The notes below the pieces were generated by a model that worked only from the letters and a program-made list of their open reading frames with translations, was not told where the DNA came from and searched no databases. Positions 1-64,000 of a stretch of 64,000 nucleotides of DNA are shown here, one piece after another. This DNA is from Alistipes sp. Marseille-P5061 (GTDB taxonomy: Bacteria > Bacteroidota > Bacteroidia > Bacteroidales > Rikenellaceae): assembly GCF_900290115.1 (NCBI RefSeq), contig NZ_LT985750.1, positions 290,949-354,948 of the forward strand, in the 5' to 3' direction. Every line of letters starts with the position of its first letter. The first letter of the stretch is position 1. The translations under genes were made by a program, and so were the position numbers.

Positions 1-120
1 GCTGCGGGAGGGTGGTTGCGGGGTGGCTGCGGGATTTGGCGGTTGGAGGGTTGCGGGCGCGGCTGCCTGGCGGTGGTTGCGGGGTTCGGTCTTCAGTCGG
101 TTGCCGGGGCGGGCGGCGGC

Positions 121-654
121 TCAGCGCCAAATCAGCTCGGGAAGGCGGGGCAGCGGCTTGCCCTCGGGCAGCTGGATGCGCAGCACCCCTTCGCTGGCCA
201 CGGGGGTGCCGTTCTTGGTGGCGGGCTCCCAGAGGGGGGCCTCCTCCAGGGCCTTCAGCACGCGGCGGCGCAGGCGGCTGTCGGTCGACTCCAGCTCGTC
301 GCCCGCCACCGTACGCCCCTCGGGGGTGACGGTGTAGCGCAGCACCACGCGGGCGGCGGTCTCCTCCTCGGGCCACTTCACCTGCGAGGCGATGTAGGCG
401 TCGAACGACTCCCCGGCCGGAAAGCGGGCGGGGGTGTCGTAGCGCAGCGTGACGACCATCACTCCGTTGTAGGCCTTCTCGCCGTAGCGGGCGATGGTCT
501 CCTCGTCGGCCGGAAGCATCTCGACGCTCTCCATGTCGTCGGGCGGGATGGAGCTGATTTCGTCGACCTCCTTCCCGTTGACCAGATAGAGGGGCTCCTG
601 TGCGGCGGCCGTGAGTGCCGACGTGAGGAGCAGTATGAGCAACAGTCGTTTCAT
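121..654 (-). CDS. Secreted TonB C-terminal domain protein
   Basis: The 177-residue product begins with a signal peptide (basic MKR, Leu-rich core, cleavage probably after AAAQ near residue 19). Residues about 22-70 resemble the TonB-receptor plug/carboxypeptidase-type motif, ending in YGEKAYNGVMVV. The rest matches the TonB_C fold: FDAYIASQVKWPEE, an Arg-Leu-rich helix, then LWEPATKNGTPV. There is no N-terminal membrane anchor or Pro-rich linker, so it is not a classical TonB. Such periplasmic TonB_C proteins are common in Bacteroidetes; their partner is usually unknown. It is the last gene on the left and is separated from the MGMT-family gene by about 230 bp of GC-rich spacer. Confidence 0.75.
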   Translation of the reverse strand: MKRLLLILLLTSALTAAAQEPLYLVNGKEVDEISSIPPDDMESVEMLPADEETIARYGEKAYNGVMVVTLRYDTPARFPAGESFDAYIASQVKWPEEETAARVVLRYTVTPEGRTVAGDELESTDSRLRRRVLKALEEAPLWEPATKNGTPVASEGVLRIQLPEGKPLPRLPELIWR

Positions 655-884
655 GCGGTTCTCTTTTTTCGGATAACGTTTCGCCGGGGGCTCCTATTGC
701 ATGCGCCGCCCTCTTTTCCGGGGCTCGTCCCGGTGGCAGGGGCTTGTTCCACCGGGGGCTTTGCCGCGCTGGCGACTTATCTCCTCGGTCGGGTGGGACT
801 TTGCTTTGTCGGGCCCCTCTCTGCGGGCAGGCCTCGCACCCCCTCGCTCCGTCTGCTGTCGGAACCTCGCCCCGCCGTCGGACC

Positions 885-1211
885 TCACTCCGGAGCCCCG
901 GGTCTCCAGAGAAAACTCCGCAGGTCGACGGCTCCGTTGGGACGGAAGCGCACCCCTTCGCCCTCGAGCAGTGTGCGCTGGGCGCTCCACGCCGCGACGG
1001 TGCGCCCCGAGGCGCTGACCACCCGGTGGCAGGGGATGTCGGAGGGAGCTCTTCCAAGCAGCCGTCCGACCAGCCGCGCATGGTTGGGCCGTCCGAGCAG
1101 CCGGGCCAGCTGGCCGTATGTGGCGACGCTGCCCGCGGGAATCTCTCGGACAAGCTCGTAGAGCTCGGCGTCGAGTGCCGCGGGCAGCGTCGTGTGCTTC
1201 GTGCGGGACAT
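885..1211 (-). CDS. MGMT-family DNA-binding domain protein
   Basis: This 108-residue protein has the O6-alkylguanine-DNA alkyltransferase DNA-binding domain only: IPAGSVATYGQLARLLG, then the active-site motif PCHRVV at residues 60-65, then LLEGEGVRF. The Cys acceptor is kept, so it could be a short methyltransferase. Alkyltransferase-like proteins of this length usually carry Trp there. Its start codon overlaps the prfA stop by one base (TGATG), which implies cotranslation with RF1. The stop is at 885-887. Family assignment is firm; whether it repairs DNA or only binds lesions cannot be told from sequence. Confidence 0.85.
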   Translation of the reverse strand: MSRTKHTTLPAALDAELYELVREIPAGSVATYGQLARLLGRPNHARLVGRLLGRAPSDIPCHRVVSASGRTVAAWSAQRTLLEGEGVRFRPNGAVDLRSFLWRPGAPE

Positions 1212-2296
1212 CAGAGCTCGCTCTCCTTGAGCCGCTCGGCGTTCTCGGCCACAATCAGGTGGTCGATGACATCCTGGATGTCGCCGTCCATGAAGGCCGC
1301 CAGGTTGTAGATGGTGTAGTTGATGCGGTGGTCGGTGATGCGCCCCTGCGGGTAGTTGTAGGTGCGGATTTTGGCCGAACGGTCGCCCGTCGAGACCATC
1401 GTCTTGCGCTTCGAGGCGATTTCGTCGAGGTACTTCGAGTATTCGAGGTTGAAGACGCGCGTGCGCAACTCCTCGAAGGCCTTGTCGAAGTTCTTCAGCT
1501 GCGACTTCTGGTCCTGGCACTGCACGACGATGCCCGTCGGGATGTGGGTCAGGCGGATGGCCGAGTAGGTCGTGTTGACCGACTGCCCGCCCGGGCCGCT
1601 GGCGCAGAAGATATCCTTGCGGATGTCGTTCATCGAAATCTCGACGTCGAACTCCTCCGCCTCGGGCAGCACGGCCACCGAAGCGGCCGAGGTGTGGACG
1701 CGGCCCTGCGTCTCGGTCTGGGGGACGCGCTGCACGCGGTGCACGCCCGACTCGTATTTGAGCGTGCCGTAGACGTTCTGCCCCGTCACCTTCATCACCA
1801 CCTCCTTGTAGCCGCCGGCGGCGCCCTCCGAGGCCGAGGTGATTTCGTACTTCCACCCCTTCGACTCGATGTATTTGGTGTACATGCGCAGCAGGTCGCC
1901 GGCGAAGAGGGCCGCCTCGTCGCCGCCCGTGCCGCCGCGAATCTCCATGATGGCGTTCTTGGCATCCTGCGGGTCCTTGGGGATGAGCAGCAGCTTGATT
2001 TCCTCCTCCATGCGGGAGATGGCGGGCTCGAGCTCCGCGATTTCGCCGCGGGCCATCTCGCGCATCTCCTCGTCCTTGTCGTTGACCAGGACATCCTTCG
2101 CTTCGGCCAGGTTGGCCAGCGCCGTGCGGTAGCGTTCCGAGGTCTCGATGATGGGCTCGAGCTCCTTGTACTCCTTGTTGAGCTGGACGAACTGCTTGAC
2201 GTCGGCAATCACTTCGGGGTCAGTGAGCTTCTGGCCAATCTCCTCGTACTTGAGTTTCAACCCGTCGAGGCGGGTCAGTATGGTGTTGTCTGCCAT
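1211..2296 (-). CDS. prfA: Peptide chain release factor 1
   Basis: RF1 terminates translation at UAA and UAG. The 361-residue length fits the family (E. coli has 360). The peptidyl-tRNA hydrolysis motif GGQ lies at residues 236-238 in SGPGGQSVNTT, and the codon-recognition loop reads RVPQTETQGR, keeping the P-x-T pattern of RF1 rather than the SPF of RF2. I chose the ATG at 2296 (MADNTIL). An upstream ATG in frame at 2341 would add 15 unrelated residues and lies upstream of the predicted -7 box. The gene is first in a two-gene unit with the MGMT-family gene. Confidence 0.97.
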   Translation of the reverse strand: MADNTILTRLDGLKLKYEEIGQKLTDPEVIADVKQFVQLNKEYKELEPIIETSERYRTALANLAEAKDVLVNDKDEEMREMARGEIAELEPAISRMEEEIKLLLIPKDPQDAKNAIMEIRGGTGGDEAALFAGDLLRMYTKYIESKGWKYEITSASEGAAGGYKEVVMKVTGQNVYGTLKYESGVHRVQRVPQTETQGRVHTSAASVAVLPEAEEFDVEISMNDIRKDIFCASGPGGQSVNTTYSAIRLTHIPTGIVVQCQDQKSQLKNFDKAFEELRTRVFNLEYSKYLDEIASKRKTMVSTGDRSAKIRTYNYPQGRITDHRINYTIYNLAAFMDGDIQDVIDHLIVAENAERLKESEL

Positions 2297-2303
2297 AAAA
2301 AAG

Positions 2304-2339
2304 GTATCGTATCTTGTTTTGAGGACAAAGATACGATAC
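2304..2339. promoter_or_regulatory. Inverted repeat over the prfA promoter
   Basis: GTATCGTATCTT (2304-2315) and AAGATACGATAC (2328-2339) form a perfect 12-bp inverted repeat with a 12-nt spacer. The right arm contains the reverse complement of TATCTTTG (2326-2333), which fits the Bacteroidetes -7 consensus TAnnTTTG for leftward transcription of prfA. The repeat therefore covers the promoter core and the expected start of the RNA. It may be an operator or a 5'-UTR hairpin. No -33 element was found at the usual spacing. Confidence 0.55.
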
Positions 2340-2460
2340 ATTTGACGATTTTGGAAATCGCAGCCCGATTTTCACCCTTCGGCGGTAAAAAGCGGGCCGC
2401 TCCTTTCGGGATTGCTCCTTTCGGGGCCGCTCAGTCCGGCAGGCCGGGGCGGCCGGCGGG

Positions 2461-5217
2461 TCAGATGACGATGTTGATGATTTTGCCCGGCACGACAATC
2501 ACCTTCTTGGGCGTCTTGCCGTCGAGCCACTTCTGCGCCTCGGGCTCGGTGACCACCGCCGCCTGGATTTCGGCCGGCGTCATCGCCACGGCGTACTGCT
2601 TCTTGAAGCGCAGCTTGCCGTTGACCGACACGGGGTATTCGAAGGTGCTGCGCACGAGGTAGCGCTCCTCGCAGACGGGGTACGTCGCGTCGCAGACCGT
2701 CGTCGTGTGGCCCAGCGCCTCCCACAGCTCCTCGGCCAGGTGCGGCGCGAAGGGGGCAATCAGCACGGCCAGCGGCTCGAGAATCTTCCGCTTCGAGCAG
2801 TCGCCCAGCTCGTTGAGGCAAATCATGAAGGCGGCCACGGCCGTGTTGAACGAGAAGTTCTCGATGTCGTCGGTCACCTTGCGGATGGTCTTGTGCAGCG
2901 TCCGCAGCTCCTCCTCCGTAGGCTCGGCGTCGGTGACGGCCAGACGGCCGTCGCGGTCGAAGTAGAGGCGCCAGAGGCGGCGCAGGAACTTGTGCACGCC
3001 GTCGATGCCGTTGGTGTCCCACGGCTTGGCCTGCTCGAGCGGCCCGAGGAACATCTCGTACATGCGCAGCGTGTCGGCGCCGTAGAGCTCGATGACGCGG
3101 TCGGGGTTCACGACGTTGTACATCGACTTCGACATCTTCTCGATGGCCCAACCGCAGATATACTTGCCGTCCTCGAGGATGAACTCCGCATCGCGGAAGT
3201 CGGGCATCCAGGCGCGGAAGGCATCCAGGTCGAGGATGTCGTTGTGGACGATGTTCACGTCGACGTGAATCTCCTGCGTCTCGTATTGGTCGCGCAGCCC
3301 CAGCGAGACGAACTTGTTGGTTCCCACCACGCGGTAGACGAAGTTCGAGCGGCCCTGAATCATACCCTGGTTGACCAGCTTGCGGAAGGGTTCGGGTTCG
3401 CAGACGCAGCCCAGGTCGTAGAGGAACATGTTCCAGAAACGGGCATACATCAGGTGGCCCGTGGCGTGCTCGATGCCGCCGACGTAGAGGTCGACGTTGC
3501 GCCAGTAGGCGTTCGCTTCGCGGCTGACGAGCGCCTGGTCGTTGTGCGGGTCCATGTAGCGCAGGTAGTAGGCCGACGAGCCGGCGAATCCGGGCATCGT
3601 CGAGAGCTCGTAGGGGTAGCCCTCGGGGGTGGTCCAACCCTTGGCGCGGGCCAGTGGCGGCTCGCCCTCGGCCGTGGGGCCGAAGTTCTCAATCGGCGGC
3701 AGCGTCAGCGGCAGTTGGTCGTCCGACAGCGGGCAGGCGATGTCGTTGCGGTAGTAAATCGGGAAGGGCTCGCCCCAGTAGCGCTGGCGCGAGAAGATGG
3801 CGTCGCGCAGGCGGTAGTTGACCAGCCGCTTGCCCAGACCGCGGCGCTCGATTTCGTCGAACATCCGCGCGATGGCCTCCTTGACCTCCATGCCGTTGAG
3901 GAAGTCCGAGTTGATGAGGCGTCCCTGCTTGGCGTCGTACGAGGCCTGCTCCACGTCGCCCCCCTCGACCACCGGCACGATGTCGAGGCCGAAGTGGCGG
4001 GCGAAGGCCCAGTCGCGCGAGTCGTGGGCCGGGACGGCCATGATGGCTCCCGTGCCGTAGCCGGCCAGCACGTAGTCCGAGACGTAGATGGGAATCTGCT
4101 TGCCCGTGAAGGGGTTGATGGCGAACGAGCCCGTCTTCACGCCGCTCACGCGGCGCGTCTCGGCGATGCGCTCACGCTCCGAGCGCTTCTTCGTCTGCTC
4201 GATGTAGTCCTCGACGGCCTGACGGTTCTCTGCGGTGGTCAGCTCGGCAACCCACTCGTGCTCGGGGGCGATGACCATGAAGGTGACGCCGAAAATCGTG
4301 TCGGGACGCGTCGTGAAGATTTCGAGCTTGCGCTCCGAGCCGGCGATGTCGAAGAAGACCTGTGCGCCGACCGAGCGGCCAATCCAGTTGCGCTGAATCT
4401 CCTTGAGCGAGTCGCTCCAGGCCAGATGCTCCAGCCCCTCGAGCATCCGCTCGGCGTAGGCCGTCACGCGCAGCAGCCACTGCTTCATGCGCTTCTGCTC
4501 GACGGGGTAGCCGCCGCGCACCGAGAGTCCGTCGCGCACCTCGTCGTTGGCCAGCACGGTGCCCAGCTTCGGACACCAGTTGACCATCGTGTCGGCGCGG
4601 TAGGCCAGACGGTAGTTCTGCAGCACCTGCTCGCGACGTGCCTCGTCCCAGCCGTTCCACTCGTCGGCCGTGAAGCTCATCTCGTGGGTGCAGGCGGCGT
4701 CGATGCCCTCGGTGCCCGAGGCGGCGAATGCGGCCGTCAGCTCGGCGATGGGGCGCGCCTTCTGCTGCGCGCGGTCGTACCAGTGGTCGAACATCCGCAG
4801 GAAGGCCCACTGCGTCCACTTGTAGTACTTGGGGTCGCACGTGCGCACCTCGCGCGACCAGTCGAACGAGAAGCCGATTTTGTCGAGCTGCTCGCGGTAG
4901 CGGGCCGTGTTGCGTTCGGTGGTGACGGCGGGGTGCTGCCCTGTCTGGATGGCGTACTGCTCGGCCGGGAGTCCGAAGGCGTCGTAGCCCATCGGATGGA
5001 GGACGTTGAAGCCCCGGAGCCGCTTGTAGCGGGCGTAGATGTCCGAGGCGATGTAGCCCAGCGGGTGGCCGACGTGGAGCCCCGCCCCCGAGGGGTAGGG
5101 GAACATGTCGAGCACGTAGTATTTCGGGCGCGAAGGGTCGACTTCGACGCGGTAGGTTCCCTCCTCCTGCCAGCGGTGCTGCCATTTGGACTCAATCTCC
5201 TTGAAATTGTATTCCAT
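2461..5217 (-). CDS. leuS: Leucine-tRNA ligase
   Basis: Class I aminoacyl-tRNA synthetase that charges tRNA-Leu in the cytosol. The 918-residue product carries the HIGH signature as HVGH at residues 48-51 (after FPYPSGAGL), the editing-domain threonine-rich stretch [12 protein letters not shown], and KMSKS at 694-698. The start ATG at 5217 gives the expected [14 protein letters not shown]-terminus. A -7 box (TACTTTTG, minus strand, 5249-5256) lies about 30 bp upstream. Downstream, a 15-bp direct repeat beginning GCTCCTTTCGGG (2399-2428) sits in a GC-rich terminator-like stretch before prfA. Confidence 0.98.
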
Positions 5218-5248
5218 ATCGGGTTTCTGTTTGTTGTCGATTTTCCCG

Positions 5249-5256
5249 CAAAAGTA
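5249..5256 (-). promoter_or_regulatory. -7 box for leuS
   Basis: The minus strand reads TACTTTTG, an exact match to TAnnTTTG, about 32 bp ahead of the leuS ATG. No -33 TTG was found at the expected spacing. Confidence 0.55.
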
Positions 5257-5849
5257 AGGAAAACTTTTCGGATTTCGTCCATTTCGGGGGAGTTTCCCTT
5301 TGAAAAGGGGTGAGCGTGTGCGGTTTCGCCCCCTGCGCGGCCCGTCCGGGAGGGTTTATGCGGTCCTTGCGGGGGTGCTTTCTGTGGTTCGTCCGGGAGG
5401 CGTGTGCGGTCTGTGCGGGAGGGGCCCGTGTGGCCCGTCCGGGTGGTTCTCTTCCGCTTGCTCCGTCGGTCCCGCTCTCTCCCGTTTTCCACCCCTCCCT
5501 CTCGGCTCCGGAGACCCCTCTTCCCGCCTCTCTTTTCACATTCCGCCCGCCTCGCTTCGCGTCTCCCCGCTCCGGCAATTGCCATGCGGTGCATGCGCTT
5601 GAAGGACACGCCGATAGCGGGTGGCTGCCGCCCTCCGTCCATGCTCCGGAGGTCGGTTTGCAGACCCTTCCCGACACCTCCGGCGACAATGCGGGTAACG
5701 AGCTGATATTTCCCGCATTGAATGATTGTGTATAAATGTATTTATATGGTTTTACAGAAACGATAAGTAAAAAGTATGGAAAACCCTGCAAAATGCTGGA
5801 AAAACGCGAAAAAAGATGGGGCTATATATGGAATTTCCAAAAAAATGCG

Positions 5850-5857
5850 TACCTTTG
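5850..5857 (+). promoter_or_regulatory. -7 box for the rpsL operon
   Basis: TACCTTTG matches TAnnTTTG exactly and sits in AT-rich DNA 66 bp before the rpsL ATG. It is the likely start point for the str-S10 block. Confidence 0.65.
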
Positions 5858-5923
5858 CAGTCCATTTTGGACAATGGAGATAGATTTTTTAACCAAGTTT
5901 CAAGGACAAAAACGTTTTAAGAA

Positions 5924-6304
5924 ATGCCAACTATTCAACAGTTAGTGAGAAACGGTCGGGTTGCCCTCGAGGACAAGTCGAAGTCCCCTGCACTCGCAGC
6001 GTGCCCCCAGCGCCGCGGCGTCTGCACGCGTGTGTACACCACGACCCCGAAGAAGCCTAACTCGGCTATGCGTAAGGTGGCGCGTGTGCGCCTGACCAAC
6101 GGCAAGGAGGTCAACGCCTACATCCCGGGCGAGGGCCACAACCTGCAGGAGCACTCCATCGTGCTCGTCCGCGGCGGTCGTGTGAAGGACCTCCCCGGTG
6201 TACGTTACCACCTGGTGCGCGGTGCGCTCGACTCGGCCGGTGTAGACGGACGTCGTCAGCGTCGCTCGAAGTACGGTGCAAAGCGACCCAAGGCCGGTAA
6301 ATAA
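5924..6304 (+). CDS. rpsL: 30S ribosomal protein S12
   Basis: S12 lines the decoding centre of the small subunit. Both conserved loops are present: TPKKPNSAM at 41-49 and [12 protein letters not shown] around 85-96. The lysines at the classic streptomycin-resistance positions (43/44 and 88) are wild type. The 126-residue length is normal. First gene of the 19-kb ribosomal block, 42 bp before rpsG. Confidence 0.98.
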
Positions 6305-6346
6305 TCGAAAACAGAAGAATCAATCGAATTTTTTTAGCAAGAAACA

Positions 6347-6823
6347 ATGAGAAAAGCTAAGCCTAAGAAGCGAATTCTACTTCCGGATCCGAAGTTCAAC
6401 GACGTGGCAGTGACCCGTTTCGTGAACAACCTCATGCTGGATGGTAAGAAGAGTATTGCCTACACCATTTTCTACGATGCACTGGAGCTGGTGGGCAAGA
6501 AGATGAAGGATGCTGATAAATCTCCGCTGGAAATCTGGAAACAGGCTCTCGAGAATATCACGCCCCAAGTCGAAGTGAAGTCGAAGCGTATCGGTGGCGC
6601 GACCTTCCAGGTTCCTATGGAGGTTCGGCCGGAGCGCAAGATTTCTATTTCCATGAAGAACCTTGTCCTTTACTCGCGTAAGCGCGCCGGCAAAACGATG
6701 GCAGAGAAGCTTTCAGCAGAGATAATGGACGCCTACAACCAGCAGGGTGCCGCCTTCAAGCGCAAGGAGGAGATGCACCGCATGGCAGAGGCCAACAAGG
6801 CGTTCGCACACTTCAGATTCTAA
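6347..6823 (+). CDS. rpsG: 30S ribosomal protein S7
   Basis: S7 nucleates assembly of the 16S 3' domain and contacts E-site tRNA. The protein is 158 residues, starting MRKAKPKKR. It contains the conserved [10 protein letters not shown] stretch and the C-terminal [15 protein letters not shown] typical of the family. It lies between rpsL and fusA, the classic str order. Confidence 0.98.
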
Positions 6824-6838
6824 AAAAGGAGACGACAG

Positions 6839-8953
6839 ATGGCAACCAGAGACTTACACTATACGCGTAATATCGGTATCATGGCGCACATCGATGCCGG
6901 TAAGACCACCACATCGGAGCGTATCCTTTTCTACACGGGCAAGACCCACAAAATCGGCGAGGTGCACGAGGGCGGCGCCACCATGGACTGGATGGTCCAG
7001 GAGCAGGAGCGCGGTATCACCATCACCTCGGCCGCTACCACGGCGTTCTGGCACTACAAGGACCATCAGTATCAGATTAACCTGATTGATACCCCGGGAC
7101 ACGTGGACTTCACCGTCGAGGTGGAGCGTTCGCTCCGCGTACTCGACGGCGCCATCGCCACCTTCTGCGCAGTAGGCGGCGTGGAGCCCCAGTCGGAGAC
7201 CGTTTGGCGTCAGGCCGACAAGTACCATGTTCCCCGTATCGGCTACGTCAACAAGATGGACCGTACGGGCGCCGACTTCTTCTCGGTCTGCGCGCAGATT
7301 AAGGAGCACTTCGGCGCAACGGCGCTTCCGGTGGTTCTGCCCATCGGCGCCGAGGACAAGTTCGAGGGACTGGTAGACCTTATTTATAATAATGCGATTT
7401 ACTACTTCGACGACAAGACCGTCCGCGACAACTTCGAAATCCGCGAGATTCCCGAGTCGATGAAGGCCGAGGCTGCCGAGTGGCGTGCCAAGCTCATCGA
7501 GGAGGTTGCCGCTACGGACGACGCCCTGATGGAGAAGTTCTTCGAGGACCCCGATTCGATTACCCCCGACGAACTGCTGGCCGCCATCCGCAAGGCCACC
7601 ATCTCGATGCAGCTCGTCCCGATGCTCTGCGGCTCGTCGTTCCACAACAAGGGCGTTCAGAAGCTGCTCGACTACGTGATGGCCTTCCTGCCTTCGCCGC
7701 TGGATGTGCCCCCCGTACACGGCATCAACCCCAAGACCGACGCCGAGGAGGTCCGCCACGCTTCGGACGACGAACCCTTCTGCGGTCTGGCCTTCAAGAT
7801 TGCCACCGACCCCTTCGTAGGCCGTTTGGCATTCGTCCGCGTATACTCGGGCAAGCTCGACGCAGGTTCCTACGTGCTCAATTCGCGCAGCGGCAAGCGT
7901 GAGCGCATCAGCCGCATCTATCAGATGCACGCCAACAAGCAGAACCCCCTCGAGACGGTCTGCGCCGGTGACATCTGTGCAGCTGTCGGCTTCAAGGAGA
8001 TTCGCACCGGTGATACGCTCTGCGCCGAGAACGCACCCATCGTGCTCGAGCAGATGACCTTCCCCGAGCCGGTGATTGGTCTGGCCGTAGAGCCCAAGAC
8101 GCAGAAGGACCTCGACAAGCTGGGCATCGCTCTGGCGAAGCTGGCCGAAGAGGACCCCACCTTCACGGTACACACCGACGAGGATTCGGGTCAGACGGTC
8201 ATCAGCGGTATGGGTGAGCTCCACCTCGACATCATCGTCGACCGTCTGCGCCGCGAGTTCGGTGTCGAAATCAACCAGGGTGCTCCCCAGGTCAACTACA
8301 AGGAGGCCCTCACCAAGACGGTTCAGCACCGTGAGGTCTTCAAGAAGCAGACCGGTGGTCGCGGTAAGTTCGCCGACATCATCTTCGAGATTGGTCCTGC
8401 CGACGAGGGCAAGATGGGCCTTACGTTCGTCGATGAGGTGAAGGGCGGTAACATTCCCAAGGAGTTCATCCCCTCGGTTCAGAAGGGCTTCGAGGCCGCC
8501 ATGGCCAACGGCGCACTGGCCGGCTATCCGATTGACTCGATGAAGGTTACCCTCAAGGACGGTTCGTTCCACCCCGTGGACTCCGACCAGCTGTCGTTCG
8601 AAATCGCCGCACGCAACGGCTTCCGCGCCGCAGCTCCCAAGGCCGGTTCGGTCATCATGGAGCCCGTCATGTCGGTGGAGGTTGTTACCCCCGAGGAGAA
8701 CATGGGCGACATCATCGGCGACCTGAACAAGCGCCGCGGTCAGATTACCGGCATGGAGACGAAGGGTACGGCACGCGTGGTCAAGGCCAAGGTGCCCCTG
8801 TCGGAGATGTTCGGCTACGTGACCGTACTGCGTACGATTTCGTCGGGCCGTGCCACCTCTTCCATGGAGTTCTCGCACTTCGAGGAGGTTCCCGCAAACC
8901 TTGCCAAGGAGATTATCGAGAAAGCGAGTGGTAAACGTAAGGATATAGAATAA
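6839..8953 (+). CDS. fusA: Elongation factor G
   Basis: Translocation GTPase of 704 residues. The P-loop HIDAGKTT is at 17-24, followed by DTPGH and NKMD for guanine binding, and the switch I region [11 protein letters not shown]. The family's later domains II-V are represented through [15 protein letters not shown] near the C-terminus. It lies 15 bp after rpsG and 8 bp before rpsJ, so str and S10 genes are physically one unit here. Confidence 0.98.
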
Positions 8954-8961
8954 GCACACAT

Positions 8962-9267
8962 ATGAACCAGAAGATTAGAATCAAGTTAAAGTCATTCGAC
9001 CACAATCTCGTCGACAAGTCGGCCGAGAAGATTGTGAAGACCGTGAAGAGCACGGGCGCCGTGGTGAGCGGTCCCGTACCCCTGCCCACGCACAAGCAGA
9101 TTTTCACGGTGAACCGCTCGACGTTCGTCAACAAGAAGGCCCGCGAGCAGTTCCAGCTCTGCACCTTCAAGCGCATCCTCGACATCTATTCGTCGACTCC
9201 GAAGACCATCGACGCACTGATGAAGCTGGAGCTTCCCTCGGGCGTCGAGGTTGAAATCAAGGTCTGA
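8962..9267 (+). CDS. rpsJ: 30S ribosomal protein S10
   Basis: S10 is a 30S head protein and the NusE partner of NusB in antitermination. The 101-residue chain begins [18 protein letters not shown] and holds [11 protein letters not shown], both diagnostic. It directly follows fusA and precedes rplC by 63 bp. Confidence 0.98.
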
Positions 9268-9330
9268 TGGGGGTGTTTGCTACCGAATGAGAAAAAGCTC
9301 ACTTAATATAACAAACGTAATTCGACAAAA

Positions 9331-9945
9331 ATGTCAGGACTTATTGGAAAGAAAATCGGAATGACTTCCGTTTACAGTGCCGAGGGTAAGAACATACCAT
9401 GCACTGTCATTGAGGCTGGTCCGTGCGTTGTTACGCAAATCAAAACCGTCGAGAAGGACTCCTACGAGGCGGTTCAGATTGCCTATGACGAAAAGAGCGA
9501 AAAGCACACCAGCAGCAGTTTGTTAGGGCACTTCAAGAAGGCCGGAACGACTCCCAAGCGCAAGCTTGCCGAGTTCAAGGGCATGCCCGAAGTGAACCTG
9601 GGCGACACGCTTACGGTTGACCTCTTCACGGAGGAGGACTGGGTGGACGTCACCGGGATTTCGAAGGGCAAGGGCTTCCAGGGCGTTGTGAAGCGCCACG
9701 GCTTCGGCGGTGTCGGCGGCCAGACCCACGGCCAGCACAACCGTCAGCGCAAGCCCGGTTCGCTGGGTGCCTCGTCCTATCCTTCGCGCGTATTCCCCGG
9801 CAAGCGTCTGCCTGGCCAGATGGGAGGCGAGCAGGTCAAGGTGCTGAACCTGAAGGTATTGAAAGTGATTCCCGAGAACAACCTCATTCTCGTAAAGGGT
9901 TCGATTCCGGGTGCAAAGGGTGCTTACTTAACAATTGAGAAATAG
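9331..9945 (+). CDS. rplC: 50S ribosomal protein L3
   Basis: L3 is an early 50S assembly protein reaching toward the peptidyl-transferase centre. The 204-residue product contains [18 protein letters not shown]; in E. coli L3 a glutamine in the equivalent loop is methylated by PrmB. The ATG at 9331 is preceded by an A-rich leader and no clear Shine-Dalgarno. Confidence 0.98.
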
Positions 9946-9947
9946 TC

Positions 9948-10574
9948 ATGGAATTAGCTGTATTGAACACACAAGGAAAAGAGACGGGTCGTAAGGTAGT
10001 CCTTTCGGACGCTGTCTTCGGCGTGGAGGCTAATGACCACGCTATTTATCTCGATGTGAAGCAGTATCTGGCCGACCAGCGTCAGGGCACGCACAAGTCG
10101 AAGCAGCGCAACGAGGTTGCCGGTTCGACGCGCAAGCTCAAGCGCCAGAAGGGTACCGGCGGTGCCCGTTGCGGCAGCATCAAGTCGCCTCTGTTCGTAG
10201 GCGGCGGCCGCGTCTTCGGTCCCGTGCCCCGCGACTACAGCTTCAAGCTCAACAAGAAGCTCAAGCAGCTGGCCCGTCGCAGCGCCCTCACCTACAAGGC
10301 GCAGGCCGGTGCCATCAGCGTGGTTGAGGCCGTCAAGATGGAGGCTCCGAAGACCAAGTTCGTCGAGGCAATGGCCGAGGCGCTGAAGGTCGCCGACAAG
10401 AAGGTGCTCCTCGTACTGCCCGAGTCGAACTACACGCTGCAGCTCTCGTGCCGCAACCTTCCCTACGTGAAGCCGGTGCTGGCACAGAACCTCTGCACCT
10501 ACGACGTGATGAACGCTTCGGCCCTGGTAATGGTCGAGGGTGCCGAGAATGTATTGAATACGATGTTAGCTTAA
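9948..10574 (+). CDS. rplD: 50S ribosomal protein L4
   Basis: L4 forms part of the nascent-peptide tunnel wall with L22. The 208-residue protein holds the extended tunnel loop, [20 protein letters not shown] followed by a Gly-rich [10 protein letters not shown]. It starts 2 bp after the rplC stop, indicating tight coupling. The E. coli-type L4 leader that controls the S10 operon is not evident upstream. Confidence 0.98.
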
Positions 10575-10589
10575 AACGCAAGAGACACA

Positions 10590-10880
10590 ATGGAGATTAT
10601 TATTAAGCCGGTTTTGACCGAGAAAATGACGATTCAGGGCGAAAAGTTGAATCGCTACGGTTTTATCGTTGACGTGAGAGCTAACAAGCTGCAGATTCGC
10701 AACGCCGTAGAGCAGATGTACAACGTCGTGGTCACGGACGTGAACACGGTGAACTACATGGGCAAGCAGAAGAGCCGCTACACGAAGGCCGGTCTTCTTG
10801 CAGGCCGCGCGAACAACTTCAAGAAGGCTATTGTCACCTTGAAGGATGGAGACAAGATAGATTTTTACAGTAATATCTAA
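10590..10880 (+). CDS. rplW: 50S ribosomal protein L23
   Basis: L23 sits at the tunnel exit and docks trigger factor and SRP. The 96-residue sequence has the N-terminal [11 protein letters not shown] and central [15 protein letters not shown] blocks of the family. Located between rplD and rplB with short spacers. Confidence 0.97.
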
Positions 10881-10885
10881 CGAAG

Positions 10886-11707
10886 ATGGCAGTAAGAAAA
10901 TTTAAGCCTGTTACCGCAGGTACGAGACATAAGGTTATCGGCGCATTCGACGAGATTACCTCGAATGTACCGGAGAAGTCGCTCCTGAGCCCCAAGAAGA
11001 GCACGGGTGGACGTAACAACACCGGCAAGATGACGGTCCGCTACATCGGCGGCGGTCACAAGCAGATGTACCGTCACGTGGACTTCAAGCGTGCCAAGGA
11101 CGGCATTGCCGCTACTGTAAAGACTATCGAGTACGACCCCAATCGTACTGCACGTATTGCACTTCTGGTGTATGCCGACGGTGAGAAGAGCTACATCATC
11201 GCACCGAACGGCCTGAAGGTGGGCCAGACCGTGATGAGCGGCGCAGGCGTCGCTCCCGAGGTGGGCAACACGCTCTTCCTGAGCGAGATTCCTCTGGGAA
11301 CGGTCATCCACAACATCGAACTCTACCCGGGTCAGGGTGCCGCCATGGCACGTTCGGCTGGCTCGTATGCTCAACTGCTGGCGCGTGAGGGCAAATTTGC
11401 CATCATCAAGCTGCCTTCTGGTGAAACTCGTATGGTACTCGTAACTTGCCGTGCGACCGTGGGCGTGGTTTCGAATCTGGACCACAACCTCGAGAGCTCG
11501 GGCAAGGCCGGACGCGAGCGTTGGCTCGGTCGTCGTCCCCGCAACCGTGGTGTCGTAATGAACCCGGTGGATCACCCGATGGGTGGTGGCGAAGGACGTG
11601 CTTCGGGTGGTCATCCCCGTTCGCGCAAGGGTCTGCTTGCCAAGGGTTATAAGACTCGTAACCCGAAGAAGACGACCTCGAAGTTTATTATTTCCAAGAA
11701 AAAATAA
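10886..11707 (+). CDS. rplB: 50S ribosomal protein L2
   Basis: L2 supports the peptidyl-transferase centre. The 273-residue protein carries the essential C-terminal motif [18 protein letters not shown], including the conserved His. It starts 5 bp after rplW. Confidence 0.98.
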
Positions 11708-11723
11708 TTAAAAAGAGTACATA

Positions 11724-11993
11724 ATGAGCCGTTCATTAAAAAAAGGACCGTATATCGACCCGAAGCTCGAGGCCAAGGTAATCGCCCAGGCCGAAGGCAA
11801 CAAGAAGTCTGTCATCAAGACCTGGTCGCGCGCAAGTATGATTTCGCCTGACTTCGTAGGTCAGACGGTTGCTGTCCACAACGGAAACAAGTTCATTCCG
11901 GTGTATGTAACTGAGAACATGGTAGGTCACAAACTCGGTGAGTTTGCTCCCACCCGCAATTTCCGTGGTCACGCAGGTAACAAGAAAAAATAG
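11724..11993 (+). CDS. rpsS: 30S ribosomal protein S19
   Basis: S19 is a 30S head protein paired with S13. The 89-residue chain starts [12 protein letters not shown] and ends with [16 protein letters not shown], both classic. It lies 16 bp after rplB and 7 bp before rplV. Confidence 0.98.
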
Positions 11994-12000
11994 GTAGAAA

Positions 12001-12411
12001 ATGGGTGCAAGAAAAGCAATAAGAGCCGAGAAATTAAAGGCTGAAAAGAAGCAGAAGGCGATTGCCATTATGCGTGATTGCCCGACCTCTCCCCGCAAGA
12101 TGCGCCTGGTGGCCGACATCATCCGCGGTGTTGAGATTAACAAGGCATTGGGTATCCTCCGCTATTCGAAGAAGGAGGCCTCGATTCGCATGGAGAAGCT
12201 CCTCAAGTCGGCCATCGCCAACTGGGAGGCCAAGAACGAGAGCGAGCGTCTGGAGGATACGAAGCTCTGCGTGAAGGAAGTGTTCGTCGACGGCGGCCGC
12301 ATGCTGAAGCGTATTCAGGCTGCGCCCCAGGGTCGTGCACACCGCATCCGCAAGCGTTCGAACCATGTGACAATCGTAGTTGACAAAATGGTAACCGTAG
12401 AAAACAAGTAA
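12001..12411 (+). CDS. rplV: 50S ribosomal protein L22
   Basis: L22 contributes the second tunnel-constriction loop, seen here as [19 protein letters not shown] near the C-terminus. The 136-residue length includes a Lys-rich N-terminal extension ([11 protein letters not shown]). Placed between rpsS and rpsC. Confidence 0.97.
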
Positions 12412-12416
12412 TTCAG

Positions 12417-13169
12417 ATGGGACAGAAAGTTAATCCGATAGCAAATCGTCTTGGTATCATCCGCGGTTGGGATTCCAACTGGTTCGGTGGCAAGGACTTC
12501 TCCGACAAGCTCGTAGAAGACGCCAAGATTCGCAAGTACCTGAATGTCCGTCTGGCCAAGGCGAGCATCTCGAAAATCATCATCGAGCGTACGCTGAAAC
12601 TCGTTACGGTGACCATCTCGACCGCCCGTCCGGGTATCATCATCGGCAAGGGCGGCCAGGAGGTCGACAAACTGAAGGAGGAGCTCAAGAAGCTCACCGG
12701 CAAGGAGGTCCAGATTAACATCTTCGAGGTGAAGCGTCCCGAGGTGGATGCCGTCATCGTGGGTCAGAACATCGCCCGTCAGCTCGAGGGCCGCGTGTCG
12801 TTCCGCCGTGCGGTGAAGACCGCCGTGGCATCGACCATGCGCATGGGCGCCGAGGGTATCAAAATCCAGGTTGCCGGCCGTGTAGGCGGCGCCGAGATGG
12901 CCCGTACGGAGACCGTTAAGGAGGGACGTATTCCGCTGCACACGTTCCGTGCCGACATCGACTACTGCCTCACGGAGGCGCTCACGAAGGTGGGTATCCT
13001 CGGTGTGAAGGTGTGGATTTGCCAGGGTACGGTTTACGGCAAGCGCGACATCTTCGAAATCGCCGGCGCATCGGCACAGGCTCCCTCGCAGCGCGATGGC
13101 GAGCGTCGCGAGCGTCGCGGTGACCGCGGAGAGCGTCGTGGCGGACGTCGTCGCAACAACAACAAGTAA
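12417..13169 (+). CDS. rpsC: 30S ribosomal protein S3 with Arg-rich tail
   Basis: S3 forms the mRNA entry site. The 250-residue protein has the KH-type segment [16 protein letters not shown] and the C-terminal domain motif [12 protein letters not shown]. After about residue 218 it ends in a disordered Arg/Gly/Asp tail ([19 protein letters not shown]) absent from E. coli S3. A tail of this kind could bind RNA nonspecifically; that is inference. Confidence 0.97.
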
Positions 13170-13196
13170 GTCGGACCTTTTTAAAGCAGAACGAAC

Positions 13197-13625
13197 ATGT
13201 TACAGCCGAAAAAGACCAAGTTTAGAAGAATGCAGAAAGGCCGTATGAAAGGGCTTGCTCAGAGAGGTAACCAACTTGCATACGGATCGTTCGCAATCAA
13301 GGCCCTGGAGTCCTCGTGGATTACGGGCCGTCAGATAGAGGCCGCACGTCAGGCCATCACCCGTTACATGAAGCGTGAAGGTCAGCTCTGGATTCGCATC
13401 TTCCCCGATAAACCCATCACGAAGAAGCCTGCCGAGGTACGTATGGGTAAAGGTAAGGGTAATCCCGAAGGATTCGTGGCTCCCGTAACGCCGGGACGTA
13501 TTCTCTTCGAGGCGGAAGGTGTGCCTCTGGCAGTGGCGCAGGAGGCGCTGCGTCTGGGTGCACAGAAGCTTCCCATTACGACCAAGTTTATTGTACGACG
13601 TGATTACGTTGAAACCACTATCTAA
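13197..13625 (+). CDS. rplP: 50S ribosomal protein L16
   Basis: L16 organises the tRNA-binding side of the 50S subunit. The 142 residues begin [19 protein letters not shown] and include the conserved [21 protein letters not shown] block. It follows rpsC by 27 bp. Confidence 0.98.
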
Positions 13626-13637
13626 CAGGACGACAAG

Positions 13638-13829
13638 ATGAAAAGTGCAGAAATCAAGGATCTTTCGGTGAAGGACCTCGCAGAGCGCATCGAGACGGAG
13701 AAGGCCCAGCTGGCCACGCTCAAGGTGCAGCATGCGGTATCCCCCGTCGAGAACCCTTCCATCATCAAGAAAAACCGCAGAGATATCGCTCGCATGCTGA
13801 CCATCCTGCGTCAAAAAAACGCCAAATAA
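13638..13829 (+). CDS. rpmC: 50S ribosomal protein L29
   Basis: Small two-helix protein near the tunnel exit. The 63-residue sequence has KSAEIKDLSVKDLAERI and ends KKNRRDIARMLTILRQ, the usual L29 signature. Position between rplP and rpsQ is canonical. Confidence 0.97.
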   Translation: MKSAEIKDLSVKDLAERIETEKAQLATLKVQHAVSPVENPSIIKKNRRDIARMLTILRQKNAK

Positions 13830-13840
13830 GGAGATAAACC

Positions 13841-14095
13841 ATGGAAAGAAATCTTAGAAAAGAGCGTATCGGGGTGGTTGTCAGCAACAAGATGGAGAAG
13901 ACCATTGTGGTTGCCGTCGCACGTAAGGTGAAGCATCCCATTTACGGCAAGTTCGTCAACAAGACGACCAAGTTCGTAGCCGAATGCCTCGACGAGAGCT
14001 GCAAGGAGGGCGATACGGTCCGGATTATGGAGACCCGTCCCCTGAGCAAGACGAAGCGTTGGAGATTAGTACAAATCATTGAAAGAGCGAAGTAG
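13841..14095 (+). CDS. rpsQ: 30S ribosomal protein S17
   Basis: OB-fold protein of the 30S body. The 84-residue chain contains [16 protein letters not shown] and [18 protein letters not shown], which define the family. It ends two bases before rplN. Confidence 0.98.
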
Positions 14096-14097
14096 TT

Positions 14098-14463
14098 ATG
14101 ATACAACAGGAAAGTAGACTCGTAGTAGCCGACAACAGCGGTGCAAAGGAGGTTCTCTGCATCCGAGTTCTCGGCGGCACGAAGCGTCGCTACGCGTCGA
14201 TTGGCGATAAAATCGTGGTAGCCGTCAAGAGCGCGAGCCCCTCGGGCGATGTCAAGAAGGGCGCCGTATCGAAGGCGGTTGTGGTCCGCACGACCAAGGA
14301 AATCAGACGTGCCAACGGTTCGTACATCCGTTTCGACGACAATGCCGTGGTACTGCTGAACAATCAGGGTGAAATGCGCGGTACTCGTATATTCGGCCCC
14401 GTAGCCCGCGAGCTGCGCGACCAGTATATGAAGATTATCTCTCTTGCACCTGAAGTATTGTAA
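14098..14463 (+). CDS. rplN: 50S ribosomal protein L14
   Basis: L14 forms intersubunit bridge B8. The 121-residue sequence shows [18 protein letters not shown] and the C-terminal [16 protein letters not shown] at 14098, two bases after the rpsQ stop. Confidence 0.98.
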
Positions 14464-14484
14464 ATCAAAAAACAAATTTCGGAT

Positions 14485-14808
14485 ATGTCAGTCAAATTAC
14501 ATATTAAGAAGGGGGATATGGTAGCGGTCATCGCCGGCGACAGCAAGGGCCAGCAGGGCAAGGTCCTCAAGGTCGAGCCCGAAAAGCAGCGTGCCATCGT
14601 CGAGGGCGTGAACCTCTGCAAGAAGGCCACTAAGCCCAGCTCCAAGAACCCTCAGGGTGGAATCGTCGAGCAGGAGGCTCCCATCCACATCTCGAACTTG
14701 CAGGTGCTCGATCCCAAGAGCGGCAAACCTACCCGCGTAGGCCGCAAGCTCAATGATAAAGGTAAATTAGTTCGTTACGCTAAAAAGTCAGGGGAGGAGA
14801 TTAAATAA
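14485..14808 (+). CDS. rplX: 50S ribosomal protein L24
   Basis: L24 initiates 50S assembly. The 107 residues include the KOW motif [20 protein letters not shown] near the N-terminus and [19 protein letters not shown]. Its TAA overlaps the rplE ATG by one base (TAATG), implying coupled translation. Confidence 0.98.
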
Positions 14809-15365
14809 TGGCATACGTACCAACACTCAAGACACAGTATAAGGAGCAGATTGTCCCTGCCCTTATGAAGGAGTTCGGTTACTCGAGCGTCATGCAGTGC
14901 CCGAAACTCACCAAGATTGTTATCAACCAGGGTATGGGTCAGGCCGTAGCCGACAAGAAGCTCATCGACGTAGCGGAGGCCGAGCTGACGCAGATTGCAG
15001 GTCAGAAGGCCGTTCAGACCCGTTCGCGCAAGGACATCTCGAACTTCAAGCTGCGCAAGGGTATGCCCATCGGCGTACGCGTCACGCTGCGTGACACGAA
15101 GATGTACGAGTTCCTCGAGCGTCTGATTGCCGTGGCTCTGCCCCGAATCCGTGACTTCAAGGGTATCAACGAGAAGTTCGACGGTCGCGGCAACTACACC
15201 CTCGGCATCGCCGAGCAGATTATCTTCCCGGAAATCGACATCGACAAGATTACGAAGATTTTCGGCATGGAGATTACCTTCGTGACCACGGCCAAGACCG
15301 ACGAGGAGGCCTACTCGCTGCTCCGTAGCTTCGGTCTTCCTTTCAAGAACGCTAAAAAGAACTAA
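14808..15365 (+). CDS. rplE: 50S ribosomal protein L5
   Basis: L5 binds 5S rRNA and contacts the P-site tRNA. The 185-residue protein contains [32 protein letters not shown] and FPEIDIDKI. Start codon overlaps the rplX stop. It precedes rpsN by five bases. Confidence 0.98.
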
Positions 15366-15370
15366 GCTAT

Positions 15371-15667
15371 ATGGCAAAAGAATCGATGAAGGCACGCGAG
15401 GTAAAGCGTGCAAAGCTCGCGAAGCGTTATCAGCACAAGCGCGAGGAGATTGCTGCCAAGGTGAAGAGCGGCGAGATGGACCACGAGGAGGCATGGGTAG
15501 CCCTTTCGAAGCTGCCGCGCAACTCGAACCCCATCCGTCAGCACAACCGCTGCAAGATTACGGGACGTCCGAAGGGCTATATCCGTCAGTTCGGTATCAG
15601 CCGTATCCAGTTCCGTGAGATGGCTTCGCAGGGGTTGATTCCCGGCGTGAAGAAGGCCAGCTGGTAG
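15371..15667 (+). CDS. rpsN: 30S ribosomal protein S14, zinc-independent form
   Basis: S14 is a late-assembling 30S head protein. The chain is 98 residues, the longer form that lacks the paired CxxC motifs of the zinc type. The diagnostic C-terminal block [17 protein letters not shown] is present with only one Cys. It is normally followed at once by rpsH, but here a perfect hairpin begins four bases after its stop codon and rpsH lies 789 bp away. Confidence 0.97.
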
Positions 15668-15670
15668 TCG

Positions 15671-15702
15671 ATTTACGGGTGCGATGCGTCGCACCCGTAA
15701 AT
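15671..15702. terminator. Perfect 14-bp hairpin after rpsN
   Basis: ATTTACGGGTGCGA (15671-15684) pairs perfectly with TCGCACCCGTAAAT (15689-15702) around a TGCG loop. It begins four bases after the rpsN stop. There is no U-tract beyond the stem, so it may be a partial terminator, an RNA-processing site or a 3'-end stabiliser. Confidence 0.65.
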
Positions 15703-16169
15703 TCACTTCCGATTCACGGGAGGGGGAGAAGGAGGTGCCGAAGGGGAGTCTGAGGAGGAACCGAAGGGGGAATCGAAAGAGGAGCCTGAGGAGGAGCCGA
15801 AGAGGTACCGAAAGCATCGGAAATCATCTTCCCGTCGAGTCGAGGGGTTCCGTTCTCCGGGGTGCAAGCCCAGGAGCATCGCATCAGGAGGCGTCGCCCG
15901 TTGGGGCGCGTCTGCTCGCCGCATGCTCGCAGAGTCGGAACCCGATAGGGGCGCAGAGCCCGAGTAAGGAGGTCGCAAAATCGGGGAAAGTGCCGCCACA
16001 AGCGGTAACTTCTCGATGGCGTGACACCCGAAAAGGTTAGGCGTTTTGTTACGGATTTCCCGGACCGGTGTCGCCCGAGAGACGCCGTTGCCGCTACCCT
16101 GCAGGGGGCGCGACGGTCGTTTCGGAGGGTGGAACCGAGGTCGCACAGGGCGGAAATCGGTACGGAGAC

Positions 16170-16195
16170 ATGTTAGCAGCCAAGGGTGCTAACAT
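16170..16195. repeat. 9-bp palindrome in the rpsN-rpsH insert
   Basis: ATGTTAGCA (16170-16178) and TGCTAACAT (16187-16195) are perfect inverted repeats around an 8-nt loop. No T-tract follows, so it is not an obvious intrinsic terminator. It could be a protein-binding site or an RNA stem. Confidence 0.6.
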
Positions 16196-16269
16196 TGTCC
16201 GTATTGCGGAATCTGCATCGCGGGCCTCAAAATTAAGGTTAAATGCATGGTTTATCGGGAAATAATACG

Positions 16270-16277
16270 TATATTTG
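16270..16277 (+). promoter_or_regulatory. -7 box for the rpsH-proximal genes
   Basis: TATATTTG matches TAnnTTTG exactly. A start just downstream would give a 5' UTR of roughly 170 nt before rpsH, long enough for regulatory structure. It suggests that rpsH onward can be transcribed independently of rpsL-rpsN. Confidence 0.6.
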
Positions 16278-16456
16278 CGCGCTTAAACTCTGGGTTGGGC
16301 GTCGCATGTGCGTGTGAAAACCGCCTCCGCGGACCGCTCCCGGAACGGCAAAAAGGAAAACTCAACGGATGGCCGCTCGGACGACCGAATGGCGTAAACC
16401 GATGATTTTGAATAAATTATTTACTAACAAACTTTAATTTTTAACTTCTATTCGTT

Positions 16457-16855
16457 ATGACTGATCCTATTGCGGACTTTCTGACCAGAATTAGAAACGC
16501 GGTGAAAGCCAACCACAAGGTGGTTGAAGCTCCCGGTTCAAAAATTAAGCAGGAGATTACGAAGATTCTCTACGAGCAGGGTTACATCCTCGCCTACAAG
16601 TTCGACACGAACGAGAAGGGCCACCCGACCATCAAGATTGCCCTGAAGTGGGATGCCGCCACGAAGAGCAACGCCATCAAGGGGCTGCAGCGCATCAGCC
16701 GTCCGGGTCTGCGCCGCTACGCTTCGGTATCGGAGATGCCGCGCGTGCTCAACGGTCTGGGTATCGCCATCCTCTCGACCTCGAAGGGCATCATGACCGA
16801 CGCCAAGGCCCGCAAGGAGAACGTAGGCGGTGAGGTTCTGTGCTACATCTACTAA
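16457..16855 (+). CDS. rpsH: 30S ribosomal protein S8
   Basis: S8 binds the central 16S domain and is the translational repressor of the spc operon in E. coli. The 132-residue chain begins [16 protein letters not shown] and ends with the [20 protein letters not shown] block. First gene after the insert, with its own candidate promoter and a long leader that could carry an S8 autoregulation site (inference). Confidence 0.98.
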
Positions 16856-16882
16856 TCATCGAAATCATTAAACAACAACAAC

Positions 16883-17470
16883 ATGTCAAGAATTGGTAAA
16901 TTACCTGTAAACTTGCCCGCCGGCGTTACCGTCGAGGTAGCTGCCGACAATACGGTAAGCGTGAAAGGGCCACTCGGGACACTGAGTCTGAAGGTAGACT
17001 CGGACATCACGGTTACGGTAGGCTCGCACAAGGACCCCCACACGGAGAAGGATATTCCCGCCGTGTTCGTAACGCGCCCGACCAACCAGCCGCGCCATCG
17101 TTCGCTGCACGGTCTCTACCGCGCACTCATCAACAACATGGTCATCGGCGTATCGAAGGGCTATGAAATCAAGCAGGAGCTGGTGGGCGTCGGCTACAAG
17201 GCCGAGGTCAAGGGCCAGGTGCTTGAGATGAGCCTGGGCTATTCGCACGACACCTACCTGATGCTGCCCCCCGAGGTTACCGCTACGGCCGTGACGGAGA
17301 AGAAGGGCAACCCGATTGTAACGCTCAAGTCGATTGACAAGCAGCTCATCGGCCAGGTAGCCGCCAAGCTCCGCTCGCTGCGTAAGCCGGAGCCGTACAA
17401 GGGCAAGGGTATCAAGTTCGTAGGCGAGCAGATTCGCCGCAAGGCAGGTAAATCGGCTGGTGCCAAATAG
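16883..17470 (+). CDS. rplF: 50S ribosomal protein L6
   Basis: L6 lies near the factor-binding site. The 195-residue protein has the two repeated domains of the family, with SRIGKLPVNLPAGVTV at the start and PEPYKGKGIKFVGEQIRRKAGK at the end. Slightly longer than E. coli L6 (177) through internal insertions such as HKDPHTEKDIPAV. Confidence 0.98.
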   Translation: MSRIGKLPVNLPAGVTVEVAADNTVSVKGPLGTLSLKVDSDITVTVGSHKDPHTEKDIPAVFVTRPTNQPRHRSLHGLYRALINNMVIGVSKGYEIKQELVGVGYKAEVKGQVLEMSLGYSHDTYLMLPPEVTATAVTEKKGNPIVTLKSIDKQLIGQVAAKLRSLRKPEPYKGKGIKFVGEQIRRKAGKSAGAK

Positions 17471-17486
17471 TAAATAGTCAAGAGTT

Positions 17487-17849
17487 ATGTCACTGAACAA
17501 GATAGAAAGAAGAGAGAGGATTAAGATGCGTATCCGTAAAATCGTCAACGGTACGCCCGAACAGCCTCGCATGACTGTATTCCGTAGCAACAAGCAAATC
17601 TACGTACAGTTTATTGACGACCTGGCCGGTCAGACGCTGGCCGCCGCATCTTCGCTCGACAAGGAGGTTGCCGAAGCAGCCGCCGGCAAGACCAAGTGCG
17701 AAGTGGCCGCTCTGGTGGGCAAGCTCGCAGCCGAGCGTGCCGTAGCCAAGGGCATCTCGACGGTGTCGTTCGACCGTAACGGCTACCTCTATCACGGACG
17801 CGTAAAACAGTTGGCCGAAGCAGCTCGCGAAGCCGGTCTTAAATTCTAA
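17487..17849 (+). CDS. rplR: 50S ribosomal protein L18
   Basis: L18 binds 5S rRNA beside L5. The 120-residue sequence contains [18 protein letters not shown] and ends [26 protein letters not shown]. It lies 16 bp after rplF. Confidence 0.98.
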
Positions 17850-17855
17850 GCGAAT

Positions 17856-18374
17856 ATGTCTAATACGAACATAAAGAAAGTACGCACGAGCGACCTCGAG
17901 CTTAAGGACAGACTCGTAAGCATCCAGCGTGTTACGAAGGTAACGAAGGGTGGTCGCACATTCAGCTTCTCGGCCATCGTCGTTGTCGGCAACGAGAACG
18001 GCGTGGTAGGCTACGGCCTGGGCAAGGCCTCGGAGGTACAGGCTGCCATCGCCAAGGGCGTGGAGGATGCCAAGAAGAACCTGGTCAAGATTCCGGTCAT
18101 CAACGGTACGATTCCCCACAAGCAGGAGCTCCGTTACGGCGGTTCGCTCGTGATGATTCGTCCGGCCGCTCCCGGTACGGGTATCATCGCCGGCGGTGCC
18201 ATGCGTGCCGTTCTGGAGTCGGTGGGCGTGAAGAACGTGCTTGCCAAGAGCAAGGGCTCGTCGAACCCCCACAACCTCGTCAAGGCAACCATCGGTGCCC
18301 TCTGCGAGCTGCGCGACGCACGCAGCATCGCCCAGCTTCGCGGCATCTCGATGAACCAGGTGTTTAACGGTTAA
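17856..18374 (+). CDS. rpsE: 30S ribosomal protein S5
   Basis: S5 contributes to decoding fidelity and mRNA unwinding. The 172-residue chain has the double-stranded-RNA-binding-like N-terminal segment [18 protein letters not shown] and the conserved [19 protein letters not shown]. It lies six bases after rplR. Confidence 0.98.
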
Positions 18375-18388
18375 TTTCTCGAAGACAA

Positions 18389-18571
18389 ATGGCAAGATTG
18401 AAAATCACTCAGGTCAAAAGCCGCATCGGCGCCACCGCGCGTCAGTGCAAGAACCTCGACGCGCTGGGTCTGAAGAAGATTAACGCAAGCGTGGAGCACG
18501 ACGACTCGGTCATCATCAAGGGGATGATTGAGCGCGTAAAGCACCTCGTCAAGGTCGAGGAGGTAAAGTAA
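18389..18571 (+). CDS. rpmD: 50S ribosomal protein L30
   Basis: A 60-residue protein with the short L30 fold: MARLKITQVKSRIGATARQC, then an LGLKKINASVEHDDS turn. It sits between rpsE and rplO, as in most bacteria. Confidence 0.96.
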   Translation: MARLKITQVKSRIGATARQCKNLDALGLKKINASVEHDDSVIIKGMIERVKHLVKVEEVK

Positions 18572-18599
18572 AGTATAATTGCAAAGACGTAATTTAAGC

Positions 18600-19046
18600 A
18601 TGGAACTCAATAATCTCAAACCCGCTAAGGGTTCTACGCACCACGACAAGCGGATTGGCCGCGGTGCAGGTTCGGGTCACGGCGGCACGGCCACGCGTGG
18701 TCACAAGGGTGCTCAGTCGCGTTCGGGTTACTCGCGCAAGCTGGGCTTCGAGGGCGGTCAGATGCCTCTGCAGCGTCGCGTGCCGAAGTTCGGTTTCACG
18801 AACCTGAAGCGTGTGGAGTACAAGCCCATCAACCTTTCGACGCTCGAGGAGCTGGCAGCCAAGAAGTCGCTCTCGGAGGTTACGTTCGAGACGCTCGTCG
18901 AGGCAGGTTTCGTAGCGAACGGCGACCGTGTGAAGATTCTCGGCGACGGCGCGCTGACGAAGGCCCTTGCGGTCAAGGCTCACGCCTTCTCGAAGAGCGC
19001 CGAGGCAGCCATCACGGCAGCCGGCGGCAGTGTCGAAAAACTGTAG
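18600..19046 (+). CDS. rplO: 50S ribosomal protein L15
   Basis: L15 is a late 50S assembly protein with a Gly-rich basic N-terminal arm, here RIGRGAGSGHGGTATRGHKG, followed by GGQMPLQRRVPKFGF. I chose the ATG at 18600 (MELNNLKPAKGS, 148 residues), because an upstream in-frame start at 18579 adds only seven non-family residues in the spacer. Confidence 0.97.
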   Translation: MELNNLKPAKGSTHHDKRIGRGAGSGHGGTATRGHKGAQSRSGYSRKLGFEGGQMPLQRRVPKFGFTNLKRVEYKPINLSTLEELAAKKSLSEVTFETLVEAGFVANGDRVKILGDGALTKALAVKAHAFSKSAEAAITAAGGSVEKL

Positions 19047-19067
19047 GACCTTTAGAACGAAAACATT

Positions 19068-20450
19068 ATGAGTCAATACCTTATCGTTGGTCTCGTCTTT
19101 TTGGTGGTAATCGTTCTTCTGGCGACCAACAAGAAAGTGGTGGAGACTATCAAGAACATCTATAAAATCGAGGAGCTCCGCAAGCGTGTACTCTACACCA
19201 TCGGGCTGCTCGTGGTCTACCGTCTTGGTAGTTTCGTAGTGATTCCGGGCATCAACCCCAACGCCCTGGGCGAGGGTTCGGCGTATGCCAGCCAGTTGGA
19301 GGGCAACGGACTTCTGGGTCTGTTGAACGTCTTCTCGGGCGGTGCATTTGGCAATGCGGCGATTTTCGCGCTCGGAGTCATGCCGTACATCACCGCCTCC
19401 ATCGTCATCCAGCTCATGGGCATGATGATTCCGTATTTCCAGAAGATGCAGAAGGAGGGTGAGAGCGGCCGCCGCAAGATGAACCAGTGGACGCGTTTCC
19501 TGACAATCGTCGTCTTGATTATCCAGGGACCGGCCTACATCGCGAACCTCTACCACCAGGTTCCCGACGCGTTCGTCTACGGCAACTCGTTCGGCTTCGT
19601 CTGCTATGCGACGACGATTCTGATTGCCGGCACCATGTTCATCATGTGGCTCGGCGAGAAGATTACGGACAAGGGTATCGGCAACGGTATCTCGCTCATC
19701 ATCATGATTGGCATCGTGGCCCGTCTGCCCCACGCGCTGTTGGCCGAGGTCAACGCGCGCTTACAGACCGCCTCGGGCAGCGCCATCATGCTGATTCTCG
19801 AGCTGGTGCTCCTCTTCCTTGTCTTCATGGCAACGATTGCCCTGGTACAGGCAGTCCGCAAGGTGCCCGTACAGTATGCCAAGCGTATTGTCGGCAATAA
19901 GCAGTACGGCGGTGTGCGTCAGTACATCCCGCTGAAGATGAATGCCGCGAACGTGATGCCCATCATCTTCGCGCAGGCTCTGATGTTTATTCCGGCGCTG
20001 TTCACCAACGTCGCTCCGGGCTTTGCTTCGGCGTTCAGCTCGATGACCGGCTTCTGGTACAACTTTACGCTGGCAGTGCTGGTAATCGCCTTCACCTACT
20101 TCTACACGGCGATTATCATCAATCCTCAAATGATGGCCGATGACATGAAGCGCAACGGCGGCTTTATCCCGGGAGTGAAACCGGGCAAGCAGACGGTGAA
20201 CTACATCGATACCATCATGACGCGCATCACCCTTCCGGGTTCGATTTTCCTCGCCATCGTAGCGATTCTTCCGGCGCTGGCGATGAAGTTCCTGGGCATT
20301 CAGCAGGCCTTCGCCTACTTCTACGGCGGAACGTCGCTGCTGATTATGGTCGGTGTGGTGCTCGACACTCTCAAGCAGATAGAGAGCTACCTGCTGATGC
20401 GTCACTACGACGGTCTGATGAAGACGGGTCGAATCCAGGGACGTCATTAG
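19068..20450 (+). CDS. secY: Protein translocase subunit SecY with extra N-terminal helix
   Basis: SecY is the channel of the Sec translocon. The 460-residue protein shows the family blocks RLGSFVVIPGINP, GVMPYITASIVIQLMGM, ESGRRKMNQWTR and PVQYAKRIVG. The conserved SecY start normally lies near KKVVETIKNIYKIEELRKRV. Here about 21 residues precede it, including the hydrophobic stretch YLIVGLVFLVVIVLLA, so the chain may have eleven membrane helices. No other ATG lies before the first conserved helix; an in-frame GTG (VVETIKN) is the alternative start. Confidence 0.96.
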   Translation: MSQYLIVGLVFLVVIVLLATNKKVVETIKNIYKIEELRKRVLYTIGLLVVYRLGSFVVIPGINPNALGEGSAYASQLEGNGLLGLLNVFSGGAFGNAAIFALGVMPYITASIVIQLMGMMIPYFQKMQKEGESGRRKMNQWTRFLTIVVLIIQGPAYIANLYHQVPDAFVYGNSFGFVCYATTILIAGTMFIMWLGEKITDKGIGNGISLIIMIGIVARLPHALLAEVNARLQTASGSAIMLILELVLLFLVFMATIALVQAVRKVPVQYAKRIVGNKQYGGVRQYIPLKMNAANVMPIIFAQALMFIPALFTNVAPGFASAFSSMTGFWYNFTLAVLVIAFTYFYTAIIINPQMMADDMKRNGGFIPGVKPGKQTVNYIDTIMTRITLPGSIFLAIVAILPALAMKFLGIQQAFAYFYGGTSLLIMVGVVLDTLKQIESYLLMRHYDGLMKTGRIQGRH

Positions 20451-20475
20451 GAGGCGATTTTTAGAGTTCTTGAAC

Positions 20476-21252
20476 ATGATTTACCTAAAGACAGACGAGG
20501 AAATCGAGCTGCTTCGCGAAAACAACATCCTGGTGAGCGAGACGCTGGCGGAGGTGGGTCGCCACATCGCGCCCGGCGTCACCACCAAGGAGTTGGATAA
20601 GATAGCCGAAGATTTTATCCGTTCGCACGGAGCGGTTCCCGCTTTCCTCGGGTACGAGGGCTATCCCGCCTCGTTGTGCATTTCGGTCAACGAGCAGATA
20701 GTTCACGGTATCCCATCCTCGAAATGCGTCCTCAAGGAGGGCGACATCGTTTCGGTCGATTGTGGTACGTTTATGAAGGGGTTTGTTGGTGATTCGGCCT
20801 ATACGTTCGCCGTGGGAGAGATTGCCGAGGAAGTACGGCAGTTGCTCGACGTCACCAAAGAGGCTCTTTATAAAGGTACGGCGCAGGCCAAGGCGGGAAA
20901 TCGCGTAGGCGATATCTCGGCGGCCGTACAGGAGTACGCCGAACATTTTGGTTACGGCGTAGTGCGCGAACTGGAGGGACACGGACTGGGTCGGAAGATG
21001 CACGAGGACCCGGGTGTTCCCAACTACGGAGCACGAGGCAGAGGACCGCTCCTGAAGGAGGGTATGGTCATCTGCATCGAACCCATGATCAACATGGGGA
21101 CCAAGGCGGTGGTTTTCGAACGGGATGGCTGGACGGTAAGGACCAAGGACCGCAAGCCGGCGGCACACTTCGAGTTTGCCGTGGCAATCCGCAAGGATGG
21201 TCCCGATGTCCTGACGGACTTCAGTATCATCGAGAAAACACTAAAAAACTGA
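20476..21252 (+). CDS. map: Methionine aminopeptidase, type I
   Basis: Metalloprotease that removes N-terminal Met from nascent proteins. The pita-bread metal ligands are visible: the Asp pair in SVDCGTFMKGFVGDSAY, His in GHGLGRKMHEDP, Glu in CIEPMINMG and the terminal Glu in HFEFAV. I use the ATG at 20476 (258 residues, MIYLKTDEEIELL), rather than a TTG two codons upstream. It follows secY, the usual spc/alpha arrangement. Confidence 0.97.
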   Translation: MIYLKTDEEIELLRENNILVSETLAEVGRHIAPGVTTKELDKIAEDFIRSHGAVPAFLGYEGYPASLCISVNEQIVHGIPSSKCVLKEGDIVSVDCGTFMKGFVGDSAYTFAVGEIAEEVRQLLDVTKEALYKGTAQAKAGNRVGDISAAVQEYAEHFGYGVVRELEGHGLGRKMHEDPGVPNYGARGRGPLLKEGMVICIEPMINMGTKAVVFERDGWTVRTKDRKPAAHFEFAVAIRKDGPDVLTDFSIIEKTLKN

Positions 21253-21258
21253 GACTCT

Positions 21259-21477
21259 ATGGCAAAGCAAGCTGCTATCGAACGGGACGGTACGATTATC
21301 GAGGCCCTCTCCAACGCGATGTTCCGCGTCGAGCTGGACAACGGCCACATTCTTACCGCACACATCTCGGGTAAAATGCGCATGCATTACATCAAGATTC
21401 TTCCCGGCGATAAGGTAAAAGTGGAGATGACGCCGTACGACCTGACCAAGGGGCGTATCTCCTTCCGTTACAAATAA
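21259..21477 (+). CDS. infA: Translation initiation factor IF-1
   Basis: IF-1 is a single OB-fold that blocks the A site during initiation. The 72-residue sequence is a near-canonical match: [37 protein letters not shown] and [12 protein letters not shown]. Seven bases after map and before rpmJ. Confidence 0.98.
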
Positions 21478-21496
21478 CAATTGATTGCTTGAAATC

Positions 21497-21613
21497 ATGA
21501 AAGTTAAAGCATCCATCAAGAAGAGAAGCGAGGATTGCAAGATTGTGAAGCGTAAGGGCAAACTTTACGTCATCTGCAAGAAAAATCCCAAGTTTAAAAT
21601 GCGCCAAGGGTAA
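21497..21613 (+). CDS. rpmJ: 50S ribosomal protein L36, zinc ligands incomplete
   Basis: A 38-residue protein ([17 protein letters not shown], ending MRQG) that fits L36 in length, position and sequence. Zinc-binding L36 uses Cys11, Cys14, Cys27 and His33. Here positions 11 and 33 are Ser and Phe, while Cys14 and Cys27 remain. Zinc binding should therefore be weakened or lost, as in C-minus paralogues. It is too small to be caught by length-filtered gene calling. Confidence 0.96.
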
Positions 21614-21648
21614 TGTTTAAACGGTTTATTTAAGAAGAAAAGATTTTT

Positions 21649-22029
21649 ATGGCACGTATAGTTGGTGTAGATTTACCAAAAAACAAGCAGGGCGAAATCG
21701 GTCTGACCTATATCTACGGTATCGGTCGCTCGACGGCCCGCAAGATTCTCGACGGCGCAGGAATCAGCTACGACGTCAAAGTACAGGACTGGACCGATGA
21801 GCAGGTAACCGCCATTCGTTCGAAGATTGCCGAGATGGGCATCAAGGTCGAGGGCGAGTGCCGTTCGATGGTTCAGCTCAACATCAAGCGTCTGATGGAT
21901 ATCGGCTGCTACCGCGGCATCCGTCACCGCCTGGGTCTTCCCGTTCGCGGCCAGTCGACCAAGAACAACGCCCGCACCCGCAAGGGCAAGAAGAAGACGG
22001 TCGCAAACAAGAAAAAGGCAACTAAGTAA
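21649..22029 (+). CDS. rpsM: 30S ribosomal protein S13
   Basis: S13 forms the head bridge to the 50S subunit. The 126-residue chain begins [20 protein letters not shown] and has [19 protein letters not shown] near the C-terminus, followed by a Lys-rich end. It starts the rpsM-rpsK-rpsD-rpoA-rplQ alpha order. Confidence 0.98.
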
Positions 22030-22042
22030 TCTTTAGAGAATT

Positions 22043-22432
22043 ATGGCAAAGAAAACTGGAACAGTCAAGAAAAAGGTCGTGAAGGTAGGTGCCGTGGGCA
22101 ACGCTTACGTACACTCGACTTTCAACAACGTCATCATCACGATTACCAACGAGGTGGGTGACGTCATCAGCTGGTCGTCGGCCGGCAAGATGGGCTTCCG
22201 TGGTTCGAAGAAGAATACTCCGTATGCCGCACAGACGTCGGCCGCCGATTGCGCCAAGGTTGCATACGACATGGGTCTGCGCAAGGTGAAGGTCTATGTC
22301 AAGGGCCCGGGTGCAGGTCGCGAGTCGGCCGTACGCACCATCCACGGTGCCGGTATCGAGGTGATGGAGATTATCGACGTCACTCCGCTGCCGCACAACG
22401 GTTGCCGTGCTCCCAACCGTCGCCGCGTATAA
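22043..22432 (+). CDS. rpsK: 30S ribosomal protein S11
   Basis: S11 lines the mRNA exit platform. The 129-residue protein carries [29 protein letters not shown] and the C-terminal [17 protein letters not shown] structured 120-bp spacer follows before rpsD. Confidence 0.98.
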
Positions 22433-22552
22433 TTCCGGTGCCGGCCCTTCGGGCGGCGGGCAGCAATGCTCCTCTGGGAAGGTGTTTGCGGGCCGGCCGT
22501 CGGCCAGGGACGGAGCCAACAACTAATCAACGATATTTAACATAGTAAAACC
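22433..22552 (+). other. Structured rpsK-rpsD spacer
   Basis: GCCGGCCC (22440-22447) can pair with GGGCCGGC (22490-22497), closing a roughly 42-nt loop, and a second GGCCG/CGGCC pairing is possible beside it. The next 55 nt are A-rich up to the rpsD ATG. S4 represses its own operon in several bacteria, so an S4-binding leader is possible; this is inference from position and structure only. Confidence 0.4.
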
Positions 22553-23161
22553 ATGGGAAGATATATAGGACCAAAATCTAAAATCGCCAGAAAGTTCGGA
22601 GAAGCTATTTACGGTGCGGACAGAGTGCTCGAAAAGCGCAACTATCCTCCCGGACAGCATGGCCTGGCGCGCAAGCGCAAGAAGATTTCCGAGTACGGTA
22701 CGCAGCTGAGCGAGAAGCAGAAGGCCAAGTATACCTACGGCCTGCTGGAGAAGCAGTTCTCGCGCACGTACGAGCAGGCTGCCCGTATGGGCGGCATCAC
22801 GGGTGAGAACCTGCTGAAGCTGCTCGAGTGCCGTCTGGACAACGTTGTTTACCGCTTGGGTATCGCTCCGACGCGCGCAGCTGCCCGTCAGCTCGTATCG
22901 CACTGCCACATCTGCGTGAACGGAAGCGTAGTGAACGTACCGTCGTATTCGCTCCGCGTGGGCGACATCGTCTCCGTTCGCGAGAAGTCGAAGAGCCTCG
23001 AAGTCATCACGGCATCCCTCGCCGGCGGTTCGAAGAGCCGCTACGCCTGGCTGGAGTGGGACAACGCCACCATGAGCGGCAAGTTCCTCCAGACCCCGGA
23101 GCGCGAGGAGATTCCCGAGAACATCAAGGAGCAGCTCATCGTCGAACTCTACTCGAAGTAG
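22553..23161 (+). CDS. rpsD: 30S ribosomal protein S4
   Basis: S4 starts 16S 5'-domain assembly and acts in decoding accuracy. The 202-residue form lacks the N-terminal Cys4 zinc knuckle. The S4 RNA-binding domain is visible as [20 protein letters not shown] through [18 protein letters not shown]. It lies between rpsK and rpoA. Confidence 0.98.
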
Positions 23162-23184
23162 TAATTTAACAGCAATTCAATATT

Positions 23185-24177
23185 ATGGCAATTTTAGCAT
23201 TCCAGAAACCTGAGAAGGTTATTATGCTCGAATCCACTCCGTCGTTCGGGAAGTTCGAATTCCGACCGCTGGAGCCCGGATTCGGTATGACTGTCGGTAA
23301 CGCTTTGCGTCGTATTCTGCTCTCTTCGCTGGAGGGATATGCAATCACGACTGTCAAGGTCGCCGGTGTCGACCACGAGTTTGCCGCCATCCCCGGTGTG
23401 ATGGAGGGTATGATTGACATTATCCTCAATCTGAAGCAGGTTCGTTTTATCCGCACAGTCGATAATCAGGATGCCGAGAAGGTGTCTATTAACGTTGCGG
23501 GTGTGACGGAGCTGACTGCCGGATATATCTCGAATTACTTGTCGTTCTTCAAGGTGCTGAACCCCGACCTGGTGATTTGCCACCTGGCTCCGGGTACGAA
23601 GATGCAGATGACGCTCACGATTGGCAAGGGGCGCGGCTATGTTCCCTCGGAGGAGAACATGCCGGCCGACTGCGAATTCGGGACGCTGCCCATCGACTCG
23701 ATTTTCACGCCCATCAAGAACGTGAAATACTCTGTGGAGAACTACCGTGTCGAGCAGAAGACCGACTACGAGAAGCTCAACATAGAGATTACTACCGACG
23801 GGTCGATTCATCCCAAGGAGGCGCTCAAGGAGGCCGCGAAAATCCTCATCCAGCACTTCATGCTCTTCTCCGACGAGAAGATTACGGTGAACATGGAGGA
23901 TACGAACGGCGCCGAGGAGTTCGACGAGGATGTGCTTCACATGCGCCAACTGCTGAAGACGAAGCTTTCGGACCAGGACCTGAGCGTACGTGCGCTCAAC
24001 TGCCTGAAAGCCGCCGATGTGGACACCGTAGGCGACCTGGTGAAGCTCAACCGCAACGACCTGCTGAAGTTCCGCAACTTCGGCAAGAAGTCGCTGACGG
24101 AGCTCGATGAATTGCTGGCCTCGCTCAACCTTAAGTTCGGTATGGACGTATCTATCTACAAACTTGACAAAGACTAA
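23185..24177 (+). CDS. rpoA: RNA polymerase alpha subunit
   Basis: Scaffold subunit of RNA polymerase, 330 residues. The N-terminal dimerisation domain has [21 protein letters not shown]. The C-terminal domain with two helix-hairpin-helix turns is visible in [20 protein letters not shown] and [12 protein letters not shown]. It lies 23 bp after rpsD and two bases before rplQ. Confidence 0.98.
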
Positions 24178-24179
24178 AC

Positions 24180-24746
24180 ATGAGACACAATAAGAATTTC
24201 AACCATCTCGGCCGTCAGGCGGGTCACCGCAAGGCGCTGCTGTCGAACATGGCTTCGTCGCTTATCCTGCACAAGCGCATCGAGACTACGGTTGCGAAGG
24301 CACGGGCCCTGCGTCAGTTCGTGGAGCCGCTCGTAACGAAGTCGAAAGAGGACACCACGCACTCGCGCCGTGTCGTATTCTCCTACCTCAAGCAGAAGGA
24401 GGCCGTAACGGAGCTCTTCCGTACCATCGCGCCGAAGATTGCCGAGCGTCCGGGCGGTTATACGCGTATTCTGAAGACGGGCTTCCGTCTGGGCGATGCT
24501 GCCGACATGTGCATCATCGAGTTCGTTGACTTCAACGAGCCCTACACGCTGGGTGTTAAGCCGGCCGCTACGGAGGCGAAGCCCAAGACGCGTCGTTCGC
24601 GTTCGAAGAAGACGACCGACGCCGTGGAGGATGCTACGGTCGTAGAGAGCAAGAAGACGGCTGCGCCGAAGGCCCCGAAGGCTGCATCGGCCAAGACCGC
24701 CGCTCCGAAGGCTGCCAAGAAGACCAACGTAGGCAAGAAGATGTAA
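24180..24746 (+). CDS. rplQ: 50S ribosomal protein L17 with Ala/Lys tail
   Basis: L17 lies near the tunnel exit. The first 120 residues are conserved: [20 protein letters not shown] and [20 protein letters not shown]. The remaining ~65 residues are a basic Ala/Lys/Pro-rich tail (for example [19 protein letters not shown]) with no domain. The tail makes the protein about 60 residues longer than E. coli L17. Last gene of the block, followed by a strong terminator. Confidence 0.97.
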
Positions 24747-24796
24747 TCGCGCACGGGCGGACCCCGACCGGGGTCCGGAACCCGTCAGCCGAAGAG

Positions 24797-24839
24797 TTCC
24801 CGGGAGGGGTCGCCGAGCGACACTCCCGGGAATTTTTTT
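24797..24839 (+). terminator. Intrinsic terminator of the ribosomal block
   Basis: TTCCCGGGAG (24797-24806) pairs with CTCCCGGGAA (24823-24832), followed by seven T residues. A smaller 8-bp hairpin, CGGACCCC/GGGGTCCG, precedes it. Confidence 0.9.
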
Positions 24840-25156
24840 GTGCGCAGCTGGGGCTTTTCGGTTGTCGCGTTGTTTTCTTCGGGGACTTGTGGCGTTGTGG
24901 AGGATGCTTTTCGGCGTGGTGCGCTCCCTTCGGGTTCTTGTTGTCCTCTTCTGTTTTTGTGCCGTGGTTGGTGTGTTTCGGCGCGTTGCGTCACGCTGTT
25001 GCCGATTTTTTCCTTATATTTATAGGACGAAGCGTTACTCGGACCATGCGCACCTTCGGCCGCATGCGGTTGGGGGAGTCGTACAGATTTCAATCCTTTG
25101 AAACCGCGATGAGGAGCGCAATGAAGACGATGAAGACGATGATAGGAATGACGACG
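24840..25156. other. Spacer before the DUF6624-type gene
   Basis: About 317 bp. The first 170 bp are G/T-rich without a recognisable signal. A near-promoter TATATTTA lies at 25015-25022. The end is rich in ATGAAGACG-type near-repeats (25109-25160), offering several in-frame ATGs before the chosen start. No separate gene is supported. Confidence 0.5.
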
Positions 25157-25807
25157 ATGAAACGATGGCTGCTCGGCCTCGGCGCCCTGTGCGGCCTTCA
25201 GACACTCTCGGCTCAGAACCTCGATTCGCTGCTGCGGACGGTTCACGACCGGGACCAGGCGGTGCGCCTCGAGGTTCTTCGCCTCTCGCAGCAGGAGCCG
25301 CAGCAGGTCGACTCGCTGCTTGCGGCCTGCGCACGCATGGAGGAGGTTGATGCCCGCAACCGGCAGATTGTCTCCTCGCTGCTCGAGAATGGGTGGCCCG
25401 AGGGACTCTCCGACGAGGCGAACGAGACCATTTGGCTGGTGATTGACCACGCCGACCTGGCGATGCAGCGACGCTTCATGCCGCTCGTCGAGGAGCAGAT
25501 GCGGGCCGGCCGCATCTCCGGAGCGAGCTACGCCACGCTGCTCGACCGGATGCTCATGCGTGAGGGACGCCCCCAGCGCTATGGCACGCAGACGCACGCC
25601 TCGACGCTCCTGGTCGACGGAGCGCCGCAGCGCGTCGAGCGCATCTGCCGCCTCTGGCCCGTCGAGTCGCCCGAGCGGCTCGATTCGCTGCGTGAGGCGG
25701 TGGGACTCGAACCCATCGACGACTACCTCCGTGCCGTGGGGGAGAGCTATGGCGCCCCCTGCACCTGGGACCCGACGCTCGGGGTCGAGGCCTTCTCCGA
25801 GGAGTAG
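25157..25807 (+). CDS. Secreted DUF6624-like protein
   Basis: The 216-residue product starts with a signal peptide (MKRWLLGLGALCGLQTLSAQ). The body resembles the uncharacterised DUF6624 family, with WLVIDHADLAMQRRFMPLVE and LLDRMLMREGRPQRYGTQ. No catalytic residues can be named. Several in-frame ATGs lie upstream; I chose the one that places the signal peptide at the N-terminus. It is monocistronic, after the ribosomal terminator. Confidence 0.7.
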   Translation: MKRWLLGLGALCGLQTLSAQNLDSLLRTVHDRDQAVRLEVLRLSQQEPQQVDSLLAACARMEEVDARNRQIVSSLLENGWPEGLSDEANETIWLVIDHADLAMQRRFMPLVEEQMRAGRISGASYATLLDRMLMREGRPQRYGTQTHASTLLVDGAPQRVERICRLWPVESPERLDSLREAVGLEPIDDYLRAVGESYGAPCTWDPTLGVEAFSEE

Positions 25808-26086
25808 CAATTGAATTGCCGGACATCGGGTAGACCGGCCGGCGGCAGTAGGTAAGCGGGTCGTCGAAGTTGTGGCGAAGGATTGACGACCGAAGAGAAA
25901 GCCGTGTCGTAGGTGCGGTGATAGGCCGGCAACAGTGGGGGAGGTGCGTCGGAAGGGGTGGCGGAAAAAATTTTTTGCAAAAAATCGCCCCTCGGCAGCC
26001 GATGTTAGATTCTTTTCAGATTTGAGCGCGAACTTTGTATCGTAAAAGAAAACAGAACACGTTAAAACTTAAAAAACCGTATGACC

Positions 26087-26527
26087 ATGAAAAAGTATTT
26101 TGCAGCAGCAGCCCTTCTCTTTGCAGGTATCACCGCTTCGTTCGCCGACGGCCGCGAGCGCCCCATCACCCTCGAGCAGCTTCCCGCCGCCGCGCAGGAG
26201 TTCCTCTCCGCCAACTTCAAGAACCTGACCCTCGCCTTCGCCATCGAGGACCCGCAGTTCATCGGTTCGGAGTATGAGGTGACCTACACCGACCGTACGG
26301 AGGTCGACTTCGACAACGACGGTGCCTGGACCTCGGTCGAGTGCCGTTATGCGGCGGTTCCCGAGGCGATTGTGCCGGCCCAGATTCGCGACTACGTTGC
26401 CAAGAGCTTCGCAGGGCAGACCATCCGCAAAATCGAGCGCAACAAGTACACCTGGGAGGCCGAGCTGATGAACGGTCTGGAAATCAAGTTCGACAAGAAC
26501 TTCCAGGTGATTGACATCGACGACTGA
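26087..26527 (+). CDS. Secreted PepSY-like protein
   Basis: A 146-residue protein with a clear signal peptide (MKKYFAAAALLFAGITASFA). The body fits the PepSY-like fold of Bacteroidetes: PITLEQLPAAAQEFLSANF, then paired beta strands YEVTYTDRTEVDFDNDGAWT and YTWEAELMNGLEIKFDKNF. Members are periplasmic and of unknown function. The ATG two codons upstream (26081) is possible. The DNA around 26030-26038 (GAACTTTG) is a one-mismatch -7 box. Confidence 0.8.
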   Translation: MKKYFAAAALLFAGITASFADGRERPITLEQLPAAAQEFLSANFKNLTLAFAIEDPQFIGSEYEVTYTDRTEVDFDNDGAWTSVECRYAAVPEAIVPAQIRDYVAKSFAGQTIRKIERNKYTWEAELMNGLEIKFDKNFQVIDIDD

Positions 26528-26549
26528 TGCCGGCTTCCATCGGCAGCAT

Positions 26550-26580
26550 GCGGCGAGGCTTCGGCCCCGCCGCTTTTTTT
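26550..26580 (+). terminator. Intrinsic terminator after the PepSY-like gene
   Basis: GCGGCG (26550-26555) and GGC (26557-26559) pair with GCC and CGCCGC (26564-26573) with one mismatch and a TTCG loop, followed by seven Ts. Confidence 0.85.
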
Positions 26581-26641
26581 GCCTGGAGGTGGGGGAGGAA
26601 CACTGGCCGCCGGACCTGTGCAGTGGCCTCTCCGCGACGCA

Positions 26642-26684
26642 ACGACAAAGCCCGTGCTGCATTGTGCAGCACGGGCTTTGTCGT
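26642..26684. terminator. 20-bp perfect hairpin between convergent genes
   Basis: ACGACAAAGCCCGTGCTGCA (26642-26661) is perfectly complementary to 26665-26684 around a three-base loop. It lies between the PepSY-like gene and tpiA, which converge. The A/T-rich stem ends make it usable in both directions. Confidence 0.85.
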
Positions 26685-26738
26685 GGATGCGGTCCACGCC
26701 CCGACGGGGGCGCCGGCCGCTGTTTCCGGAGTCCGGGA

Positions 26739-27497
26739 CTACTTGGCAAATCCCTTGCCAATGGCCAGGAAGTCGGCAGCCTTGAGGGCGGCGCCGCCAA
26801 TCAGACCACCGTCGACATCCTCCTTGGCGAAGATTTCGGCAGCGTTGGCCGGCTTGCACGAACCTCCGTAGAGAATCGGGCACTCGGCAGCAGCTGCGCC
26901 GAACTTCTCGGCCAGCACCTTGCGGATGTAGGCGTGAATCTCCTGAGCCTGCTCGGCCGTGGCGGTCTTGCCCGTACCGATGGCCCATACGGGCTCGTAG
27001 GCGATGACCAGGTTCTTGAACTGCTCCTCCGTGAGGTTGTAGACCACCTCCTCAATCTGAGCCTTCACCACGTCGAAGTGCTTGCCGGCCTCGCGCTCCT
27101 CGAGGTTCTCACCCACGCAGTAAATCGGCGTGAGGTTGTTGGCATAGGCCTGCTCCATCTTCTTGTTGAGCGTAGCGGAGGTCTCGCCGTAATACTGGCG
27201 GCGCTCCGAGTGGCCCAGAATGACATACTTGCAGCCCAGGGCGGCAAGCATCGATGCAGCAACCTCGCCCGTGTAGGCACCCTTGGCCTCGGCGGCGCAG
27301 TTCTGGGCGCCCAGCGCGATGTCCGAACCCTTCAGGGCCTCGGCCACCATCGACAGATGGGTGAACGGCGGGCAGACGATGAAGTTCACGCACGAGCATA
27401 CCTCGCCGCGTCCTGCTACGACGCCCTTTGCCAGTTCGACTCCTTCGGCGGGAAGCGTATTCATCTTCCAGTTGCCGGCTACGATTTTCTTTCTCAT
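26739..27497 (-). CDS. tpiA: Triose-phosphate isomerase
   Basis: Glycolytic enzyme interconverting dihydroxyacetone phosphate and glyceraldehyde 3-phosphate. From the ATG at 27497 the product is 252 residues, with the catalytic Lys in GNWKMN, His in [13 protein letters not shown] and Glu in [19 protein letters not shown]. The frame stays open upstream through a predicted membrane protein to 27872 with no stop, so a longer 377-residue product is possible. The internal ATG has the A-rich leader typical of this genome (AAAAACAAACCGAAC). Confidence 0.95.
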
Positions 27498-27872
27498 GTT
27501 CGGTTTGTTTTTATAGATGATGTTGTATGCAATTGCCGTTATCAGCCCCGCAAGCAGGATGGCGCTGCAGATGCGGTCGAACCGCACCCAGAGGGTCGCC
27601 TGCTCCGGCGCCGTGTGGAGCACCCATGCGGCGGCACACCCTGCGGCCGCATAGCTCCAGAAGACCAGCCAGCCGCGCTGCCGCATCGTGAGCCTGTGCC
27701 ACGCCCGGAGCGCGAGCCAGAGCCAGCATCCGGCGGCCAGCAGCAGCCACACCGCGCGGCCGAACCATGCCGGCAGCACCCCTCCGATGGAGAGGCCGCC
27801 CGCCACGATGACGGCGATGATGACCGCGTCGGCGATTCTCCGCTTCCGATGCTCTGTTTCCTGTTCGCTCAT
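27498..27872 (-). CDS. Membrane-protein frame fused in phase to tpiA
   Basis: From the ATG at 27872 ([17 protein letters not shown]) about 125 codons encode four hydrophobic segments: [53 protein letters not shown] and [19 protein letters not shown]. The frame then runs directly into tpiA, joined by YKNKPN, with no stop codon. Composition and helix pattern look like a real protein, not chance. Either a membrane-TpiA fusion is made, or a formerly separate gene has lost its stop, and TpiA is also made from its own ATG. No family was recognised. Confidence 0.6.
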
Positions 27873-28098
27873 GCTTCCGAAATGCTGCATTGCGGGGCGT
27901 TGCGGGGACAATGACTCCCGGGGCCATGTTACCCCGCTAATCCTCGTGCCCTGTGACCCCGGAGACTTCCGCGACCCTTGCGACCCTCATGGCCTTCCGG
28001 GCTCTCGGCTCCTCCGTGGCCCTTGTGGCTCCCGGCTCCTCCTCAGTGCCTCCTCAGTGCCCCCCCGTGGGGCCCCGCGGCCCGAGGTGCCCGGCCCG

Positions 28099-29823
28099 TT
28101 ATTCGGCCGCGCACCACGCCTTGACCTCCTCCATCGTGGGGGCCTTCAGCCCGAGCTTGTTTTTCTTATTGTATCCGCAGAGGTCGTTGAAGAACTTGCC
28201 CGGTGCGAGCTTGCGCAGCGACTCTACGGTGATGTAGCCCATCTTCTGGATGACGGGAACCCACTCCTCGGGAACGCCGATGGCGGTGTAGGCCTCCGCG
28301 GGGTCGGCCACGACCTTCTTCTCGGGACGCATCTGCGGGAAGAAGAGCACATCCTGAATCGACGTCTGGCCCGTCATGAACATCACCAGACGGTCGATGC
28401 CCATGCCCATGCCCGAGCAGGTCGGCATGCCGTACTCCAGTGCGCGGACGAAGTCCATGTCGATGAACATCGCCTCGTCGTCACCCTTCTCCGAGAGGCG
28501 CAGCTGCTCCTGGAAGCGCTCCAGCTGGTCAATCGGGTCGTTCAGCTCGGAGTAGGCGTTGCAGAGCTCCTTGCCGTTGACGAAGAGCTCGAAACGCTCC
28601 GTGAGCTCCCGGTTGTCGCGGTGGCGCTTGCACAGCGGCGACATCTCGATGGGGTAGTCGCAGACGAAGGTGGGCTGGATGAGCTCCCCTTCGCAGTACT
28701 GCCCGAAGATGGCGTCGATGAGCTTGCCCTTGCCCATCGTCTCGTCGGTCTCGACACCCAGACGGCTGCATGCCTCGCGCAGCTGCTCCTCGCTCTGGCC
28801 CGTGATGTCGTAGCCCGTCTTTTCGCGGATGGCGTCGGTCATCGTCAGGCGGCGGAAGGGGGCCTTGAAGGAGATTTGTCGGCCGTCGATGGTCAGCTCC
28901 GTGGTGCCGTTCACAGCGGTCGAAATCCGCTCGAGCATCTGCTCGGTGAACTCCATCATCCAGCGGTAGTCCTTGTAGGCCACGTAGATTTCCATGCAGG
29001 TGAACTCGGGGTTGTGCGTGCGGTCCATGCCCTCGTTGCGGAAGTTCTTGCCCAGCTCGTAGACGCCGTCGAAGCCGCCGACGATGAGCCGCTTGAGGTA
29101 GAGCTCCGTGGCGATGCGCAGGTAGAGGTCTATGTCGAGCGAGTTGTGGTGTGTGATAAAGGGACGCGCCGCCGCACCGCCCGGAATGGGCTGCAGAATG
29201 GGCGTCTCGACCTCGAGGTAGCCTCGCTCGTTGAAGAACTCGCGCATCGTCGTGATGATTTTGGCACGCTTGACGAAGACCTCCTTGACCTGCGGATTGA
29301 CAATCAGGTCGAGGTAGCGCTGGCGGTAGCGAATTTCGGGGTCGGTGAGGGCGTCGAAAGTCTTGCCGTCCTTCTCCTTGACGACGGGCAGCGGACGAAT
29401 CGACTTGGAGAGCAGGGTGAACTTGCGGCAGTGCACCGAGAGCTCGCCCGTCTTGGTATGGAAGGCGAAGCCCTCCACGCCGACGAAGTCGCCGATGTCG
29501 AGCAGCTTCTTGAATACGATGTTGTAGAGCGTCGGGTCGCCTTCGGGGCAGATGTCGTCGCGGCGGATGTAGACCTGGATGCGGCCCGTGTGGTCCTGCA
29601 GTTCGAAGAACGACGCGCTGCCCATGATGCGGCGCGACATGATGCGGCCCGCGATGCGGATATCCTGGAAGTTGCCCTTCGCTTCGTCGTAGTTCTCGGC
29701 GATTTCACGCGCGGTGGCCGTCACCTCGTAACGGGCGGCGGGGTAGGGGTCGATGCCCAATTCGCGCAGCGCCTTGAGCGACTGTCTGCGAAGCAGTTCC
29801 TGTTCACTGAGTTCGATGCTCAT
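28099..29823 (-). CDS. lysS: Lysine-tRNA ligase, class II
   Basis: Charges tRNA-Lys. The 574-residue protein has an N-terminal OB-fold (about 55-145), motif 2 in FRNEGMDRTHNPEFTCMEIY, and motif 3 in GMGMGIDRLVMFMTG. It is about 70 residues longer than E. coli LysS through a C-terminal extension after the catalytic core (VESLRKLAPGKFFNDLCGYN). A -7 box lies at 29856-29863. Downstream DNA to tpiA is GC-rich, with degenerate GGCTCCTCC units. Confidence 0.97.
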   Translation of the reverse strand: MSIELSEQELLRRQSLKALRELGIDPYPAARYEVTATAREIAENYDEAKGNFQDIRIAGRIMSRRIMGSASFFELQDHTGRIQVYIRRDDICPEGDPTLYNIVFKKLLDIGDFVGVEGFAFHTKTGELSVHCRKFTLLSKSIRPLPVVKEKDGKTFDALTDPEIRYRQRYLDLIVNPQVKEVFVKRAKIITTMREFFNERGYLEVETPILQPIPGGAAARPFITHHNSLDIDLYLRIATELYLKRLIVGGFDGVYELGKNFRNEGMDRTHNPEFTCMEIYVAYKDYRWMMEFTEQMLERISTAVNGTTELTIDGRQISFKAPFRRLTMTDAIREKTGYDITGQSEEQLREACSRLGVETDETMGKGKLIDAIFGQYCEGELIQPTFVCDYPIEMSPLCKRHRDNRELTERFELFVNGKELCNAYSELNDPIDQLERFQEQLRLSEKGDDEAMFIDMDFVRALEYGMPTCSGMGMGIDRLVMFMTGQTSIQDVLFFPQMRPEKKVVADPAEAYTAIGVPEEWVPVIQKMGYITVESLRKLAPGKFFNDLCGYNKKNKLGLKAPTMEEVKAWCAAE

Positions 29824-29855
29824 ATTATCTCCTGTTTGATTTGTTTTCCGGAGGG

Positions 29856-29863
29856 CAAAATTA
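29856..29863 (-). promoter_or_regulatory. -7 box for lysS
   Basis: The minus strand reads TAATTTTG, matching TAnnTTTG, 33 bp ahead of the lysS ATG. Confidence 0.55.
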
Positions 29864-30009
29864 CAAAAAAAAGTCGAGATTTCGGGTGCGGCCCCTTTTT
29901 TTCGACCCTCCTCCGACGCAGCAACCCCCGGGCCAGTGGCTCCGGGGGTCGTTCATGCGTGCGGGTTGCCCGGCGCGGCGGCCGCTGCCGTCACGCTGCC
30001 GGGCGTGCG

Positions 30010-32184
30010 CTATCGGAGGGCGATGCGCGGACGCGGCCGTGTGCTGCGCGGGTCGACGTCATGGCGCAGCTGTCCGGCGGCAGCGCTCTGAAGGGCGGGC
30101 GCGGGAGCTGCCGGCCGCTCGACGTAGTTGCGGCGTGTGGCGGTGCCCGATGCGGCGGCGCGCTGGATGTTGAAGTAGATGGCGTCGTAGAGCGCTCCCG
30201 GGATGCGCGAATAGGTGTCGGGGGTTGCCGAGTCGACGCTCACGTAGTTCATCGAGCGGTAGTCGGTGCTGCGCCCCTCGAACTCGGTGAACTCACCCTG
30301 CAGGATGAAGCTGTCGTCGTAGAGGTGGCCCGTGAAGAGCCGCTGCGGTGCGGTGTTGACGTAATTGAGGTTGTCACCGTCGCCGAGCACCATGCCGCCG
30401 AAGTAGAGGTGGATGTTGTCGTTGCCGTTGTAGGGACCCAGGTCCTGAGGACCCTGGATGTAGACCTGCTGGGTCTCGGGGTCGTAGTTCATCACGAAGG
30501 GGGTGGTCTGTGCCACGTCGGCATCCGACCAGCCGTAGACGCGGTAGCTGTAGTTGGCCACCAGCTCCTCGACGCGCAGGTTGTAGGTGATGGTGTTGGG
30601 GCTCCAGAACTCGGTGCTCTGCCCCTTGAGCGTCCACTCGCCCAGATAGGCCTTGTAGCCCTCGTCCTCCTCCTCGCTGGGCTCGGCGTTGGTCGCGGCG
30701 ACGGCATACGCTCCGATTATTTCGGTGCCCGAGGGGTCGTTGGTCATCACCAGGAAGCAGTATTCGGTCTGGGGCTGGAGTGCGCTGAAGGTGAAGGGGT
30801 CCTCCTTGAGTACGCCCGAGAACTGCTGCCGTGCGGTGAGCGATGCGCTCCACTCCTCCGACAGGGGCATGGCGTTGCGGAGGAAGAGGCCGTACTGGAT
30901 GGCATCCTCGATGGAAAGCCCGGAGCTCAACGCGTCAATCATCTCCTTCGAGGTGAAGAGGTACATGACCGTCGAGGGGTCAATCTGGTCGAAGTAGCGG
31001 AACGTGGCCGAGACGTGGAGCGTGTTGTAGCCGTAGAGCGACTCCGCCTCGTTCTCGTAGGGGGTGAGCGTCAGCTCGATTTCGGGCTCGTAGGGCTCCG
31101 GCTCGATGGCCTCCTGCTGGAGGAAGGTGTCGCCGTTCATGTCGACGCCGTAGATGGCCAGCACGTAGGCGGCTCCCGGAACCGTGAAGCCCCACCGGTC
31201 GGTGTAGCAGTTGGCGCTGACGTAGCCGTATTCGTAGAGGTAGTCGCAGAGGTCCTTCTCGGTATTCTCGCTGAGGAACTCGTCGAGGGTCTGCCGGCTG
31301 AAGAGGGCGTAGTAGAAGAAGCGCACATCCTCGCCGGGGTCGATGACCGAGAGCATCCCCTCGGGGGTGAGCTCCGAGATGGTCACCTGGACGCGGGCCG
31401 ACGACTCGTCGGGCTCGGGGGTGTTGATTTCGACCGACTCGGCGCGTCCCATCTGACCGGTTTCGGCATTGAGCAGCGGTGCGGCGAGGGCCACGTAGGT
31501 GCGTCCGCCGACGATGGCGGCGAAGCTGTCGCGAGGCTCGTTCGCATCACCGGCGTTCCAGACCACGGTGCGCGGACCGGTCGAGGTGATGCCGTAGTTG
31601 GCCAGCACCAGACGGTTGAACTCCTCCTCGGTCAGTTCGCCGTATTCGGCCACGGCCTGGTCGTGGAGGTATTTGTAGAACCAGAGCTCGATGTAGGTGT
31701 GGCTCACGGCGGCGTCCGGAGCGACGTTGCCGATGATGTAGCTCAGGCTGGTCTTGGTCGCCTCGCCGGCCGTGAGGATATCCTCGTCCGAGGGGTTGAC
31801 CTCCAGACAGAGTGCCTGGCTGTAGAGTCCGTTGCTGCGGGCGGCTATCCAGATGCGGTTTGCGACGTAGAGGTTGGCCTCCTCGATGGTGACCGTTGCG
31901 GGGAAGCTGACGGGGGTGATGGTCTCGCCGGTCCGGAAAATCGTCTCGGGGGTGACGTCCACCGTCTCGAAGAAGGCTGCCTCACCGAACCAGTAGGCCA
32001 CCTCGGCACCCTCGGTTGCGGTGACCGTGAAGGTGACGGTGCCCTCCTGGGCGGACTGAAGTTGGGCCGAGAGTTCGGGGGCCGTGGGTTCTTCTGGCCC
32101 CGGACCGGACGTTGTGTCCTCGGAGCAGCTCCATGACGTCAGCAGAAGCATGGCGCATGCGAGAATCGAGTAGATTTTTTTCAT
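30010..32184 (-). CDS. Large surface lipoprotein
   Basis: The 724-residue product begins MKKIYSILACAMLLLTSWSC, with a lipobox and acceptor Cys at residue 20. A short linker SEDTTSGPGPEEP follows, with acidic residues after the Cys like those described for surface-exposed lipoproteins of Bacteroidetes. The body is beta-rich, with an Ig/fibronectin-like early region (FTVTATEGAEVAYWFGEAAFF) and Thr/Pro-rich repeats. No catalytic motif or named domain was recognised. I start at the ATG at 32184; an ATG 24 codons upstream would bury the signal peptide. Confidence 0.75.
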   Translation of the reverse strand: MKKIYSILACAMLLLTSWSCSEDTTSGPGPEEPTAPELSAQLQSAQEGTVTFTVTATEGAEVAYWFGEAAFFETVDVTPETIFRTGETITPVSFPATVTIEEANLYVANRIWIAARSNGLYSQALCLEVNPSDEDILTAGEATKTSLSYIIGNVAPDAAVSHTYIELWFYKYLHDQAVAEYGELTEEEFNRLVLANYGITSTGPRTVVWNAGDANEPRDSFAAIVGGRTYVALAAPLLNAETGQMGRAESVEINTPEPDESSARVQVTISELTPEGMLSVIDPGEDVRFFYYALFSRQTLDEFLSENTEKDLCDYLYEYGYVSANCYTDRWGFTVPGAAYVLAIYGVDMNGDTFLQQEAIEPEPYEPEIELTLTPYENEAESLYGYNTLHVSATFRYFDQIDPSTVMYLFTSKEMIDALSSGLSIEDAIQYGLFLRNAMPLSEEWSASLTARQQFSGVLKEDPFTFSALQPQTEYCFLVMTNDPSGTEIIGAYAVAATNAEPSEEEDEGYKAYLGEWTLKGQSTEFWSPNTITYNLRVEELVANYSYRVYGWSDADVAQTTPFVMNYDPETQQVYIQGPQDLGPYNGNDNIHLYFGGMVLGDGDNLNYVNTAPQRLFTGHLYDDSFILQGEFTEFEGRSTDYRSMNYVSVDSATPDTYSRIPGALYDAIYFNIQRAAASGTATRRNYVERPAAPAPALQSAAAGQLRHDVDPRSTRPRPRIALR

Positions 32185-32396
32185 GCTTGCAAAGGTTAAA
32201 TGATTAATAAAGGGAAAAGGTTGGTGCAATATCGGAAAAAACGGCAGGAAAAACAAATAAAATTATACGACAAAAAGAAAAATCAGCTCTCCTTTTTACC
32301 ATTTTGATTGAATGGTGATGCATTTCGGTCGAAAACAGCCTTGCATGCAGCACATCCCGACGCGGATGCCGGTGCATGGACGCGCATACAAGCCAG

Positions 32397-32427
32397 GCGC
32401 GGGGCCCGGACAGTCCGGACCCCGCGC
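32397..32427. terminator. Hairpin downstream of the PAP2 gene
   Basis: GCGCGGGG (32397-32404) and CCGGA (32406-32410) pair with TCCGG (32414-32418) and CCCCGCGC (32420-32427), with one mismatch and a CAG loop. No T-tract is seen on the minus strand, so termination would be weak. Confidence 0.5.
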
Positions 32428-32448
32428 TCGGGTGTCGTTGGTGCGGTT

Positions 32449-33096
32449 TTACTTCCTTTCGGGCAGACGGCGGCCGATGATGCGGTAGAGCCGGCAGCCG
32501 GCCCATCCCAGCACGGCGCCCAGTGCGGCTCCCCAGACGATGTCCATCGGGAAGTGCTTGGCCAGATAGATGCGCGAGTAGCAAATCAGCAGCGTGGCGA
32601 TGACCATCACCCACGTGAACCAGCGGCGGCGGATGATGCCCGCCGAGAGGAGGGCCAGCGCCACCGTCGTCGAGGCGTGGGCCGAGACGGTTCCGTAGCG
32701 GCCCGCAAGGGCCCCCTGCGGTACGTGAACCACCCACGAGGCGTCGGCCGGTGCGGCACGGCGCAGCACCGCGAGCGAGTCGGGCGTGATGTCGAGCCCT
32801 TCGAGTGCGGGGGTGAACATCGGGCGCAGGCGCGGCTCAAGGTCGGGGCAGAGCCCGCCCAGCAGCCCCGAATGCTTGAAGATGCCGGCCACCATGTCGG
32901 CCAGAGCGACGGCCAGCAGGATGAGCACACAGAAGAGCAGCGTCCGCTGCCAGCCGTTGCGGCGCCAGACGAGCCAGAGAATCAGCGCATAGAGCGGCAG
33001 CCACATGGTCGTGCCCGAGAGCGTGAGCATCACGCGGTCGAGCGTCGTGCCGCCGTCGAAGTTGAGCAGCAGGAAGAGGTCGTGGTCGAAGTTCAT
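32449..33096 (-). CDS. PAP2-family membrane phosphatase
   Basis: The 215-residue membrane protein carries the phosphatase signature in two parts: GRYGTVSAHASTTVALAL (the usual SGH appears as SAH) and SRIYLAKHFPMDIVWGA. Hydrophobic segments lie around 27-45, 51-70, 158-175 and 183-205. PAP2 enzymes dephosphorylate lipid phosphates such as undecaprenyl pyrophosphate or phosphatidate; the substrate here is unknown. It lies 13 bp after the MBOAT gene, as the last member of the operon. Confidence 0.85.
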   Translation of the reverse strand: MNFDHDLFLLLNFDGGTTLDRVMLTLSGTTMWLPLYALILWLVWRRNGWQRTLLFCVLILLAVALADMVAGIFKHSGLLGGLCPDLEPRLRPMFTPALEGLDITPDSLAVLRRAAPADASWVVHVPQGALAGRYGTVSAHASTTVALALLSAGIIRRRWFTWVMVIATLLICYSRIYLAKHFPMDIVWGAALGAVLGWAGCRLYRIIGRRLPERK

Positions 33097-33109
33097 CGTC
33101 GTGTGTTTT

Positions 33110-34612
33110 TCAGAACTGGAAGTAGATGAAGGGCTGGATGTCGCTCGACTTGATTTGCATCACGCACCAAATCAGCACGGCGGCCATCAGCACCTGCACC
33201 ACGAGCGGCGAGCGCATCACCACGCTGCGGGCCATCTGGTCGACCCGCCCCGGGAGCATGTGGAGCAGGTAGCCCGTGCCGATGAGGGCGAAGACCCCCG
33301 CATAGCCTGCAAGGGCCTGCGGAATGACGGCGGGGTTGAAGTTGGTGAAGATTTGGTGGAGCATCAGCTCGACGCACTGCATCGATTCGGCGCGGAACAT
33401 CAGCCACCCGAAGCAGACGAGGTTGAAGGTGAGGAAGATGCCCGCGATGCGGCTCAGCGGGTGCATCTGCGCACCCGAAATCTTGGCGCCGGGGACGAGG
33501 GCGAGCCACATCTTGTGGAGCGCCAGCGCCACGCCGTGCAGCGCGCCCCACAGCACGAAGCGGATGGCGGCGCCGTGCCACAGGCCGCCCAGCAGCATGG
33601 TGAGGAGCAGGTTGATGTAGGTGCGCACGCGCCCCTTGCGGTTGCCGCCCAGCGAGATGTAGAGGTAGTCGCGCAGCCAGCTCGAGAGGGAGATGTGCCA
33701 CCGCCGCCAGAACTCGGTGATGGTGGCCGACTTGTAGGGGGCGTCGAAGTTCTTCGGGAAGCGGAAGCCCAGCAGCAGGGCGATGCCGATGGCCATGTCG
33801 GAGTAGCCCGAGAAGTCGCAGTAGATTTGCAGCGCGTAGCCGTAGATGCCCATCAGGCACTCGAAGCCCGAGTAGAGCAGCGGTTCGTCGAAGATGCGGT
33901 CGACGAAGTTGAGCGAGATGTAGTCCGAGATGACGGCCTTCTTGAAGAGGCCCGTCAGAATCAGGAAGACCCCCGTGCCGAACATTTCGCGCGTGACGAA
34001 GGGGCGCTGGCAAATCTGGGGGATGAAGTCGCGGGCGCGGACAATCGGGCCCGCGACCAGCTGCGGGAAGAAGGAGAGGTAGAAGAGGTAGTCGAGCCAG
34101 TGGTCGAGCGGGCGCAGCTGCCGGCGGTAGACGTCGATGGTATAGCTCATCGACTGGAAGACGAAGAAGGAGATGCCCACCGGCAGGAAGATGTTGCGGA
34201 ATTCGAGGAATCCCTGTCCGAAGAGCTGGTTCGAGAGGTCGATGAAGAAGTTCGTGTACTTGAAGTAGCCCAGCATGCCGAGGTTGATGGCAACGCTCAA
34301 CGCCACGAACCACCGTCGTGCGCTCTGCCGCTCGGTGCGGGCGATGGCGTGGGCGAGCCAGTAGTCGCTCGCCGCGGCAAAGACCAGCAGCAGGAAGTAG
34401 ATGCCGCTCGACTTGTAGTAGAAGTAGAGCGAGAAGAGGACGACGTAGAGCACGCGTGCCGTCTGGGCGCGGCCCAGGGCGCTGTAGAGGAGCAGGAATC
34501 CCGCGAAGAGGAACAGGAAGAGCCCGCTGCTGAAAATCAGCGGCGACGAGGGGTCGTAGAGCAGCAGCGATTGGAGTTTGTCCGCGAGGTCGTCCGTGAT
34601 GGGAAGGGTCAT
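33110..34612 (-). CDS. MBOAT-family O-acyltransferase
   Basis: A 500-residue polytopic protein of the AlgI/DltB/PatA type. The MBOAT core is visible as FPQLVAGPIVRARDFIPQI, WRRWHISLSSWLRDYLYISL and the catalytic-His block LLGGLWHGAA. These enzymes move acetyl or other acyl groups across the membrane onto envelope polysaccharides. Its ATG overlaps the stop of the upstream SGNH gene by four bases (ATGA), pointing to coupled translation and a two-component O-acetylation system. Confidence 0.9.
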   Translation of the reverse strand: MTLPITDDLADKLQSLLLYDPSSPLIFSSGLFLFLFAGFLLLYSALGRAQTARVLYVVLFSLYFYYKSSGIYFLLLVFAAASDYWLAHAIARTERQSARRWFVALSVAINLGMLGYFKYTNFFIDLSNQLFGQGFLEFRNIFLPVGISFFVFQSMSYTIDVYRRQLRPLDHWLDYLFYLSFFPQLVAGPIVRARDFIPQICQRPFVTREMFGTGVFLILTGLFKKAVISDYISLNFVDRIFDEPLLYSGFECLMGIYGYALQIYCDFSGYSDMAIGIALLLGFRFPKNFDAPYKSATITEFWRRWHISLSSWLRDYLYISLGGNRKGRVRTYINLLLTMLLGGLWHGAAIRFVLWGALHGVALALHKMWLALVPGAKISGAQMHPLSRIAGIFLTFNLVCFGWLMFRAESMQCVELMLHQIFTNFNPAVIPQALAGYAGVFALIGTGYLLHMLPGRVDQMARSVVMRSPLVVQVLMAAVLIWCVMQIKSSDIQPFIYFQF

Positions 34613-36198
34613 TGCAACGAGGTGTTATCGGGGTCCTCCAGCATGACGCCGGAGAAGAGTTGCCGGTCGAGGCGGACGATGTGCAGCGAGTCGATGACCC
34701 CCTGCTGCATTTCGCGGCGACGAGCCTCCGCCTCGAGCCTCAGGGTCGCATCGCCCAGTGCGGCGTTGAGGGCGTCGAAGAGCGCCCAGGCCACCTGTCG
34801 GCCGCCCGCGTAGTTGATGTGGGTGTAGTCCTTGCCCGCCCAGCCGCTGGCCACGAAGCGCTCCATGCCCCCCAGCACGCGCATGGCGTCGCTCGTGGGC
34901 CAGAAGGCGGCTCCCGTATTGCGGGCCGCACGGCGCTGGCATTCGCTCATGTAGGGGACGGCATCCATCGGCTCGAAGCCCGCCTCGCCCTTGACCGAGC
35001 GGTCGCTCACGCCCAGCACGAGCACCGCCGCGCCGGGGAAGCACTGTCGTACGTAGGCCACCATCTTCTCGACCTGGCGGCCGTAGCTGTTGTAGGCGTG
35101 TACGCCCGCCTGCATGATGTTGAGTCCGTACTGGAGCACCACCAGGTCGTAGCCCAGCATTGCGTTCACCTGGGCGTTGACCGAGGGGTTGGTCCAGAAC
35201 ATTGCCTGCCCGTTGTTGCTTCGCACCGAGTAGTTGTCGACCGTCACGCCGCCCCCTTCGAAGGTGGCGCCGTAGCCGATGAACCGGCGGGTGCCCGAGA
35301 GCACCTTGAAGCTCAGCGCATGGATGTGGGGCGCCGTGACGAGCAGCTGCCGCACGGCGGCGTCACCCTCGACGTCGAAGCTGCGGCTCAGCGTGTCGTT
35401 GAGCGTCGCCTCGATGCGGGCATCCTCCGGCGCGAGGAAGAGTACGCGGGCCGTCGTCACCGAGTCGAGTCGCTGTCGGGCGTCGGTCGCCTCCCAGCGC
35501 GTCGAGGCCCCCTCGTCGGGGCTGCAGACCCATCCCGAGACGAAGTAGTTGGCGCGCAGCTCCTCGGGCGTGCGCTGCCGCTGCATGATGTTGTAGGAGT
35601 TCCAACCGCGGGCCTGCGTGCGCACCGTGCGGCGGAAGGCCGTCAGCGGCGAGGCCATCGGGGCGAAACCCGTACCGCCGCCGCCATAGGCGCACTGGAG
35701 CCGTTCGCGCAGGTCGGCCGTCAGGATGTCGCCCTCGATGAAGGAGTCGCCCAGAACGGCGATGCGCACCGGCCGGCCGCCGAGCAGCGCCTCGTAGAAT
35801 CGCTGCATGGGGCTCATGCCCGTCGTGTCGTAGTCCTCGATGGGGACGATGCGCGGTGTGAGGCGCACCGTGTCGGGACGCCGGGCGCGGAGGGTCGAGT
35901 CGGGCCGTGCGAGCGACCACTCGAAGGTGGTGCGGACGGAGTCGGCCAGCGAGTCGGCCACAATCCGTTCGGCAACCTGCTCCATGTCCACATGGAACTC
36001 CTCCTCGTCGAAGAGCGCGGGTTCGGCCTTGGTCTCGGCGGCATCCTCGAAGGTGAGCAGGTCGGAGAGGATGTTGGCACGCCGCAGATGGATGCCGCCC
36101 ACGCTTTGGGGCGGAATGAAACTGACCCCCACGAGCACCGCAATGAGCATCGTGAGGGCTATACAGCCGCGGTTGAGGTAGTTCTTTTCGGGTTGCAT
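34609..36198 (-). CDS. Membrane-anchored SGNH hydrolase
   Basis: The 529-residue protein has an N-terminal membrane anchor (CIALTMLIAVLVGVSF). The SGNH blocks are GDS at 150-152 (IAVLGDSFIEGD), YGLN in VVLQYGLNIMQAG, and DxxH as KDYTHINYAGG. Pairing with MBOAT proteins is well known (for example the PatA/PatB logic), where the SGNH partner transfers the acyl group to a glycan. The ATG at 36198 overlaps the zinc-peptidase stop by one base. Confidence 0.85.
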   Translation of the reverse strand: MQPEKNYLNRGCIALTMLIAVLVGVSFIPPQSVGGIHLRRANILSDLLTFEDAAETKAEPALFDEEEFHVDMEQVAERIVADSLADSVRTTFEWSLARPDSTLRARRPDTVRLTPRIVPIEDYDTTGMSPMQRFYEALLGGRPVRIAVLGDSFIEGDILTADLRERLQCAYGGGGTGFAPMASPLTAFRRTVRTQARGWNSYNIMQRQRTPEELRANYFVSGWVCSPDEGASTRWEATDARQRLDSVTTARVLFLAPEDARIEATLNDTLSRSFDVEGDAAVRQLLVTAPHIHALSFKVLSGTRRFIGYGATFEGGGVTVDNYSVRSNNGQAMFWTNPSVNAQVNAMLGYDLVVLQYGLNIMQAGVHAYNSYGRQVEKMVAYVRQCFPGAAVLVLGVSDRSVKGEAGFEPMDAVPYMSECQRRAARNTGAAFWPTSDAMRVLGGMERFVASGWAGKDYTHINYAGGRQVAWALFDALNAALGDATLRLEAEARRREMQQGVIDSLHIVRLDRQLFSGVMLEDPDNTSLQ

Positions 36199-36950
36199 CA
36201 GTCGCGGCGACCGAGGATGAGGAAGACGTAGTAAAGCACCGAGGCGATGGCGCCGAGCGCCGCCACCAGATAGGTGCGGGCCGCCCACGTGAGGGCCTCC
36301 CGGGCCTGGACGAGCTGTGCGCCCTGCATCGTGCGGCTCGACTCGAGCCACTCAAGGGCGCGGGCCGAGGCGTTGTACTCGACCGGGAGGGTGATGAGCG
36401 AGAAGAGGGCTGACATGACAATCAGCGCCACGCCAATCCAGCATACCAGCTCGTTGCGCGTGGTGGCCAGCAGCACCAGACCCAGCAGGATGACCCACGT
36501 GGCGGCCGACGAGGCGAACTGCACGACGGGAACCAGTTGCGAGCGGAGCGTCAGCGGGGCGTAGTCGCGGGCGTGCTGCACGGCGTGGCCGCACTCGTGG
36601 GCGGCAACGGCCGCCGCCGCGACGCTCGTCGAGTTGTAGACGCTGTCGCTCAGGTTGACGGTCATCGTCTGGGGGTTGAAGTGGTCGGTCAGGTGTCCCG
36701 CCACGTGCGTCACCTTGACGTTGTGGATGTTGTTCTCGCGCAGCATCTTCTCGGCGACCTGGGCGCCCGTGAGCCCGCCGGGGAACTGAACCTTCGAATA
36801 TTTCTTGAACACCGACTGGAGCCGTGCCTGGACGATGTAGCCGGCGATGCCGATGGCGATGATGAGCAGAAACATGCCCGACGAAGCGGCGGAGAAGTGT
36901 GCGCTCTGTTGGGTGCCCGCATAGAGCAGGGCGATAAGTGGTTGTAACAT
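36198..36950 (-). CDS. YugP-family zinc metallopeptidase
   Basis: The 250-residue membrane protein carries HECGH in AVAAHECGHAVQHARDYAPL, the zinc motif of the YugP-type family, with an N-terminal helix (MFLLIIAIGIAGYIV) and two or three C-terminal helices. Biological role in Bacteroidetes is not established. It is the first gene of the unit with the SGNH, MBOAT and PAP2 genes, and a -7 box lies at 37001-37008. Confidence 0.85.
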   Translation of the reverse strand: MLQPLIALLYAGTQQSAHFSAASSGMFLLIIAIGIAGYIVQARLQSVFKKYSKVQFPGGLTGAQVAEKMLRENNIHNVKVTHVAGHLTDHFNPQTMTVNLSDSVYNSTSVAAAAVAAHECGHAVQHARDYAPLTLRSQLVPVVQFASSAATWVILLGLVLLATTRNELVCWIGVALIVMSALFSLITLPVEYNASARALEWLESSRTMQGAQLVQAREALTWAARTYLVAALGAIASVLYYVFLILGRRD

Positions 36951-37000
36951 GGTGTCGTGTTTTTGTTTTCCGTCAATTATTCCTTACGGAAAATCAACGG

Positions 37001-37008
37001 CAAATATA
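37001..37008 (-). promoter_or_regulatory. -7 box for the zinc-peptidase operon
   Basis: The minus strand reads TATATTTG (TAnnTTTG). A TTG lies 22 nt upstream (37031-37033 on the plus strand as CAA). Confidence 0.6.
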
Positions 37009-37182
37009 GGCATTTTATTTCGGAAGCGTACAAAAACGTGCGCCTCCGCGCGACTTTCCCTCGCCGGAGAGGAGTTTCGTCCGTTCGGCATCGTGCCGCC
37101 GCCCGGCGTCGGGGCGTCATCGGCATCGGCACCGTCTCCGGGCCGCCCCCTGCGTGCGGGGGTCGCCGCCCGGCGGCTGCGC

Positions 37183-37929
37183 TCAGTGACGGCGGACGGT
37201 GTAGTAGGCGCCGGCCTGCTGGGCGGGCATGAGCACCATGTCGTTCACGTTCATGTGGTCGGGCAGCTGCGCCACCCAGGCAATCGCCTCGGCGATGTCG
37301 TCGCCCGTCAGGGGCGTCACCCCTTCGTAGACCTTCTCGGCGCGCGCCTTGTCGCCGTGGAAGCGCACCTCGGAGAACTCGGTCTCGACCATGCCCGGGC
37401 GGATTTCGGTCACCTTGATGCCGTCGGCCAGCAGATCGGCGCGCATCGACTGCGAGATGGCGTGCACGGCGTGCTTCGAGGCGCAGTAGACCGCCCCGTT
37501 CTCGTAGGGCTCCGTGCCGGCGATGGAGCCGATGTTGAAGATGTGGCCCCGGTGGGCGGCCACCATCTTGGGCGTGATGACGCGCGTGACGTAGAGGAGT
37601 CCCTTGACGTTGGTGTCAATCATCGCGTCCCAGTCGGCCGTGTCGCCCTGGTCGATGTGCTCCAGTCCGGCGGCCAGTCCGGCGTTGTTGACCAGCAGGT
37701 CCACCCGCTCGAGGGGCTCCAGCACGCGGCGCACCTCCTCCTCGGAGCGCACGTCGAAGCAGAGCGTCGTGCAGCAGGCGCCCAGCGCCTCGATTTCGCG
37801 GCGGAGCGTCTCGAGCCGCTCGGCGCGGCGGCCCGTTGCCACGATGTCGTATCCTTCCTTTGCCAGACGGAGCGCCGTTGCGCGGCCGATGCCGGAGGTC
37901 GCTCCCGTAATCAATGCCAGTTTTTTCAT
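37183..37929 (-). CDS. Short-chain dehydrogenase/reductase
   Basis: Cytosolic NAD(P)-dependent oxidoreductase of the classical SDR type, 248 residues. The cofactor motif TGATSGIG is at 8-15, NNAG follows in the middle, and the catalytic YCASK is preceded by Ser in NIGSIAG. The sequence resembles the YdfG group, for which 3-hydroxy acids such as serine analogues are substrates; this gene's substrate is unproved. Divergent from the permease gene. Confidence 0.88.
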   Translation of the reverse strand: MKKLALITGATSGIGRATALRLAKEGYDIVATGRRAERLETLRREIEALGACCTTLCFDVRSEEEVRRVLEPLERVDLLVNNAGLAAGLEHIDQGDTADWDAMIDTNVKGLLYVTRVITPKMVAAHRGHIFNIGSIAGTEPYENGAVYCASKHAVHAISQSMRADLLADGIKVTEIRPGMVETEFSEVRFHGDKARAEKVYEGVTPLTGDDIAEAIAWVAQLPDHMNVNDMVLMPAQQAGAYYTVRRH

Positions 37930-37971
37930 TGTTCCGGGGTTTAGTGATGGGCGAAATTACGAAAAAATATG

Positions 37972-37979
37972 TTACTTTG
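37972..37979 (+). promoter_or_regulatory. Near-consensus -7 box for the permease operon
   Basis: TTACTTTG differs from TAnnTTTG at one base. It lies 27 bp before the GTG start of the permease gene. Confidence 0.4.
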
Positions 37980-38005
37980 CACACAATTCCATAAAACCCC
38001 GAGTC

Positions 38006-39253
38006 GTGAACCTTCCCTTTTTCATCGCGCGTCGTCTGGCCTCGGCCTCGTCGGGCAGCAAGCCCGGCGTGATGGTGCGCATCGCGGTGGTCTCCGTGGT
38101 GCTGAGCGTGGCGGTGATGCTCCTCTCGCTGGCCGTCATCGTGGGCTTCAAGCGCGAGGTGGTCCGCAACCTGACGGGGCTGGCGGCGCATGCCGTGGTG
38201 ACCGACATCCGCGGGGTTTCGGCCCCCGATTCGGAGCCCGTGCGGCGTACGGCCGCCCTCGAGGAGCTGCTCCGCAGCGTCGAGGGCTTCGCCTCGATGG
38301 CCCCCTATGCCGCGCGCAGCGGCATTGTCCGCACGCAGGACGCCGTGCAGGGGGTGCTGCTCAAGGGGGTCGACGCGAGCTACGACTGGTCGTTTCTGCG
38401 CAGCCGCCTGCGCCGCGGGGAGCTGCCCCGAGTGGGCGACTCGCTGCGGACGAAGGATGTGCTGCTCTCCGAGCTGATGGCGCGCCGTCTGAAGCTCGAC
38501 GTGGGTGACAAGGTCGAGATGCTCTTCGTCGAGGGGAGCGGCATGCGCCCCCGCCGCGACCGCTTCCGCATCTCGGGCCTCTACGCGACGGGCATGGACG
38601 AGGCCGACGCCCTGCTGGCCTTCACCGACCTGCGCAACGTGCAGCGGCTGGCCGACTGGCAGGAGGACGAGGTCTCGGGCTACGAGCTGCGTACGGACGA
38701 CTTCGCCCACTCGGACGACTTCGCGCGGCGGGTGGCCCTCCGCCTGCTCTACGACGACGGCGATGAGGCGCAGAACCTCACCGTCACGTCGCTGCGCGAG
38801 CTCTATCCCAACATCTTCGACTGGCTGGCGGCCCACAACGTCAACGCCGCCGTCATAGTGGGCATCATGCTTGTGGTGGCCTTCTTCAACATGGCCTCGG
38901 CGCTGCTGATTCTGGTGCTGGAGCGGACGCGGATGATTGGCCTGCTCAAGGCGCTGGGGATGCGCAACGGCCCGCTGCGGCGGATTTTCCTCTACCGGGC
39001 GGCCTTCATCGCCCTGCGCGGCATGGCGTGGGGCAACGGCGTGGGGCTGCTGCTCTGCCTCCTGCAGCAGTGGTTCCATGTAGTGAAGCTCGACTCGGAG
39101 GGATACCTCCTCTCGGAGGTCCCCATCGCCCTCGAGTGGGGGTGGTGGCTCCTGCTCAACGCCGGGGTGCTGGCGGTCATCGTCCTGCTGCTGGTGCTTC
39201 CTACCTATATTATATCATCGATTAAACCCGAACAAACCATCCGATACGAATGA
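38006..39253 (+). CDS. LolC/LolE-type ABC transporter permease
   Basis: The 415-residue protein has an N-terminal helix (VRIAVVSVVLSVAVMLLSLAVIVG), a large periplasmic domain of about 230 residues, then three helices with ERTRMIGLLKALGMRNGPLR between them, the arrangement of LolC/E and MacB-type permeases. In Bacteroidetes these are annotated for lipoprotein release. The start is GTG at 38006 (NLPFFIARRLA), since no ATG fits. The last four bases overlap ubiE. Confidence 0.88.
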   Translation: MNLPFFIARRLASASSGSKPGVMVRIAVVSVVLSVAVMLLSLAVIVGFKREVVRNLTGLAAHAVVTDIRGVSAPDSEPVRRTAALEELLRSVEGFASMAPYAARSGIVRTQDAVQGVLLKGVDASYDWSFLRSRLRRGELPRVGDSLRTKDVLLSELMARRLKLDVGDKVEMLFVEGSGMRPRRDRFRISGLYATGMDEADALLAFTDLRNVQRLADWQEDEVSGYELRTDDFAHSDDFARRVALRLLYDDGDEAQNLTVTSLRELYPNIFDWLAAHNVNAAVIVGIMLVVAFFNMASALLILVLERTRMIGLLKALGMRNGPLRRIFLYRAAFIALRGMAWGNGVGLLLCLLQQWFHVVKLDSEGYLLSEVPIALEWGWWLLLNAGVLAVIVLLLVLPTYIISSIKPEQTIRYE

Positions 39254-39972
39254 CGGTAAAACCCTACGATGAGGAGCGCCCCAAAAAGGCGCAGGTGCGC
39301 GACATGTTCGACCGCATAGCGCCGCGCTACGACCTGCTCAACCATACTCTTTCGTTCAACATCGACCGCCTGTGGCGCCGCCGCGTGGTGCGGCTTGTGC
39401 GGCGGCACGGCGCACGGCGCATCCTCGACCTGGCCACCGGCACGGGCGACCTGGCCATCGAGCTGGCCCGCCGCATTCCGGGCTCGCAGGTGCTGGGCAT
39501 CGACCTCTCGGAGCAGATGCTCGAGCGGGCGCGCCGCAAGGTTACGGAGCGCGGGCTAGACGCCCGCGTGCGGCTCGAGGAGGGCGACGCCGAACATCTG
39601 CGTGTCGAGACCGCCTCGGTCGACGCCCTGACGGTAGCCTTCGGCGTGCGCAACTTCGGCGACCTCGAGGCTGGGCTGCGCGAAATGGCCCGCACAATAA
39701 AACCGGGGGGTGTGGCCGTTATTCTGGAGTTCTCGGAACCGAAAGGGGCACTCTTCGGCCGCCTCTACCGCTTCTATTCGGGATGGCTGCTGCCCCGCAT
39801 CGGCGGCGCCGTCTCGAAGGACCGCAAGGCTTACGAATACCTGCCCGCCTCGGTCGAGGCCTTCCCCGAGCCCGAAGCCTTCATGGAGCTGATGCGCCGG
39901 GCGGGATTCCACAACTGCCGGGCCCGGAGCCAGAGCTTCGGAATAGCCCGGATTTATACGGGAGAACGATGA
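39250..39972 (+). CDS. ubiE: Demethylmenaquinone methyltransferase (UbiE/MenG)
   Basis: SAM-dependent C-methylation, last step of menaquinone synthesis. The 240-residue chain shows RDMFDRIAPRYDLLNHTLSF, the SAM loop DLATGTGDLAIE, and the motif TVAFGVRNFGD. Terminal motif ARSQSFGIARIYTG also fits. The ATG overlaps the permease stop by four bases and the gene's own stop overlaps the next start. Confidence 0.95.
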   Translation: MTVKPYDEERPKKAQVRDMFDRIAPRYDLLNHTLSFNIDRLWRRRVVRLVRRHGARRILDLATGTGDLAIELARRIPGSQVLGIDLSEQMLERARRKVTERGLDARVRLEEGDAEHLRVETASVDALTVAFGVRNFGDLEAGLREMARTIKPGGVAVILEFSEPKGALFGRLYRFYSGWLLPRIGGAVSKDRKAYEYLPASVEAFPEPEAFMELMRRAGFHNCRARSQSFGIARIYTGER

Positions 39973-40592
39973 TGGAACGAAACGAAACAACGACCCCATG
40001 CTGCGCCGCACGCCCCGTGTGCGGCAGCGGAACGGAACGAGGTGCGCACGGGCGCACGGAGACAAAGCGCGCGCGTCGGTTGCGGCCGGCGGTGCGGCGG
40101 CTCTGGTGTGCGGCGCTGCTGCTGGTGGCCGTCGCGGCGAGCTCCTGCTCGGGAGCGGTCGAGCGGGTGCGCCGCAACATCCGCTTCGAGGGGGTCGAGT
40201 CGGTCGCCCTGCACGGCCTCTCGGGCGTGGACCTCACGCTGCGGGCCGTCAACGATACGGGCCGCACGCTCCGGCTCAAGGAGGCGGGCTTCGACCTCTA
40301 CTGGGGCGAGCGGTGTCTGGCCAGCGCGCGGCTTGTCGACGAGGTGGTGCTGCCGCGGCGGAGCGAGGCGAGCCTCGGGACGCGGTGGCGGCTGCAGGCC
40401 TCCGACCCGCTGACGCTGCTGCTCGTCGGCCGGCGGCTGCAGTCGGGCCAGACGGCCGAGGCCACCGTCACGTGGCATGCCCGCGGGCGGTATGGGCTCG
40501 CCTCGGCCAATCTTTCGCAGGAAAGGGTCCCTTTGTCGGATTTTTTGCGTAACTTCGGGCTGTCGGTCGATGACCTCAAGAAACTATTCTGA
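39972..40592 (+). CDS. LEA-type-2-like lipoprotein
   Basis: The product has a hydrophobic segment LWCAALLLVAVAASSC with a lipobox-like Cys, then a beta-rich domain resembling LEA2/WHy proteins (VALHGLSGVDLTLRAVNDTG and EVVLPRRSEASL). With the ATG at 39972 it has 206 residues but an unusually long basic n-region. A GTG at 40092 would give a normal lipoprotein signal (MRRLWCAALL). An ATG also lies at 39969. Function unknown; it is cotranscribed with ubiE. Confidence 0.6.
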   Translation: MERNETTTPCCAARPVCGSGTERGAHGRTETKRARRLRPAVRRLWCAALLLVAVAASSCSGAVERVRRNIRFEGVESVALHGLSGVDLTLRAVNDTGRTLRLKEAGFDLYWGERCLASARLVDEVVLPRRSEASLGTRWRLQASDPLTLLLVGRRLQSGQTAEATVTWHARGRYGLASANLSQERVPLSDFLRNFGLSVDDLKKLF

Positions 40593-40603
40593 CCTTTCTG
40601 ACT

Positions 40604-41065
40604 ATGCGCACGTTCATCATGCTGATTGTGGCCCTTGCGGCCGCAGGTTCGCTTCGGGCCCAGTCGCTCGAGGCCTTCAAGGAGCAGCTGGCCCGTCCGG
40701 CCGCCTCCGAAGCCGCCCTGGGGACGGCCCGCGTCACGGTGCGCGAGGATGCCCAGGCGGCCCGCGCCGTGAAGGAGCTCTCTTCGGGTGAGACGCAGCT
40801 GCGTTTCCGCGGCTACCGCGTCTGCATCTTCTTCGACAACGGGCAGGATGCCCGGGCCAAGGCCGTCGAGGCCAAGACGCTCTTCGAGGAGCACTTTCCC
40901 GGCATCCGCGTCTACATGGTTTATGAGAATCCCTACTTCAAGGTGACGGCCGGCGACTGCCTCACTTCGGAGGAGGCCATCATCCTGAAGGGACGTGTCC
41001 AGGGGGTCTTTCCGAAGGCCTACGTCAAGAATGAGGAGCTGACGGCGGCCGATTTGGTGAAATGA
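40604..41065 (+). CDS. Secreted SPOR-like protein
   Basis: A 153-residue protein with signal peptide MRTFIMLIVALAAAGSLRAQ. The remainder resembles the SPOR/peptidoglycan-associated fold, with FRGYRVCIFFDNGQDARAKA, HFPGIRVYMVYENPYFKVTA and a helical FLT pattern. SPOR proteins bind denuded glycan strands; here this is a family-level inference. It follows the lipoprotein gene by 11 bp. Confidence 0.65.
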   Translation: MRTFIMLIVALAAAGSLRAQSLEAFKEQLARPAASEAALGTARVTVREDAQAARAVKELSSGETQLRFRGYRVCIFFDNGQDARAKAVEAKTLFEEHFPGIRVYMVYENPYFKVTAGDCLTSEEAIILKGRVQGVFPKAYVKNEELTAADLVK

Positions 41066-41118
41066 CTGATACCTACGGGACAAAGGTGGCGTAAAGCTGT
41101 ATTTTTTTCTCTTTTTTC

Positions 41119-41148
41119 TTGCATAATTCCACCGATTATGTAATTTTG
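41119..41148 (+). promoter_or_regulatory. Consensus Bacteroidetes promoter
   Basis: TTG (41119-41121), a 19-bp spacer and TAATTTTG (41141-41148) match the -33/-7 consensus. It drives the small Cys-repeat lipoprotein at 41185. Confidence 0.8.
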
Positions 41149-41184
41149 CGGCGTAAAAAAATAACCATTAAAATTATTCCTGCT

Positions 41185-41406
41185 ATGAAAAAGATTTTTT
41201 CTTTTGTCGTTGTTCTGGCTGCCGTTGCAATGGTAGGCTGCGCTGGTAACTCGAACAAGAAGGCTGCCGAGGTTGAGGCTGAGGCTACCGAGGCTGCTGT
41301 AGAGTGCACCGAGGAGTGCGACTCGACGAAGGTTTGCGCCGAGGCTTGCGATTCGACGAAGGCTGCCGCCGCTGAGGAGGTTGCCCCCGTTGAGGAGACG
41401 AAGTAA
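41185..41406 (+). CDS. Small acidic Cys-repeat lipoprotein
   Basis: A 73-residue lipoprotein with signal MKKIFSFVVVLAAVAMVGC (acceptor Cys at 19). The mature part is acidic and Ala/Glu-rich. Residues 41-50 (CTEECDSTKV) and 51-60 (CAEACDSTKA) are a tandem duplication with a CX3C motif in each copy, so four Cys are available for metal or disulfide bonds. No family was recognised. It has its own consensus promoter and terminator, so it is a monocistronic unit that may be strongly expressed. Confidence 0.85.
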   Translation: MKKIFSFVVVLAAVAMVGCAGNSNKKAAEVEAEATEAAVECTEECDSTKVCAEACDSTKAAAAEEVAPVEETK

Positions 41407-41429
41407 TTGCTCCACGGAACATCTGTTCG

Positions 41430-41464
41430 AGAGGACTCTTCTACAAGAGCCCTCTTATTTTTTT
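41430..41464 (+). terminator. Terminator after the Cys-repeat lipoprotein gene
   Basis: AGAGG and CTCTT (41430-41440) pair with AAGAG and CCTCT (41445-41455) with one mismatch, followed by a run of seven Ts. Confidence 0.8.
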
Positions 41465-41565
41465 GTCCTGTGCCTGTTTCGGGGCGGCGTGCGGGGTGCG
41501 GTCACCTCTTCCGTCCGTCCGGCGGAGTGCGATTGAGGCAGGCTGTGTGCAGGCAATACACGGCA

Positions 41566-41598
41566 AAAGGCCCGTCACCGAAGCGGTGACGGGCCTTT
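41566..41598. terminator. 14-bp perfect hairpin
   Basis: AAAGGCCCGTCACC (41566-41579) and GGTGACGGGCCTTT (41585-41598) are perfect inverted repeats. It lies between the small lipoprotein gene and the convergent araC-type gene. Confidence 0.8.
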
Positions 41599-41664
41599 CG
41601 TCTCTTGGTGTGTGCCTCTTCCTTGGGATGGTTCGCCGCTTCGGGCGTGGGGCGGGCCGGCTTC

Positions 41665-42579
41665 TCAGCTCTTGAGCTTGTACTGCGAGGGCGAGAGTCC
41701 GGCGTGGCGCTTGAAGTAGCAGCCGAAGAAGGACTGGTTGGGGAAGTTCAGGTAGTAGGCTATCTCCTGGATGCTCATGTTGGAGGACTTGAGCAGCGTC
41801 TTTGCCTCGAGAATCACGTAGTCGTCAATCCATTCGGAGACCGACTTGCCGCTCACGCGCTTGATGAGCGAGGTGAGGTATTTGGGCGTGATGCAGAGCT
41901 TCTGAGCATAGAACAGGACGCTCCGCTCCGACTTGTAATTCTCGTTCAGAAGTTTCATGAACTCCTTGAAATAAAACTCGTTGCGACTTCGTATGGGGGG
42001 CTCTGGCGAGGCCTGCTCCTCCGCATGCAGGGTGAGAATGTCGCACGACTTGTAGATGGTGGCCGTGACCAGCGCGTCGACCACGTCGCGTGAGAAGGGC
42101 GTGTCAGGGGCAGCCAGCTCCTGCTCGACCTGCGAGAGGAAACTGCGGAACGTCCGGCACTCCTCCTCCGAGAGTTCGATACAGGGACGGTTGGCGTAGC
42201 GGAGAAAGAGCGGCATCATGCGTTTGATGTCGACGTTGAGACGTTGCATGAACTCCGGGGTGATGATTACCATGTGGGCGCAGAATCGCTCGTCGGAGTG
42301 TACCTGGATGATGTTTTTGGGAGCATAGATGAACATGCTGTCCTTTGAGAACCGGAAATTGTTGAGGTTGAACGATATCTCGGCCTCTCCCTCCGTGCAC
42401 ACCCCGATGAAGAGGGCGTCGATGCGACAGGGGTAGCGGAACAGCCGGCGCTGCAGATTGTTGTTGGCCGTCATGCAACCCTTTGCAAGTTCCCGCTCGG
42501 GCGAGGCGCCCTGCATGGAGAGAAGCTGTGCAAGGGTGAAGCAGGGGATTTCTTCCGTTGGGTTGTTTGTGAGTTCCAT
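41665..42579 (-). CDS. AraC-family transcriptional regulator
   Basis: The 304-residue protein has an N-terminal cupin-like sensing region (RIDALFIGVCTEGEAEISF, IYAPKNIIQVHSDERF) and a C-terminal AraC double helix-turn-helix (SVLFYAQKLCITPKYLTSLI and NMSIQEIAYYLNFPNQSFFG). Targets and ligand are unknown. The gene stands alone, between convergent and unrelated genes. Upstream AT-rich DNA (42590-42640) probably holds its promoter, but no exact -7 box was found. Confidence 0.9.
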   Translation of the reverse strand: MELTNNPTEEIPCFTLAQLLSMQGASPERELAKGCMTANNNLQRRLFRYPCRIDALFIGVCTEGEAEISFNLNNFRFSKDSMFIYAPKNIIQVHSDERFCAHMVIITPEFMQRLNVDIKRMMPLFLRYANRPCIELSEEECRTFRSFLSQVEQELAAPDTPFSRDVVDALVTATIYKSCDILTLHAEEQASPEPPIRSRNEFYFKEFMKLLNENYKSERSVLFYAQKLCITPKYLTSLIKRVSGKSVSEWIDDYVILEAKTLLKSSNMSIQEIAYYLNFPNQSFFGCYFKRHAGLSPSQYKLKS

Positions 42580-42777
42580 TTTATTGTCGTCTTTTCATCG
42601 AATATAACGTAAATATTTGCGCTTAGTATTCGGAATGTCTCATTTTCGGAACATTCGGACAGTTGTATCTCCTTTTTGCAGAGCGGCCGCACGATGCCGT
42701 ATCGGGCGGAGCCTTCTGCCCGGGTTGCGGGGCGGGGTGTGCCGGGTCGGGAGGTTGCGGCGGTGCAGGAAATAAGA

Positions 42778-42804
42778 ACGGGCGGCCGAACATCGGCCGC
42801 CCGT
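42778..42804. terminator. Terminator of the ompH genes
   Basis: ACGGGCGGCCGA (42778-42789) and TCGGCCGCCCGT (42793-42804) form a perfect 12-bp stem. The minus-strand sequence beyond it is T-rich (TTCTTATTTCC), consistent with ending the leftward ompH transcript. Confidence 0.8.
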
Positions 42805-42876
42805 CGTATCGAGGCTTTTATCGGACCCGAATGCCCCCTTCCTGCCGGAGGGCGTACGGACTCCTCGTGTTTCGAA

Positions 42877-43419
42877 CTATTTCGAAGTCGTCTCCGCGGC
42901 GGGAGTCTCCGTAATGCCCAGCTCGGCCCGTACCTGCGGGGCAAGGTCGGTCAGCGTCGCCTCGTCGAAGTAGGCGATGGCACCCGTCGAGATGTCGAAG
43001 ACGGCCATGAAGCCGTTGGCCTTGGCCACCTTGTCGATGGCTGCGCGAGCCTTCTCGACAATCGGGGCGAGCAGCTCGTTCTGACGCTTCTGGTAATCCT
43101 GCTGTGCCACCTGGCTGTAGTCCTCGAGGCGCTGCTGAAGCTCATAGAGCTCCTTCTCCTTGAGCTGGCGAACGGACTCCGAGTAGGTATTGTAGTTCTT
43201 CTGGAACTCCTGCCGCTTGTTGTTGAATTCGACGTTGATGCTCTCGACCTGGTCCTGCAGCTCCTTGGCAAAGCTCTCAAGGTTGGTCTGCATCTCCTTG
43301 GTCTCGGACATGTTCATGATGATTTCCTGGGTATTGATGCGCCCGAACTTCTGGGCGAAGAGCGACGTGGCGCTCATCATGAGTGCTACCGCAAGGGTCA
43401 GTTTGATGGCTCTTTTCAT
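42877..43419 (-). CDS. OmpH/Skp-family periplasmic chaperone (second copy)
   Basis: A 180-residue protein with signal peptide (MKRAIKLTLAVALMMSATSLFA) and a long coiled-coil: AKELQDQVESINVEFNNKRQ through YELQQRLEDYSQVAQQDYQK. The Skp fold holds outer-membrane proteins in the periplasm on the way to BamA. It lies 27 bp after a paralogue and downstream of bamA. C-terminal ETPAAETTSK is a low-complexity end. Confidence 0.9.
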   Translation of the reverse strand: MKRAIKLTLAVALMMSATSLFAQKFGRINTQEIIMNMSETKEMQTNLESFAKELQDQVESINVEFNNKRQEFQKNYNTYSESVRQLKEKELYELQQRLEDYSQVAQQDYQKRQNELLAPIVEKARAAIDKVAKANGFMAVFDISTGAIAYFDEATLTDLAPQVRAELGITETPAAETTSK

Positions 43420-43446
43420 GGTGAATCAGTTGTTTTTGTTGTCTTG

Positions 43447-43962
43447 TTATTTGTTTGTTGTTTTCAGTCGTTCGATAATTTGCTGCGTATGGTCGGCGCG
43501 CTCCGAGTTGTAGAGCAGCGTCGGGTTGTTGGCCGAGTCGACGACCAGGTCGGCCCCCACCTCGGCGGCATAGGCCTCGATGACGGCGAATACCTGCTTC
43601 TGAATCGGCTCGATGAGCGCCACGCGCTGTTTCATGAGCGTACCCTCGTTGCCGAAGATGCTCTCCTGATACTGCTGCGCCTCCTTCTCCTTGGTCAGGA
43701 TGGCGTTTTCGCGGCTCTGCTGCATGGCGGCCGTGAGCGTACGCTTCTGCGCCATGTAGGTATTGTAGAGCTCCTCGACCTCGGCAAAGCGGGCGTCGAC
43801 CTGCTTCTGGTAGGCCGAAGCGAGCGAATCGAGCTGCTCGATGGCCGCATTGTAGGTGTCGAGCGACTTGAAGAGCTTCTCGCTGTTGACGGTGATGCAG
43901 TTCTGGGCGGCGACGGTTCCGGCCGCAAGCACGAATGCCGCAATCAAAATCAGACGTTTCAT
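43447..43962 (-). CDS. OmpH/Skp-family periplasmic chaperone (first copy)
   Basis: A 171-residue paralogue of the preceding gene: signal MKRLILIAAFVLAAGTVAAQ and a helical body (IEQLDSLASAYQKQVDARFA, AMQQSRENAILTKEKEAQQY). Start ATG at 43962 gives a normal signal peptide; a longer in-frame start at 44091 is rejected. The two copies are diverged, suggesting distinct clients. Confidence 0.9.
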   Translation of the reverse strand: MKRLILIAAFVLAAGTVAAQNCITVNSEKLFKSLDTYNAAIEQLDSLASAYQKQVDARFAEVEELYNTYMAQKRTLTAAMQQSRENAILTKEKEAQQYQESIFGNEGTLMKQRVALIEPIQKQVFAVIEAYAAEVGADLVVDSANNPTLLYNSERADHTQQIIERLKTTNK

Positions 43963-44262
43963 AGTTCCGTTTTTATCAGGTTCTCTTGGCGGGTGGGGGC
44001 GGTTTGCGCCACAAAGCACCCATAAAGATAACTCTTTTCTTTCAAATTTATTGCCAGCGGCCCCGTTTTGTCTGCCGCAAACGTCCGGCATGCCTCAAAT
44101 TCGTCCGCAGCCGCTTCGGGGAACCTCCTCCGGGTCGGACTCCACCCGGCACCGCTTACTCCATCCCGGGGCACCTTTCTCTCCGGTCCGGGGCACTCCT
44201 CGCTCCATTCCGGGGTATCCCTCCCTATTAATCCGGGACCCGGCTCACTCCGGCCCGGGGCG
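43963..44262. other. bamA-ompH spacer
   Basis: This 300-bp gap has an AT-rich segment next to ompH (43963-44050) and a CCGG-rich degenerate repeat next to the bamA end. No gene is seen. A separate promoter for the ompH pair is possible but no exact TAnnTTTG was found. Confidence 0.5.
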
Positions 44263-44265
44263 TCA
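44165..44265. repeat. Degenerate 22-bp tandem repeat
   Basis: Five units begin with (T/C)CCGGG at 44165, 44187, 44209, 44232 and 44254, a 22-23 bp period. Units are diverged outside the core TCCGGGG(C/T)A. It lies just beyond the bamA stop. Confidence 0.65.
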
Positions 44266-46854
44266 GAACTGCTGACCGAGGACGAAGTGGAACTGGCTGC
44301 CGCTCTTGGTGGTCGAGCCTGCCGGTGCGTCGAAGCCGTAACCCCAGTCGATGCCCAGCATACCCACCACGGGCAGGTAGAGGCGGACGCCGAAGCCGGC
44401 CGAACGCTTGATTTTGAAGGGCGAGAAGGTCTTCCACGACGAGAAGCCGTTACCGCCTTCGAGGAAGCCCAGCACGTAAATCTGCGACGAGGGCTTGAGA
44501 ATCACCGGGTAGCGCAGCTCGACCGTATACTTGTTGTAGGCGCACGAGTAGCTGCCCACGGGGTCGAGCGCTCCGTCCTCGTAACCGCGCATCGAGATGA
44601 TGTCGATACCGTACATGTTGTATCCCGACATGCCGTCGCCACCGACCTCGAATCGCTCGAAGGGCGATACCTTGTACTTGTTGTAGTTGCCCAGGTAACC
44701 CATCTCGGCCTTGGCCATCAGCACGAGGTTCGAGTTGCTCGAGAGGGCCTGGAACCACTGCGCCTTGAGCTGCCACTTGTGGAACTCGACCCAGCGGTAG
44801 CGCGTCTGGTTGGCCTGGTCACGCACCGAGCTGCTCAGGCTCGTGTTCTCGGCCGTTTCGGCCAGCTGGCGGTAGTTGAGACCGTCCCAGAGCGAGTAGG
44901 GGGGCGTGAACTGCACCGAGGCGGTGAACTCCGAACCGCGGCGCGGATAAATCGGCTGGTCGACCGAGTTGCGCGAGAGAACCAGCTTGAGCGAGAGCAT
45001 GTTGGCCGAGCCGTTGGTCATGATGAACGACGACCAGTTCTTGAGCGAGTAGCGCTCGTAGGCCGCCTCGGCGTAGAAGGTGAAGTAGGGGTCGGGCCAC
45101 GTCAGGCGCTTGCCCAGACCGGCCGCCACGCCGTAGGTGCGGAAGTACTGCGTACTGGTCTGCCAGACGTAGTAGGCGTCGTTCTGGTCCGAATAGTGGG
45201 CCGAAAGGGTGAACGAGTTGGGCTTGTGGCCGCCCAGCCAGGGGTCGGTGAAGCTGAAGGCGAAGGCCTTGTAGTAGGTACCGTTGGTCTGGGCCGAAAT
45301 CGAGAGCCGCTGGTTCTGGCCCATCGGGTAGGGACGCCAGGCCCCCTTCTTGAAGAAGTTCTTCATCGAGAGGTTGTTGAGCGTGATGCCCACCGAACCG
45401 ACGAAGGTGCCCGAGCCCCAGCCGCCGGCGATGTTGAACTGGTCGGAGGCCTGCTCCTCGAGCGGCCAGTTGATGTTCACCAGCTCGTTCGAGACGGGCT
45501 TCACGTCGGGCATGATGGCCTCGGGGTTGAAATGGCCCATCGAGCTGAGCGTACGCATGGTCTGCATGAGCAGCGAGCGGTTGTAGAGCTCGCCCGGGCG
45601 GACGTAGAGCTCGCGGCGGATGACCTCGTCGTCGACGCGCTGGTTGCCCGTGATGCCCACCTCGTTGATGGTGAACTGCTTGCCCTCGAAGACCTTGATT
45701 TCAAGGTCGATGGAGTCGGGAGCGATGATGATTTCGGCCGGCTCAATCTGCGACATCAGGTAGCCGTTGTTCTGGTAGAGCGACGAGACGGACATGGCGT
45801 CGGGGTCGGTCTCCTTGCCGATACCCAGACGCTTGTGCATCGACTTCTTGTCGTAGGTGTCGCCCTTCGAGACGCCGAACATGTTCTGCAGGAAGTCGGT
45901 CTCGTAGACCGAGTTGCCTACCCACGTGACGTTGCGGATGTAGTACTTGTTGCCCTCCGAGACCTCGATGTCGATGCCCAGCCGCTTGTTGTTGATGAAG
46001 TAAATCGAGTCGCGCACCACCGTGGCGTTGCGGTAGCCCCGCGAGTTGTAGAAGTCGATGAGCAGCTCCTTGTCGGCGGCGTAGTCCTCCTCGTTGAGCT
46101 TCGAGTTGCGGAAGATGTTGATGCTCCGCTGGTGGGTCTTCTTGAAGGTCCGGCGCAGCCGCTTGTCGGTGAACTGCTGGTTGCCCATGAAGTTGATGCG
46201 GCCGATTTTGACCTTGTCCTTGCGGTCGATGATGAAGGTGACGTTGACGCCCTGGGGCCGCACCGTGTCGTTTTCGATGCGCACGTCGACCTCGGCGTTG
46301 CGGAAGCCCTTTTCGGCCCAGTAGGCCTTGATGAGCTTCTTGTTCTTGTCGAGCACGTAGTCCGAGAGTTCGCTGCCGCGGCGGAGCTTGAGCTTGTCGA
46401 GCAGGTCGCGCTTCTTGCCCTTCGTGATGCCCTCGAAGCCCCAGTTGTAGACGCGGGGGCGCTCCTTGAGGAAGACCTCCAGGTCGAGGCTGTCGCCCTC
46501 GATGGTGGCGCCGATTTTCACGTCCGAGAAGAAGCGCTGGCTCCACAGACGCGAGATGGCGTTCGAGATGAAGTTGCTGGGCAGATAGACCGAATCGCCG
46601 GCGATGAGGCCGGCCGACGACTTGAGCATCTCCTCGTTGAGGTACTGCACGCCGTGGACGTTGATGTGGCGGATGTAGTAGCGCCGCGGGGCGCCGTCCT
46701 GGGAGAACATCGGGGCGTTCTGGTCGAACTCGGGAGCGGCCGCGGCCGTCGAGTCGGCGGGGGGCTCGGGGTTCTCCTGGCGGGCGAATATATGGGGGCA
46801 ACTGAGCAGCACGGCTGCGGCTGCGAGGAGTACGGTTTTACCGAAATACTTCAT
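44263..46854 (-). CDS. bamA: Outer-membrane assembly factor BamA
   Basis: Core of the beta-barrel assembly machine. The 863-residue protein has a signal sequence, then about five POTRA repeats (for example YYIRHINVHGVQYLNEEML and FTINEVGITGNQRVDDEVI), and a C-terminal barrel. The loop-6 motif is visible as ISMRGYEDGAL, and the protein ends in Phe (FVLGQQF), as expected for a barrel. It lies 52 bp after uppS and upstream of two Skp-like genes. Confidence 0.96.
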   Translation of the reverse strand: MKYFGKTVLLAAAAVLLSCPHIFARQENPEPPADSTAAAAPEFDQNAPMFSQDGAPRRYYIRHINVHGVQYLNEEMLKSSAGLIAGDSVYLPSNFISNAISRLWSQRFFSDVKIGATIEGDSLDLEVFLKERPRVYNWGFEGITKGKKRDLLDKLKLRRGSELSDYVLDKNKKLIKAYWAEKGFRNAEVDVRIENDTVRPQGVNVTFIIDRKDKVKIGRINFMGNQQFTDKRLRRTFKKTHQRSINIFRNSKLNEEDYAADKELLIDFYNSRGYRNATVVRDSIYFINNKRLGIDIEVSEGNKYYIRNVTWVGNSVYETDFLQNMFGVSKGDTYDKKSMHKRLGIGKETDPDAMSVSSLYQNNGYLMSQIEPAEIIIAPDSIDLEIKVFEGKQFTINEVGITGNQRVDDEVIRRELYVRPGELYNRSLLMQTMRTLSSMGHFNPEAIMPDVKPVSNELVNINWPLEEQASDQFNIAGGWGSGTFVGSVGITLNNLSMKNFFKKGAWRPYPMGQNQRLSISAQTNGTYYKAFAFSFTDPWLGGHKPNSFTLSAHYSDQNDAYYVWQTSTQYFRTYGVAAGLGKRLTWPDPYFTFYAEAAYERYSLKNWSSFIMTNGSANMLSLKLVLSRNSVDQPIYPRRGSEFTASVQFTPPYSLWDGLNYRQLAETAENTSLSSSVRDQANQTRYRWVEFHKWQLKAQWFQALSSNSNLVLMAKAEMGYLGNYNKYKVSPFERFEVGGDGMSGYNMYGIDIISMRGYEDGALDPVGSYSCAYNKYTVELRYPVILKPSSQIYVLGFLEGGNGFSSWKTFSPFKIKRSAGFGVRLYLPVVGMLGIDWGYGFDAPAGSTTKSGSQFHFVLGQQF

Positions 46855-46906
46855 CTATTCAATTAGTGTCTTTCCGTTTGACTTACGCATCATCGGCCGG
46901 GATGCC

Positions 46907-47653
46907 TCACTTCGCGGGCGGCTCGGCATCATTTTTCTTTTCGTGAACCAGGCCGAAGCGGCGGTCCCGGCGGGCGTACTCCTCCAGCGCGCGGTCGAAC
47001 TCCTCCTCCGTGAAGTCGGGCCAGAGCACCTGCGGGAAGTAGAGCTCGGCGTAGGAGGATTGCCAGAGCAGGAAGTTGCTCAGGCGGTATTCGCCGCTGG
47101 TGCGGATGACCAGGTCCGGGTCGGGATAGTCGGCCGTGTCGAGCGCGGCCGAGATGCACTCTTCGGTGATGGCCTCGGGTCGCAGTTCTCCCCGCGCGGC
47201 CTGCTGCGCCAGATGGCGCACGGCGCGCGTGATTTCGCTCCGCGACGAGTAGTTGAGCGCCAGGATGAGCGTCAGGGTCTGCCCCTGGGCGGTCTGCTCC
47301 TCGGCGCGGGCCAGGTAGTGCTGCACCTTTTCCGAGAAGCGGTTGCGGTCGCCAATCATCCGGATGCGGACCCCCTGGCGCTGCAGCTCGGGCGTTTCAT
47401 TGACCACGCTCGTACAGAAAAGCTCCATCAGGGCGTCGACCTCGGCGCGGGGGCGTCCCCAGTTCTCGGTCGAGAAGGCGTAGAGGGTCAGATACTTCAC
47501 ACCCCGGTGCGATGCGGCCCGCACCGTCGTGCGTACGGCCTCCACACCGGCGATGTGGCCCTCGTAGCGCTCCTTGCCGCGCAACTCGGCCCAGCGGCCG
47601 TTGCCGTCCATGATGATGGCGACGTGTTGCGGTATGCGTTTCTGTTCACTCAT
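46907..47653 (-). CDS. uppS: Isoprenyl (undecaprenyl diphosphate) transferase
   Basis: Makes the C55 lipid carrier for cell-wall and envelope glycans. The 248-residue protein shows the catalytic Asp16 in IIMDGNGRWA, TLYAFSTENWGRP and the C-terminal FLLWQSSYAELYF. First gene of the run to bamA. A -7 box TATATTTG lies at 47662-47669. Confidence 0.97.
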   Translation of the reverse strand: MSEQKRIPQHVAIIMDGNGRWAELRGKERYEGHIAGVEAVRTTVRAASHRGVKYLTLYAFSTENWGRPRAEVDALMELFCTSVVNETPELQRQGVRIRMIGDRNRFSEKVQHYLARAEEQTAQGQTLTLILALNYSSRSEITRAVRHLAQQAARGELRPEAITEECISAALDTADYPDPDLVIRTSGEYRLSNFLLWQSSYAELYFPQVLWPDFTEEEFDRALEEYARRDRRFGLVHEKKNDAEPPAK

Positions 47654-47661
47654 ATAGGGTG

Positions 47662-47669
47662 CAAATATA
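47662..47669 (-). promoter_or_regulatory. -7 box for uppS-bamA
   Basis: The minus strand reads TATATTTG, matching TAnnTTTG, nine bases ahead of the uppS ATG. The leader would therefore be very short. Confidence 0.6.
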
Positions 47670-47774
47670 GGGAATTTAATTCAAAATGGTTCAATCCTGC
47701 CGCCAAATTGAGGGCGATGAAACGACGCTCCATCCCCACCGACCCGCTGTTGCGCGGAGCCCTGAGGCGGGCGG

Positions 47775-48656
47775 TCAGCTGCGGATGTCGATTCCCCACA
47801 TCATCTTATTGCGTAACGTGTCGTAAAATGATATATTGTGGGGCACGGCCAAAAAAATCTTCTGCTCAGCACGTTCGACGGTGAAGACCGCCTCGGGCGC
47901 CACGGCGCAGGTGCGGTTGTCGAGCGTGACGAAGGGGTCCGAATGGCGGGCGCGGATGTGGAGCCGCACGCGGCTCGTGTCGGGGATGACCACCGGCCGC
48001 ATCGTGAGGTTGTGGGGGGCGATGGGGGTGATGACCATGCAGGAGCAGGTCGGGGCGACGACCGGCCCTCCGGCGCTGAGCGAATAGGCGGTCGAGCCGG
48101 TGGGGGTCGAGACGATGACCCCGTCGCCGTGGTAGGTGGCCACCATCTGCTCGTCGACGTAGGTCTCGACCGAAATCAGCCCGGCGCCGTGGCGCTGGAC
48201 GGTGAATTCGTTGAGGCATAAAGTCGACTCGGGCTGCTGTGCGAAGCTGCCCCGCACCTCGAGCAACGTGCGCGGCTCGGTGCGCAGCCCGCCGTCGCGA
48301 ATCTCCTCCAGCAGCGGGGCCATGCCTCCGGTCGGGACGCTGGTCAGGAAGCCCAGGTGGCCGGCGTTGACGCCCAGCACCGGGACGGGGGCTCCGCCCA
48401 GCCGGTGCGCCCCCTCGAGCAGCGTGCCGTCGCCGCCGTAGCAGAGCATCACCGCCGCGCGGGCATCCACCTCCCCGACGCGGCTGCCGTAGCGCGCCGA
48501 CGGGGGGAAGAGCCTGCCGGTGAGGCGCTCGGCCACGGGGGCGAACTCCTCGTTGACGACGCATTCGAATCCGAAGGCATCGATGCCGTCGAAGAGCTGG
48601 CGGAGCTCCCCGGCGTCGTGCGCCACCTGCGGGCGGGAAAAAAGTATGATTTTCAT
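47775..48656 (-). CDS. nadK: NAD kinase
   Basis: Phosphorylates NAD to NADP. The 293-residue protein has GGDG at 74-77 ([13 protein letters not shown]), the CLNEFTVQR block and the [16 protein letters not shown] signature. It is divergent from pdxJ and probably a separate unit from uppS, which starts about 120 bp further left. Confidence 0.97.
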
Positions 48657-48679
48657 CGGCAGAGTTTCGAAATTTTACG

Positions 48680-48687
48680 TAACTTTG
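48680..48687 (+). promoter_or_regulatory. -7 box for pdxJ
   Basis: TAACTTTG matches TAnnTTTG. It lies 123 bp before the pdxJ ATG, giving a long leader. Confidence 0.5.
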
Positions 48688-48809
48688 ACCTCGCGGAACG
48701 GGGCCCGAAAGCCTTCCGGGCGGCCTTTCCGCAACGAAACGTCCACCCGGCGGGGCTGCCTGCGGTTTCGCTCCGAAGGCCGCCCTTGACCGCAAAGTTA
48801 GTGATTATT

Positions 48810-49526
48810 ATGACAAAATTAAGTGTAAACGTCAATAAGATTGCCGTCATCCGCAATTCGCGCGGCGGCAACATGCCCGACGTCGTGCGCGCGGCGCAGG
48901 ACATCGAGCGCTTCGGAGCCGACGGCATCACGGTGCACCCGCGTCCCGATGCGCGCCACATCCGCTACGACGACGTGCGGGCGCTCAAGCGGGTGCTTAC
49001 GACCGAGTTCAACATCGAGGGCAACCCCATCCCGAGCTTCATCGACCTGGTGCTCGAGGTCTGCCCGACGCAGGTGACGCTCGTGCCCGACGCTCCCGAC
49101 GCCATCACCTCGAATGCCGGCTGGAATACCGTCGCCAACCGCGACTTCCTCACCGGGGTGACCGCCCGCTTCCACGAGCGGGGCATCCGCGTCTCGATAT
49201 TCGTCGACCCGGTAGCCGAGATGGTGGCCGGCGCCCGCGCCTGCGGCGCCGACCGCGTGGAGCTCTACACCGAGGCCTATGCGCGCGAATACGCCGCCTC
49301 GCCCGAGCGGGCCGTGGCTCCCTATGTGGCTGCCGCCGAGGAGGCCCGCCGACAGGGGCTCGGCCTCAATGCGGGCCACGACCTCAATCTGGAGAATCTG
49401 GCCTACTACATCGGGCGGATTCCCTGGACCGACGAGGTCTCCATCGGCCATGCGCTCATCTGCGACGCCCTCTACTACGGGCTGGAGAACACTGTGCAGC
49501 TCTACCAACGACAACTCAAACACTGA
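48810..49526 (+). CDS. pdxJ: Pyridoxine 5'-phosphate synthase
   Basis: Condenses 1-deoxy-xylulose 5-phosphate with aminoacetone 3-phosphate in B6 synthesis. The 238-residue TIM-barrel begins [18 protein letters not shown] and holds [33 protein letters not shown] and [13 protein letters not shown]. It is two codons from the next gene (49532), so they may be cotranscribed. Confidence 0.97.
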
Positions 49527-49531
49527 CCGAT

Positions 49532-50182
49532 ATGAAAAAACTGCTCTTTCTTGCGCTGCTGCTTGCGGCGGCGCTTCCCACCTTTGCGCAAAGCTCCTAC
49601 AACTTCCAGCGCCGCAGCCTCTTCGAGGTGCTGCCCATCCATTCGAACGATATCGTCTTCCTGGGCAACAGCATCACCGACGGCTGCGAGTGGGCCGAAC
49701 TCTTCGACAACCCCCGCATCAAGAACCGCGGCATCAGCGCCGACCGCACGGGCTGGATGCTCGAGCGACTCGACCCGATTGTGAAGGGGCAGCCCAAAAA
49801 GCTCTTCCTGCTCATCGGCACCAACGACCTGGCGGCCGGCATCGCCCCGCAGACGGTCGTCGACAACATCCGCCGCATCCTCGAGCGCTTCCGCACGGAG
49901 TCGCCCCGTACGAAGCTCTACGTGCAGAGCATCTTCCCGGTCAACGGCGTCGATGCCGGCGGCAAGACGCGCAAGCACTGGTCGAAGGGTGCCGAAATCA
50001 TCGAGACCAACAAGCTGCTGCAGGAGCTCTGCCGCGAGCTGGACATCCCCTATCTGGACATCTATTCGGTGCTGGTCGACGAGCGCGGACTGCTCGACAA
50101 GCGCTACACGAACGACGGTCTGCACCTGACGGGCGAGGGCTACCTCGTCTGGAAGAAGGCCATCGAGCAGTACGTGAAGTAA
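49532..50182 (+). CDS. Secreted SGNH/GDSL acetylhydrolase
   Basis: A 216-residue protein with signal peptide MKKLLFLALLLAAALPTFAQ and the SGNH blocks GNS at 45-47 (FLGNSITDG), IGTNDLAAG, and the terminal DGLHLTGEGY with catalytic Asp/His. Resembles the platelet-activating-factor acetylhydrolase-like and sialate esterase families. Likely a periplasmic carbohydrate or lipid esterase. The next gene starts one base after its stop. Confidence 0.88.
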   Translation: MKKLLFLALLLAAALPTFAQSSYNFQRRSLFEVLPIHSNDIVFLGNSITDGCEWAELFDNPRIKNRGISADRTGWMLERLDPIVKGQPKKLFLLIGTNDLAAGIAPQTVVDNIRRILERFRTESPRTKLYVQSIFPVNGVDAGGKTRKHWSKGAEIIETNKLLQELCRELDIPYLDIYSVLVDERGLLDKRYTNDGLHLTGEGYLVWKKAIEQYVK

Positions 50183-50183
50183 C

Positions 50184-51830
50184 GTGGAGCCGCTGTCGCA
50201 ACCCATATTCCGCCGCATCGGGCGCATTGCCGACGAGCGGGGCGTGAGGGCCTTCGTCGTGGGGGGCTACGTCCGCGACTACTACCTGCACCGCCCCTCG
50301 ACCGACATCGACGTGGTGGTGGTCGGAAGCGGCATCGAGGTGGCCGAGGCGCTTGCCGCCGAGCTGCACGCCCGCGTCTCGGTCTTCAAGACCTTCGGCA
50401 CGGCGATGGTCCGCTGCCGGGGTGTCGAGGTCGAGTTCGTGGGGGCTCGCAAGGAGTCCTACACCCGCGATTCGCGCAAGCCGCAGGTCGAACCCGGCAC
50501 GCTCGAGGATGACCAGCGCCGCCGCGACTTCACCATCAACGCCATGGCGTGGTCGCTCAACGGCGACACGTTCGGCGAGCTGGTCGACCCCTTCGGCGGC
50601 ATGGAGGACCTCGAGGCCTGCATCATCCGCACGCCGTGCGACCCCGACGTCACCTTCTCGGACGACCCGCTCCGCATGATGCGCGCCGTGCGCTTCGCCA
50701 CGCAGCTGGGCTTCTCCGTCGAGGAGGAGACCTTCGAGGCGATTCGCCGCAACCGCGAGCGGATTCGCATCGTCTCGCGCGAGCGCATCGCCACCGAGCT
50801 CAACAAGATTGTCCTCTCGCCGGTCCCCTCGATGGGCTTCGAGCTGCTCGACCTGACGGGGCTGCTGGAGCTGATTTTCCCCGAACTGCACCGCCTGAAG
50901 GGGGTCGAGCGGCGGGGTCAGCACGCCCACAAGGACAACTTCATCCATACGCTCAAGGTGCTGGACAACGTGGCGCGCCGCTCCGACGACCTCTGGCTGC
51001 GCTGGGCCGCGCTGCTGCACGACATCGCCAAGCCGCTGACCAAGGGTTACGACCCCCGCGCGGGGTGGACCTTCCACGGCCACGAGGTGCTGGGCTCGAA
51101 GATGGTGCCGGCGATTTTCCGCCAGCTCAAACTGCCGCTCAACGAGCACATGAAGTTCGTCCAGAAGCTCGTTTTCCTCCACCTGCGCCCCATCATCCTT
51201 TCGGAGGAGCAGGTCACCGACTCGGCCGTGCGGCGGCTGCTCTTCGAGGCGGGCGACGACGTCGAGGCGCTGATGACCCTCTGCGAGGCCGACATCACCT
51301 CGGGCAACGACGCCAAGGTGCGCCGCTTCCTGGCCAACTTCGAGCTGGTGCGGCGCAAGATGAAGGATTTGGAGGAGCGCGACCGCATCCGCAACTTCCA
51401 GCCGCCGATTACGGGCGAAATCATCATGGAGACCTACGGCATCGGCCCTTGCCGCCTTATCGGCGACATCAAGGAAGTCATCAAGAATGCGATTCTCGAT
51501 GGCGAGATACCCAACGAATATGCCGCCGCCCATGCGCTGATGGAGCGTCTGGCGGCCGAGCACGGGCTGCGGCCCGTGGCGCGGCCTGCGGCGGAGGGGG
51601 CGGCCCCGGCAGAGGCTGCGGAGCCGACTGCGGCGACAGCTCCGGCGGCTGCAACCTCCCCGGCTGCTATGGCGACCTCCGCGCCGGAGGGCCTGGCGGC
51701 GGAGCCCTCTTCTGCCGTTTCTGCGGAGGCGGAGGCAGGTGCGGCATCGGAGCGCCCGGCGGTTTCGGCGTCGGATACCCCGGCCGTTTCGGCCGAAGCA
51801 ACCGGAAAGATTGAACGGTCCGACGCATAG
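50184..51830 (+). CDS. CCA-type tRNA nucleotidyltransferase with HD domain and Ala-rich tail
   Basis: The 548-residue protein has the class II nucleotidyltransferase core (FVVGGYVRDYY, PSTDIDVVVVG, RRRDFTINAMAW) and an HD phosphohydrolase domain (WAALLHDIAKPLTKGY). It fits CCA-adding or poly(A) polymerase-type enzymes; which one is not certain. After residue 468 comes an 80-residue low-complexity tail rich in Ala, Pro, Ser and Glu (TAPAAATSPAAMATSAPEG). The start is a GTG one base after the previous stop. Confidence 0.88.
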   Translation: MEPLSQPIFRRIGRIADERGVRAFVVGGYVRDYYLHRPSTDIDVVVVGSGIEVAEALAAELHARVSVFKTFGTAMVRCRGVEVEFVGARKESYTRDSRKPQVEPGTLEDDQRRRDFTINAMAWSLNGDTFGELVDPFGGMEDLEACIIRTPCDPDVTFSDDPLRMMRAVRFATQLGFSVEEETFEAIRRNRERIRIVSRERIATELNKIVLSPVPSMGFELLDLTGLLELIFPELHRLKGVERRGQHAHKDNFIHTLKVLDNVARRSDDLWLRWAALLHDIAKPLTKGYDPRAGWTFHGHEVLGSKMVPAIFRQLKLPLNEHMKFVQKLVFLHLRPIILSEEQVTDSAVRRLLFEAGDDVEALMTLCEADITSGNDAKVRRFLANFELVRRKMKDLEERDRIRNFQPPITGEIIMETYGIGPCRLIGDIKEVIKNAILDGEIPNEYAAAHALMERLAAEHGLRPVARPAAEGAAPAEAAEPTAATAPAAATSPAAMATSAPEGLAAEPSSAVSAEAEAGAASERPAVSASDTPAVSAEATGKIERSDA

Positions 51831-51902
51831 TCCGCCCGGAGCGCAGCAGCGTTCATCCGGCCGTGAAGGGGCTTTGCGTTGCCCTTCTCCGGCGTAACAA
51901 AA

Positions 51903-51940
51903 ACAAGCCGACCGACATCTACGGATGTCGGTCGGCTTGT
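51903..51940. terminator. 17-bp perfect hairpin between convergent genes
   Basis: ACAAGCCGACCGACATC (51903-51919) and its complement (51924-51940) flank a TACG loop. It separates the CCA-type gene from the convergent thioesterase gene. Part of the stem, GATGTCGGTCG, recurs just after it (51945-51955). Confidence 0.85.
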
Positions 51941-52044
51941 CATTTGATGTCGGTCGTCTTTTGGAAAACTGTCCCGGTGCCTTCCCGGTTCCTCTTCGCA
52001 CCTCTCAGCGCCTTGCCGGACCCTCCGCCGCCGGAGCGGCCGGA

Positions 52045-52440
52045 TTACTCGCCGAGCATCCGCTCGCGCCACAGCGCGGGGACGGGGAAGCTCTCCTGGC
52101 GGTCGAAGTCAAAGGCAACCATCACCGAGCGGCTCTCGCTGCGCACCTCTTCGCCGCAGAGCAGCTGCTGGAAGAGTACGATGCTCTTGTTGCCGATGCG
52201 CTCGCAGGTGGTCGTCACCCGGATGTCGTCGCCCATGCGGACCTGCCCCATGTAGGAGGTCGAGGTCGAGACCGTGATGATGCGGTTCTGTCCCAGCAGC
52301 ACCTCCTCGCCGAGCACCTTCTGGTAGTAGTCCACCTTGCCCACGTCGAAGTACATCTGCTGGGCGACGTTGTTCACGTGGTGGAACGAGTCGATGTCCG
52401 AGAAACGCTGCTGGACCGGTGTTGTCAATGTGCGTGCCAT
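52045..52440 (-). CDS. Hotdog-fold acyl-CoA thioesterase
   Basis: A 131-residue cytosolic protein of the 4HBT/YbgC type: RFSDIDSFHHVNNVAQQMYF with the catalytic Asp region, then TYMGQVRMGDDIRV-like strands and YCEE-type closing. Probably hydrolyses an acyl-CoA or acyl-ACP; the natural substrate is unknown. It ends the run VOC - TsaC-type - thioesterase, one base from the TsaC-type stop. Confidence 0.85.
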   Translation of the reverse strand: MARTLTTPVQQRFSDIDSFHHVNNVAQQMYFDVGKVDYYQKVLGEEVLLGQNRIITVSTSTSYMGQVRMGDDIRVTTTCERIGNKSIVLFQQLLCGEEVRSESRSVMVAFDFDRQESFPVPALWRERMLGE

Positions 52441-52441
52441 C

Positions 52442-53023
52442 TTACTCGCGGATGATTTTCACTTCGCCCCCTTCGGTGAAGGCGATAATCGACGATGCCT
52501 TGCGCGTGGGTTTCCCCTCGAAGCGGGGGTTGACCACGAAGTCGACGCCGTCGATGATTTCGCGCGCCACCTCGTCGAGCCCCGCGGGGGTCTTCTCGCC
52601 CGAGATGTTGGCCGAGGTCGAGACAATCGGCCGGCCGAAGGCGCGCAGCATCCGGCGGCAGAACTCGTGGTCGGGCACCCGCACGCCGAGCGTCCCCTCT
52701 TCGGGGATGAGGTTCGCGGCAAGCCCCGTGGCGCCCGGCAGAATGAGCGTGAGGGGGCTGGTGGCCAGCTCCATCACCTCGAAGGCGATGCCCGGCGCCT
52801 TGTTCACGTAGCGCACGACCATGTCGGGCGAGGCGCAGAGCACCAGCATCGATTTCTTGTTCTCGCTCCGTTTGAGCGCATAGATGCGTGCTACGGCGTC
52901 GGCGTTGGTGGCGTCGCAGCCGATGCCCCACACCGTGTCGGTGGGGTAGAGCAGCAGCCCGCCTTCGCGCAGCGTGCGGACCGCCTCGTCGACTTCGTGC
53001 TGCAGTTCGGTTTCGTTTTTCAT
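52442..53023 (-). CDS. tsaC: L-threonylcarbamoyladenylate synthase (TsaC/YrdC)
   Basis: Makes threonylcarbamoyl-AMP for the t6A37 tRNA modification. The 193-residue chain carries the YrdC/Sua5 features LLLYPTDTVWGIGCDATN, LKRSENKKSMLVL and VSTSANISGEKTP. Length fits the single-domain TsaC form rather than Sua5. It could alternatively be the YciO paralogue, which has a different role. It precedes the thioesterase gene by one base. Confidence 0.85.
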   Translation of the reverse strand: MKNETELQHEVDEAVRTLREGGLLLYPTDTVWGIGCDATNADAVARIYALKRSENKKSMLVLCASPDMVVRYVNKAPGIAFEVMELATSPLTLILPGATGLAANLIPEEGTLGVRVPDHEFCRRMLRAFGRPIVSTSANISGEKTPAGLDEVAREIIDGVDFVVNPRFEGKPTRKASSIIAFTEGGEVKIIRE

Positions 53024-53134
53024 GATGCTCGTCTTTGTTGGTTGGCCCGAGGTGCAGGGTGCGGGGAGGGGCTTCGGTTCGTGTGCTCCTTCGGCACGCC
53101 CTGCACGGGGCGGATTCCACCGGAACGGGGCGCC

Positions 53135-53515
53135 CTATCGCTTCAGGGGCAGCACCTCAATCCAGTAGTCGTCGGGGTCGTTGATGAAGTAGAGCCCCAT
53201 CTCGTGGTTCTCGAAGCAGACCCAGCCGTTGGCGCGGTGGAACTCGCGCACGGCGTCGTAGTCGCCCGCCACGCGGATGCAGAGGTGGCTCTCGTTGTCA
53301 CCCAGCTCGTAGGCACCCTCCTTGTCGCGCAGCCAGGTGAGCTCCAGGTGGAAGTTGCTCTCGCCGTCGCCGAGGAAGACCAGCTCGAAGGAGCCGTCCT
53401 CGGCCTTCTGGCGGCCTATTTCGTGCAGACCGAGCGCCCGGCCGTAGAAGTCGATGCTGCGGGCCAGGTCGGTCACGTTGATGTTGAAGTGGTCGAATTT
53501 GCCTTTGATTTCCAT
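53135..53515 (-). CDS. VOC-family metalloenzyme (glyoxalase-like)
   Basis: The 126-residue protein has the paired beta-alpha-beta-beta-beta modules of the VOC fold: DHFNINVTDLARSIDFYGRA and MGLYFINDPDDYWIEVLP. Candidate metal ligands are His8 and the Glu in WIEVLP, as in lactoylglutathione lyase relatives. Substrate unknown. Start ATG at 53515; a longer frame to 53872 runs through the promoter. A textbook promoter lies upstream. Confidence 0.85.
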   Translation of the reverse strand: MEIKGKFDHFNINVTDLARSIDFYGRALGLHEIGRQKAEDGSFELVFLGDGESNFHLELTWLRDKEGAYELGDNESHLCIRVAGDYDAVREFHRANGWVCFENHEMGLYFINDPDDYWIEVLPLKR

Positions 53516-53535
53516 AAGTGTCCTGAATTTGGGTG

Positions 53536-53567
53536 CAAAGATACGAAAAGGTGCGGGCCGAGGCAAA
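53536..53567 (-). promoter_or_regulatory. Consensus promoter for the VOC-family gene
   Basis: On the minus strand TTTG (53567-53564), a 20-bp spacer and TATCTTTG (53543-53536) match the Bacteroidetes -33/-7 pattern. The ATG lies 21 bp downstream of the box. Confidence 0.75.
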
Positions 53568-53793
53568 CGGAAAACGCAGTTTTCGACATCGCCGCCCGCG
53601 TAACGGCCCCCGTACCGCCGTCTGTCTCTCCTCCCGCCGCCGGTTCTGCCTGCAGTGTGGCCCGGTATCCTCCCTGCAGCCGGCTCCGGTGTACTCGCCG
53701 CCTTCCTCCTCCTTCCTCCTCCTTCCTCCCGGCGCCACGCGAGGGGCCCGGCCGAATATTTTGCCGATATTTCATTATTTTGCAAGAATTTTA

Positions 53794-53801
53794 TACTTTT
53801 G
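53794..53801 (+). promoter_or_regulatory. -7 box for the YebC gene
   Basis: TACTTTTG matches TAnnTTTG, 37 bp before the ATG. It lies in an AT-rich stretch; no -33 TTG was found at normal spacing. Confidence 0.6.
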
Positions 53802-53837
53802 CGAAACGAAAAAATAAAATACAAAAAGCATGCACCT

Positions 53838-54563
53838 ATGGGAAGAGCCTTTGAATATCGCAAAGCACGCAAGCTGAAGCGCTGGGGTCACATGGCCCGC
53901 ACGTTCACCAAAATCGGCAAGGAGATTGAAATCGCCGTGAAGGCCGGAGGTCCCGACCCGTCGGGCAACACGCGTCTGCGCATTCTGATTCAGAACGCCA
54001 AGGCCGAGAACATGCCCAAGGAGAACGTCGAGCGCGCCATCAAGCGTGCCACCGAGAAGGACGCCGCCGACTACAAGGAGGTTATCTACGAAGGCTATGG
54101 CCCCCACGGAATCGCCTTCCTGGTGGAGACGGCAACCGATAACACGAACCGTACGGTGGCCAACGTGCGCATGCACTTCAACAAGTGCGGCGGTGCGCTG
54201 GGCAACAGCGGCTCGGTGGCCTTCATGTTCGAGCACAAGTGCGTCTTCAAGTTCCACGCTCCGGCCGGCACCGACATGGAGGAGCTCGAGCTCGAGACCA
54301 TCGACCTGGGTGTCGACGAGTTCTATCCCGACGAGGAGGGTGTGACGGTATACGCCCCCTACGAGTCGTTCGGCGCCATCCAGAAGTGGCTCGACGACAA
54401 AGGCTGGGAGATTGTCTCGGGTGAGTCGGTCTACCTGCCTACGGATACCAAGGAGCTCGACGCCGAGGGCCGCGAGTCGGTCGAGAAGCTGGTGGAGCGC
54501 CTCGAGGAGGACGACGACGTGACGAACGTTTACCACAACATGAAGGAGCCCGAGGAGGAGTAG
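53838..54563 (+). CDS. YebC/PmpR-family protein
   Basis: A 241-residue protein of the YebC/TACO1 family, conserved in nearly all bacteria: MGRAFEYRKARKLKRWGHMA, RTFTKIGKEIEIAVKAGG and NCGG-type HFNKCGGALGNSGSVAFMF. Members act on translation of proline-rich or otherwise stalling sequences, or as transcription regulators. The ATG at 53838 is the only fit, because the frame upstream has no family residues. Followed by a strong terminator. Confidence 0.95.
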   Translation: MGRAFEYRKARKLKRWGHMARTFTKIGKEIEIAVKAGGPDPSGNTRLRILIQNAKAENMPKENVERAIKRATEKDAADYKEVIYEGYGPHGIAFLVETATDNTNRTVANVRMHFNKCGGALGNSGSVAFMFEHKCVFKFHAPAGTDMEELELETIDLGVDEFYPDEEGVTVYAPYESFGAIQKWLDDKGWEIVSGESVYLPTDTKELDAEGRESVEKLVERLEEDDDVTNVYHNMKEPEEE

Positions 54564-54624
54564 CCCTTCGGTTGAGGCGCGGCGGGCGGCCCGGGGGTCG
54601 TGGCGCGCAAAGGAACAATTCGGG

Positions 54625-54657
54625 GAGCGGTTCGCAAAGAACCGCTCTCTTTTTTTG
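54625..54657 (+). terminator. Intrinsic terminator after the YebC gene
   Basis: GAGCGGTTC (54625-54633) and GAACCGCTC (54639-54647) flank a GCAAA loop, followed by a T-rich run with seven consecutive Ts. Confidence 0.9.
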
Positions 54658-54973
54658 CCCGGCCGGGAACGGGAGCGGCAACAGGGGCCGAGCGACGGGG
54701 GGGGGTGAGAGCACGCCGGAGCATGCGGTCGCGGGTGCGCAGCCGGGGCGAGGAGAGAGCGGTTGCAGCCGAGACAATAGGACAACGAAGACAAGGAAGC
54801 TGGCGCGGGCTGCCGGGGAAAAAGAGCGGCAAGGGCGCTGGCATGGACTGCCGGAAAAAGGAAAGCAAAGGGACGGCGCGAGCCCATGGAAAAACGACGG
54901 GCGGGGCTGCCCCGGGACAAACTGCGTGAAGGGCGGTTGGAACAAGCGGCGTGGAGAACGGCCGGGACATTAA
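54658..54973. other. GC-rich spacer without a gene
   Basis: About 316 bp of purine-rich DNA, with no supported reading frame on either strand and no recognised motif or tandem repeat. It separates two terminators, one for each flanking gene. Confidence 0.5.
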
Positions 54974-55013
54974 AAAAACGGAACGCTCCCCGGGTGGGGA
55001 ACATTCCGTTTTT
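54974..55013 (-). terminator. Terminator after rplS
   Basis: AAAAACGGAA (54974-54983) and TTCCGTTTTT (55004-55013) form the lower stem, with TCCCC/GGGGA above it and two mismatches. On the minus strand the stem ends in a U-run, as expected downstream of rplS. Confidence 0.8.
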
Positions 55014-55033
55014 CCGTGTTGCGGGAGCGGAAC

Positions 55034-55417
55034 TTACTCCTTCTCGCTCTTGGCAACCATGCGCTTCTCCTTGATGCGGGCCTTCTTGCCGGTCAGGTCG
55101 CGCAGATAGTAGATGCGGGCGCGACGAACGACACCGACCTTGTTCACCTCAATCTTGTCGATGTGGGGCGAGTAGAGCGGGAAGATACGCTCAACGCCCA
55201 CGCCGTTCGAAATCTTGCGAATCGTGAACATCTTGGTCTTGCCCGAACCCTTAATCTGGATAACCACACCGCGGAAGCTCTGCAGGCGCTCCTTGTTGCC
55301 CTCGACGATGCGATACGTTACGGTGATGGTGTCACCGGCCTTGAACGACGGAATGTCGGCATCCGTCTTGGGCCACATCTGCTCGTTGACGAGCTTGATG
55401 ATTGCGTCTTTGTTCAT
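55034..55417 (-). CDS. rplS: 50S ribosomal protein L19
   Basis: L19 forms part of intersubunit bridge B8. The 127-residue protein, from the ATG at 55417, begins [13 protein letters not shown] and contains [20 protein letters not shown] and [19 protein letters not shown], then the Lys-rich [12 protein letters not shown]. An in-frame start at 55531 would add 38 non-family residues. Monocistronic, with its own terminator. Confidence 0.97.
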
Positions 55418-55638
55418 TGTTGCAACTGTTTTTTTTGATTTCGCATTCAACGTTCCCGCTGCCCTCCGGCTACCATGCCCGGTCCCTGCCGTGCAATCCC
55501 GCGGTTGTGCCGCCTGTGCCGTTAAGCCCAATGAAAGAGGTTGATATACGTCCCCGAAGGGACGGCAAAGTTAGGAATAATTTTCGGATTTTCACGCATC
55601 GGCGCAAAAATATCGCTTCGTGACTCCGATTTATGTGC

Positions 55639-55646
55639 TATCTTTG
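55639..55646 (+). promoter_or_regulatory. -7 box for surE
   Basis: TATCTTTG matches TAnnTTTG, 18 bp before the surE ATG. Confidence 0.6.
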
Positions 55647-55663
55647 CTCCGCAAAACGGGAAA

Positions 55664-56437
55664 ATGATGAACGAACGATTGATATTGGTGACCAACGACG
55701 ACGGATACGACTCGCGCGGCATCGCCGCCGCCATCGAGGTGGCGCGCCGCTTCGGACGGGTGGTGGTCGTGGCGCCCGAGACGACGCAGAGCGGCATGAG
55801 CCAGGCCATTACGATGAATACGCCCCTCTTTCTGAGGCGGGTACGCTCCGAGGAGGGGCTCGACGTCTACGCCTTCTCCGGCACGCCGGTCGACTGCGTG
55901 AAGATGGCCTTCGACTACCTGCTGCGCGGGAAGCGGGTCGACCTGGTGCTCTCGGGCATCAACCACGGCTCGAACTCGGCCGTCAACGTCCTCTATTCGG
56001 GGACGATGGGGGCGGCCATCGAGGGGAGCTTCTACGGCTGTCCCGCCGTCGGCCTCTCGCTCACGGACTACAGCGCCGATGCCGACTTCGACGCTGCGGC
56101 GCTCTACGGCGAGCGGATTCTGCGCCGCCTGCTCGAGGGCGGGGTGCAGCCGCCGCTCTGTCTGAATGTCAACGTCCCGGTGGGGCGTCCCGAGGAGCTG
56201 CGGGGCATCCGCCTCTGCCGCCAGAACCGGGGCTTCTGGCGCGAGGAGTTCTACCGCCACGAAGACCCCCGCGGCCGCGAATACTTCTGGCTCACGGGCG
56301 ACTTCGTCAACCAGGAGCCCGAGGCCGAGGATACCGACGAGTGGGCGCTCGCCCACGGCTACGTCTCGGTGGTGCCCGTCCAGACCGACCTGACCGACTA
56401 CGCGCGGCTGCGCGAACTGACGCCCCTCTTCGGATAG
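55664..56437 (+). CDS. surE: 5'/3'-nucleotidase SurE
   Basis: Stationary-phase nucleotidase, a dimer with a metal-bound Rossmann-like fold. The 257-residue protein has VTNDDGYDSRGI with the metal-binding Asp pair at 12-13, GTPVDCVKMAF and SGINHGSNSAVNVLYSGTM. ATG at 55664 or at 55667; both fit. It stands alone before the two-component pair, with a spacer of about 180 bp. Confidence 0.95.
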   Translation: MMNERLILVTNDDGYDSRGIAAAIEVARRFGRVVVVAPETTQSGMSQAITMNTPLFLRRVRSEEGLDVYAFSGTPVDCVKMAFDYLLRGKRVDLVLSGINHGSNSAVNVLYSGTMGAAIEGSFYGCPAVGLSLTDYSADADFDAAALYGERILRRLLEGGVQPPLCLNVNVPVGRPEELRGIRLCRQNRGFWREEFYRHEDPRGREYFWLTGDFVNQEPEAEDTDEWALAHGYVSVVPVQTDLTDYARLRELTPLFG

Positions 56438-56475
56438 CCGCCGGCGGGAGGCGGGTGCGGACGTTGCGCATGACG

Positions 56476-56508
56476 TTTGCGGAATATCCGCGGATTTTCG
56501 TATCTTTG
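56476..56508 (+). promoter_or_regulatory. Consensus promoter for the two-component pair
   Basis: TTTG (56476-56479), a 21-bp spacer and TATCTTTG (56501-56508) match the Bacteroidetes consensus. A 5' leader of about 100 nt would precede the kinase. Confidence 0.75.
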
Positions 56509-56615
56509 TAATTGGTACGCCCGCGAAGGGCGGTCTGCCGGGCGGCTCCGCGCCTGCCCGACACTCCGCGCCCGGGCCGCGCATCCGTTTAACCCCAGGA
56601 AAACTGCGGCGCTTT

Positions 56616-57572
56616 ATGCTGATTAAGATACTGCTCATCATCGCCATCGTCATCCAGACCCTGGCCACGCTCTACGCCCTGCGTCTGGTGCGTACGACGA
56701 AGTACAACTCGGTGTGGATTCTCTTCATCGTGGGCTTCTCGCTGCTCTCGGTCGAGCGGCTGGTACAGTTCCTCGCCGCCAGCGGGCAGTATGTCCCGCG
56801 GGGGTGGTTCGCCTACCTGGGCATCGTCATCTCGGTCTGCCTCTCCATCGGGGTCATGTACGCCCACAAGCTCTTCAAGTACATCGGGCGGCTCAACCGC
56901 CAGCGTCAGCTGCTCAACCGCCGCATCCTGACGGCCGTGCTGCGCACCGAGGAGAAGACCCGCTCGCGCTTCTCGAAGGAGCTGCACGACGGGCTGGGCC
57001 CGCTGCTCTCGTCGGCCAAGATGTCGCTCTCGGCCCTCGCGCGCGAGGAGCGCGACCCCGAGCAGCGCGAGATTATCGCCAACACGACCTACGTCATCGA
57101 CGAGGCGATTCGCTCGCTGCGCGAAATCTCGAACAACCTCTCGCCCCACGTGCTCATCGACTTCGGACTGGCGCGCGGCGTACAGAACTTCATCGACCGC
57201 AGCGCCGCGATGCACAATGTGAAGATTCGCTTCACGACCAACTTGCGCACGGAGCGCTACGACCCCGACACGGAGGTGATTCTCTACCGTGTCATCTGCG
57301 AGCTCATCAACAATTCGCTCAAACATTCGGGCTGCAAGTCCATCAACCTCTCGCTCTCGCAGAGCAGCGGTTCGCTCTCGCTCGAGTACACGGACGACGG
57401 GCGGGGCTTCAACCCCCAGGCAATGATGGACTGCGGCATGGGGCTCTCGAACATCGCCTCGCGGATTAATTCGCTCGGGGGGCGCTTCCAGATAACGAGT
57501 TCGCGGGGGCGGGGCATGCGCGCCTCGATTCACGTAGGGGTGGCACAAGGCGTGCCGCCGCGTAAAAAGTAA
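56616..57572 (+). CDS. NarL-type sensor histidine kinase
   Basis: A 318-residue membrane kinase with three N-terminal helices (about 3-22, 33-53, 66-86) and no large sensor domain. The phospho-acceptor His124 lies in FSKELHDGLGPLLSSAKMSL, the HisKA_3 pattern. An N box (VICELINNSLKHSG) and G box (DDGRGFNPQAM and MGLSNIASRI) complete the ATPase. Its partner response regulator starts 15 bp downstream. The stimulus is unknown. Confidence 0.92.
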   Translation: MLIKILLIIAIVIQTLATLYALRLVRTTKYNSVWILFIVGFSLLSVERLVQFLAASGQYVPRGWFAYLGIVISVCLSIGVMYAHKLFKYIGRLNRQRQLLNRRILTAVLRTEEKTRSRFSKELHDGLGPLLSSAKMSLSALAREERDPEQREIIANTTYVIDEAIRSLREISNNLSPHVLIDFGLARGVQNFIDRSAAMHNVKIRFTTNLRTERYDPDTEVILYRVICELINNSLKHSGCKSINLSLSQSSGSLSLEYTDDGRGFNPQAMMDCGMGLSNIASRINSLGGRFQITSSRGRGMRASIHVGVAQGVPPRKK

Positions 57573-57587
57573 ACGGAGACGGTGAAG

Positions 57588-58232
57588 ATGGAAAAGAAGG
57601 AGTGCAGAATCGTGCTGGTCGACGACCATTCGCTCTTCCGCAATGGACTGCGGGGGCTGCTCGACCGTTGCGAGGGGTATCGTGTGGTGGCCGAGGCGGC
57701 CAGCGGCGAGGAGTTCCTGGCTCTGCTGCCCGGGCTGGAGACCGACGTGGTCTTCATGGACTTCTCGATGCCGGGCATCGACGGCGCGCGGACGACCGAA
57801 CGGGCGCTGGCGCAGCGTCCCGAGCTGAAAATCATCACCCTCTCGATGTTCGGCGACGAAAGCTACTACCAGCGTATGGTGCAGGCCGGGGCGCGGGGCT
57901 TCCTGCTCAAGGACTCCGACATCAGCGACGTGCTGCAGGCCATCGACACGGTCGAGGCCGGTGGCAGCTACTTCAGCCCGCAGCTGCTCTCGTCGCTTGC
58001 CGGACGCATGCATGCGCGCGAGGATGCCCCCGACGAGCAGCTCTCGGAGCGCGAGCGCGAGATTCTGGTGGCGGTCTGCCGCGGCCTCTCGAATCAGGAG
58101 ATTGCCGACGAGCTCTTCATCTCGAAGCGCACGGTCGACAAGCACCGGGCCAACATTCTGGAGAAGACGGGGTGCAAGAATACCGCCTCGCTGGTTGTCT
58201 ACGCCATCCGTCACGGGATTGTCGACATCTGA
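57588..58232 (+). CDS. NarL/LuxR-type response regulator
   Basis: The 214-residue protein has a receiver domain with the acidic pocket at Asp12-13, phospho-acceptor Asp58 in FMDFSMPG and Lys in GFLLKDSD. The C-terminal LuxR helix-turn-helix is LSEREREILVAVCRGLSNQE through ISKRTVDKHRANILEKTG. I chose the ATG at 57588; a GTG two codons upstream is possible. Probable partner of the kinase gene. Confidence 0.93.
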   Translation: MEKKECRIVLVDDHSLFRNGLRGLLDRCEGYRVVAEAASGEEFLALLPGLETDVVFMDFSMPGIDGARTTERALAQRPELKIITLSMFGDESYYQRMVQAGARGFLLKDSDISDVLQAIDTVEAGGSYFSPQLLSSLAGRMHAREDAPDEQLSEREREILVAVCRGLSNQEIADELFISKRTVDKHRANILEKTGCKNTASLVVYAIRHGIVDI

Positions 58233-58744
58233 CACCGAGGGGCGCCGCGAGGGGCCGGCGGAGAGGGGCTCGGTGAAGAGGTGCAGCGGGGAGCCGGCGG
58301 GGCGACAAGCCGAGCACAGGCAGAAAGGTATCGGTGCACGCGGAAAACGACGTGGCCGTCCGGGAGTGGAATCGCTGAGTCAGTAATACAGACGGGGGGC
58401 AGCCTGGAAATGGAGACCCTCCTTTCGCTGGGATACTCTAAAACATAAGAAAACATCCGACCTTTTGGGGTCGGATGTTTTTTTGTGCGGGCCGGTCGGA
58501 TGCTGGATTTTCCCGTCGGTCGCCGGAAGCTCCGGATGATTGCCGGGCTCCCCGAGCCTCCATGTCGGTCGCCGGACGTTGAGGACGGCTGTCAAGACGG
58601 GCGGTCGCAGCCTGTCCGGAGCAGCGGTCCGGGATGGGCGTTCGGAGCAGTTGTCCGGAATCGGTGCGGGTCGATTATGAGGCGGAGCCGTCGTCTTATG
58701 CCTGTCGTTTGATGCCCGGTCTCTGCCGCCCGGGAGTCCTCCGC
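58233..58744. other. Spacer between the two-component pair and the GT2 gene
   Basis: About 510 bp, GC-rich, containing the terminator at 58451-58484. The rest shows recurring GTCGGTCGCCGGA-like and GTCCGGA motifs (58500-58660), of the degenerate GC-rich kind seen in other spacers of this window. No gene is supported. Confidence 0.5.
58451..58484 (+). terminator. Intrinsic terminator
   Basis: AAACATCCGACC (58451-58462) and GGTCGGATGTTT (58469-58480) form a perfect 12-bp stem followed by Ts. It lies about 220 bp after the response regulator. Confidence 0.85.
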
Positions 58745-59674
58745 TCAGAGCCCCTTGCGGGCCAGGCGCCAGGCCAGACGGTTGTAGACGTCGAGCAGCG
58801 CAGGGCGCCACGCCGCAGGGAGCGCGTTGAGTATCCGCACCTTGCGCAGCAGGCGGCGGTTCAGCCGCGTCCAGCCGAAGAAGCGGACCGTGCGCGCCGC
58901 CTCCTCGGTGCCGCCCTTGGCGCTGATGACCAGCGCCTTGCCCAGCGCCACGCGGGCGACGTATTCGTTGCTGGCCTCCGAGGCCGAGGCGTCGTAGAGT
59001 TCCTCGAGCGTGTGGCGGCTCCGTTCGGGGGTGTAGACCGCATTGGAGCGGTTCGAGGCGACGCGTGAGTAGAGCACCAGCCGCTCGGGCGAGAAGCAGA
59101 CCGGGCGGCAGCGGGCGATGCGGGTCCAGAGGTACTGGTCCTCGCCCAGCTTCATCCCCACGGGGAAGAGCCCCACCTCTGCGAAGAGGGTACGCGGAAT
59201 GACGCTGGCCGAGGGGATGGCCACGTAGCAGCTCATCGAGCGGGTGAAGAAGTCGTCGACGGGTCCCCGCTCGCGGGGGGTGCGGCCCGGCACGAGCCCC
59301 TCGTCGCTCACGATGTCGAAGGCCGTGGCGTAGAGCCCGCAGTCGGGCCAGCGCTCAATCATCGAGGCAATTTCGGCCAGAAAGCCGGGGCGCCACCGGT
59401 CGTCGGCGTCGAGCAGGGCGACATACTCGCCCCGCGCCTCGGCGATGGCCCTATTGCGGGCGGCGCTCACGCCGGCGTTCGGCTGGCGGATGAGGCGGAC
59501 GAGCGGCGAGCGGAAGGAGACGACAACCTCGGCCGAGCGGTCCGTCGAGCCGTCGTCGACGACGATGACCTCCAGCGGGCGGAGGCTCTGTTCGAGGGCC
59601 GAGCGGAGGGTCGCGGCGACCTCCGCCTCCTTGTTGTAGAGGGGTATGATGACCGAAAAGGTGGGTGTGCTCAC
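58745..59674 (-). CDS. Family 2 glycosyltransferase
   Basis: Inverting GT-A glycosyltransferase of 309 residues: SVIIPLYNKEAEVAATLRSA, VVDDGSTDRSAEVV, NAGVSAARNRAIAEARGEYV and the metal-binding LDADDRW. Acceptor and donor are unknown, but the neighbours suggest envelope glycan work. It is divergent from the next gene, and the two promoters interlock. Confidence 0.9.
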   Translation of the reverse strand: MSTPTFSVIIPLYNKEAEVAATLRSALEQSLRPLEVIVVDDGSTDRSAEVVVSFRSPLVRLIRQPNAGVSAARNRAIAEARGEYVALLDADDRWRPGFLAEIASMIERWPDCGLYATAFDIVSDEGLVPGRTPRERGPVDDFFTRSMSCYVAIPSASVIPRTLFAEVGLFPVGMKLGEDQYLWTRIARCRPVCFSPERLVLYSRVASNRSNAVYTPERSRHTLEELYDASASEASNEYVARVALGKALVISAKGGTEEAARTVRFFGWTRLNRRLLRKVRILNALPAAWRPALLDVYNRLAWRLARKGL

Positions 59675-59690
59675 GGCGTCGGGCTCTTTT

Positions 59691-59721
59691 TTGCAAAGGT
59701 ATCGTTATTTTGCTACATTTG
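59691..59721 (+). promoter_or_regulatory. Promoter for the NGPSL-motif gene
   Basis: TTG (59691-59693), a 20-bp spacer and TACATTTG (59714-59721) match the -33/-7 consensus. It is interlocked with a minus-strand promoter at 59694-59724. Confidence 0.75.
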
Positions 59722-59724
59722 CAA
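59694..59724 (-). promoter_or_regulatory. Promoter for the GT2 gene
   Basis: On the minus strand TTG (59724-59722), a 20-bp spacer and TACCTTTG (59701-59694). It shares the same 34 bp as the opposing plus-strand promoter, each -7 box lying against the other's -33 element. Confidence 0.75.
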
Positions 59725-59788
59725 GCGGCATCGGGCCGCTCCGACGGGTGTCGGGCTGCCCGCGTGCCCAATTTCAAAACATCAGCCC

Positions 59789-60706
59789 ATGACCCTGTCG
59801 CTCAGAATCGTTGCTCTGCTCCGCAATACCTTCGATACGCTCTTCTACTTCGCGGCGATGGCCGTGAAGGAGAACTTCCGCAACTACGTCGGCCGCGCCG
59901 GGGTGGTCGGCCGCCCCTCGCAGGAGCTCGTGCTGCTGGCCAACGGCCCCTCGCTCGGGCGCGAACTGCCGCGGCTGCTTGCGCGCGGCGACCACCGCAC
60001 GAAGGACTTCCTGGTGGTCAACTTCTTCGCCGAGGATGATCGCTTCGAGGAGATTCGCCCCAAATACTACGTCCTCTCCGACCCGATGTTCTTTCGTCAG
60101 AGCGTCAACCGCGAGCGGGTCGAGGCGCTCTACCGAACGCTCAACGAGAAGGTCACGTGGGAGATGAACCTCTACGTGCAGTACTACAACCCCGAGCGGT
60201 TCGACTATCGCCGCCGGCTGACCAACCCCCATATCCGCATCGTCCCCTTCCATACGCTGCTCTACCACGGCTTCCGCAGCGTCGAGTTCTGGCTCTTCCG
60301 CCACGGGCTGGGGAGCGCCAACTTCGGCACGGTCATCCAGAACGGCGAGTACATCGGGCTGCTGCTGGGCTACCGCCATCTGTCGCTCTACGGCGTCGAC
60401 CATACGCTGCTCGAGGGGTTGTGCGTCGACGCCTCGAACCGCCTCTGCCGCGCCGACCGCCACTACTACGACCAGGGTGCGGCCGCGGCTCCGCGCCCCA
60501 TCTACTTCAACGCCACCCTTCCGCCCGTCCCCTACACGATGGCCTCCTACCTGGCCGAGGTGGCCGAGCTCTTCCGCGGCCACGAGGTGCTGCGCGACTA
60601 CGCCGCAACGCTCGGTGCGCGGATTGTCAACCACACGGCCGGCTCGATGATTGACGCCTATGAGCGCGCCGGCGAGGCCGAGCAGCAGGAGGCGGAGCCG
60701 AAATAG
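59789..60706 (+). CDS. NGPSL-motif protein (GT42/DUF115-like)
   Basis: A 305-residue protein containing LLANGPSLGRELPRLLARG, FLVVNFFAEDD, KYYVLSDPMFF and, later, GTVIQNGEYIGLLLGYRHLS with LYGVDHTLL. This order (NGPSL, substrate description, Gly-rich repeat, L.G.D) recalls GT42 sialyltransferases and DUF115-like proteins, and suggests a sugar transferase. The link is by motif only. It is transcribed rightward from the interlocked promoter and converges on a CMP-sugar synthetase gene. Confidence 0.6.
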   Translation: MTLSLRIVALLRNTFDTLFYFAAMAVKENFRNYVGRAGVVGRPSQELVLLANGPSLGRELPRLLARGDHRTKDFLVVNFFAEDDRFEEIRPKYYVLSDPMFFRQSVNRERVEALYRTLNEKVTWEMNLYVQYYNPERFDYRRRLTNPHIRIVPFHTLLYHGFRSVEFWLFRHGLGSANFGTVIQNGEYIGLLLGYRHLSLYGVDHTLLEGLCVDASNRLCRADRHYYDQGAAAAPRPIYFNATLPPVPYTMASYLAEVAELFRGHEVLRDYAATLGARIVNHTAGSMIDAYERAGEAEQQEAEPK

Positions 60707-60735
60707 CCTCCTTCAGCTTCGGTCCGTCGATGAAA

Positions 60736-60780
60736 AAACAGGGCCTCCGGGGATGATGCACATCCCCGGAGGCCCTGTTT
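60736..60780. terminator. 20-bp perfect hairpin between convergent genes
   Basis: AAACAGGGCCTCCGGGGATG (60736-60755) is perfectly complementary to 60761-60780, with a 5-nt loop. It lies between the NGPSL gene and the CMP-sugar synthetase gene. Confidence 0.9.
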
Positions 60781-60803
60781 GTCGGCGCGGCGGCGCGGGC
60801 GGC

Positions 60804-61451
60804 TCAGAGTCCGCGGCTGGCGGCGATAATCTCTGCCATGGCGAAGTCCTCCGGATAGTCGATGTCGAGCCCCTCGACCCGCTCGACCACCGCCATGTAG
60901 GGGCGGTCGCCGATGCGGCGGTGGTCGCCGCACCACAGCCCCCGCGGGAAGATGAAGAAGGCGCTGGTCTCTATGTAGACCGGCTCGATGGTCTGCGTGC
61001 GGGGGATGTTGTCGAGCGCGTAGTTGAGCGGACGCCCCTTGAACCAGGCGAAGGTCTGAATCTTCTCGGCGCTGAAGGCCGAGTCGTACTCCCCCGATTG
61101 CACCTTCGCAAGAGCCCCGGAGATGGTCTCCGGGCGGATGAAGGGCGAGGTGGCGTGGGCCAGCACGTAGAGGTCGGCCTCGACGCGGGCGGTGAAGGCG
61201 TCGTAGATTTCGCGGCCGAGGGTGGTGTCGCGGTCGAGCTCCGCGCTGCGCTGCAGGAAGCGGACCCCCTCGGGCAGCAGCTCGCGGATGCGCTCGTCGC
61301 TGCAGAAGACATAGACCTCGTCGATGCCCTCGACGCGGGTCAGCGTCCGCAGAATGTGGCACATGAGGGGTTCGCCACCCAGCAGGCGGAGGTTCTTGCC
61401 GCTCACGCGCTGGCTGTTGAGGCGTATGGGTACGAATGCTACGGTTTTCAT
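60804..61451 (-). CDS. CMP-nonulosonate synthetase-like cytidylyltransferase
   Basis: A 215-residue nucleotidyltransferase with the N-terminal signature FVPIRLNSQRVSGKNLRLLG of acylneuraminate cytidylyltransferases and VYVFCSDERIRELLP, AHATSPFIRPETISG and DYPEDFAMAEIIAA. It would activate a nonulosonic acid (sialic, legionaminic or pseudaminic type) with CTP; KdsB-type activity is less likely from the SQRVSGKN motif. It is the second gene of an operon behind the LuxE-like gene, 36 bp away. Confidence 0.8.
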   Translation of the reverse strand: MKTVAFVPIRLNSQRVSGKNLRLLGGEPLMCHILRTLTRVEGIDEVYVFCSDERIRELLPEGVRFLQRSAELDRDTTLGREIYDAFTARVEADLYVLAHATSPFIRPETISGALAKVQSGEYDSAFSAEKIQTFAWFKGRPLNYALDNIPRTQTIEPVYIETSAFFIFPRGLWCGDHRRIGDRPYMAVVERVEGLDIDYPEDFAMAEIIAASRGL

Positions 61452-61487
61452 CTCTTTCGTGTTACGTGTTCGGTCGGTTGATAGACG

Positions 61488-62453
61488 TTACTGCACCAGC
61501 AGGTTGCAGCCCCGGATGTCGCTGTGGTCGATGCGCCCCTCGATGTCGAACGAGCCGTCCGTAAAGCGTTTGCCCACATCCTCGGTCTGGATGAAGGCGC
61601 ACGACCAGCGGTTGGCCAGGTCGGTGATGTTGATGCCGCCGCGCGAGCCGTCGGGCAGCAGCTCGAAGGGGTCGTTGATGTCGCGCACCTCCACGCGCAT
61701 CCACCCCGGGCAGCGGAAGCGGTTGCCGCCGAGCGAGTAGGCCTGCGAGGTGAGCTCCGCCATGCCGTATTCCGAGTGGATGACCTCCACGCCGAAGGCG
61801 TCGCAGAGGATGCGGTGGAACTCCTCCTTGGGCAGCTCCTCGCGGTAGCCCTTCATGCCGCCGGTCTCCATCACCACCGTATCCTTTAGCTTCGGCGAGT
61901 AGCGTTCGGCCAGGTCCCATAGCGCATAGCTCACGCCGAGCAGAATCTTGGGCTTCGGGTCGGCGGCCATGTCGTCGAGCAGCCGCTCGTAGTCGTCGAG
62001 GTAGAAGCCTCCCGAGCCGCAGTCGGCAATCAGCCGGTCGGCCATGTAGACCAGCGACGAACCCTTGCGGCGCAGGTAGTTGGGCAGCAGCGCGTAGAGG
62101 CTCCACCGCCGCGGCTCGCCGTAGAAGGTGCGGAACGAGGCGCGGAAGGCCTGCTCGTAGAGCGCCAGCGAACGCATCGCATGGCGCGATGGGGTCATGC
62201 CCGTGGTGCTGCTCGAGGTGAAGACCGCCTCGGGAGCCGCGTCGCCGCAGTAGATGTCGTGCGTCTTGAAGAGGCCGATGGGTAGATGGGGAATCTCCTC
62301 CGGGCGGTGAATCTGCCCGGGGCGTACTCCAATCAGTGCGAGGTATTGGCGGTAGGGGGCGCACCTTTCGGCCTGGAAGCGGAAGGTCTCCAGCGCCGCC
62401 GCCTCGAAAGCTTCGTTGTCCGCAATGCGGAACAGGTCGTCGTCGGTAAGCAT
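61488..62453 (-). CDS. LuxE-like acyl-protein synthetase
   Basis: A 321-residue protein of the acyl-protein synthetase (LuxE) family, which adenylates acyl groups in the ANL fold: FTSSSTTGMTPSRHAMRSL is the Ser/Thr-rich adenylate loop and VIHSEYGMAELTSQAY the second core block. The predicted promoter box (62475-62482) implies a transcript start around 62469, so the ATG at 62468 would be nearly leaderless. I therefore use the ATG at 62453 (MLTDDDLFRIADNEA). It may activate an acyl group for a modification; the target is unknown. Confidence 0.75.
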   Translation of the reverse strand: MLTDDDLFRIADNEAFEAAALETFRFQAERCAPYRQYLALIGVRPGQIHRPEEIPHLPIGLFKTHDIYCGDAAPEAVFTSSSTTGMTPSRHAMRSLALYEQAFRASFRTFYGEPRRWSLYALLPNYLRRKGSSLVYMADRLIADCGSGGFYLDDYERLLDDMAADPKPKILLGVSYALWDLAERYSPKLKDTVVMETGGMKGYREELPKEEFHRILCDAFGVEVIHSEYGMAELTSQAYSLGGNRFRCPGWMRVEVRDINDPFELLPDGSRGGINITDLANRWSCAFIQTEDVGKRFTDGSFDIEGRIDHSDIRGCNLLVQ

Positions 62454-62474
62454 GTAGGCTGAAACCATTTGCTG

Positions 62475-62482
62475 CAAAGGTA
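62475..62482 (-). promoter_or_regulatory. -7 box for the LuxE-like gene
   Basis: The minus strand reads TACCTTTG, matching TAnnTTTG, 21 bp ahead of the chosen ATG. Confidence 0.6.
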
Positions 62483-62604
62483 GCGATTTATTTCCGATTT
62501 CGGAATTCCCTTTTCCGATGCCCTTCCGGGTGGGGGAGGCCCTGTCGGGCGGCGGCTCCGTTTCGATGCCTCCGTTTCGGCGGTTCATTCGGTGCGGCCG
62601 GTGC

Positions 62605-62714
62605 GGCCGGCTGTCCCGGCATCTGCAACTTGTGGCCGGCTGTCTCGGTATCTGCAACTCTTGGCCGCCCGCCCCGGCATCCGCAATTCCAGGCCGGCGT
62701 CCCCGGTACACGCG
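62605..62714. repeat. 29-bp tandem repeat
   Basis: Three 29-bp units start at 62605, 62634 and 62663, with a partial fourth at 62692. The shared core is GGCCGGCTGTC(C/T)CGGCATCT with GCAACT after it; the third unit has several changes. The array lies in the spacer downstream of infC. Confidence 0.8.
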
Positions 62715-62816
62715 GGTAGTCATTCCTCTGGGTCGGGTGGCTCCGCGTCGGTTGGTCTCCCCCGGGGCTGGTAGTTCAGCATCGGTCGGTCTTCGCCGCG
62801 TCGCCCCCCCCCGCCT

Positions 62817-62849
62817 AAAAAAACAACAACCGCCAGCGGCGGAGTTGTT
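62817..62849 (-). terminator. Terminator after infC
   Basis: On the minus strand AACAAC (62849-62844), then CGCC-type stem pairing with a short bulge, and GTTGTT followed by seven Ts (62823-62817). Confidence 0.75.
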
Positions 62850-62905
62850 CCGCGCTGCGGTTGTCGTCTTGTTCGCAGGTCGGGCCGTACGGGTCCGGAG
62901 CCGCT

Positions 62906-63520
62906 CTACTTCTTGCTCTTCGGGGCAAGCATCATGTTCATCTTCTTGCCGTCGAGCTTGGGCATCATCTCCACCTTGGCATACTCCTCCAGGTCGGTGG
63001 CGAAGCGCAGCAGCAGGATTTCGCCCTGCTCCTTGAAGACAATCGAACGGCCGCGGAAGAAGACGTAGGCCTTCACCTTGGCCCCCTCCTTGAGGAAGTT
63101 CTCGGCATGCTTGAGCTTGAAGTTGTAGTCGTGGTCGTCGGTCTGCGGACCGAAGCGAATCTCCTTGACCACCACCTTCGTCTGGTTGGCTTTCAGCTCC
63201 TTGGCCTTCTTCTTCTGCTGGTAGAGGAACTTCTGGTAGTCGGCGATGCGGCATACCGGGGGGTCGGCTTTCGGCGAAATCTCAATCAGGTCGAGCTCCA
63301 TCTCGTCCGCCAGGCGCAGAGCCTCGCGGAGCGACATGACCTTGGGTTGCTCGATGTTGTCGCCCACCACGCGCACCTCGGGTGCGGTGATTTGGTCGTT
63401 GATGCGGTGCGGGTTCTCCTTTTCGGGCTTGCGTCCCGTGCGGGGAGCGCCACCGGCCGGTTTCGGTCTGTTATTCCCGGGGTTGAACGGCCTCGGCGGG
63501 AATGGTTTCGGTGCTGCGAT
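62906..63520 (-). CDS. infC: Translation initiation factor IF-3 with a non-ATG start
   Basis: IF-3 proofreads initiator tRNA and start codons. The conserved body is clear ([39 protein letters not shown]). No ATG precedes it in frame before a stop at 63526-63528. The best start is ATC at 63520, giving 204 residues with a Pro-rich N-terminal arm ([20 protein letters not shown]). E. coli infC uses AUU so that IF-3 represses its own mRNA; AUC here would allow the same. A GTG at 63376 would remove conserved residues. The rpmI/rplT genes do not follow. Confidence 0.9.
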
Positions 63521-63665
63521 AGTTGTTGTAAATTAAATGGTTAAATGTTTTCTATTGTTGTTTCGCTGCTCGCTGGCGCCTTAGTCGGAGACATCCGCTC
63601 CGGGTTGCCACGACCGTTTGCGGTGCCTTTTGGGCGGTCTCTTCCAAAGGAGCTGTCGGAGCGTG

Positions 63666-63704
63666 AAAAAAGGCAGGGTCTGCGACTGAAGCCGCAGGCC
63701 CTGC
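63666..63704 (-). terminator. Terminator between thrS and infC
   Basis: On the minus strand a stem of GCAGGG/CCCTGC plus CTGCG/CGCAG with a mismatch (63673-63704), followed by a T-run (63671-63666). It separates infC from the thrS transcript; it might also act as an attenuator. Confidence 0.8.
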
Positions 63705-63716
63705 GCTTCGTCGGTG

Positions 63717-64000
63717 TTATGCCTTTTTCAGCTTGTGCGATTCAATCTCCTCCTTGACCAGTCCGGTGATGAAGTCGCGGAACTGCTCGAGGGTCATCTG
63801 TCCCTTGTCGCCTTCGCCCTGGGCACGGACCGAGACGAGCCGCTCGGCCTGCTCCTTCTCGCCGACAATCAGCAGGTAGGGGATGCGCTTGAGCTCGTTG
63901 TCGCGAATCTTGCGGCCGATTTTCTCGTTGCGGTCATCCACCTGGGCGCGGACGTCGTAGCGGTTGAGGTACTCCGACACCTCGTTGGCGTAGTCGTTGT
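63717..64000 (-). CDS. thrS: Threonine-tRNA ligase, 3' end only
   Basis: The last 94 codons of a class II synthetase. The anticodon-binding domain matches Thr[35 protein letters not shown] and [17 protein letters not shown]. The rest lies beyond the right edge, so the start is not visible. thrS-infC is a common bacterial neighbourhood. Confidence 0.93.

Follow-up and report, generated by a model that had tools for sequence, protein, structure and literature searches.

The S10-spc operon has one of the best-conserved gene orders in bacteria, and within it rpsN and rpsH, encoding ribosomal proteins S14 and S8, respectively, are neighbours in most species. To our knowledge, the feedback control of this operon is largely undescribed outside a few model organisms. 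Among the structured RNAs of Bacteroidales, the Bacteroidales-1 RNA (RF01693) adjoins the gene for ribosomal protein L20 and is regarded as noncoding. In E. coli, S8 represses the spc operon via an RNA site that copies its 16S rRNA site (PMC4176348). Natural S8 sites contain a seven-nucleotide loop with the base triples A595-(A596-U644) and (G597-C643)-U641 and an invariant A642, and S8 also binds an aptamer with a non-natural symmetric internal loop (PMC4176348). None of 20 published novel r-leaders lies on rpsN or rpsH (PMC7247131). The main text of a 2021 survey of human-microbiome RNAs includes an Alistipes candidate, HMP2_39, upstream of the ribosomal-protein gene for L20, and names no candidate at rpsN or rpsH; an uncharacterised listing in its supplement is possible (PMC8040213). 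Our literature search found no description of an RNA between rpsN and rpsH in Bacteroidota.

We analysed a window of 64,000 nt from Alistipes sp. Marseille-P5061, in which rpsN (stop at 15667) and rpsH (start at 16457) lie on the forward strand, separated by exactly the 789 nt given in a sequence-only reading of this DNA (Table 1). That reading regarded the conserved operon as split here by structured non-coding DNA. The gap is real but not special in itself, because the two genes remain adjacent and wide gaps with the same type of promoter are common in Bacteroidota. The structure was confirmed: the fold of the whole gap beat 20 of 20 shuffles (z −4.8), and no long conserved reading frame was found in it. 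With the rpsN protein as tblastn query, rpsN was recovered in relatives, and the spacers of arm-bearing relatives measured 433–1342 nt. When 180 genomes of the genus were searched at the DNA level, three conserved blocks emerged, namely the rpsN end, the region at about 15931–16084 (72–91% identity in many species) and the rpsH leader. In an alignment of 33 sequences, the arm, the palindrome, the promoter and the leader end were conserved, whereas the first 170 nt, including the purine repeats, were not.

Table 1. Features of the rpsN-rpsH region, numbered from the first letter of the window
Feature	Position	Strand	Basis or remark
rpsN (S14)	15371..15667	+	98-aa ORF, TAG stop 15665-15667; last gene of the operon's upstream part
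Perfect hairpin just after rpsN	15670..15703 (15670-15684/15689-15703)	+	15 bp, −23.8 kcal/mol, z −5.3
Purine-rich tandem repeats, 12-nt spacing	15718..15805	+	Species-specific length filler, unconserved in relatives (33-sequence alignment)
Domain I: a GGGT-GCAA-GCCC hairpin and a variable one, enclosed by the closing stem GGGTTCCG/CGGAACCC	15845..15943	+	Fold z −3.2
Conserved arm	15945..16050	+	66-sequence covariation, repeated independent pair exchanges, optimal fold of this genome's sequence
Helix PE of the arm	15950-15960/16035-16045	+	
Lower stem of the arm	15971-15976/16021-16026	+	
Stem of the arm	15980-15987/16010-16017	+	
Apical stem of the arm	15991-15996/16002-16007	+	
Near-invariant internal loop AAG (15988-15990)/AC (16008-16009)	within 15986..16011	+	66-sequence comparison
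Long stem with conserved ATGTTAGC/GCTAACAT palindrome	16160..16205	+	−23.7 kcal/mol, z −5.5
Promoter of the rpsH unit: −33 region ATGG, −7 box TATATTTG (16270-16277)	16247..16277	+	Read from sequence; TAnnTTTG box in relatives
Predicted rpsH leader, ~170 nt, ending in conserved TTTTAACTTCTATTCGTT	16285..16456	+	Start inferred from the −7 box
rpsH (S8)	16457..16855	+	132-aa ORF; opens the downstream transcription unit

The central feature is a single nested arm. In the optimal fold of 15945–16050, its outermost pair is 15948-16047 and its innermost pair 15996/16002. The compound hairpin read earlier at 15982–16030 is therefore real, but its extent is larger, since it forms part of this arm. Folded alone, the arm reached −40.5 kcal/mol (z −3.3) and beat 200 of 200 shuffles, whereas its reverse strand was not unusual (z −1.0). 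Similarly, the consensus folding energy was −29 on the sense strand versus −5 on the opposite strand. The sense strand is favoured because its frequent G-U pairs become A-C mismatches on the other strand. A pseudoknot that appeared in the first covariation pass was rejected, because once extended it turned out to be part of the nested helix PE.

Comparison of 66 distinct sequences supported this fold strongly. Of 30 arm pairs in four helices, 25 changed on both sides, and standard pairs occupied 88.2% of the cells, compared with 30.8–48.9% when the partners were slid by 1–3 columns. Doubly changed cells numbered 227 versus 74 in shuffles that ignore relatedness, and 0 of 500 shuffles reached as high. 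On a tree of the S14 and S8 proteins, a minimum count gave at least 116 Watson-Crick-to-Watson-Crick exchanges summed over the pairs, with up to 13 at a single pair; this total is approximate, many forks of the tree being unresolved. Even so read, the count is, in these sequences, far above the number expected from common descent by itself. Only 14 of the 30 pairs were contained in the covariance model used to fit the alignment, and helix PE and the lower stem were therefore not imposed by it. Together, the substitutions indicate that the shape of the RNA has been kept by evolution while its letters changed. Spacers of unrelated sequence without covarying stems in close relatives would have spoken against the earlier proposal of an undescribed structured RNA; the arm instead recurs in them with covariation.

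The novelty of the arm was addressed by searches for known families. Rfam 15 returned no family above its gathering cut-off in the 64-kb window, and permissive E-values applied to the gap and to the loci of 20 relatives yielded chance matches only. RF01693 gave no match in the whole genome at E values up to 1. RNase P and SRP RNA were both located elsewhere in the genome, so the arm is neither of these, and rRNA mimicry was discarded after BLAST against the genome's own rRNA operon gave only chance matches of at most 13 nt. With covariation in 66 relatives and no Rfam match, the proposal of an undescribed structured RNA is upheld.

Within the arm, some letters were kept beyond what pairing demands. 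The AAG/AC loop letters were identical across the alignments, except that G15990 became A in a few sequences, and the flanking pairs A-U 15987-16010, U-A 15991-16007 and G.U 15992-16006 were identical in all 66. Recognition sites typically show near-invariant loop letters of this sort inside a covarying stem, and the loop region at 15986–16011 is most likely the part of the arm that a partner would recognise.

The 96-nt sense-strand arm (15950–16045) was present in 79 Alistipes-group genomes, all of one genus. A covariance model of the core matched 81 of 268 genomes of the taxonomic family; two of these matches, in G191 (another genus) and G009, were rejected as weak and situated elsewhere than at the rpsN-rpsH junction, leaving 79. 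Among genomes at least 90% complete, the element occurred in 50 of 71, and all 51 matches in such genomes lay 222–780 nt upstream of rpsH on the same strand. At further loci, rpsN preceded and rpsH followed the element in 36 of 36 cases. No match was found in 392 other genomes of the order Bacteroidales or in the phages, plasmids and viral contigs searched, and the element was never away from rpsN-rpsH in any genome tested. The 21 genomes at least 90% complete without a match included 6 that also lacked an rpsH match, which are probably assembly gaps. The element was thus undetected in 15 of the 65 rpsH-bearing genomes of this completeness, so its function is dispensable or replaceable. Where rpsH was found without the element, the gap was often shorter (mostly 228–375 nt, up to 1201 nt), and most such gaps carried a TAnnTTTG box. 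Presence and absence changed at least 4 times on the S14 and S8 tree, versus 18 times for shuffled labels; this agrees with acquisition by the group's ancestor and a few later losses, on a tree whose deep forks are unresolved.

The arm is the only part common to every element-bearing species. In two loci (L166:844-991 and L168:693-841), which represent the minimal natural element, it lies directly behind rpsN, beginning about 20 nt after the stop codon, and is followed by a T run. Several Alistipes-group metagenome-assembled genomes showed other arrangements. In L018 and L019, rpsN was not found upstream of rpsH and the spc operon is broken at rpsN-rpsH; in L019, rpsH stands behind genes resembling rpoC, xerD and recO, names that come from reading the translations only. 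In L020, the rpsN-rpsH gap holds a reverse-strand gene of 221 aa whose translation, the sole basis for this description, resembles a membrane protein.

The −7 box that the sequence-only reading placed at 16270 is present, and a TAnnTTTG box occurred in 66 of 66 element-bearing spacers versus 13 expected from mononucleotide shuffles. All spacers with the element had the box on the downstream side of the arm, and about 5 of 70 had one on the upstream side. The arm precedes the predicted rpsH promoter in every spacer and lies neither in the rpsH leader nor at a ribosome-binding site. The last 60–70 nt of the leader and the start of rpsH were 90–100% identical in many relatives. Across Bacteroidota (loci L013–L082), 46 of 76 element-free rpsN-rpsH gaps carried the same box, so the internal rpsH promoter looks ordinary for the phylum and the RNA is the addition. 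These gaps suggest that a widespread internal promoter parts rpsH and the later genes from the S10-spc transcript in Bacteroidota, and the split at rpsN-rpsH is, judging from the genomes compared, mostly a Bacteroidota trait.

Because the promoter box follows the arm in all spacers and hardly ever precedes it, the upstream S10-spc transcript probably has the arm RNA at its 3' end. No promoter was visible before the arm, which is thus most simply made by transcription from rpsN; the two minimal loci leave no room for a promoter or terminator between the rpsN stop and the arm. In several clades a strong terminator-like hairpin followed by a T run stands between rpsN and the arm, so read-through into the arm would be partial there.

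The remaining features of the spacer are less general. The hairpin right after rpsN is perfect, as the earlier reading had it, with 15 bp instead of 14. It has no T run here; in some relatives a hairpin and a T run behind rpsN resemble an intrinsic terminator, and in a strict scan 8 of 66 spacers had terminator-like sites ahead of the arm. The purine-rich repeats, also described before, are present as 12-nt-spaced copies at 15718–15805. Domain I occurred in many relatives but not in all and was missing in L166 and L168. Equivalents of its closing stem in relatives scored 17.2 versus 15.2 for shuffles, so this stem may, with moderate confidence, be regarded as real in many sequences, though neither universal nor a feature of the family. 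The palindrome noticed at 16170–16195 is real and sits within the longer stem at 16160–16205. The TGTTRG...CYRACA repeat was found in 43 of 66 spacers, terminator-like sites between the arm and the promoter in 35 of 66, and a T run at this stem only in some species. Either the upstream RNA probably ends at this terminator-like stem, or the stem is a DNA repeat of the operator type. Since the letters of the ATGTTAGC...GCTAACAT repeat are conserved as well as its pairing, it could serve a dimeric regulator as an operator in the DNA, either in place of an RNA stem or in addition to one.

The gap holds a new lineage-specific structured RNA, and we propose, with a probability of about 0.45, that its arm serves as a protein-binding feedback element acting in cis at the 3' end of the upstream unit. 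The Alistipes group would have gained this RNA at the border of two S10-spc transcription units. The upstream unit, ending in rplE-rpsN, would be read through the arm, its transcript would end near the 16160–16205 stem, and rpsH would then open a new unit from its own −33/−7 promoter. A ribosomal protein in excess would bind the AAG/AC loop in cis, and the bound protein would shorten or destabilise the upstream message, so that both halves of the split operon would stay in step. Against this proposal weigh the imperfect match to the S8 site, the terminator-like hairpins ahead of the arm in several clades, the position outside the rpsH leader and the 15 of 65 genomes in which the element was undetected. 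Read-through transcripts into rpsH could still contain the arm.

S8, encoded just downstream, is the first candidate ligand. We took its recognition loop as 595-597/641-644 closed by 598-640, which is our own reading of the site; at this loop, the genome's own 16S rRNA reads AAGT/ATACT. The 5' side of the site (A595-A596-G597, closed by U598-A640) is reproduced in the arm by AAG at 15988–15990, with G changed to A in a few sequences, and by the pair U15991-A16007 in 66 of 66. The 3' side (N641-A642-C643-U644) is not: the arm reads A-A-C-U (16007–16010), carrying A642-, C643- and U644-like letters with an extra A and the 641 position missing. Moreover, covariation at 15984-16013 fixes the register in which U16010 pairs with A15987. 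The match is imperfect because U641 is missing and U16010 is engaged in this pair. By sequence comparison, the arm fails as a standard S8 site but comes close to the S8 recognition loop, of which it lacks one of seven positions. With this loop, and with its place upstream of the rpsH promoter, the attenuator-like switch with S8 feedback suggested by the sequence-only reading is no more than a possibility. This mismatch is not fatal, since S8 can bind a non-natural symmetric loop. Overall, we consider it rather doubtful that S8 is the ligand of the arm.

The main rival to a feedback element is a trans-acting noncoding RNA of about 350–500 nt, cut from the ribosomal operon or started inside it, whose level would follow ribosome synthesis and which would act elsewhere, for example as a 6S-like polymerase RNA, an RNA sponge or a ribosome-associated RNA. 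This alternative, which we hold to be possible though less likely than our proposal, would account for the complex conserved fold with loop letters kept beyond pairing, the extra structured domains on both sides of the arm and the location downstream of a terminator-like hairpin in several clades. In addition, no 6S RNA was recognised in the genome with RF00013, RF01685 or RF01693, and the arm has a stem-bubble-stem outline. RF00013 and RF01685 also fail on the one Bacteroides control, so the lack of a match carries little weight, and the 6S RNA of this genome has either diverged beyond the models in Alistipes or is unannotated. However, an RNA acting elsewhere is not easily reconciled with an element never away from rpsN-rpsH in the genomes tested, lacking a promoter of the usual type in front and flanked by variable domains that are absent from L166 and L168. 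It is likewise only a tentative thought that an RNA confined to this genus, several hundred nucleotides long and made within a ribosomal-protein operon, with a level tracking ribosome synthesis, might constitute a new functional class, either a trans-acting RNA coupled to the ribosome or a sensor of ribosomal protein, located at a 3' end, that ties together the halves of a split operon.

Alternatively, the arm might do no more than mark a boundary: as a strong hairpin, it would terminate transcription or shield the upstream message at its 3' end, and would prevent that message from extending into the rpsH unit. Its position exactly between two units, the frequency of hairpins and terminator-like sites in the gap, the T run behind the arm in the two minimal loci and the other hairpins carried there by relatives without the arm would all agree with such a role. 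Nevertheless, a plain terminator or stabiliser needs neither a near-invariant AAG/AC loop nor an invariant G.U pair, and the T run follows the arm in few species only, which makes this simpler function unlikely.

A small-molecule riboswitch or another two-fold cis-switch would require an alternative structure, and the 5' strand of PE can form a local hairpin (15949-15951/15959-15961) that competes with PE. Its pairing was retained in 86% of cells, and in 10 sequences an A-U pair stood in place of G-C. However, this hairpin has only 3 pairs, of which 1 was doubly changed, and does no better there than shuffles; moreover, the RNA is outside any leader and no metabolic gene is nearby, so that a switch seems very improbable. 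The scar of an insertion, a decayed gene or a mobile element, as the earlier reading had also suggested, is hardly credible: although the element is found in one genus only, and at the corresponding position sister lineages have the operon broken (L018 and L019) or a gene on the reverse strand (L020), substitutions that preserve the structure occur across the genus and contradict it, the searches of mobile sequences and for a long conserved reading frame gave nothing, and the element was inherited at one place with its folded core kept.

The feedback element at the 3' end of the upstream unit is our preferred reading, and the arm RNA probably helps to balance ribosomal-protein production. In a common genus of the human gut, a well-supported fold that falls precisely where two transcription units part provides a testable candidate for the balancing of ribosomal proteins in Bacteroidota, and the arm can be converted straight away into a new RNA family for annotation.

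Compared with known systems, the arm shares with 6S RNA (RF00013 and RF01685) a long imperfect hairpin with a large internal bubble, whereas its conserved letters are in the apical stem and a promoter mimic was not identified in it. Like the Bacteroidales-1 RNA, it is a structured RNA of Bacteroidales, but it has no recognisable promoter of its own and occupies a different locus. The closest likeness is to the r-leaders, including the S8/spc site of E. coli: it is a covarying structured RNA tied to a ribosomal-protein operon, its loop resembles the S8 loop of 16S helix 21, and S8 is encoded next door. Unlike them, it lies outside the 5' leader of the regulated transcript and away from the start codon, upstream of the promoter at the 3' end of the preceding unit, and it lacks U641. 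On these comparisons, we class the arm RNA as a new family of lineage-specific structured RNA, unusually placed at the border of two transcription units.
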